Positions 1-25,164 of a DNA stretch of 25,164 bases are shown piece after piece. Source of the DNA: Nitrospinae bacterium RIFCSPLOWO2_12_FULL_45_22 (GTDB taxonomy: Bacteria; 2-12-FULL-45-22). How positions within the stretch are numbered: position 1 is the first letter of the stretch; the number at the start of each line of letters is the position of its first letter. The notes under the pieces were generated by a model, which made no database searches, was not told the origin of the DNA, and saw nothing but the letters and a program-made list of their open reading frames with translations. The stretch lies in NCBI GenBank assembly GCA_001803565.1, contig MHDQ01000251.1, positions 1 through 25,164 on the forward strand. Reading direction: 5' to 3'. Position numbers and translations under genes: made by a program.

Positions 1-1194
1 CCTTTGTCGGAATTATTCAAGCAAGGCAAGCAAGAGGACCCAGCGGAATTTGGACGCACAGTAGACCATACCTTTCATACAATAGCGGTTCTTAACCAGA
101 TATCTCAACAGTGCTTTACTGAAAGCGGGTTGAATCAGGATGAACTACAACCGGTATACACTTTAACCGACTCTATGACGAGTAACAGTCCTTTAATTAT
201 GCCCCTGATACTATGGCTGCATGATATAGGCAAGATACGGGATAAACGTCACCACACGGAAAAGGGTGCCGAACTACTTTCCTCAATGGAATTAATGAAG
301 GGCTGGGGGATGGATCAGGCATTGGTCTTGCTGATTACCAAAGTAATCCAATATCATCTGCTGGTAGGAACTTTGTATTCGGGAGAGATATCCTATTTAT
401 CGTTTCGGATCATGATCGAGGACCATGAATTTATTCCTATCTTACAAGATTCCAGGCTGCGGGAGTTATTTATTGATGCCTTAATCCTCTTCACGATGAT
501 TGATATCTGGGGTTATCCCTATAATTCTCAAGCCATTTCGGCGGCCATGATCAGAAATTATCTCAGTATTGCCCAAGAGTTGCGTTATGTTTTAGGACGG
601 GGCGAGGATAAAAAGGAAACTAATGGCCGGTTGGTAAGTATTGCTCAACAATCAACAGACTGGAGGCTGGCCTGCTATCTCAGGGCCTTTTCTCATCTGG
701 GCACCAAACCTTATCTGACGCCCGAGTTCTATCAGGAGAAATTGATTCAGGGGGCAGGCGTATTTTTGGGCACATCCCTGAGCCGTAATGCCTGGTTGGT
801 TTTTAAAAATGAGCGCCTGGATAAGTTCTATCAAATTCAGTTTAAATATGCCCTGGGGCTGCTATGTCTTCTTTCCTTTGAAAGCTTAGAAAATTTTCGC
901 CAGGGCTGTATCCCTGAAACCCAGGTGAATCCCAATCTATTTAAGCTTTTGGTCCTTTTAAACGATATACTAAAAACCCAGGAAAGGGTCTATGGCTTAC
1001 CGGGAGATTGCCTCTGGGAGGTCTATTTTACTGGTACCCCCATCTGGACCCGTAAGTCTAATATTTTTGAGCAGCTCAATAGGCCTGGAATCCTGGAAGA
1101 AATAGTGTCCCAGGCCAAGATAAAGGGAGGGGAGAACCACTTGGCCTGGTCCTTTTATTTAGATTTCCAACCTTATTGGAAATTCGCTGACTAA
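1..1194 (+). CDS. HD-domain protein, 5' end cut by window
   Basis: The frame is open from the first base and ends at TAA 1192-1194, so the gene probably begins upstream; a TTG at position 4 is only the first possible start inside the window. About 396 residues are visible. A metal-binding HD doublet sits near residues 73-74 (LHDIGKIRD), preceded by a His-rich DHTFH segment near 21-25 and followed by HH near 83-84, YHLL near 116-119 and a downstream helix with D166. This His/HD/His/Asp spacing fits the HD phosphohydrolase superfamily, and the second half of the motif resembles the HD domain of GlnD-type regulators. The C-terminal half is not recognised. It faces the next two genes tail-to-tail. 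HD fold is fairly sure; substrate and role are unknown. Confidence 0.7.
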   Translation, partial: PLSELFKQGKQEDPAEFGRTVDHTFHTIAVLNQISQQCFTESGLNQDELQPVYTLTDSMTSNSPLIMPLILWLHDIGKIRDKRHHTEKGAELLSSMELMKGWGMDQALVLLITKVIQYHLLVGTLYSGEISYLSFRIMIEDHEFIPILQDSRLRELFIDALILFTMIDIWGYPYNSQAISAAMIRNYLSIAQELRYVLGRGEDKKETNGRLVSIAQQSTDWRLACYLRAFSHLGTKPYLTPEFYQEKLIQGAGVFLGTSLSRNAWLVFKNERLDKFYQIQFKYALGLLCLLSFESLENFRQGCIPETQVNPNLFKLLVLLNDILKTQERVYGLPGDCLWEVYFTGTPIWTRKSNIFEQLNRPGILEEIVSQAKIKGGENHLAWSFYLDFQPYWKFAD

Positions 1195-1233
1195 TCCTCA
1201 CACAAAAATTTTTTTGGGTCTGCCCTAAGGCTA

Positions 1234-1605
1234 CTATTCTTTTACCCCAAAGACCCGATGGTAGAAGACTGTATTGCACATATCATCGGTACATTTCTGC
1301 AGGGCTTCCTTGGTGATAGGATCTACCTGCATAAAGAGCTCACCATCATATGTCATCTGGACGATATGCCTACCAGCGATTTCTGGACAAGACACCCCAC
1401 AGGCTATGCCACATTCTGCAAATGCCTTCTTTAACGCATCAACATACGGAAGCTCGCACTTATCCAGGTTTTTGCATCCCTTACATATCTCTGGTTGAAG
1501 CTGGACAGCCCCTCTCTTGATCCCCTCGATGGTATTAGTAACCGTCTCGTACAACTTAGCATGTAATTCCTCCATATCTGTATCTGTGGTCTCTGTCTTT
1601 TCCAT
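1234..1605 (-). CDS. Cys-rich small protein of unknown function
   Basis: 123 residues, ATG start with a textbook AAGGAGG ribosome site just upstream. Eight cysteines stand out: C41, C44 and C50 (C-x2-C-x5-C), C65, C69 and C73 (C-x3-C-x3-C), and C105 and C110. The number and clustering suggest an Fe-S or zinc site, but the pattern matches no family I can name. There is no signal peptide or membrane segment, so it is probably cytosolic. It lies 33 bases downstream of the CoA-transferase on the same strand, so the two are probably co-transcribed; any functional link to acyl-CoA metabolism is inference from that spacing. It converges with the HD gene across a 39-base gap. Confidence 0.7.
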   Translation of the reverse strand: MEKTETTDTDMEELHAKLYETVTNTIEGIKRGAVQLQPEICKGCKNLDKCELPYVDALKKAFAECGIACGVSCPEIAGRHIVQMTYDGELFMQVDPITKEALQKCTDDMCNTVFYHRVFGVKE

Positions 1606-1638
1606 GATTTACCTCCTTGTTAATTGCTAACCAAAAGA

Positions 1639-2838
1639 CTACTCCACCACCCCGTCTCTTCGGAGTTCATTAATTTCTTCTTTACTATAGCCCAACTGGG
1701 TTAATATTTCCACAGTATGTTCCCCGGGGAGGGGGGCCAGGCTCCTGATTTTTACCGGTGTCTCTGAAAGTTTTATAGAGGTCCCTAATTGCTTAACCAC
1801 CCCTAGGTCAGGATGATTGAGCTCTAGCATCATCTGGCGGTGAAGGACCTGGGGATCAGAGAAGACTTCATCCAAATTGCGATGTACAGGTGCGGATTGG
1901 GTTTCTGGGTCACCCTGTAAAATCCGCAACCATTCATCCCGGTCTTTGGTTAAAAATATCTTCTGGACCTCGTGGTACATCTCTTCCCGCTTTGCTACAT
2001 CATACTGGTGGGAGATAAAATCTTCCCGGCCTATAACCCGGCAAAAGTTAGCCCAGTGGTGGGCTTCCATGTTGGTAGTACAAATAAACTTACCATCTTT
2101 GGTTTCCCATATTCCACTAGAAGGATTCTTTCGGTTTATTTTTGATATAACACCTTTACGAAAATATGGCTGGGAGGCCAGGCACAGCAGATCAAGGGCA
2201 CTGTCTGTCATGCTAATATCAATATATTGCCCCTTACCCGTTATATCTCTGGCCCTGAGGGCCAGTAGAATACCTACGATGGCATGGAATCCAGTAAGGA
2301 CATCGGCTACGGGAACGCCAAAAGGTTTTGGTTTCTCCCCTTCGGCTGTGCTAAGGCCTATAGCCCCGGTTACAGAAAGGGCACAGGGATCATGCCCGGG
2401 GAGATGATGATAAGGGCCATCCTGGCCATAGAGGGAAATAGAACAGTAAATAATCCGGGGATTTATCCTTTTAATAATCTCATAATCTACGCCCAGCCGC
2501 TTTACCACCCCTGGCCTGAACTCTTCCAGGAAAATATCCATCTCCTGAGCTATTTGATGGACAATAGCCTGGGCCTTTTTATTCTTAAGGTTGAGGATAA
2601 TGCTTTTCTTATTACGACTAAGGCAGTCATAGGGTCTAACTTTTGCTGGCTCATCGGTAGTAAAGACGGCCCTCCTGGTTACCCCCTGACTCAGCTCCGC
2701 CCTTCGTCCTTTCGCATCTAAAGGTTCCTCTATCCTAACAACTTCCGCACCGAAGTCTGCCAGGACCCAGGAACAAAAGGGGCCCGGCAACAACCGGGAC
2801 AGGTCTAAAACCCTGATACCTTCTAAAGGCAGTGTCAT
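1639..2838 (-). CDS. Class III CoA-transferase (CaiB/BaiF family)
   Basis: About 399 residues from the ATG at 2838. The frame stays open to another ATG at 2871, but a GGAGGG ribosome site lies a few bases upstream of 2838, which decides the start. The N terminus (PLEGIRVLDLSRLLPGPF, then LADFGAEVVRIE) is the family signature. Further family landmarks are the NKKSIILNLK segment, the FRPGVVKRLGVDYE block and a GHD motif whose Asp (about residue 150) lies where the catalytic aspartate normally falls. GVPVADVLTGFHA and GKGQYIDISMTDSALDLL complete the core. The family moves CoA between carboxylic acids or racemises 2-methylacyl-CoA. The substrate cannot be told from sequence; the neighbours give no pathway. 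Confidence 0.9.
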   Translation of the reverse strand: MTLPLEGIRVLDLSRLLPGPFCSWVLADFGAEVVRIEEPLDAKGRRAELSQGVTRRAVFTTDEPAKVRPYDCLSRNKKSIILNLKNKKAQAIVHQIAQEMDIFLEEFRPGVVKRLGVDYEIIKRINPRIIYCSISLYGQDGPYHHLPGHDPCALSVTGAIGLSTAEGEKPKPFGVPVADVLTGFHAIVGILLALRARDITGKGQYIDISMTDSALDLLCLASQPYFRKGVISKINRKNPSSGIWETKDGKFICTTNMEAHHWANFCRVIGREDFISHQYDVAKREEMYHEVQKIFLTKDRDEWLRILQGDPETQSAPVHRNLDEVFSDPQVLHRQMMLELNHPDLGVVKQLGTSIKLSETPVKIRSLAPLPGEHTVEILTQLGYSKEEINELRRDGVVE

Positions 2839-2966
2839 GCAACCTCCCTCCAATGCCCCGATTTTACACAATTTAAGTCAGGCAGGTCAAGTCTTGATTT
2901 TTGCTGAGCAAAAGTAACATTTAAAGGAAGGTCAATTATATAAACTGCAATAGTAAGTAAACAAAT

Positions 2967-2985
2967 CCCCCTTTGGTAAAGGGGG
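2967..2985 (-). terminator. Short perfect hairpin, possible terminator or dispersed repeat
   Basis: CCCCCTTT and AAAGGGGG form a perfect 8-base-pair stem with a 3-base loop, 12 bases beyond the stop of the degenerate receiver gene. Read on the minus strand it is followed by a T-containing but not pure T tract, so termination is plausible rather than strong. Sequences of this type also occur as dispersed REP-like elements in many genomes. Confidence 0.45.
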
Positions 2986-2996
2986 ACTAAGGGGGA

Positions 2997-3365
2997 TCAA
3001 TACGGCTGGTTTAAGACCTCTCTTACTAAATCCAATATCTCTTTTATACTAAAGGGTTTATAGATGCCGGCATAGAACCCTCTGTTCTTGATTTGTTGTA
3101 GGAATGGATCACCCGGGTGATCGGCTACCGCTACGATCTTCGCCCCTGGGTGAAGGCTCTTCAAAGAATCCAGGATAGGCAACCCCTCTTTTCTTAACAC
3201 CCGGCTAGCCAGAAAAACGACCCTAAAATTCTCACCCGGGGCTAGTTCTAATGCCTCTGCCCCACTCGAAACACTGGTAGTATGATAATTGCTGGCCAGC
3301 ACACGCTCCAATAAGTTCCTCATCTCTGCGGAATCATCTATAATAAGGATTCCTGGGCTTAACAC
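2997..3365 (-). CDS. Stand-alone receiver domain lacking the phospho-acceptor Asp
   Basis: 122 residues, GTG start with a modest AGAGGG ribosome site upstream. The fold is that of a CheY-like receiver: the acidic pair D10-D11 follows a hydrophobic first strand and K103 sits in the conserved KPF. Aligned with the NtrC-type protein encoded upstream (VISDIKLPGMDGL), the strand that should hold the phosphorylated Asp reads VVFLASRVLRKEGL, giving A53 in place of Asp. The usual Thr/Ser of the fourth strand is A81. It therefore should not be phosphorylated in the normal way and may act as a pseudo-receiver, binding a partner constitutively. There is no output domain. A sigma-54 promoter match lies about 370 bases upstream on the same strand. 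Confidence 0.8.
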   Translation of the reverse strand: MLSPGILIIDDSAEMRNLLERVLASNYHTTSVSSGAEALELAPGENFRVVFLASRVLRKEGLPILDSLKSLHPGAKIVAVADHPGDPFLQQIKNRGFYAGIYKPFSIKEILDLVREVLNQPY

Positions 3366-3611
3366 CTCTACCCTCTTTGATATAAAGCCTATCTCCTATA
3401 ATCCCAACCCCTGCCTGATAAGGCTTAAGCATGTAGCAACTGTTTAGCCAAATAAAGTATCCCAAATTTCGTGATTCATATTTCACCGTTACTCCTTTTC
3501 TCGGTATCCTCAGTGCCTCTGTGGCTAAAGTGGGGCGAGGCCTTTAAGTGGCTAAACTGTTACAGCAGGCATAGCTCGGTATAATTTATAAAAGAGTCTT
3601 TGGCTAGACAA

Positions 3612-3679
3612 GGAGAGGCCTTTTTCCCCTCCATTGGCATCCCCCACCTCTCTGCCAAAGGTAGAAGAAAGGCCCCTCC
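3612..3679 (-). other. Strong stem-loop in leader, candidate structured RNA
   Basis: Read on the minus strand, GGAGGGGCCTTT (3679-3668) pairs with AAAGGCCTCTCC (3623-3612) over 12 positions, including one G-U pair. An inner stem CCTTTGGCA (3661-3653) pairs with TGCCAATGG (3639-3631) with a single mismatch. On the plus strand the G-U position becomes an A-C mismatch, so the minus strand is the better RNA. The apical loop is G-rich and contains GGA. It lies 45-110 bases downstream of the start expected from the sigma-54 promoter. It matches no RNA family I recognise. Confidence 0.4.
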
Positions 3680-3733
3680 TCTTGAGGACTGCCTCAGGGT
3701 AGCCCCAGGGGGCATTGAATCGGAACCAAAAAG

Positions 3734-3751
3734 AAGCAATTTTTATGCCAA
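3734..3751 (-). promoter_or_regulatory. Candidate sigma-54 (-24/-12) promoter
   Basis: The minus strand reads TTGGCATAAAAATTGCTT. This matches the sigma-54 consensus TTGGCAC-N5-TTGCW, with GG and GC separated by exactly 10 bases; only the sixth base of the -24 element differs. Transcription would run left, starting near 3723, through the stem-loop to the degenerate receiver gene. A sigma-54 activator gene lies immediately upstream on the same strand, which is the usual arrangement for a dedicated target. Confidence 0.6.
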
Positions 3752-3786
3752 ATTATAGCGAGCGACACAAATAATTCCGCATAATT

Positions 3787-3843
3787 CTGTAGGGTAAAAG
3801 CTTGCCTTCATTTATATTATGCGAGCAAGCTCGACCACTACAG
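3787..3843. repeat. REP-like palindromic element, copy 1
   Basis: Left arm CTGTAGGGTAAAAGCTTGCC and the reverse complement of the right arm (3821-3843) agree at 14 of 20 positions around a 14-base centre. The right arm (AAGCTCGACCACTACA) is nearly identical to the right arm of the element between nuoC and nuoD (AAGCTCGACCACGACA), showing a dispersed family. Confidence 0.6.
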
Positions 3844-3874
3844 GTATTATCAGAACAGCCCTATCATAGAATAG

Positions 3875-3900
3875 GTAGTGGCAAAGCTTGCTTTGTAAAG
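3875..3900. repeat. REP-like half element, copy 2
   Basis: GTAGTGGCAAAGCTTGCTTTG matches the left arm of the nuoC-nuoD element (8789-8809) at 19 of 21 positions. It contains its own perfect 6-base-pair stem (CAAAGC, TT, GCTTTG). It sits about 130 bases upstream of the sigma-54 promoter match, where enhancer sites are normally found, but its membership of a dispersed family argues against that role. Confidence 0.55.
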
Positions 3901-4065
3901 ATTTTTTCAGGGGCAACTAATTAATCCTGTCTAAAAAGTGCCGCCGGAGTTGGTTCATTTAAGAAGGGTAGTGCGTTATAATAGTTGCAGCTAGAGGAGG
4001 GTTATAAGGTAGAATCTCGCTCTAGCTGGGATGAAGAGGGGTGCAACAATTTGATCCAGAACCGT

Positions 4066-5463
4066 TCAACTTCTGTAATCTTTAGCAGAGAGCCCATATC
4101 GGCGCATGATCCGCTGCAAGTGGGCCCTCTCTATCGCCAGGTCTTTCGCCGCCTGACTGATATTTCCACGGGTTAAACGGAGTTTTTCCTCTATGATCTT
4201 TTGATTAAATTCCTTTAATACCCAATCACGACACTCGCGGTACGGGATGTAGTTAGGGAAAGAAAGCCGCACCTCATCAGCCTCTCCTTTTTTCAAGACC
4301 GACCCCGGCAGGTCTTCTAGCCCTATGATATCTTTCTGGGAAAGGATCACCACTCGCTCTATCAGATTCTCCAATTCCCTCACATTACCCGGCCAGTGGT
4401 GGGCCATAATGGCCTCCAGGGCATTTGTAGAAAACCCTTTGACATTTTTATTATTCTCCTGATTGAATTTATTCAAGAAGTATTGGAGTAACGGAGGCAT
4501 ATCATCTTTTCTTTCCCTTAGGGGTGGTATACGGATGGGGATGACCTTCAGGCGGTAATAGAGGTCTTCCCGAAACCTCTCTTCCTGTACCGCCGTTTCT
4601 AAGTCTTGATTGGTAGCGGCTATTACCCGCACATCTATCTTTATATATTCCGTACCCCCGATTCTTCTAACTTCATGCTCCTGTAGTACCCGTAGGAGTT
4701 TTGCCTGGGTACCTAAAGGCAAATCCCCTATCTCGTCCAGAAAGACGGTGCCATGATGGGCTACCTCAAAGAGTCCCTTCTTGCTCTCATGGGCACCAGT
4801 AAAGGCCCCTTTGACATGGCCAAACAGCTCATTTTCCAGGAGGCTTTCTGGCAAAGAGCTACAATGGATAGTCATTAGGCGGTTTTCCCGCCGGGGGCTA
4901 GCGTAGTGAATAGCCCTGGCTACCAGCTCCTTGCCCGTACCACTTTCTCCAGTAACCAGGATGGTAGCATTAGTCTGCGCTACCTGGTTTATAGTAGCAA
5001 ATATATTATGCATAACCTGACTACCAATCACCATATTTCCTTGCCATGATTTTTTCGATAACTCTTGCCTCAAATAACGGTTTTCTTCTATAATTCGTTG
5101 TCGCTCTAATGCCTTAGCGACTACCAACTTGAGTTCATCGGTCCTAAAGGGCTTGGTAATATAATCGTATGCCCCGATCTTCATTGCCTCTACGGCTGAT
5201 TCTACCTTAGCATAGGCCGTTATCATGATAACCATCAGGTCAGGAGAGAGTTGTTTGGTTTTTTTCAGAAGTTCTAATCCATCCATACCAGGGAGTTTGA
5301 TATCGGAAATAACCAGGTCGAACTCCCTTTTCTCTAACTCCTCCAGTGCCTCTTCCCCACACAGGACATTAAATACCTTCAAAGATTCTTTCTCCAGTAC
5401 CCGCTTAAGCAACTGGCCCATACCCGGGTCATCATCCACCACTAATATCCGTTCTCCAGCCAT
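4066..5463 (-). CDS. NtrC-family sigma-54-dependent response regulator
   Basis: 465 residues, ATG start with GGAGAGG about ten bases upstream. The receiver (1-120) is intact, with acidic residues D10-D12, phospho-acceptor D54, T82 and K104. The AAA+ domain (about 145-380) has Walker A GESGTGKE at 172-179, the sigma-54-contacting GAFTGA loop at 219-224, Walker B FLDEIGDLP at 241-249 and the WPGNVREL sensor II motif. A Fis-type helix-turn-helix closes the protein (about 430-460, GNISQAAKDLAIERAHLQRIMRR). It activates sigma-54 RNA polymerase by ATP hydrolysis after phosphorylation. The cognate kinase gene lies just upstream, separated by 49 bases. A sigma-54 promoter match 300 bases downstream of its stop is a likely target. 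Confidence 0.95.
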   Translation of the reverse strand: MAGERILVVDDDPGMGQLLKRVLEKESLKVFNVLCGEEALEELEKREFDLVISDIKLPGMDGLELLKKTKQLSPDLMVIMITAYAKVESAVEAMKIGAYDYITKPFRTDELKLVVAKALERQRIIEENRYLRQELSKKSWQGNMVIGSQVMHNIFATINQVAQTNATILVTGESGTGKELVARAIHYASPRRENRLMTIHCSSLPESLLENELFGHVKGAFTGAHESKKGLFEVAHHGTVFLDEIGDLPLGTQAKLLRVLQEHEVRRIGGTEYIKIDVRVIAATNQDLETAVQEERFREDLYYRLKVIPIRIPPLRERKDDMPPLLQYFLNKFNQENNKNVKGFSTNALEAIMAHHWPGNVRELENLIERVVILSQKDIIGLEDLPGSVLKKGEADEVRLSFPNYIPYRECRDWVLKEFNQKIIEEKLRLTRGNISQAAKDLAIERAHLQRIMRRYGLSAKDYRS

Positions 5464-5483
5464 CCGTCTATTCCTCTCCAGGA

Positions 5484-5532
5484 GTGAACAGTAAAGAGTA
5501 ACAACTTACTGCTTACTCCTTACTGCTTACTA
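5484..5532. repeat. Heptamer-phased repeat between kinase and regulator genes
   Basis: Seven consecutive heptamers fill this stretch: three of GTRAANA type (5484-5504), then four CTTACTN units (5505-5532). The two halves are partly inverted copies and can pair. The repeat runs into the 3' end of the kinase gene, so its last codons (VSSKE and stop) come from repeat sequence. Confidence 0.65.
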
Positions 5533-7123
5533 TAGGCAGGGCGATAGTAAAGGTAGTACCCTTGCCTTCCTGGCTAGCCACAGTAATAGTTCCGTTATGT
5601 TCCTCTATGATACGATAGCTAATAGCCAATCCTAATCCCGTCCCTTCTTCGTCTTTGGTGGTGAAGAAAGGTTCAAATATCTTATCCAGTAACTGAGCTG
5701 GGATACCACATCCCGTATCGGTAATCTCTATCCTGATAGACCTATCACGCTGGCCTTCATAAGAGCCAGTGTTATCCTGAGTAGCAACGGTAAGCCCCCC
5801 GCCTTGTGGCATAGCCTGTAAGGCATTCATAATTAGATTCAAGAAGACCTGTTTCAACTGACCAGGGTCAGCTATAGTCAAGGGTAAGTTAGGCTTCAGC
5901 CTCTTATCAACGGTTATTTTCTTTTTTAGAGAGGGTTGAAAGTCTATAAAATCCAGCACCTCCTCTAATAGATGATTTATATTGACTGAAATCTTCTCCG
6001 AAGAGGGAGGGCGGGCAAAATTGAGCAGGGCCTCTATGATACTTTTACAGCGCATAGCCTCTTTCTCTATAATCCTAAGGTCTTCCCACCTGGGGTCATC
6101 CCTTTCTAATTCACTCAGAAGTACCTGGACATAGCCTAAGACGATCCCTAAAGGGGTGCTTATTTCGTGGGAAACGGCTGAGGCCAGATTGCCTATGGCA
6201 GAGAGGGTTTCAGTCCGGATCAACTTCTGGTTTAAATCCCGTAACTCGCGGGTAGCTTCTTCGACCCTTTTTCCCAGGTTTCTATTAAGGGTATCTAGCT
6301 CGTCAGCAATCCTGGTCTTTTCCTTGATAGCCTGATCTATCTGGCTCGCCATATTATTGAAAGAATCAGCTAGCTGGCCGATCTCGTCCTGACTCTTAAT
6401 CGCTACCCGAGAAGAGTAGTTTCCCGAGCTTAAGCGCTGAGTAGCCCGCACCAATTTCCCTAAGGGAGCCAGGACCATCCGGCCCATTAGTAACCGTACG
6501 ATAATTATTAAGGCCAGCAACATGATACCAAAAGAAACCGTCATACTTCTAAGCTCGTGCGAGATCAGGTTGTTGACCTCGGTCATAGAAAAATCAGTTA
6601 TTAACACTCCCAGGAGCTTCTGTTTGGGCTCATGGCAGGCATGACATGGCTCCCGGTTCTTGATAGGACTGACGCTCCGGAATACCTTCTGCCCGTTGTT
6701 ATCGGGCAAAACCGCAGTACGGCTCCTATCCCTTACCTGGTATTGATGACAGATCTGGCAACTGGGGTCTTTACCGAGGAGTTTATTTCCCAGGAACTTG
6801 TTGCTAGTAGCGAATTTTACTTCCCCAGCTTTATTTACAATCAGAATCTCACCAATGATAGGATTGTAAGAGAGGTTGCGCAAGATAGTCTGGACTTCCT
6901 GGAAGTCTTTCCGAAGCATGGCCGGTTCCAGGTTTTGTTGGATCACATAAGAGAGGTGATTGCTTAGATTTTCCATATATCTTATTAGATGCTGTCTGTG
7001 AGCCAGATATTGGAGCAGGAGGAAGAGAGAGATAGTGAGGGTCAACGTACTCACCACCCCTACCATCATCTTGAAGGGAAGGGTCTTATAAAATTTTCCT
7101 TCATGCTTCATCAAATCTATCAC
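5513..7123 (-). CDS. Membrane sensor histidine kinase with two CxxCH haem motifs
   Basis: 536 residues from a GTG at 7123; an ATG at 7109-7111 (four codons in) is an alternative, and neither has an ideal ribosome site. Membrane helices lie at about 19-41 and 192-216, flanking a periplasmic sensor of about 150 residues. This sensor holds CQICH (122-126) and CHACH (160-164), both covalent c-haem attachment motifs. A HAMP domain (208-262), a coiled linker, the phospho-acceptor H319 in SHEISTP, the N box (NLIMNALQAMP, 429-439), G1 (DTGCGIP) and G2 (GTGLGLA) follow. It should autophosphorylate and pass phosphate to the adjacent NtrC-type regulator. Haem ligation suggests redox, O2, NO or CO sensing; the ligand is inference. 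Confidence 0.93.
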   Translation of the reverse strand: MIDLMKHEGKFYKTLPFKMMVGVVSTLTLTISLFLLLQYLAHRQHLIRYMENLSNHLSYVIQQNLEPAMLRKDFQEVQTILRNLSYNPIIGEILIVNKAGEVKFATSNKFLGNKLLGKDPSCQICHQYQVRDRSRTAVLPDNNGQKVFRSVSPIKNREPCHACHEPKQKLLGVLITDFSMTEVNNLISHELRSMTVSFGIMLLALIIIVRLLMGRMVLAPLGKLVRATQRLSSGNYSSRVAIKSQDEIGQLADSFNNMASQIDQAIKEKTRIADELDTLNRNLGKRVEEATRELRDLNQKLIRTETLSAIGNLASAVSHEISTPLGIVLGYVQVLLSELERDDPRWEDLRIIEKEAMRCKSIIEALLNFARPPSSEKISVNINHLLEEVLDFIDFQPSLKKKITVDKRLKPNLPLTIADPGQLKQVFLNLIMNALQAMPQGGGLTVATQDNTGSYEGQRDRSIRIEITDTGCGIPAQLLDKIFEPFFTTKDEEGTGLGLAISYRIIEEHNGTITVASQEGKGTTFTIALPIVSSKE

Positions 7124-7159
7124 CCAAGACTATTCTATCCCTCCCGTAGCAAAAGGTCA

Positions 7160-7189
7160 ATCATAACTGTTTAGCTACGAAGCGCACAA
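7160..7189 (-). promoter_or_regulatory. Weak sigma-70-type promoter candidate for the sensor kinase
   Basis: On the minus strand TTGTGC and TATGAT are separated by 18 bases, with the -10 close to consensus and the -35 poor. It lies about 37 bases before the GTG start. AACTGTTTAGC overlaps its spacer and also occurs at 3438-3448, so a shared site is possible but unproven. Confidence 0.3.
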
Positions 7190-7201
7190 ATCAAAAAAAT
7201 T

Positions 7202-7230
7202 TTGCCGCGAGAAACAATATATGATATATT
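7202..7230 (+). promoter_or_regulatory. Sigma-70-type promoter candidate for the nuo operon
   Basis: TTGCCG and TATATT are separated by exactly 17 bases, matching TTGACA and TATAAT at 4 and 5 of 6 positions. A transcript would start near 7237 and carry a leader of about 118 bases before nuoA, which has an AAAGGA ribosome site. Confidence 0.45.
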
Positions 7231-7354
7231 ATTTCTTCTTTGAATCCTGTAGCTAAAAATTATCAACCATTGTAATATAGGGCCTGTGTAGTGTAGGGCC
7301 TAGCCCCAGTTTATACCGGCTGAGAGGTCAATTTTACTGCTAAAGGATTTACCG

Positions 7355-7747
7355 ATGGATACCTCCCTATCTCTTTTTGGTGACTATCAAGTTATTCATA
7401 ACTATCTTCCTATCTTAGTCTTTATTATCTTTGCCTTTGCCTTTGCTATAGGGACTCTTATTTTTTCCTATCTGGTACGGCCCAATAAGCCTGATCCAGA
7501 GAAGCTATCGCCTTATGAGTGTGGTATACCACCGATGATGGATGCCCGGGAAAGGTTCTCTATACGCTTTTTTATCATTGCCATGCTCTTTCTTTTGTTT
7601 GATGTAGAGGTGGTTTTTCTTTATCCCTGGGCAGTAGTGTATAACAAGATAGGGCTTTATGGCTTTGTAGAGATGATGCTTTTTATCGCTATCCTCCTGG
7701 TGGGATACATCTATGCCTGGCGCAAAGGGGCTTTGGAATGGGAGTAG
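7355..7747 (+). CDS. nuoA: NADH-quinone oxidoreductase subunit A
   Basis: 130 residues, the normal length. It has three membrane helices (about 17-40, 72-92, 104-122) and the family motifs YECG (54-57) and [11 protein letters not shown] (82-92). NuoA is a membrane-arm subunit at the junction with the peripheral arm, next to NuoH and near the quinone channel. First gene of the nuo operon; AAAGGA lies seven bases before the ATG. Its last ten bases overlap nuoB, so translation is probably coupled. Confidence 0.95.
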
Positions 7748-8214
7748 TCGAGAATCGTTTCGGAGAGAATATTATTACTACCACCGTTGATGCCTTAGTT
7801 AATTGGGCCCGTAAATCGGCCTTATGGTATATGACATATGGGTTGGCCTGTTGTGCGATTGAGATGATGGCGGCTGGTGCCTCCCGGTACGATTTTGACC
7901 GATTCGGTATGATACCCCGGGCTACCCCCCGCCAATCCGATGTGATGATAGTAGCCGGGACGGTTACCCATAAGATGGCGCCAGTCTTGAAGAGGCTTTA
8001 TGACCAGATGCCGGAACCGCGCTGGGTAATTGCGATGGGCAGTTGTGCTACTTCAGGCGGGATATTTAAGACTTATAGTGTGGTGCAGGGGGTAGATAAG
8101 ATTGTCCCGGTAGATGTCTATGTACCGGGGTGCCCGCCCCGGCCAGAGGCACTGATGTATGGGGTTCTTAAGTTACAAGAAAAGATTGAGCAGATGAAAT
8201 TCGTGCGAAAGTAA
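7738..8214 (+). CDS. nuoB: NADH-quinone oxidoreductase subunit B (N2 cluster)
   Basis: 158 residues. The four ligands of the terminal 4Fe-4S cluster N2 are all present: tandem C38-C39 in [11 protein letters not shown]103 in MGSCATSGG and C132 in [11 protein letters not shown]. NuoB passes electrons from NuoI to quinone at the interface with NuoD. The ATG lies inside the end of nuoA (10-base overlap) and uses an AAAGGGG ribosome site in the nuoA coding region. Confidence 0.96.
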
Positions 8215-8226
8215 GTATAGAGATCA

Positions 8227-8769
8227 ATGGATGAAGAGAAGCGAGCGGTAGAGTCGGAATTTGCTGAAGGTGACCATAGTCTCTGGGAAGATAATCCGAT
8301 AGTTAAAAAACTCAGGGAGATATTTCCTGAAGCTATTATAAGCATATCCGGTTTGCAGCCCTATCCTGATGAGCTGACCATAAAAGTGAAAAAAGAGCAG
8401 ATTGTCAAAGTCTGCCAGTTTCTTAAAGATGACCCCCACCTGGCTTTTAATTATCTCTCAGACCTCTGTGGGGTAGACTATCCTGAGCGTGAAGAGCGCT
8501 TCGAGATAGTTTACCATCTCTATTCTATTACCAAAAGGCACCGGCTCCGGTTAAAAGTATCGGTCAAAGATGGGGAGCCGCTCCCTTCGGTAATCGGTGT
8601 GTGGCAGACGGCTAATTGGCATGAGCGGGAGGCTTATGACCTGTTAGGGATTCCGTTTGAAGGCCATCCTGACCTTAGGCGGATACTTTTACCCGAAGAC
8701 TGGGAAGGCCACCCATTAAGAAAAGAGTACCCGTTGATGGGATATAATTCAGATACTAAACCAGATTAG
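8227..8769 (+). CDS. nuoC: NADH-quinone oxidoreductase subunit C
   Basis: 180 residues, a separate NuoC rather than a NuoCD fusion. The C-terminal part carries the 30-kDa subunit signature (ERFEIVYHLYSI, then WHEREAYDLLGIPFEGHPDLRRILLPEDWEGHPLRKEYPL, about 98-173). The N-terminal 40 residues are variable and charged. It is a structural subunit of the peripheral arm that packs against NuoD. It starts 12 bases after nuoB with only a weak purine-rich ribosome site. Confidence 0.95.
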   Translation: MDEEKRAVESEFAEGDHSLWEDNPIVKKLREIFPEAIISISGLQPYPDELTIKVKKEQIVKVCQFLKDDPHLAFNYLSDLCGVDYPEREERFEIVYHLYSITKRHRLRLKVSVKDGEPLPSVIGVWQTANWHEREAYDLLGIPFEGHPDLRRILLPEDWEGHPLRKEYPLMGYNSDTKPD

Positions 8770-8787
8770 CAAGTAAGAAATACCGAC

Positions 8788-8841
8788 TGTAGTGGCAGAG
8801 CTTGCTCTGCCGAATATGTCGGGCAAAGCTCGACCACGACA
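8788..8841. repeat. REP-like palindromic element inside the nuo operon, copy 3
   Basis: Arms TGTAGTGGCAGAGCTT and the reverse complement of the right arm agree at 13 of 16 positions. The left arm itself contains a perfect hairpin: GGCAGAGC (8794-8801), TT, GCTCTGCC (8804-8811). The same arms recur at 3787-3843 and 3875-3900. It fills most of the 87-base nuoC-nuoD spacer and would be transcribed within the operon mRNA. Confidence 0.65.
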
Positions 8842-8856
8842 AAGAAATTTAGGAAG

Positions 8857-9957
8857 ATGGTGCTGGAGACAAAAGAACTACTGTTGAATATGGGCCCCCA
8901 ACACCCCAGTACCCACGGGGTATTGAGGCTACTACTTTATCTTGAGGGGGAGACCATAGTAAACTCTGACCCCATTATAGGGTACTTGCACCGGGGTATT
9001 GAAAAATTGGCGGAAGCAAAGACCTATACGCAATTTATCCCGATCACTGATCGGCTAGACTATATTGCTGCCTTTCCTAATAACCTGGCTTATGTACAAA
9101 CCGTTGAGAAGCTGATGAGCTTAGAAGTACCACTGCGGGCCCAATATATCCGGGTGATCCTTACTGAATTGAACCGGATCGCCAGCCACCTGGTCTGGCT
9201 GGGTACCCATGCTATGGACATTGGCGCTATCACGGTTTTTCTCTATTGTTTTCGGGAAAGGGAAATAATATTAGACCTCTTTGAGATGGTTTCTGGGGCA
9301 CGGATGACCGTTAATTTCTTCCGGTTCGGTGGTGTAGCAGCCGATTTGCCCGCTGAGTTTTATCCTAAGGTCAAGGAATTCCTGGATACCTTTCCTGCCA
9401 AAATAGCCGACTATGAAGCCCTCCTAACCCAAAACCGCATCTGGTTAGCCCGCACCAAGAATGTGGCGGTAATTTCTGCGGAAGATGGCATTAATTGGGG
9501 CTTGAGTGGCCCTAATTTGCGGGGCTCAGGCATCAAATGGGATATTCGTAAGGCGAATCCCTACGCAGTCTACAATAAACTAGATTTTGAGATACCTACA
9601 GGCCAAATGGGTGATGTCTATGACCGGTATATGGTCAGGATGGAGGAGATGCGGCAGAGTACCCGCATAGTCCACCAGGCCTTAGCACAGATGCCTGATG
9701 GAGAGATAAAGGGCAAAGTCCCAAAGATAATTAAACCACCGGCAGGCGAGGCCTATTCCTGTATAGAGTCGCCTAAAGGAGAACTGGGATTTTATATTGT
9801 CAGTGATGGTTCAGAAAAGCCTTATCGGGTAAAGATAAGAGCACCATCTTTCGTTAACCTGGAAGCTTTACCGCTCATGCTGAAGGGTGGTCTGATAGCC
9901 GATGTAATAGCCGCTATTGGCAGCATAGATATTGTCTTAGGGGAGGTGGACCGCTGA
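8857..9957 (+). CDS. nuoD: NADH-quinone oxidoreductase subunit D
   Basis: 366 residues. The N terminus [13 protein letters not shown] (about 12-24), with the quinone-site histidines H16 and H20, and the C terminus ending in GEVDR are diagnostic of the 49-kDa subunit, which evolved from the [NiFe]-hydrogenase large subunit but lacks its nickel Cys pairs. With NuoB it forms the quinone-reduction pocket. AGGA at 8851-8854 is almost touching the ATG at 8857; the GTG codon at 8860 has better spacing and may be the true start. The 3' end overlaps the proposed nuoH start by four bases. Confidence 0.95.
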
Positions 9958-10934
9958 TTAATATTTTCTTACCACCTTTATTGGTAGACCTGGGTATGGT
10001 CTTAGTAAAGATCATTATTATCCTGGGGGTGATCTTGTTAGTCGTAGCTTATCTGACTTACCTGGAACGGAAAGTTATTGCCCACCTCCAGGTACGGATA
10101 GGACCGATGCGGGTAGGCTGGCATGGCTTGCTGCAGCCTATAGCTGATGGATTAAAATTGCTGGTTAAAGAAGATATTATCCCAGAAAAAGCCGATAAAT
10201 GGGTCTTTATCCTGTCCCCTATCATCTGTTTGGTGCCGGCTTTTGTGGTCTATGCGGTCATACCCTTTTCTCAGCATTTCTACCTGGCAAATATCAATAT
10301 CGGTATCTTATACATCATATCCATCTCTGCCCTGGGTGTTTATGGCATAGTGCTGGCAGGCTGGTCCTCTAATAGCAAATATGCCTTACTGGGTGGGTTC
10401 AGGTCTGCCGCCCAGATGATCAGTTACGAAATATTTCTTGGCTTCTCTATCATCGGCCCCCTGATGCTAGCCGGGTCTTTAAACACCTTGAAGATCGTGG
10501 AGGCCCAGTCTGGAGTATGGTTTATTATCTACCAACCCCTGGCCTTTGCCCTATACCTGATTGCTGGCATAGCCGAGACTAATCGGATACCTTTTGATCT
10601 GCCAGAGGCCGAGACAGAACTGGTAGCGGGCTTCCATACGGAATATAGTGGGATGAAATTTGCCTTCTTCTTCCTGGCAGAATATGCCAATATGATGGTA
10701 GTATCTTCTATGGCCGTGATCCTTTTTTTGGGCGGTTGGAAGGGGCCTTTTCTGCCGGGTATTGTATGGTTCGCTATTAAGGTAGGAGCCTTTCTCTTCT
10801 TGTTTATCTGGCTGCGGGGTACCCTACCCCGTTACCGGTATGACCAATTGATGCGGATCGGATGGAAGATAATGTTCCCCCTTTGCTTATTAAATATTGC
10901 CCTTACCGGAATAATCTATTATCTCTTTTTGTGA
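9954..10934 (+). CDS. nuoH: NADH-quinone oxidoreductase subunit H, probable CTG start
   Basis: About 326 residues if started at CTG 9954. Motifs are clear: [41 protein letters not shown] near the N terminus and [30 protein letters not shown] in the middle, with about eight membrane helices. NuoH links the membrane arm to the quinone site. Start choice: the first ATG (9996) and a TTG (9981) have no ribosome site, while GGGGAGG (9940-9946) stands seven bases before CTG 9954, which overlaps the nuoD stop as CTGA. ATT at 9957 is the other option. Gene identity is certain; the exact start is inference. Confidence 0.93.
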
Positions 10935-10944
10935 AAGGAGATAA

Positions 10945-11403
10945 ATGAAATTATCTGACCTGGCAAAAAAAATCTTTCTGATAGATATTGCGAAGGGACT
11001 CAAGACTACCTTAAAACATCTCTTCCGGAAGCCTATCACCATCCAGTATCCTAAGGAGCGCTGGACCCCCTACCAGCGCTTCCGTGGCCTCCATGCCTTA
11101 AAGACCGAAAAGAACGAAAGCGGCGAGAAAGACCTCTGTATTGCCTGCGGGCTGTGTGCCCGGAGCTGCCCCAGTGATGTCATTGAGATAGTGACATCTG
11201 GTAAAGGTAAAGAGCGGAAGCTAGAACAGTATAAGATTGATTTGTCTCGTTGTATATATTGCGGGTTCTGTGTAGAGGTCTGTCCCCAGAATGCCCTGGA
11301 GATGACCGATTTTTACGAGCTGGCCGGTTATTGCCGGGAGGAACTTATTGCCGATAAAGTGTATCTCACCACCAAGCATTTACCTAAAAAATATAAAAAA
11401 TAA
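10945..11403 (+). CDS. nuoI: NADH-quinone oxidoreductase subunit I (two 4Fe-4S)
   Basis: 152 residues. Two ferredoxin-type motifs supply eight Cys ligands: C65, C68, C71, C75 (CIACGLCARSCP) and C103, C106, C109, C113 (CIYCGFCVEVCP), binding clusters N6a and N6b. The N-terminal helix and IQYPKERW segment anchor it on the peripheral arm. It feeds electrons to NuoB. In complexes lacking NuoEFG, NuoI is the likely entry point for reduced ferredoxin or another donor. AAAGGAG lies six bases before the ATG. Confidence 0.96.
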   Translation: MKLSDLAKKIFLIDIAKGLKTTLKHLFRKPITIQYPKERWTPYQRFRGLHALKTEKNESGEKDLCIACGLCARSCPSDVIEIVTSGKGKERKLEQYKIDLSRCIYCGFCVEVCPQNALEMTDFYELAGYCREELIADKVYLTTKHLPKKYKK

Positions 11404-11414
11404 GAGGGAGAAGG

Positions 11415-11927
11415 ATGCATCAGATATTCTTTTGGGGTTTTGCTTTGCTGGCGGTATTTTCTGCCCTTATGGTTATTACCCGGCGGAATGTAGTCCATTC
11501 TGCCCTCTTTCTGATCTCCACCTTTTTCTGGGTAGCGGCTATATATATCTTGTTGGAGGCAGAGCTGCTGGCTGCTATCCAGATACTGGTATATGCCGGT
11601 GCGATAATGGTCCTGATTGTATTTACTATCTTGTTAATCCATGTGGAAGAGACAAAAATTATTAATCCCTGGCAGCGGCAAAGGCCCATAGCCATCCTTT
11701 TAGGGGTGTTTTTATTGGGCGAGATATTTCTCATATTATCCAGGGCATTATTCCCTGAATCTATTGCCGGAACTGCTTTACAGCAAGTTGCCCAGGAAGG
11801 GAACACAGAGGCGGTGGGGAAACTTTTGTACACCAAATATCTCTTCCCTTTTGAAGTAGCTTCAATACTATTGTTAGCCGCCATGATTGGCGCTATTGTC
11901 ATGGCCAAGAGAGAAATAGAAAAATGA
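11415..11927 (+). CDS. nuoJ: NADH-quinone oxidoreductase subunit J
   Basis: 170 residues with about five membrane helices. It has the family features [45 protein letters not shown] over about 20-65, including the mid-helix segment that changes between alpha and pi forms in complex I structures. GGGAGAAGG lies directly before the ATG. The stop overlaps the nuoK start as ATGA, so the two are translationally coupled. Confidence 0.94.
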
Positions 11928-12226
11928 TACCCATATCCCATTACCTGACCCTGGGGGCTATCATCTTTATCATCGGTAGCATCGGGGTCCTGACCCGTAA
12001 AAATGCCATTATCATCCTGATGTCTATCGAGTTGATGTTAAATGGGGTGAATATAACGCTGGTGGCCTTTTCTTACCACCTGGCCGATCTTACTGGTCAG
12101 ATATTTGCTATATTTGTCGTTGCTGTGGCAGCCGGTGAAGCAGCGGTGGGTCTGGCTATTATTATTGCCCTTTTCCGGTGCCGGGCAACCGTCAATGTGG
12201 ATGAGATCCAGCTATTAAAATGGTAA
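11924..12226 (+). CDS. nuoK: NADH-quinone oxidoreductase subunit K
   Basis: 100 residues, the standard length, with three membrane helices. The two proton-path glutamates are present: E36 ([12 protein letters not shown]) and E72 ([12 protein letters not shown]). NuoK is homologous to MrpC of Na+/H+ antiporters. It overlaps nuoJ by four bases. It is followed by a 204-base spacer holding a long heptamer-phased inverted repeat. Confidence 0.95.
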
Positions 12227-12241
12227 CCAGAGGAGCTAAAA

Positions 12242-12411
12242 GTGTAAAGCGCAAAGTGTAAAGCCGAGAGATAGGGCGTAAATCGTAAGGGGTGAGGAGT
12301 AAGGTGAAATTGGTTTTGTCCATTACCACTTATGCCTCACTCCTCTCTCCTAACGCCCTTAGGTCTTACGATCTAACTTTAGTTTTGCGCTTTTCGCTTT
12401 AAACTTTGCAC
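12242..12411. repeat. Long inverted repeat built of degenerate heptamers
   Basis: The left arm can be read as ten consecutive 7-base units from 12242 (GTGTAAA, GCGCAAA, GTGTAAA and so on to 12311). The right arm (about 12325-12411) is a diverged inverted copy, ending in TTTGCGC, TTTTCGC, TTTAAAC and TTTGCAC. RNA from this spacer could form a long imperfect hairpin between nuoK and nuoL. The rest of the 204-base gap holds only the nuoL ribosome site. Confidence 0.65.
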
Positions 12412-12430
12412 TGTAAGGAGGAGGTTAATA

Positions 12431-14410
12431 GTGGTTGATTATGTATGGCTGATCCCGTTCTTCCCTGCAGTAGGGTTTGTTATTAACGGTCTCTTGGGCC
12501 GCAAATATATTAAAGATAGATCCCATTACCCGGGTGTAATCAGCGTAGGGTTATCATTGCTGGTAGCGATTTTAGTCTTCTGGGAAGTCGCCTTTGGTAG
12601 GGGTGGAGGCGATGTTGTCCTGTATCAATGGATCATCGGTACGGGTCTGGAAGCCAATGTAGGTTTTCTGATAGACCCATTAAGCGCAGTAATGATAATG
12701 GTGGTCTGTGGGGTAGGCTTCTTGATCCATGTTTATTCTATTGGCTATATGCACGGTGATGGTGGCTATTATCGGTTCTTTGCCTACTTAAACCTATTTA
12801 TGTTCTCGATGCTGATCCTGGTGCTGGCTGATAATTACCTCTTGATGTTTGTCGGCTGGGAAGGGGTAGGGCTCTGTTCTTACTTATTGATAGGGTTTTG
12901 GTTTCAAAAGAAGTCCGCGGCTGATGCCGGTAAGAAGGCCTTTGTCGTAAACAGAATTGGCGATGCCGGTTTTTTGCTGGGACTCTTTCTTATCTATTCC
13001 CTTTTTGGTACCTTTAATTTTATCCCGGTATTTGAAAATGCCCATATCCTTACTGCGGCTACGGCAACGATCATAACCCTGTGTCTTTTCGTTGGTGCCG
13101 TGGGCAAATCTGCCCAGATACCCCTCTATGTCTGGCTGCCAGATGCTATGGAGGGGCCAACACCGGTCAGTGCCCTGATCCATGCAGCAACCATGGTCAC
13201 GGCTGGCGTATATATGGTAGCCCGTAGCCATGTCCTGTATAGCCTATCCCCGTACTCGATGGCAGTCGTAGCCTTAGTAGGGGCATTCACCGCTATATTC
13301 TCTGCTTCTATTGGCCTGACCCAGAACGATATTAAGCGGGTGCTGGCATATTCTACGGTCAGTCAACTGGGCTATATGTTCCTGGCTTGTGGGGTAGGGG
13401 CCTTTGGTGCCGCAATATTCCATCTTATGACCCATGCCTTCTTTAAGGCCTTACTGTTTTTAGGTTCCGGGAGTGTTATCCATGCCTTACAGGGGGAGCA
13501 GGATATGCGGAAGATGGGTGCCCTGAAGCCTCACACACCCCGGACTTACTGGACTTTCCTGATAGCCAGCCTGGCTATTGCCGGGATACCACCCTTTGCC
13601 GGCTTCTTTAGTAAAGACGAGATCCTCTGGCAGGCCTTCAGCTCGCCCCATGGGAGCTTATGGCTTTGGTTGATGGGGGTAGCAGCGGCCGGGATGACGG
13701 CCTTTTATATGTTCCGTTTGATATTCCTGACTTTTCATGGTTCGTCCCGGGTTGAGCCAGAGGTAGCCCATCATATCCATGAGTCCCCTAACAATATGAC
13801 TATACCCCTGATTATTCTGGCTTTCCTTTCGGTAGTAGGGGGCTGGGTAGGGATACCCGAGGCCCTGGGTGGCAGCAACCAGATCCATCATTTCCTGGCC
13901 CGGGTGCTAGAGCATGGGGCCCATCCTGATCCACCCATTCATTCTACTAGTTTAGAATTTCTCCTGATGCTAATCTCTATCCTGGTAGCCGCTACGGGTA
14001 TTTTTTTGGCTTATCATATGTATATCAGGCGGCCAGAGCTGCCTGCCAGATTGGCCGGGCGATTTCCTGGTATCTATCAGGCCCTGCTCAATAAATACTG
14101 GGTAGATGAGCTCTACCAATATTTTGTTGTTAACCCCATTAAGCGCGGGATGCGCTTCCTCTGGGACCTGGATAATTATATTGTTGATGGCGCAGTAAAT
14201 GGCACGGGCTTTATCACGGTACTAAATAGCCGCCTCTCCGGGATATTTGATCTTTATACTGTGGACGGGGCAGTCAATAGTATGTCTACCCTATTTAATA
14301 ATGGGGCCCGGGGGTTCAGGCGGCTCCATACTGGCCTGGTGCATAATTATGCCCTGGCCATGGTTTTTGGCATATTTATTTTTGTGAGCCTTTATTTATT
14401 CTTTATCTAA
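12431..14410 (+). CDS. nuoL: NADH-quinone oxidoreductase subunit L
   Basis: 659 residues with many membrane helices; GTG start preceded by AAGGAGGAGG. It is an Mrp-antiporter-type proton-pumping subunit. Conserved features are E144 in MFVGWEGVGLCSYLLIGFW, the KSAQIPLYVWLPDAMEGPTPVSALIHAATMVTAGVY core with its Lys, HALFKALLFL-like FFKALLFLGSGSVIHAL, and a long C-terminal lateral-helix region (about 520-659) that distinguishes NuoL from NuoM and NuoN. Slightly longer than many NuoL proteins but ordinary in composition. Confidence 0.95.
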   Translation: MVDYVWLIPFFPAVGFVINGLLGRKYIKDRSHYPGVISVGLSLLVAILVFWEVAFGRGGGDVVLYQWIIGTGLEANVGFLIDPLSAVMIMVVCGVGFLIHVYSIGYMHGDGGYYRFFAYLNLFMFSMLILVLADNYLLMFVGWEGVGLCSYLLIGFWFQKKSAADAGKKAFVVNRIGDAGFLLGLFLIYSLFGTFNFIPVFENAHILTAATATIITLCLFVGAVGKSAQIPLYVWLPDAMEGPTPVSALIHAATMVTAGVYMVARSHVLYSLSPYSMAVVALVGAFTAIFSASIGLTQNDIKRVLAYSTVSQLGYMFLACGVGAFGAAIFHLMTHAFFKALLFLGSGSVIHALQGEQDMRKMGALKPHTPRTYWTFLIASLAIAGIPPFAGFFSKDEILWQAFSSPHGSLWLWLMGVAAAGMTAFYMFRLIFLTFHGSSRVEPEVAHHIHESPNNMTIPLIILAFLSVVGGWVGIPEALGGSNQIHHFLARVLEHGAHPDPPIHSTSLEFLLMLISILVAATGIFLAYHMYIRRPELPARLAGRFPGIYQALLNKYWVDELYQYFVVNPIKRGMRFLWDLDNYIVDGAVNGTGFITVLNSRLSGIFDLYTVDGAVNSMSTLFNNGARGFRRLHTGLVHNYALAMVFGIFIFVSLYLFFI

Positions 14411-14412
14411 AG

Positions 14413-14454
14413 CTAACCATAACTGATAACCATTAACCATTAACTATTAACCAA
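14413..14454. repeat. Heptamer tandem repeat between nuoL and nuoM
   Basis: Six consecutive 7-base units: CTAACCA, TAACTGA, TAACCAT, TAACCAT, TAACTAT and TAACCAA. They fill the 61-base spacer apart from the AAGGAG ribosome site of nuoM. Confidence 0.7.
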
Positions 14455-14471
14455 GCTGGAAGGAGTTAAAG

Positions 14472-16010
14472 ATGCCTGAGCTGATCAAATTTTCTATTCC
14501 CTTGCTCTCCCTTACCCTCTTTATCCCTTTGCTGGGCGCAGTAATCATAATGCTCTTTATCCCCAAGCAGCGCACTAGCCTGATAAAATGGTTCGCCTTT
14601 ATTATTAGTGTAATAGACTTTCTGGTTTCATTGCCCCTGGTGAAATACTTTGACCCCAGCACTAATGCTATGCAATTCGTTGAGCAACATTCCTGGATAC
14701 CCTCTATCGGTGTAGAGTACTTTCTCGGTATAGATGGCATAAGCATCCTGCTGGTGATGTTAACTACTTTATTGACCGCTGTTTCAGTGCTCTGTTCTTT
14801 TATGGCTATTGATTATCGAGAAAAGGAATTCTATGTCTGCCTGCTCTTGTTATCTACGGGTATGTTGGGGGTCTTTATGGCCCTTGATTTTTTCCTCTTT
14901 TATGTCTTCTGGGAAGTGATGCTGGTGCCTATGTATTTCCTTATTGGCGTATGGGGTGGTGGCCGGAAGTTGTACTCAGCCATAAAATTCTTCCTCTATA
15001 CCCTCTTTGGTAGCGTGATCATGCTCTTAGGTATCCTTACCCTCTATTTCCTGACGCCCGAGCCCCATACTTTCAATATCCTAAAGATGACCTATGAACT
15101 AAACATACCCGAGGGGTTGCAGAAATGGCTTTTCCTGGCCTTCTTTATCGGGTTTGCCATTAAAGTGCCTATGTTTCCCTTCCATACCTGGTTACCCGAT
15201 GCCCATACCGATGCCCCTACCGCGGGCAGTGTGATCCTGGCTGGGGTATTGTTGAAGATGGGTACCTATGGCTTTGTACGCTTTAACTTGCCTATGTTCC
15301 CGGAAGCCAGTCATTTCTTCGTGCCCTTTATGGCAGTACTGGCTATTATCGGGATTATTTATGGTGCCTTAGTAGCCATGGCGCAGGAAGATGTGAAGAG
15401 GTTGGTAGCTTATTCCAGTGTGAGCCACCTGGGCTTTGTCATGTTGGGTATCTTTGCCTTGAACCCCCAGGGTATTGTCGGTGGCATGCTCCAGATGATC
15501 AACCATGGCCTTAGTACCGGGGGCTTGTTCTTGTTGGTAGGGATAATTTATGAGCGACGTCATACCCGGATGATTAGCGATTTTGGTGGATTATCCCACC
15601 GGCTCCCCATCTTTTCCACCCTCTTTGCCATTACCATGCTCTCTTCCATCGGTCTACCAGGATTGAATGGCTTTGTAGGGGAATTTCTGATCCTGCTGGG
15701 GGTATTTAAGGCCACCTATATCTATGCCGTTTTTGGTGTAACCGGTATTATATTAGGGGCGGCTTATATGCTCTGGCTGTATCAACGGATGATGTTTGGC
15801 AGTCTGGATAAGCCGGAAAACCAAAAACTGAAGGACTGTAATCTCAGAGAAATAATCTATATGGTCTCTCTGATTATCTTTATGTTCTGGATTGGGCTCT
15901 ATCCCAAGCCCTATTTAAATATAATGGGGCCCACAGTAGACAAGTTAGTAGAGCGAGTCAATCCCGCTTATTTCCAAACTGCCCAACAGAGCCCCCTACC
16001 CCAAAAATGA
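14472..16010 (+). CDS. nuoM: NADH-quinone oxidoreductase subunit M
   Basis: 512 residues; ATG preceded by GGAAGGAG. It is the second antiporter-type proton-pumping subunit, with E148 in FYVFWEVMLVPMYFLIGVWGG, the IKVPMFPFHTWLPDAHTDAPTAGSVILAGVLLKMG core and VKRLVAYSSVSHLGFVMLG. It is the last nuo gene in the window: nuoN, which normally follows directly, is missing, and a 518-base non-coding stretch starts at its stop. Confidence 0.95.
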   Translation: MPELIKFSIPLLSLTLFIPLLGAVIIMLFIPKQRTSLIKWFAFIISVIDFLVSLPLVKYFDPSTNAMQFVEQHSWIPSIGVEYFLGIDGISILLVMLTTLLTAVSVLCSFMAIDYREKEFYVCLLLLSTGMLGVFMALDFFLFYVFWEVMLVPMYFLIGVWGGGRKLYSAIKFFLYTLFGSVIMLLGILTLYFLTPEPHTFNILKMTYELNIPEGLQKWLFLAFFIGFAIKVPMFPFHTWLPDAHTDAPTAGSVILAGVLLKMGTYGFVRFNLPMFPEASHFFVPFMAVLAIIGIIYGALVAMAQEDVKRLVAYSSVSHLGFVMLGIFALNPQGIVGGMLQMINHGLSTGGLFLLVGIIYERRHTRMISDFGGLSHRLPIFSTLFAITMLSSIGLPGLNGFVGEFLILLGVFKATYIYAVFGVTGIILGAAYMLWLYQRMMFGSLDKPENQKLKDCNLREIIYMVSLIIFMFWIGLYPKPYLNIMGPTVDKLVERVNPAYFQTAQQSPLPQK

Positions 16011-16136
16011 TAAACACTGCTATCGGGCAGTCAGAGAGAGAGCTATAGACTGGGTATCTTTTTTAGGGTGATTCATCACTCTATGACCTCTCCAGGATCA
16101 AATTGTTTCCCACTGTCGCTTCCTTTTTGCTACAAT

Positions 16137-16160
16137 ATTTAGTACAAAATTTAGTACAAA
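16137..16160. repeat. Perfect 12-base tandem duplication
   Basis: ATTTAGTACAAA occurs twice head-to-tail without interruption. It lies in the spacer at the left boundary of the accessory island. No matching copy was seen at the right boundary near 23463, so I do not call it an attachment site. Confidence 0.7.
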
Positions 16161-16321
16161 TCCCATATCAACGCCAAAGTCAGGAAATTAGGGGAACGTT
16201 AAAAATGAAGGGAACGCCGCCGAGGCCACATTTAAATTGAAGTGAACAGGGATTTAACCTACATTCCGCCCAAGTTGTTGTAAGCAAAACCTAAAAAGGA
16301 TCATAAAATTAAAGACTTAAA

Positions 16322-16419
16322 CACAAATGGCACGAATGGCACAAATACTTTAGCTTACTATCTCTTTATATTAGATCCTTTCTTCATTTGTGCCATTAGT
16401 CTATTCGTGTAATTCGTGT
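16322..16419. repeat. Nonamer-phased inverted repeat
   Basis: The left arm is three 9-base units (CACAAATGG, CACGAATGG, CACAAATAC). The right arm carries the inverted counterparts. AATGGCACAAAT (16336-16347) and ATTTGTGCCATT (16386-16397) are perfect inverted copies of 12 bases with 38 bases between. Elements with this CACGAATGG flavour are a recurrent intergenic type in many environmental bacteria. Confidence 0.6.
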
Positions 16420-16480
16420 CCCCCTTTTTCAACCCACTACAAACTATTTCTGGCCTTCGAGAAAGGGTGCGGAATCTAAG

Positions 16481-16516
16481 TTGTGATATCTTGAGGTCAC
16501 AAATTGGTACCTCAAG
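16481..16516. promoter_or_regulatory. Overlapping palindromes upstream of the ORF6N gene, operator candidate
   Basis: CTTGAGGT (16490-16497) and ACCTCAAG (16509-16516) form a perfect 8-base inverted repeat with an 11-base spacer. TTGTGA (16481-16486) and TCACAA (16497-16502) form a second one overlapping it. The first ends 12 bases before the ATG and just before the GGAGG ribosome site, a position suited to autoregulation by the ORF6N protein or to control of initiation by RNA folding. Confidence 0.5.
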
Positions 16517-16528
16517 TTTGGAGGATCA

Positions 16529-17038
16529 ATGAAAGCACTTGTCCCTGTAGAATTGATTGAAAGAAAACTCCTGCTGATCCGAGGCAAAAAGGTTATGCTA
16601 GATGCAGACCTTGCTGGGCTTTACGGTGTGGAGGTGAAACAGCTAAAAAGGCAGGTCAGACGAAATATAGGACGTTTTCCAGCAGATTTCATGATCCAAT
16701 TATCAAAAGAAGAATATGAATCTTTAAGGCGCCATTTTGGCGCCTTAAAAAGAGGCGAGCATTCCAAATACATGCCCTATGCCTTTACCGAGCAAGGGGT
16801 CGCTATGCTTTCCTGTGTTTTGAACAGTGAAAGGGCCGTAAAGGTAAACATAGAGATTATGCGGGCATTTGTCAGACTCAGACAGATGCTTGCCTCAAAT
16901 GCCGAACTGGCGTGTAAACTCGACGCTCTTGAAAAGAAATACGATATGCAGTTCAAAGTCGTCTTTGACGCAATCCGGCAATTGATGACTCCGCCGGAGA
17001 CGAAGAAAAAGAAAATTCGGAGGGAAGAAGAAAAATGA
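16529..17038 (+). CDS. ORF6N-domain protein
   Basis: 169 residues, ATG preceded by TTTGGAGGATCA. The ORF6N domain covers about 5-115: [46 protein letters not shown], and [38 protein letters not shown] short coiled, highly charged tail follows (about 130-169, ending in a Lys/Glu/Arg run). The domain was first described in phage proteins next to KilA-N and antirepressor-type domains and is thought to bind DNA. In bacterial chromosomes such genes commonly sit inside type I restriction loci, as here, 26 bases before hsdS. It is the first gene of the island operon. A perfect intragenic palindrome lies in its middle. Confidence 0.88.
16723..16749. repeat. Perfect intragenic palindrome in the ORF6N gene
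   Basis: TTTAAGGCGCC and GGCGCCTTAAA are perfect 11-base arms around ATTTT. They encode part of the [11 protein letters not shown] segment. The whole is 27 bases, the same as the promoter palindrome at 16490-16516, with 16 of 27 positions identical and the three arm differences outside the centre compensated on both sides. Confidence 0.8.
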
Positions 17039-17064
17039 TTTGGAGAACTTGAAGGGGTTGAGGC

Positions 17065-17784
17065 ATGGCTTTTAAAGTTAATGAACTTACATCAGGAAGG
17101 TTTAACCTTCCATCAGAATGGAGTATAGTCAAAGTTCGAGACGTAGCAAAAATCAATGGGTCAAGCATACAAAGAAACTATAATCATGAATGGATTGAAT
17201 ATATTGATATCGCATCCGTTGAAAAAGGAACTATCAAATCGCTTCAAGTGTTACCATTAAAAGAAGCCCCAAGTCGAGCCAGGAGAATTGTCCAAGATAA
17301 TGACATATTAATTTCTTCTGTTAGGCCAAATCTTGAACATTACGTTTTCATTAAGAAGGCTAAACCAAATACAGTCGCGTCAACTGGGTTTGCTGTTATA
17401 ACTCCAAAAAATGTACAACCTCGTTTTTTGTATTACTATTTAACAACAAAACCATTCACAAATTATTTGACGATAATTGCAGAAAGCCATACATCTGCAT
17501 ATCCATCATTTAATCCTGATGTAATTGAAAATTCTGAATTAATCTTACCAAGTGAAGTAGAACAAAAAGCCATTGCACACATCCTCGGCGATTTGGATGA
17601 TAAGATTGAACTGAACAGAAAAATAAACGAGACCCTGGAGGCTATGGCAAGAGCAATATTCAAATCATGGTTTGTTGATTTTGATCCCATCCCTGGCCTC
17701 GGCCCGCATAAAGAATGGCAGGACTCACCCCTTGGGAAGATCCCCAAAGGGGTGGAGGGTGGGTTCGCTCGGAGAACTATGTGA
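17065..17784 (+). CDS. hsdS: Type I restriction specificity subunit, N-terminal half (frameshifted)
   Basis: 239 residues. Residues 1-170 form the first target-recognition domain (SEWSIVKVRDVAKING through YPSFNPDVIENSELILPSEVEQKAIAHIL), followed by the first conserved helix region (LDDKIELNRKINETLEAMARAIFKSWFVDFDPI). The true sequence fits HsdS up to SPLGKIPKG; after that the frame gives VEGGFARRTM and stops. The second half continues in the +1 frame. One G too many in the GGGG run at 17749-17752 explains the break. The N-terminal half alone resembles the truncated HsdS proteins that in some systems dimerise, so residual function is possible, but no methylase gene is nearby. Confidence 0.85.
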   Translation: MAFKVNELTSGRFNLPSEWSIVKVRDVAKINGSSIQRNYNHEWIEYIDIASVEKGTIKSLQVLPLKEAPSRARRIVQDNDILISSVRPNLEHYVFIKKAKPNTVASTGFAVITPKNVQPRFLYYYLTTKPFTNYLTIIAESHTSAYPSFNPDVIENSELILPSEVEQKAIAHILGDLDDKIELNRKINETLEAMARAIFKSWFVDFDPIPGLGPHKEWQDSPLGKIPKGVEGGFARRTM

Positions 17785-18325
17785 AATTGTTATGGGTCAA
17801 TCGCCACCTGGTGAAACATATAATGAGATGGGCGAAGGGCTACCTTTCTATCAAGGAATTCGTGACTTTGGTTTTCGCTTTCCTTCAAGGCGTGTTTATT
17901 GTAATGCTCCAACCAGATTAGCTAACGAGGGCGATGTGCTTCTGAGTGTTCGTGCACCGGTAGGAAGTCTAAACATTTCAAGCGAAAAATGTGCAATAGG
18001 TCGAGGTGTCGCCTCATTAAGAATAAACGGACAGCACTACGGATTCTTGTATTATCTTATGAAAGAAACCCAATGGGGATGGGAGAAATATGAGGCTGAA
18101 GGCACGGTTTTTGGCTCAGCTACTAAGAAAGACGTTCAAAATTTCTCTACTATCCTTCCACCCACACAGACTATTTCTCGTTTCAACGAAGCGGTTTTTT
18201 CAATAGACCAAATGATCAGTAACAATGAAATACAATCCCGTACCCTTGCTGCTATCCGTGATGCATTACTGCCGAAGCTATTGTCAGGGGAGATAAGGGT
18301 GAAGGATACGGAGAAGTCGCTATGA
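17672..18325 (+). CDS. hsdS: Type I restriction specificity subunit, C-terminal half (out of frame)
   Basis: Homology begins near 17735, reading SPKGWRVGSLGELCEIVMGQSPPGETYN, the classic start of a second target-recognition domain. GDVLLSVRAPVGSLNI, then ISRFNEAVFSIDQMI and the final conserved helix (QSRTLAAIRDALLPKLLSGEIRV) follow. The frame is open from a TTG at 17672, but those first residues are out-of-frame reading of the N-terminal half and there is no ribosome site. Removing one G from 17749-17752 would join both halves into one HsdS of about 420 residues, a normal length. It ends with a TGA that overlaps the hamA ATG by four bases (ATGA). Confidence 0.82.
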   Translation: MLILIPSLASARIKNGRTHPLGRSPKGWRVGSLGELCEIVMGQSPPGETYNEMGEGLPFYQGIRDFGFRFPSRRVYCNAPTRLANEGDVLLSVRAPVGSLNISSEKCAIGRGVASLRINGQHYGFLYYLMKETQWGWEKYEAEGTVFGSATKKDVQNFSTILPPTQTISRFNEAVFSIDQMISNNEIQSRTLAAIRDALLPKLLSGEIRVKDTEKSL

Positions 18326-19101
18326 GTATTCTGAGTTATTTCGATCATGTCAATAATGGTTGTTTTATTCTTAAATTGCAACCAAAAGAAAGGGATGCGT
18401 TTTTATCGAAACTCCCCAACAAGTATAGAAAGTGCTATATAACAGATCAAAAAATAGAGGAATTACTTTCAAGGCATAACGGAAATATTTCTGCCAAGAA
18501 AATTATCCAAAGCAAAATTCCAGACCCAGGTAGTGTAATGGCTGGAGACTTCGGGGAAATTACAGCGTATTTCATACTTAAAGGAAAATACCTTCCAATA
18601 AAGTTGTTCGGACCTAAGAAATGGCGATGGAAGAATGATAGAAATAAGGCGCTTCTGTTCACAGATGTAATAATGTTTGATAGAAATGATACACCCTCCG
18701 AAAAGGATTTAGTTGTGTTAGCTGAAGTAAAGACAAAATCAACGAAGAGAACTAAGAACCCAATTCAACAGGCAATAGAAGGAGTTCAAAAGGACTATGT
18801 TTCACGATTTTCTCGCACTTTAATCTGGTTAAAGGATATATACACAAGCGTCGCCCCAAATGCCGCAAGAATTGAATATCTCGACAGATTCATTAATTCT
18901 CAAGAGGATAAATACGGGAAATACACAAAGCATTTTAAAGCAGTTGCTATTATAGACAGTTCATTTCTTGATAATGATTTAGAAGAAAATATCGAAGACC
19001 TTGAAATAGAAGATGATTTTGAGGTTATCGTGATCTCTATAGATGACCTAAAAACGGCATATGAATCCACTTATAAGACGATGCTACAAACATATGAATA
19101 G
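18322..19101 (+). CDS. hamA: Hachiman-like HamA nuclease (DUF1837)
   Basis: 259 residues, start overlapping the hsdS stop as ATGA. The nuclease-like core shows GDFGEI with E79, TDVIMF with D115 and VLAEVKTKS with E135 and K137, the E-D-ExK arrangement of PD-(D/E)xK enzymes. The C-terminal region is acidic (about 210-245). It is followed nine bases later by a large superfamily 2 helicase. A DUF1837 nuclease plus helicase pair is the definition of the Hachiman anti-phage system, in which HamB holds HamA in check until DNA damage or invading DNA is sensed and HamA then degrades DNA. The family call rests on motifs and pairing, not on a search. Confidence 0.82.
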   Translation: MSILSYFDHVNNGCFILKLQPKERDAFLSKLPNKYRKCYITDQKIEELLSRHNGNISAKKIIQSKIPDPGSVMAGDFGEITAYFILKGKYLPIKLFGPKKWRWKNDRNKALLFTDVIMFDRNDTPSEKDLVVLAEVKTKSTKRTKNPIQQAIEGVQKDYVSRFSRTLIWLKDIYTSVAPNAARIEYLDRFINSQEDKYGKYTKHFKAVAIIDSSFLDNDLEENIEDLEIEDDFEVIVISIDDLKTAYESTYKTMLQTYE

Positions 19102-19110
19102 GGTCAGCAT

Positions 19111-22104
19111 ATGAGAAAAAACTTAAAGCTGTGGATAGCTCAATCTGAATCCTGGCACACTTTTGTTGATTTTAGATTGCCGGAAAAGGCTATCGCAAAA
19201 TATCCATTCTTGGAACGTACAGATGATTTCTACATTGCCCTCTTTGGTAAACTTTTTGACCTTCTAAATGATCCAAAATTTGAAGAAAAGAAAGATGACC
19301 TTCTTGCTATAGGGAAAGGCTTGGAAATTTATTCTCTTAAAAGTACAAGAAATAAGTTTAGAGGAGTCAATTATTCCGAGAATATCCTGTATGCTGCAAG
19401 CCTTTACTATCTGGCAGACTATTCTGCATCAGCATGGCTCTTGGCAAACCTTTTCTCTGCAAATCAATATGGTTCAGATGCCGATAAATTCATTTCATGT
19501 TTCTTGAGCCGCAACATTCAGGTAGATAATGCTTACGTCTCACAACTTCGCAAATATTTGCACAGAGGAGACATAACTATTTTAGATGAAATGCGGGAGA
19601 CGTTTTCTCAAAGAACTAAAGACGCTCTCAAGGACTCACCTCATGAATATACGTTTTACAAATTAGCATCTTGTCTAATCGATCGCTTCTATACGAATAA
19701 TATTTGGATTGATTTATTAGGGCAAAATCACTATGAACCACAAGTATGGAAGAAATATGTTGAAGCAAATCTAAAGCGGAAGCCGCCAGTTTGGGATTTC
19801 TTTCCTTCGCAGAAGGAGGCCATAAACAGAGGAATACTAAAAGAAAATAAATCTTTTTCTTTTCAGATGCCTACCAGTGCTGGCAAAACTGCTCTTTGCG
19901 AGTTAATCATTTATAATGAAAAGAGAATGAATCCAGATGCAAAAATATTATTCCTTGCTCCTTTTCGCGCTCTGGCATCGGAATTGAAATCTGGCTTTAG
20001 TAAAAAGATTGCTCAGTTAGGAATTAAGTCAAAAACTATTTACGGGGGCAATATAGTTACTCAGGATGAAAAAAAAGCCATACAAAAAGTAGACCTTCTA
20101 ATCTCAACCCCAGAAAAATTTATGGCAGTGGAAAGTTTTATACCTGACATTTACGAGTTGTTTCAGGTAATCATCTGTGACGAAGGACATCTACTTGACA
20201 ACGAGCAAAGGGGTTTAAATTATGAGATCTTACTCTCTAAGTTTAGAAGTCCATCAGTAGGCGAAAAGAAATTCATATTTTTATCCGCCATAATTCCCAA
20301 TATAGAAGAAATAAACACTTGGCTGGGTGGGGATCAAACTTCCTTAGTAAAGTCAGAATATAGGCCAACAGAGCTGAACTTTGCCTTCCTCAAACAAGGA
20401 AATGATAAAACCTATTATTTGGATGTCAATCCCACAAAAGGAAGACCTGAGAATTATCAAATATCTAAATTTTTGTCTAAAATAGATTTCCAATACATTA
20501 ATCCGGCGACAAATCGGAAAAAGACATATCCTTTTAGTAGCATCAAAGCAAGAGCAGTTGCTTCTGCCCTAAAAGCTGTGCCGTCGGGGACAGTTGCACT
20601 ATTTGCCCCTCAAAAAGGTCAAGGGGGCGTGTCCGGATTGGCAGAAGAAGTCATTAAGCAGGTTGATAAATTGTCATTGCCTAATCCTGCAAATTACTCG
20701 TCAAGCTCGGTAGCATTACTAAAAGAGTACTGTGAAAAGCTTTTTGGAAAAGAATATCTGCTCACTAGGCTGATTGATTATGGCGCTGTATTTCATCATG
20801 GGGATCTGCCACAGGATGTTCACGAAGCAATAGAGGATTCACTGCGCGATGGTAGTGTAAGACTTATTATCTGCACAAATACCTTAGCTGAAGGAGTTAA
20901 TCTGCCAATAAGAACGATAGTTGTCCATTCAGCTAAAAGATTTGATTATGAGTCGAAAAGATTAGTGGACATGGAAATAAGAGATTTAAAAAACATTACA
21001 GGCAGAGCTGGTAGAGCTGGTAAAGAAACTAAGGGATTCATAATAATTACAAATCCAACAGATTTCAATACAGCTAAGAAGGTAATAAAAGATGAGGGCG
21101 GCAACAATGTTACAGGATTTTTATACAAAATAGTCCATGCTGTGGCAAAGTTTGTTCAGGACAAAAGGCTGACCTTATCAAATGACATTTTAGATGAACA
21201 GAATGAGCGGTTTAAACAATTGATTGATTCAATAGATATCTCCCTAATTAGTTTAATGGCTGAGGAAATCGAGACCGAGAAACTTAGAGAGCATATCAAC
21301 ACTCTAGTAGAGCAAACATTTGCCTTTCGGCAGGCAAATGTTGATGAAAAAAAGGCTTTGCGGGACATATTCAACCTTCGAGGTGATGTCCTAAGGCCAT
21401 ATGTAGAATCAAAGGAATATCGAACCATCAAAAAGAGTGGGGCATCAGTAAGACTATATAAGAGCGTTCTTGATTCGATAGACTTAGAGGATGAATTATG
21501 GCGAGCAACCAACGACCCAGTATCAGAAACATGGTTACAGGTGATAAAAGACAATGTTCTTGCGCTTCCTCAGCCAAAATTTAGCATAGAGGAATTCAAC
21601 AAATATAATGGAACTAATCTCTCGTCCGACGATATTATTAAGATAATTAAACTCTGGATTAAAGGTCATGCATATAAGGATATCGCGGACAAATCACAAA
21701 TAGAAGTTGATACAATTCTTAAGATATTTTCTTCATTAATTGGGTTCCATCTGCAAAGCATCATCTCAAGCATTATTAGAATAGCCGACAGCAAATTATT
21801 AGAAAAGGACAAAAATCTGTCGGAAACTTTGTCATATTGGCCACAATATTTGCTTTACGGCTTAAAAAATAGACTGGAATTAGACCTCGTAGAACTTGGA
21901 TTCACCAATAGAATCGGCATTATGGCGCTGAGCGAGGCGATCAAAGACGAAGGATTTACCTATGCCGAACTCAAAAAGCTAAGAGACTACATAAAGAGAA
22001 ATAGTGATCATCTTTTTGAGAGAATCGGTTCTTCGATACCTAAAATATCTTATGAAAAACTAAAGGAAACCGTCGATTATTTAAATCGGAAGAATATTCA
22101 TTGA
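19111..22104 (+). CDS. hamB: Hachiman-like HamB superfamily 2 helicase
   Basis: 997 residues. An N-terminal helical region without helicase motifs covers about 1-225. The helicase core follows: a Q-motif-like FFPSQKEAI (230-238), Walker A PTSAGKT (254-260), APFRALA (283-289), STPEK (332-336), the DEGH box (357-360), SAI (392-394, in place of SAT), HHGDLP (562-567), ICTNTLAEGVNLP (587-599) and GRAGRAG (631-637). This is a Ski2/Hel308-like arrangement. A long C-terminal region (about 680-997) is probably helical and holds the partner- or DNA-sensing parts. ATP-dependent DNA translocation is expected. All motifs are intact. It is directly downstream of hamA and its stop touches fic. Confidence 0.87.
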   Translation: MRKNLKLWIAQSESWHTFVDFRLPEKAIAKYPFLERTDDFYIALFGKLFDLLNDPKFEEKKDDLLAIGKGLEIYSLKSTRNKFRGVNYSENILYAASLYYLADYSASAWLLANLFSANQYGSDADKFISCFLSRNIQVDNAYVSQLRKYLHRGDITILDEMRETFSQRTKDALKDSPHEYTFYKLASCLIDRFYTNNIWIDLLGQNHYEPQVWKKYVEANLKRKPPVWDFFPSQKEAINRGILKENKSFSFQMPTSAGKTALCELIIYNEKRMNPDAKILFLAPFRALASELKSGFSKKIAQLGIKSKTIYGGNIVTQDEKKAIQKVDLLISTPEKFMAVESFIPDIYELFQVIICDEGHLLDNEQRGLNYEILLSKFRSPSVGEKKFIFLSAIIPNIEEINTWLGGDQTSLVKSEYRPTELNFAFLKQGNDKTYYLDVNPTKGRPENYQISKFLSKIDFQYINPATNRKKTYPFSSIKARAVASALKAVPSGTVALFAPQKGQGGVSGLAEEVIKQVDKLSLPNPANYSSSSVALLKEYCEKLFGKEYLLTRLIDYGAVFHHGDLPQDVHEAIEDSLRDGSVRLIICTNTLAEGVNLPIRTIVVHSAKRFDYESKRLVDMEIRDLKNITGRAGRAGKETKGFIIITNPTDFNTAKKVIKDEGGNNVTGFLYKIVHAVAKFVQDKRLTLSNDILDEQNERFKQLIDSIDISLISLMAEEIETEKLREHINTLVEQTFAFRQANVDEKKALRDIFNLRGDVLRPYVESKEYRTIKKSGASVRLYKSVLDSIDLEDELWRATNDPVSETWLQVIKDNVLALPQPKFSIEEFNKYNGTNLSSDDIIKIIKLWIKGHAYKDIADKSQIEVDTILKIFSSLIGFHLQSIISSIIRIADSKLLEKDKNLSETLSYWPQYLLYGLKNRLELDLVELGFTNRIGIMALSEAIKDEGFTYAELKKLRDYIKRNSDHLFERIGSSIPKISYEKLKETVDYLNRKNIH

Positions 22105-22106
22105 AA

Positions 22107-22757
22107 ATGAAAAACTCTTATCGCTACGATACATCCTCTCTCCCCGAAGCCCAGTTTGAGCCGGGCTCACATGGCCGCGTCCTCAAGAACAAGCTCGGCA
22201 TAAAGAGCAAAAAGGACATGGACGAGGTTGAATCGGTTGCCCTTAAAACCGCTATAGATAATCTTCTCGGAATATACGATGAGCACCACTGTTTTACGGC
22301 AGCGGACATTAGAACAATGCATAAAGTCTGGCTTGGTGAAATTTATGAGTGGGCAGGTGAATACAGGCAGGTTAATGTGAGCAAAGGGGATTTTCCTTTT
22401 GCTGCTGCAAAGCAGATTCCATTTTTAATGGCAGAATTTGAAAAAGGTCATCTCCACAAGCATACACCCTGCAATTTCAAATCGTTAGAGCGAGTTATTC
22501 AGGCGCTGGCAGAGGTTCATGTTGAACTTGTCCTTATTCATCCATTCCGTGAAGGCAATGGCAGGGTTGCAAGAATACTCTCGACCATTATGGCATTTCA
22601 GGCAGGCTTGCCGATGCTGAACTTTAAAGATATTACACACAGAAAAAAGAAGGAGTATTTTACCGCAATCAACAGAGGCTTGAGCAGGGACTATAAACCA
22701 ATGGAAATACTTTTTGAGAAAATCATTGAGAGGTCTATCAAATCTAAGTCCGTTTAG
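22107..22757 (+). CDS. fic: Fic-domain AMP-transferase-like protein (toxin type)
   Basis: 216 residues from the ATG at 22107; a TTG at 22101 overlapping the hamB stop (TTGA) is an alternative. The core motif HPFREGNGRVAR (about 145-156) is complete, with catalytic His, the acidic residue binding Mg2+ and both Arg. IYEWAGEYRQVNVSKGDFPF (about 79-98) is the target-docking flap region of the cell-filamentation/Doc-like branch. No inhibitory S/T-xxx-E-G/N motif occurs in the protein itself, so inhibition must come from a separate antitoxin; the short ORF on the other strand at its 3' end is a candidate. Fic enzymes usually transfer AMP to a Ser/Thr/Tyr hydroxyl; the target is unknown. Confidence 0.9.
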   Translation: MKNSYRYDTSSLPEAQFEPGSHGRVLKNKLGIKSKKDMDEVESVALKTAIDNLLGIYDEHHCFTAADIRTMHKVWLGEIYEWAGEYRQVNVSKGDFPFAAAKQIPFLMAEFEKGHLHKHTPCNFKSLERVIQALAEVHVELVLIHPFREGNGRVARILSTIMAFQAGLPMLNFKDITHRKKKEYFTAINRGLSRDYKPMEILFEKIIERSIKSKSV

Positions 22758-22905
22758 ATTTAAGGTTCTTTTTGAGGAGTTGAGAGGGCGTTATACGAAT
22801 ACCTTCAACTGCAGAAGAGGTTATAACATTTGTAACTAATGAAGCCTCGTATTTTTTAGAGTCTTTCAAATACGGGTTTGTTTCTTTCAATGACTTCTTT
22901 TTCAT
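22744..22905 (-). CDS. Candidate Fic antitoxin, 53 residues, convergent with fic
   Basis: ATG at 22905, TAG at 22746-22744. The protein is basic and probably helical. Residues 30-35 read S-S-A-V-E-G, an exact match to the S/T-xxx-E-G/N motif by which Fic inhibitors place a Glu against the second Arg of the Fic active site. Nothing else in this protein is recognisable; NPYLKD near the N terminus looks conserved in style. It overlaps the end of fic by 14 bases, tail to tail, which differs from the usual upstream antitoxin gene. There is no clear ribosome site, but a promoter match ends six bases before the ATG. Coding is inferred from motif plus position; the motif is short and could be chance. 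Confidence 0.6.
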   Translation of the reverse strand: MKKKSLKETNPYLKDSKKYEASLVTNVITSSAVEGIRITPSQLLKKNLKSKRT

Positions 22906-22911
22906 GTTTTT

Positions 22912-22940
22912 ATGATACTAAAACAAAAAGAAAAAATCAA
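22912..22940 (-). promoter_or_regulatory. Promoter candidate for the short anti-Fic ORF
   Basis: On the minus strand TTGATT and TATCAT are exactly 17 bases apart. Only six bases separate TATCAT from the ATG, so the message would begin at or next to the start codon, a leaderless arrangement. That agrees with the absence of a ribosome site. Confidence 0.45.
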
Positions 22941-22948
22941 AGAAAAAA

Positions 22949-22997
22949 CTGGATTCTTGCTGGAATCCCGCACACTGATGCGGGGCAGGAATGACAG
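22949..22997. repeat. REP-like palindromic element
   Basis: CCCGCA (22967-22972) and TGCGGG (22979-22984) make a perfect 6-base-pair stem with a 6-base loop, flanked by CTGGATTC on one side and GAATGACAG on the other. This outline (TGGATTCCCGC, then GCGGGAATGACA) is a common dispersed palindromic repeat type. It separates the anti-Fic promoter from the hsdR remnant. Confidence 0.6.
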
Positions 22998-23012
22998 CTA
23001 ATCAATGATAAA

Positions 23013-23462
23013 ATGAACAGAAACAATATAACCGAATCAGAAATAGAACAAGCAACCATTGAGTGGTTCAAGGAACTGAGATATTCCGTTCTTTTCGGCC
23101 CTGACATTTCGCCGGGTAGGGGCGAGGTGATCTCCCCTTTACAAGAGCGGGCAAGTTACAGCGATGTTATCCTTGAAAACAGACTCCATTCTGCACTGAT
23201 CAAAATCAATCCTGACATTCCTGGGGAAGCAATAGAAGATGCCTACCGGAAATTAACAAGAGCGATCCATGAATCGCCCCTACTGGCTGCAAACAATCAC
23301 CGGTTCCACAAAATGCTTACCGAGGGGATTGATGTTGAATACCAGGATGAAACCGGCAGGATTATTGGAGATAAAGTGTGGCTGGTAGACTTTGATAATC
23401 CTGATAACAATAGCAAACTATCGGCTCACCCCCATATACATCCAAGCCAATTTACCCATTAG
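23013..23462 (+). pseudogene. hsdR: Type I restriction endonuclease HsdR, N-terminal remnant
   Basis: 149 residues against about 1000 for a full HsdR. The sequence is typical of the HsdR N terminus (ITESEIEQATIEWFKELRY, then QERASYSDVIL, HKMLTEGIDVEYQDETGRIIGDKVWLVDFDNPDNN). After residue 133 or so the similarity ends and an unrelated SKLSAHPHIHPSQFTH tail runs to a stop. The Asp in WLVDF is the likely first catalytic residue; the ExK half of the nuclease site and all helicase motifs are gone. The rest of the gene is not present downstream, where pabB begins 25 bases later. This is the right-hand edge of the island and probably a deletion scar. Confidence 0.85.
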
Positions 23463-23487
23463 CTGAGATAGGCATGGGAGGGAAGAC

Positions 23488-25164
23488 ATGCATAACGATT
23501 TTCCCGCTGAATATTATCAGTTGTTAAACAAGAAAGAAAACTTTGTCCTTTTAGAAACTTCTAGGTATGATAAGGAAAACTATAGGACTTTCTTATTTAT
23601 TGATCCCCTCGAAACCCTTCAAGTATATTCCGCAGATGAGGCGCCTGATCTGTTTGCTAGAATCGAACAGTATTTAACCCAGGACTATTATCTGGCCGGG
23701 TATTTTGGCTATGAATGTGGCTATCATTTTGAACAGATTGCCGAAACTACAACTTCTAGTCATCCCATAGCCTGGTTTGGCGTTTATCATGAGCCAATAA
23801 TCTTTAACCATTTAACTGGTACTTGGGAAAATTCTTGTCTAGAGGTTCTTAACCCCAGCTCAGATGATAATTTTTTGTTGCACGAATACGAATTAAGCAA
23901 TATCCGGCTCAATATTTCAAGGCAAGATTATTACCGGAAAATAGCCGATATAAAAAACTACATCCTTGCCGGAGATACCTATCAGGTAAATTTTACCGCT
24001 AAATATAACTTTGATTTCCAGGGCTCAGCCCTGGCTTTATATGAGACCTTAAAAAAGAAGCAAAGGATATCTTATGGCGCCTTTATAAACTCTAATGGTA
24101 AAAATATCTTGTGCTTCTCTCCTGAATTATTCTTCCGACTAAAGGACAACAAAATAATAACCAGACCGATGAAGGGGACGGTAAAGAGAGGAAGAACCTG
24201 TGAGGAAGACCTGCTGTTACAGGATTGGTTGAGAACAGATGAGAAAAATAGAGCGGAAAATCTGATGATTGTAGATTTACTAAGGAACGATTTGGGAAGA
24301 GTAGCCGAAGTTGGTTCAGTAAAAGTCAGGGAACTTTTTTCCGTAGAAAAATATCAGACATTATTTCAAATGACATCCACCATTGAAGGGAAGGCTCAGG
24401 AAGGATTAAGTTATTATGCCATATTCAAGAGTATTTTCCCCTCTGGTTCCGTTACTGGCGCCCCTAAGATTAGCTCCATGCAGATTATCCATGAACTAGA
24501 ACCTCACAGGAGGGGCATTTATACTGGAGCGATTGGCTATTTTTCGCCGGCAAAAGAAGCCACATTCAATGTGGCCATCCGGACCCTGGTAATTGATGAA
24601 AATAAGGGTAGAATGGGTATTGGGAGCGGGATTGTTTATGACTCGATTCCGGGGGATGAATATGCCGAGTGTGAATTAAAGGCACAATTTTTAACTGCTC
24701 CCCAGGAAGAGTTTGAATTAATAGAGACCATCTTGTGGGATAATGGTTATCGCTTACTGGAAAAACATATAAATAGGATAAGCCAATCAGCGAAATATTT
24801 CGATTATCCTTGTGACATAAATAGCCTTATCTCTGGTCTTAGGGAAAACAGCCAGTCCTTCGTAAAAGGCAAGAGGTATAAAGTTAGGCTAAAGCTGAAC
24901 CGCTATGGTGAGGCATCTTCTGAAAATATGGCAATTGATGAGGATTTAAAGTCGAATTCTGCCGTTATTATCCTGTCTAACCTGAGAACTGACTCCAATA
25001 ATAAATTTCTCTACCATAAAACCACCAATAGACACCTTTATAATGAAATGTATCAGAAAGCTATAAACAATGGCTTTGCTGATATTATTTTTATGAATGA
25101 ACGAGGGCAAATAACCGAAGGCGCTACCAGCAACATCTTTATAAAAAAAGATAATCACCTCATT
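23488..25164 (+). CDS. pabB: PabB-PabC fusion: aminodeoxychorismate synthase/lyase, 3' end cut
   Basis: 559 codons are visible, open to the window edge. ATG at 23488 follows GGGAGGGAAGAC. The chorismate-binding domain (about 70-400) contains GDTYQVNFT, SPELFFRL, PMKGT (about 228), NLMIVDLLRNDLGRV (about 257-271), FPSGSVTGAPK (about 318-328) and GIYTGAIGYFSP. The Lys in P-x-KGT marks aminodeoxychorismate synthase rather than anthranilate synthase, which has Ala there. From about 405 a class IV aminotransferase-like (PabC) domain begins (FELIETILWDNGYRLLEKHINRI) and reaches EGATSNIF, its PLP-site signature, at the edge. Together the domains turn chorismate into p-aminobenzoate for folate, with ammonia from a separate PabA. 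Translation seen directly; function firm. Confidence 0.93.
   Translation, partial: MHNDFPAEYYQLLNKKENFVLLETSRYDKENYRTFLFIDPLETLQVYSADEAPDLFARIEQYLTQDYYLAGYFGYECGYHFEQIAETTTSSHPIAWFGVYHEPIIFNHLTGTWENSCLEVLNPSSDDNFLLHEYELSNIRLNISRQDYYRKIADIKNYILAGDTYQVNFTAKYNFDFQGSALALYETLKKKQRISYGAFINSNGKNILCFSPELFFRLKDNKIITRPMKGTVKRGRTCEEDLLLQDWLRTDEKNRAENLMIVDLLRNDLGRVAEVGSVKVRELFSVEKYQTLFQMTSTIEGKAQEGLSYYAIFKSIFPSGSVTGAPKISSMQIIHELEPHRRGIYTGAIGYFSPAKEATFNVAIRTLVIDENKGRMGIGSGIVYDSIPGDEYAECELKAQFLTAPQEEFELIETILWDNGYRLLEKHINRISQSAKYFDYPCDINSLISGLRENSQSFVKGKRYKVRLKLNRYGEASSENMAIDEDLKSNSAVIILSNLRTDSNNKFLYHKTTNRHLYNEMYQKAINNGFADIIFMNERGQITEGATSNIFIKKDNHLI

Follow-up and report, generated by a model that had tools for sequence, protein, structure and literature searches.

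Intragenic operators are represented by lac O2 in lacZ and by the internal gal operator in galE, and the controller proteins of restriction-modification systems autoregulate. The former share with the element described here the placement of an operator in coding DNA, and the latter share autoregulation in restriction operons; however, the lac and gal operators lie inside genes other than that of the regulator, and are not conserved across a regulator family.

BstA of the Salmonella prophage BTP1 is accompanied by aba, a 63 bp self-immunity element which has direct end repeats and overlaps the start codon (PMC8585504). The likeness to the present case is in a KilA-N-like DNA-binding protein with a DNA-based cognate element overlapping its own coding sequence, and in variants that have distinct elements; the description of aba, however, includes neither a palindrome nor a helix-site code nor a fixed place within a domain (PMC8585504). 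The lambda O protein also has its binding sites inside its own coding sequence, but there several iterons form the replication origin of one phage group, rather than one 27-bp palindrome at a fixed codon in three families (PMC6022878). Islands of Type I restriction genes do carry repressors, as shown by RptR, a small autoregulator which is encoded at the head of a Type I restriction-modification defence island and acts as a dimer on palindromic sites; it differs in belonging to another, all-helical family and in using TAGCTA promoter repeats, with none described in coding sequence (PMC12255303).

The DNA analysed here (hereafter the window) is a stretch of 25,164 nt from Nitrospinae bacterium RIFCSPLOWO2_12_FULL_45_22 (GCA_001803565.1, contig MHDQ01000251.1, positions 1-25,164). 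Its gene at 16529..17038 on the plus strand encodes a protein of 169 aa, which matches the ORF6N profile PF10543 with 109.9 bits (E 7.6e-32; cut-off 27.8) over profile positions 2-85 of 86, and is the sole ORF6N gene found in its genome. The protein also matches the PADLOC profile PDC-S05, a candidate defence protein, with an E value of 1.1e-54. Compared with BstA and aba, the matches of the window protein are ORF6N and PDC-S05, its palindrome is at codons 65-74, and no CCCGCC repeat pair was seen upstream or in the first codons. For the families ORF6N, KilA-N and Bro-N (PF10543, PF04383 and PF02498), no description of an in-gene palindrome or of a recognition code was found in the open-access literature; the window protein is an ORF6N member, and the fold is like that of DNA-binding winged helices, including MBP1/PCG2.

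Two overlapping ORFs (17065-17784 and 17672-18325) resembling Type I restriction specificity (HsdS) genes occupy 17065..18325 on the plus strand. They start 26 bp past the ORF6N gene and are its putative downstream operon members. This HsdS, split over two ORFs, is possibly frameshifted, and no hsdM was seen within the window. The whole region 3' of the ORF6N gene, 17065-23462, is a defence island of HsdS, Hachiman HamA/HamB, Fic (PDC-S04) and an N-terminal HsdR fragment. Upstream of the gene, the non-coding stretch 16332-16400 carries an inverted repeat, ACGAATGGCACAAAT / ATTTGTGCCATTAGT, with a spacer of 39 nt.

Palindromes in and before the ORF6N gene

The sequence-only reading had described two 27-base palindromes, and both are present, neither being assigned to a strand: CTTGAGGTCACAAATTGGTACCTCAAG at 16490-16516, upstream of the gene, and TTTAAGGCGCCATTTTGGCGCCTTAAA at 16723-16749, within it. 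The copies share 16/27 bases on direct string comparison, and the exchanges described as compensated, at 1/27 (C-G/T-A), 4/24 (G-C/A-T) and 8/20 (T-A/C-G), do keep pairing in both. The peptides read from them, LRSQIGTS in the upstream copy and LRRHFGAL in the gene, are likewise correct, and LRSQ, named there as the commoner form, is the majority form among ORF6N proteins.

The in-gene palindrome, with 12 paired positions flanking a 3-nt centre, is where the encoded protein is predicted to bind. It is located between the codons of the predicted HTH recognition helix (residues 36-45, 16634..16663, plus strand) and those of the final strand in the winged-helix-like domain. Its score of 11 exceeds everything obtained in 400 synonymous-codon shuffles of the same segment (mean 3.9, maximum 8; row L001). 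The upstream palindrome, a hybrid of two half-sites, pairs at 11/13 positions, the mismatches being 9/19 and 10/18. It ends 12 nt before the ATG, directly 5' of a GGAGG ribosome-binding site which is read directly from the sequence at 16520..16524 on the plus strand, 4 nt 3' of the palindrome; it is a probable ORF6N-type operator adjoining this ribosome-binding site. Each palindrome is unique in the 3.67 Mb genome, save one 3-mismatch match to the upstream motif, and the in-gene site is unique even on allowing up to 3 mismatches. On the minus strand, 16721-16751 is scored as resembling a terminator, a stem with a T-rich stretch after it, which is probably a by-product of the symmetry.

Conservation of the site and covariation with the recognition helix

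Homologous loci (66) were gathered from bacterial genomes by protein patterns leaving out the palindrome-coded residues, and the sample of ORF6N loci is what these search patterns fetched. A palindrome stands at the homologous place in almost all 66, and nearly every ORF6N gene examined has one of 25-29 bp at the same codons, with viral and paralogous copies in agreement. All 59 testable genomic homologues score above their synonymous-codon shuffles, and for 55 the level is 1/400 or better; these 59 genes have a mean score of 11.7, as compared to 4.3 for the shuffles and 4.0 for other stretches of the same genes. When the gene is scanned along its length, an excess over the shuffles appears at one codon only (residue 70 of the window protein, +7.0), the next best value being +0.4. 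A score of at least 7 is reached in 134/135 distinct ORF6N genes, a set in which some loci had been retrieved by means of the motif; for this reason the 59-gene sample is the cleaner one. The proposal that the in-gene segment is selected for DNA symmetry is borne out by the homologues, which beat their shuffles.

On a tree from which the palindrome residues were withheld, pairs 1-12 underwent 229 changes from one Watson-Crick pair to another vs 91 losses of pairing. The same kind of site is encoded by differing peptides (LRSQIVTS, LRFQIGTS, LRCQFGTS and LRRHFGTL), and other genes use a second reading frame (EVVANCDHL, ELITNCDNL). Since the frame in which the site is read differs between genes, two being in use, it is the DNA that is conserved and not the peptide; the shuffles and the second frame together rule out peptide conservation as the source of the symmetry. 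Loss of symmetry with the protein conserved, which the sequence-only reading had named as evidence against its view, was not seen, and the opposite was found.

Two apparent frame variants, L027 in frame 2, which would have been a third reading frame, and L162 in frame 1, were due to mis-chosen palindromes and were dropped. The idea that the palindrome encodes a DNA-contacting wing found no support: in the predicted structure the ORF6N segment is a helix end with a low-confidence loop, and in the KilA-N model it is a confident helix, 71-80, between the recognition helix and the wing. Two ORF6N genes (L111 and L189) each hold two tandem in-gene palindromes, from short in-frame duplications.

The structure model of the window protein places the predicted HTH at residues 25-45. 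The nearest structures among those solved are DNA-binding winged-helix domains, with middling matches at Z 4-7.5 (Ski/Dachshund, Z 7.5-6.5; partition, MerR-type and MBP1-type domains, Z 4-5). Residues 37, 38, 41 and 45 covary with the palindrome, as evident from the APC-corrected mutual information, which peaks in the helix: residue 41 with base 10 (z 15.7), 38 with base 10 (z 10.8), 37 with base 7 (z 7.3), 41 with base 9 (z 7.0) and 45 with base 11 (z 3.5). Elsewhere z exceeds 3 only in columns 75-81, which flank the palindrome, and weakly at residue 150 (z 4.4). Partial correlations taken by protein segment pick out residues 35-46, and also 75-87, again flanking the palindrome, and 121-150; the per-residue mutual information was relied on over these segment-wise values.

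The identity of residue 41 goes with that of base pair 10: Gln with A·T in 64/65 genes, Arg with C·G in 29/30, Glu with G·C in 27/28 and Lys with C·G in 8/9. Similarly, Arg45 goes with C·G (125/127), Asn45 with A (5/5) and Lys37 with G·C (67/69), and these pairings fit textbook side-chain/base contacts. Phylogenetically independent pairs for Gln41/A10 agree in 11.7/12 cases on average and never disagree (p 0.0005). The residue-41 code is right in 9/9 held-out genes, and the recognition code is valid in both reading frames, shifted-frame genes included. Across more than a hundred relatives, the site and the DNA-reading helix vary together. As helix residues predict the bases of the palindrome, the encoded protein most likely has its binding site there; recognition of the palindrome by this protein is strongly supported, the evidence being the covariation with helix residues 37, 38, 41 and 45. 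The centres of the half-sites are about 10 bp from each other, which would suit a dimer on one face of the DNA.

In KilA-N genes the palindrome is even-centred, built around GAATTC, and lies at residue 74, with an excess of +7.5 at that codon only; Bro-N genes have a weaker one at residue 67 (excess +2.3; 47/77 genes at p<=0.05). The covarying residues of KilA-N are 42, 43, 46 and 47, within the predicted helix 41-50 (Lys46-G in 13/13), with 6/6 independent pairs in agreement (p 0.03). Those of Bro-N are 50-55, in the region of the recognition helix (Arg51-G in 33/34, Arg55-G in 18/18), where the independent-pair counts are too small to reach significance. By such covariation, the in-gene palindrome is linked to the protein's own recognition helix clearly in KilA-N and more weakly in Bro-N. 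A KilA-N gene of E. coli has the palindrome too, and E. coli dinD has no significant in-gene palindrome. At another locus (L233, 1099-3179) a KilA-N gene overlaps the end of hsdS, so that KilA-N genes are also placed within Type I restriction operons.

Upstream sites and distribution of the motif

The upstream palindrome of the window attains 32 bits on a matrix built from in-gene palindromes, on which a score of 12 is reached by only 7/984 control windows. The two copies are versions of one motif, as had been suggested. The further suggestion, that the upstream copy is a second version of the protein segment, did not survive, as its LRSQIGTS likeness comes from sharing the DNA site; this reading arises because the site is a hybrid, with a left half of the LRSQ type and a right half of the GTS type. 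The left half, GGTCAC, has A at base 10, the form that Gln41-type proteins would read, and the right half, GGTACC, has C at base 10, the form that would be read by Arg41-type proteins, including that of the window. Such a hybrid could be bound by a heterodimer, be weakly bound, or allow a paralogue to cross-regulate the gene. Hybrids of this kind are found upstream in the near relatives L003 and L011, and L005, which encodes a Gln41 protein, has the same A/C hybrid. Relative to the start, the site is positioned as in the window in L003, L005, L009 and L011, and relatives have it anywhere from about -18 to -200. As a small correction to the name of promoter copy, the site abuts GGAGG, and no convincing sigma-70 promoter was called at it.

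A related site within about 350 bp upstream is present at 30/130 ORF6N genes vs 7/984 control windows, and almost never at KilA-N and Bro-N genes. The upstream sites match their own in-gene site at 19.9/27 positions and those of others at 18.2/27 (p 0.0002, with relatedness not removed). Their half-sites fit residue 41 of their own protein in 32/60 cases vs 24 expected (p 0.03); this match is only modest, and some upstream sites may therefore serve a paralogue. Upstream ORF6N-type half-sites unfit for the gene's own residue 41 were noted at L038, L040, L131, L009 and L117, where cross-regulation by a paralogue is possible.

Since about one ORF6N gene in four has an upstream copy, the pairing of operators is optional. 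Looping between the upstream and in-gene sites was rejected as a general function, because the in-gene site is near universal and a good upstream site is lacking at most ORF6N genes and at nearly all KilA-N and Bro-N genes. Of the autoregulatory operator pair put forward by the sequence-only reading, the autoregulatory operator is favoured, and the pair as an essential unit, with looping as its general function, is not. That reading had also taken a lack of the upstream palindrome in homologous loci as telling against it, and such a lack is what most loci display, those with a good site being the exceptions.

Of about 23 places at which a strict motif was found in 17 genomes, ~20 lie in an ORF6N gene or no more than about 300 bp 5' of one, the exceptions being one chance match in mutS and two intergenic places. 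When 148 genomes belonging to another phylum were searched from the DNA side first, 10/12 occurrences fell inside ORF6N genes, one just 3' of an ORF6N gene and one without ORF6N nearby; reversed-pattern controls gave zero matches. The motif in bacterial genomes is almost confined to ORF6N genes. In viral contigs (L070-L110), the exact motif GAGGTCRCAAWTTGYGACCTC occurs between genes of phages without ORF6N, in many cases followed by T-runs, and these intergenic matches look like terminators. A free-standing CTTGAGGTCACAATTTGTGACCTCAAG around position 1501 of L208, with no ORF6N gene found and close to a sequence reading VIPAKAGIQ, is possibly a remnant.

Proposed role and rival explanations

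The in-gene palindrome is, with good probability, the DNA-binding site of the encoded protein, read by a dimer and likely restraining transcription as an in-gene operator. Comparison of the sequences demonstrates that the DNA symmetry is conserved, that helix and site covary, and that the site is nearly exclusive to the cognate genes. Physical binding, dimerisation, and repression with its mechanism are what we infer from these observations. A dimer of the ORF6N winged-helix-like domain would read bases about 7-11 of each half-site through the four covarying helix residues, with the two half-sites about one DNA turn apart. On the in-gene site, about 200 bp past the start codon, this dimer would form a roadblock restraining the gene and the genes after it.

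As the site is in transcribed coding sequence, binding most likely restrains transcription, and as the best sites of the protein are at its own gene, autoregulation is the most likely consequence. Repression is a putative outcome, with activation, self-immunity or another consequence of binding as possible alternatives, and the role would likely be that of an autoregulatory operator built into the gene. Restriction genes follow the ORF6N gene in several relatives, and HsdS, Hachiman and Fic follow it in the window; because defence and restriction genes follow, an in-gene roadblock would also throttle the operon. The regulation would travel with the gene between promoters, restriction-modification operons, defence islands and phages, and some genes, that of the window included, have gained a further, related site, placed at the promoter or the ribosome-binding site.

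The same binding may serve another purpose. In a self-recognition element of the BstA/aba kind, the in-gene site would titrate or switch off the protein on replication of the gene, conferring immunity on the carrier. The PDC-S05 match beside Hachiman, HsdS and Fic genes, the cognate element that BstA, with its KilA-N-like domain, has in its own gene (PMC8585504), and the differing cognate sites among paralogues are all in its favour. We nevertheless consider it unlikely, since aba, which has direct CCCGCC end repeats and overlaps the start codon, is not described as a palindrome (PMC8585504), many ORF6N genes stand alone adjoining housekeeping genes, and the operator-like upstream copies point to transcriptional control. 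A replication or partition site in an initiator gene, after the manner of the lambda origin in gene O, is very improbable. Although the O protein does bind oriλ, a site internal to its gene (PMC6022878), and plasmid partition proteins are among the fold matches, the locus has a single in-gene palindrome and no iteron array as in an origin of the lambda-O type; moreover, most ORF6N genes studied are chromosomal, by restriction or housekeeping genes, and no replicon features were seen.

The sequence-only reading had also offered an RNA switch and a recombination site or cassette. The stem would fold as RNA, as needed for a switch, attenuator or processing site in the mRNA, and in KilA-N the sense-strand G-U mismatches outnumber A-C (26 vs 11), counts which alone would not reject such a hairpin. 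In ORF6N the relation is reversed, G-U being rarer than the A-C control (19 vs 40, pairs 1-12), which is not the pattern of RNA pairing, and it is with the recognition helix of a DNA-binding fold that the bases covary. For KilA-N, RNA pairing is excluded mainly because of this helix covariation and because the palindrome keeps its symmetry right through the middle (GAATTC), leaving no room for the loop of a hairpin. An RNA role thus retains a minimal probability. No more credible is a mobile or selfish palindromic repeat, akin to the Rickettsia palindromic element, or a recombination cassette that inserts into genes. The upstream copies, the occasional tandem in-gene copies (L111, L189) and the use of two reading frames would suit it; no evidence for a recombination site or cassette was found, however, and dispersed copies are wanting, the motif being absent elsewhere in the window's genome and almost absent outside ORF6N genes, and the site is fixed at one codon in all members and tracks the helix residues. 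Quasipalindrome-correction mutations are established, and replication slippage between the arms might preserve the symmetry of an old, functionless palindrome and would yield double changes; it predicts neither the covariation with a helix whose codons are about 60-90 nt distant nor the same motif upstream and the parallel KilA-N and Bro-N sites, and its likelihood is accordingly slight.

What the window displays is a single instance of a far wider phenomenon. Proteins of the ORF6N, KilA-N and Bro-N families occur widely in phages and in defence islands, with few known targets. Returning to the reading as an in-gene operator, a broader form of it, about as likely as not, is that these genes are self-addressed: the codons between recognition helix and wing would obligatorily double as the gene's own operator, gene and specificity would make up one mobile self-regulating or self-recognising unit, and new specificities would arise through coordinated change of helix and site in one reading frame. 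If this is true, the targets of thousands of such proteins would be readable from the gene itself, along with a residue-to-base code, so that their function would be directly testable, and a large natural set of orthogonal repressor/operator pairs would be at hand. An obligatory overlapping code, for a protein segment and an operator, would have been kept over very long evolutionary times, and there would be a simple reason for the movement of such regulators between operons.
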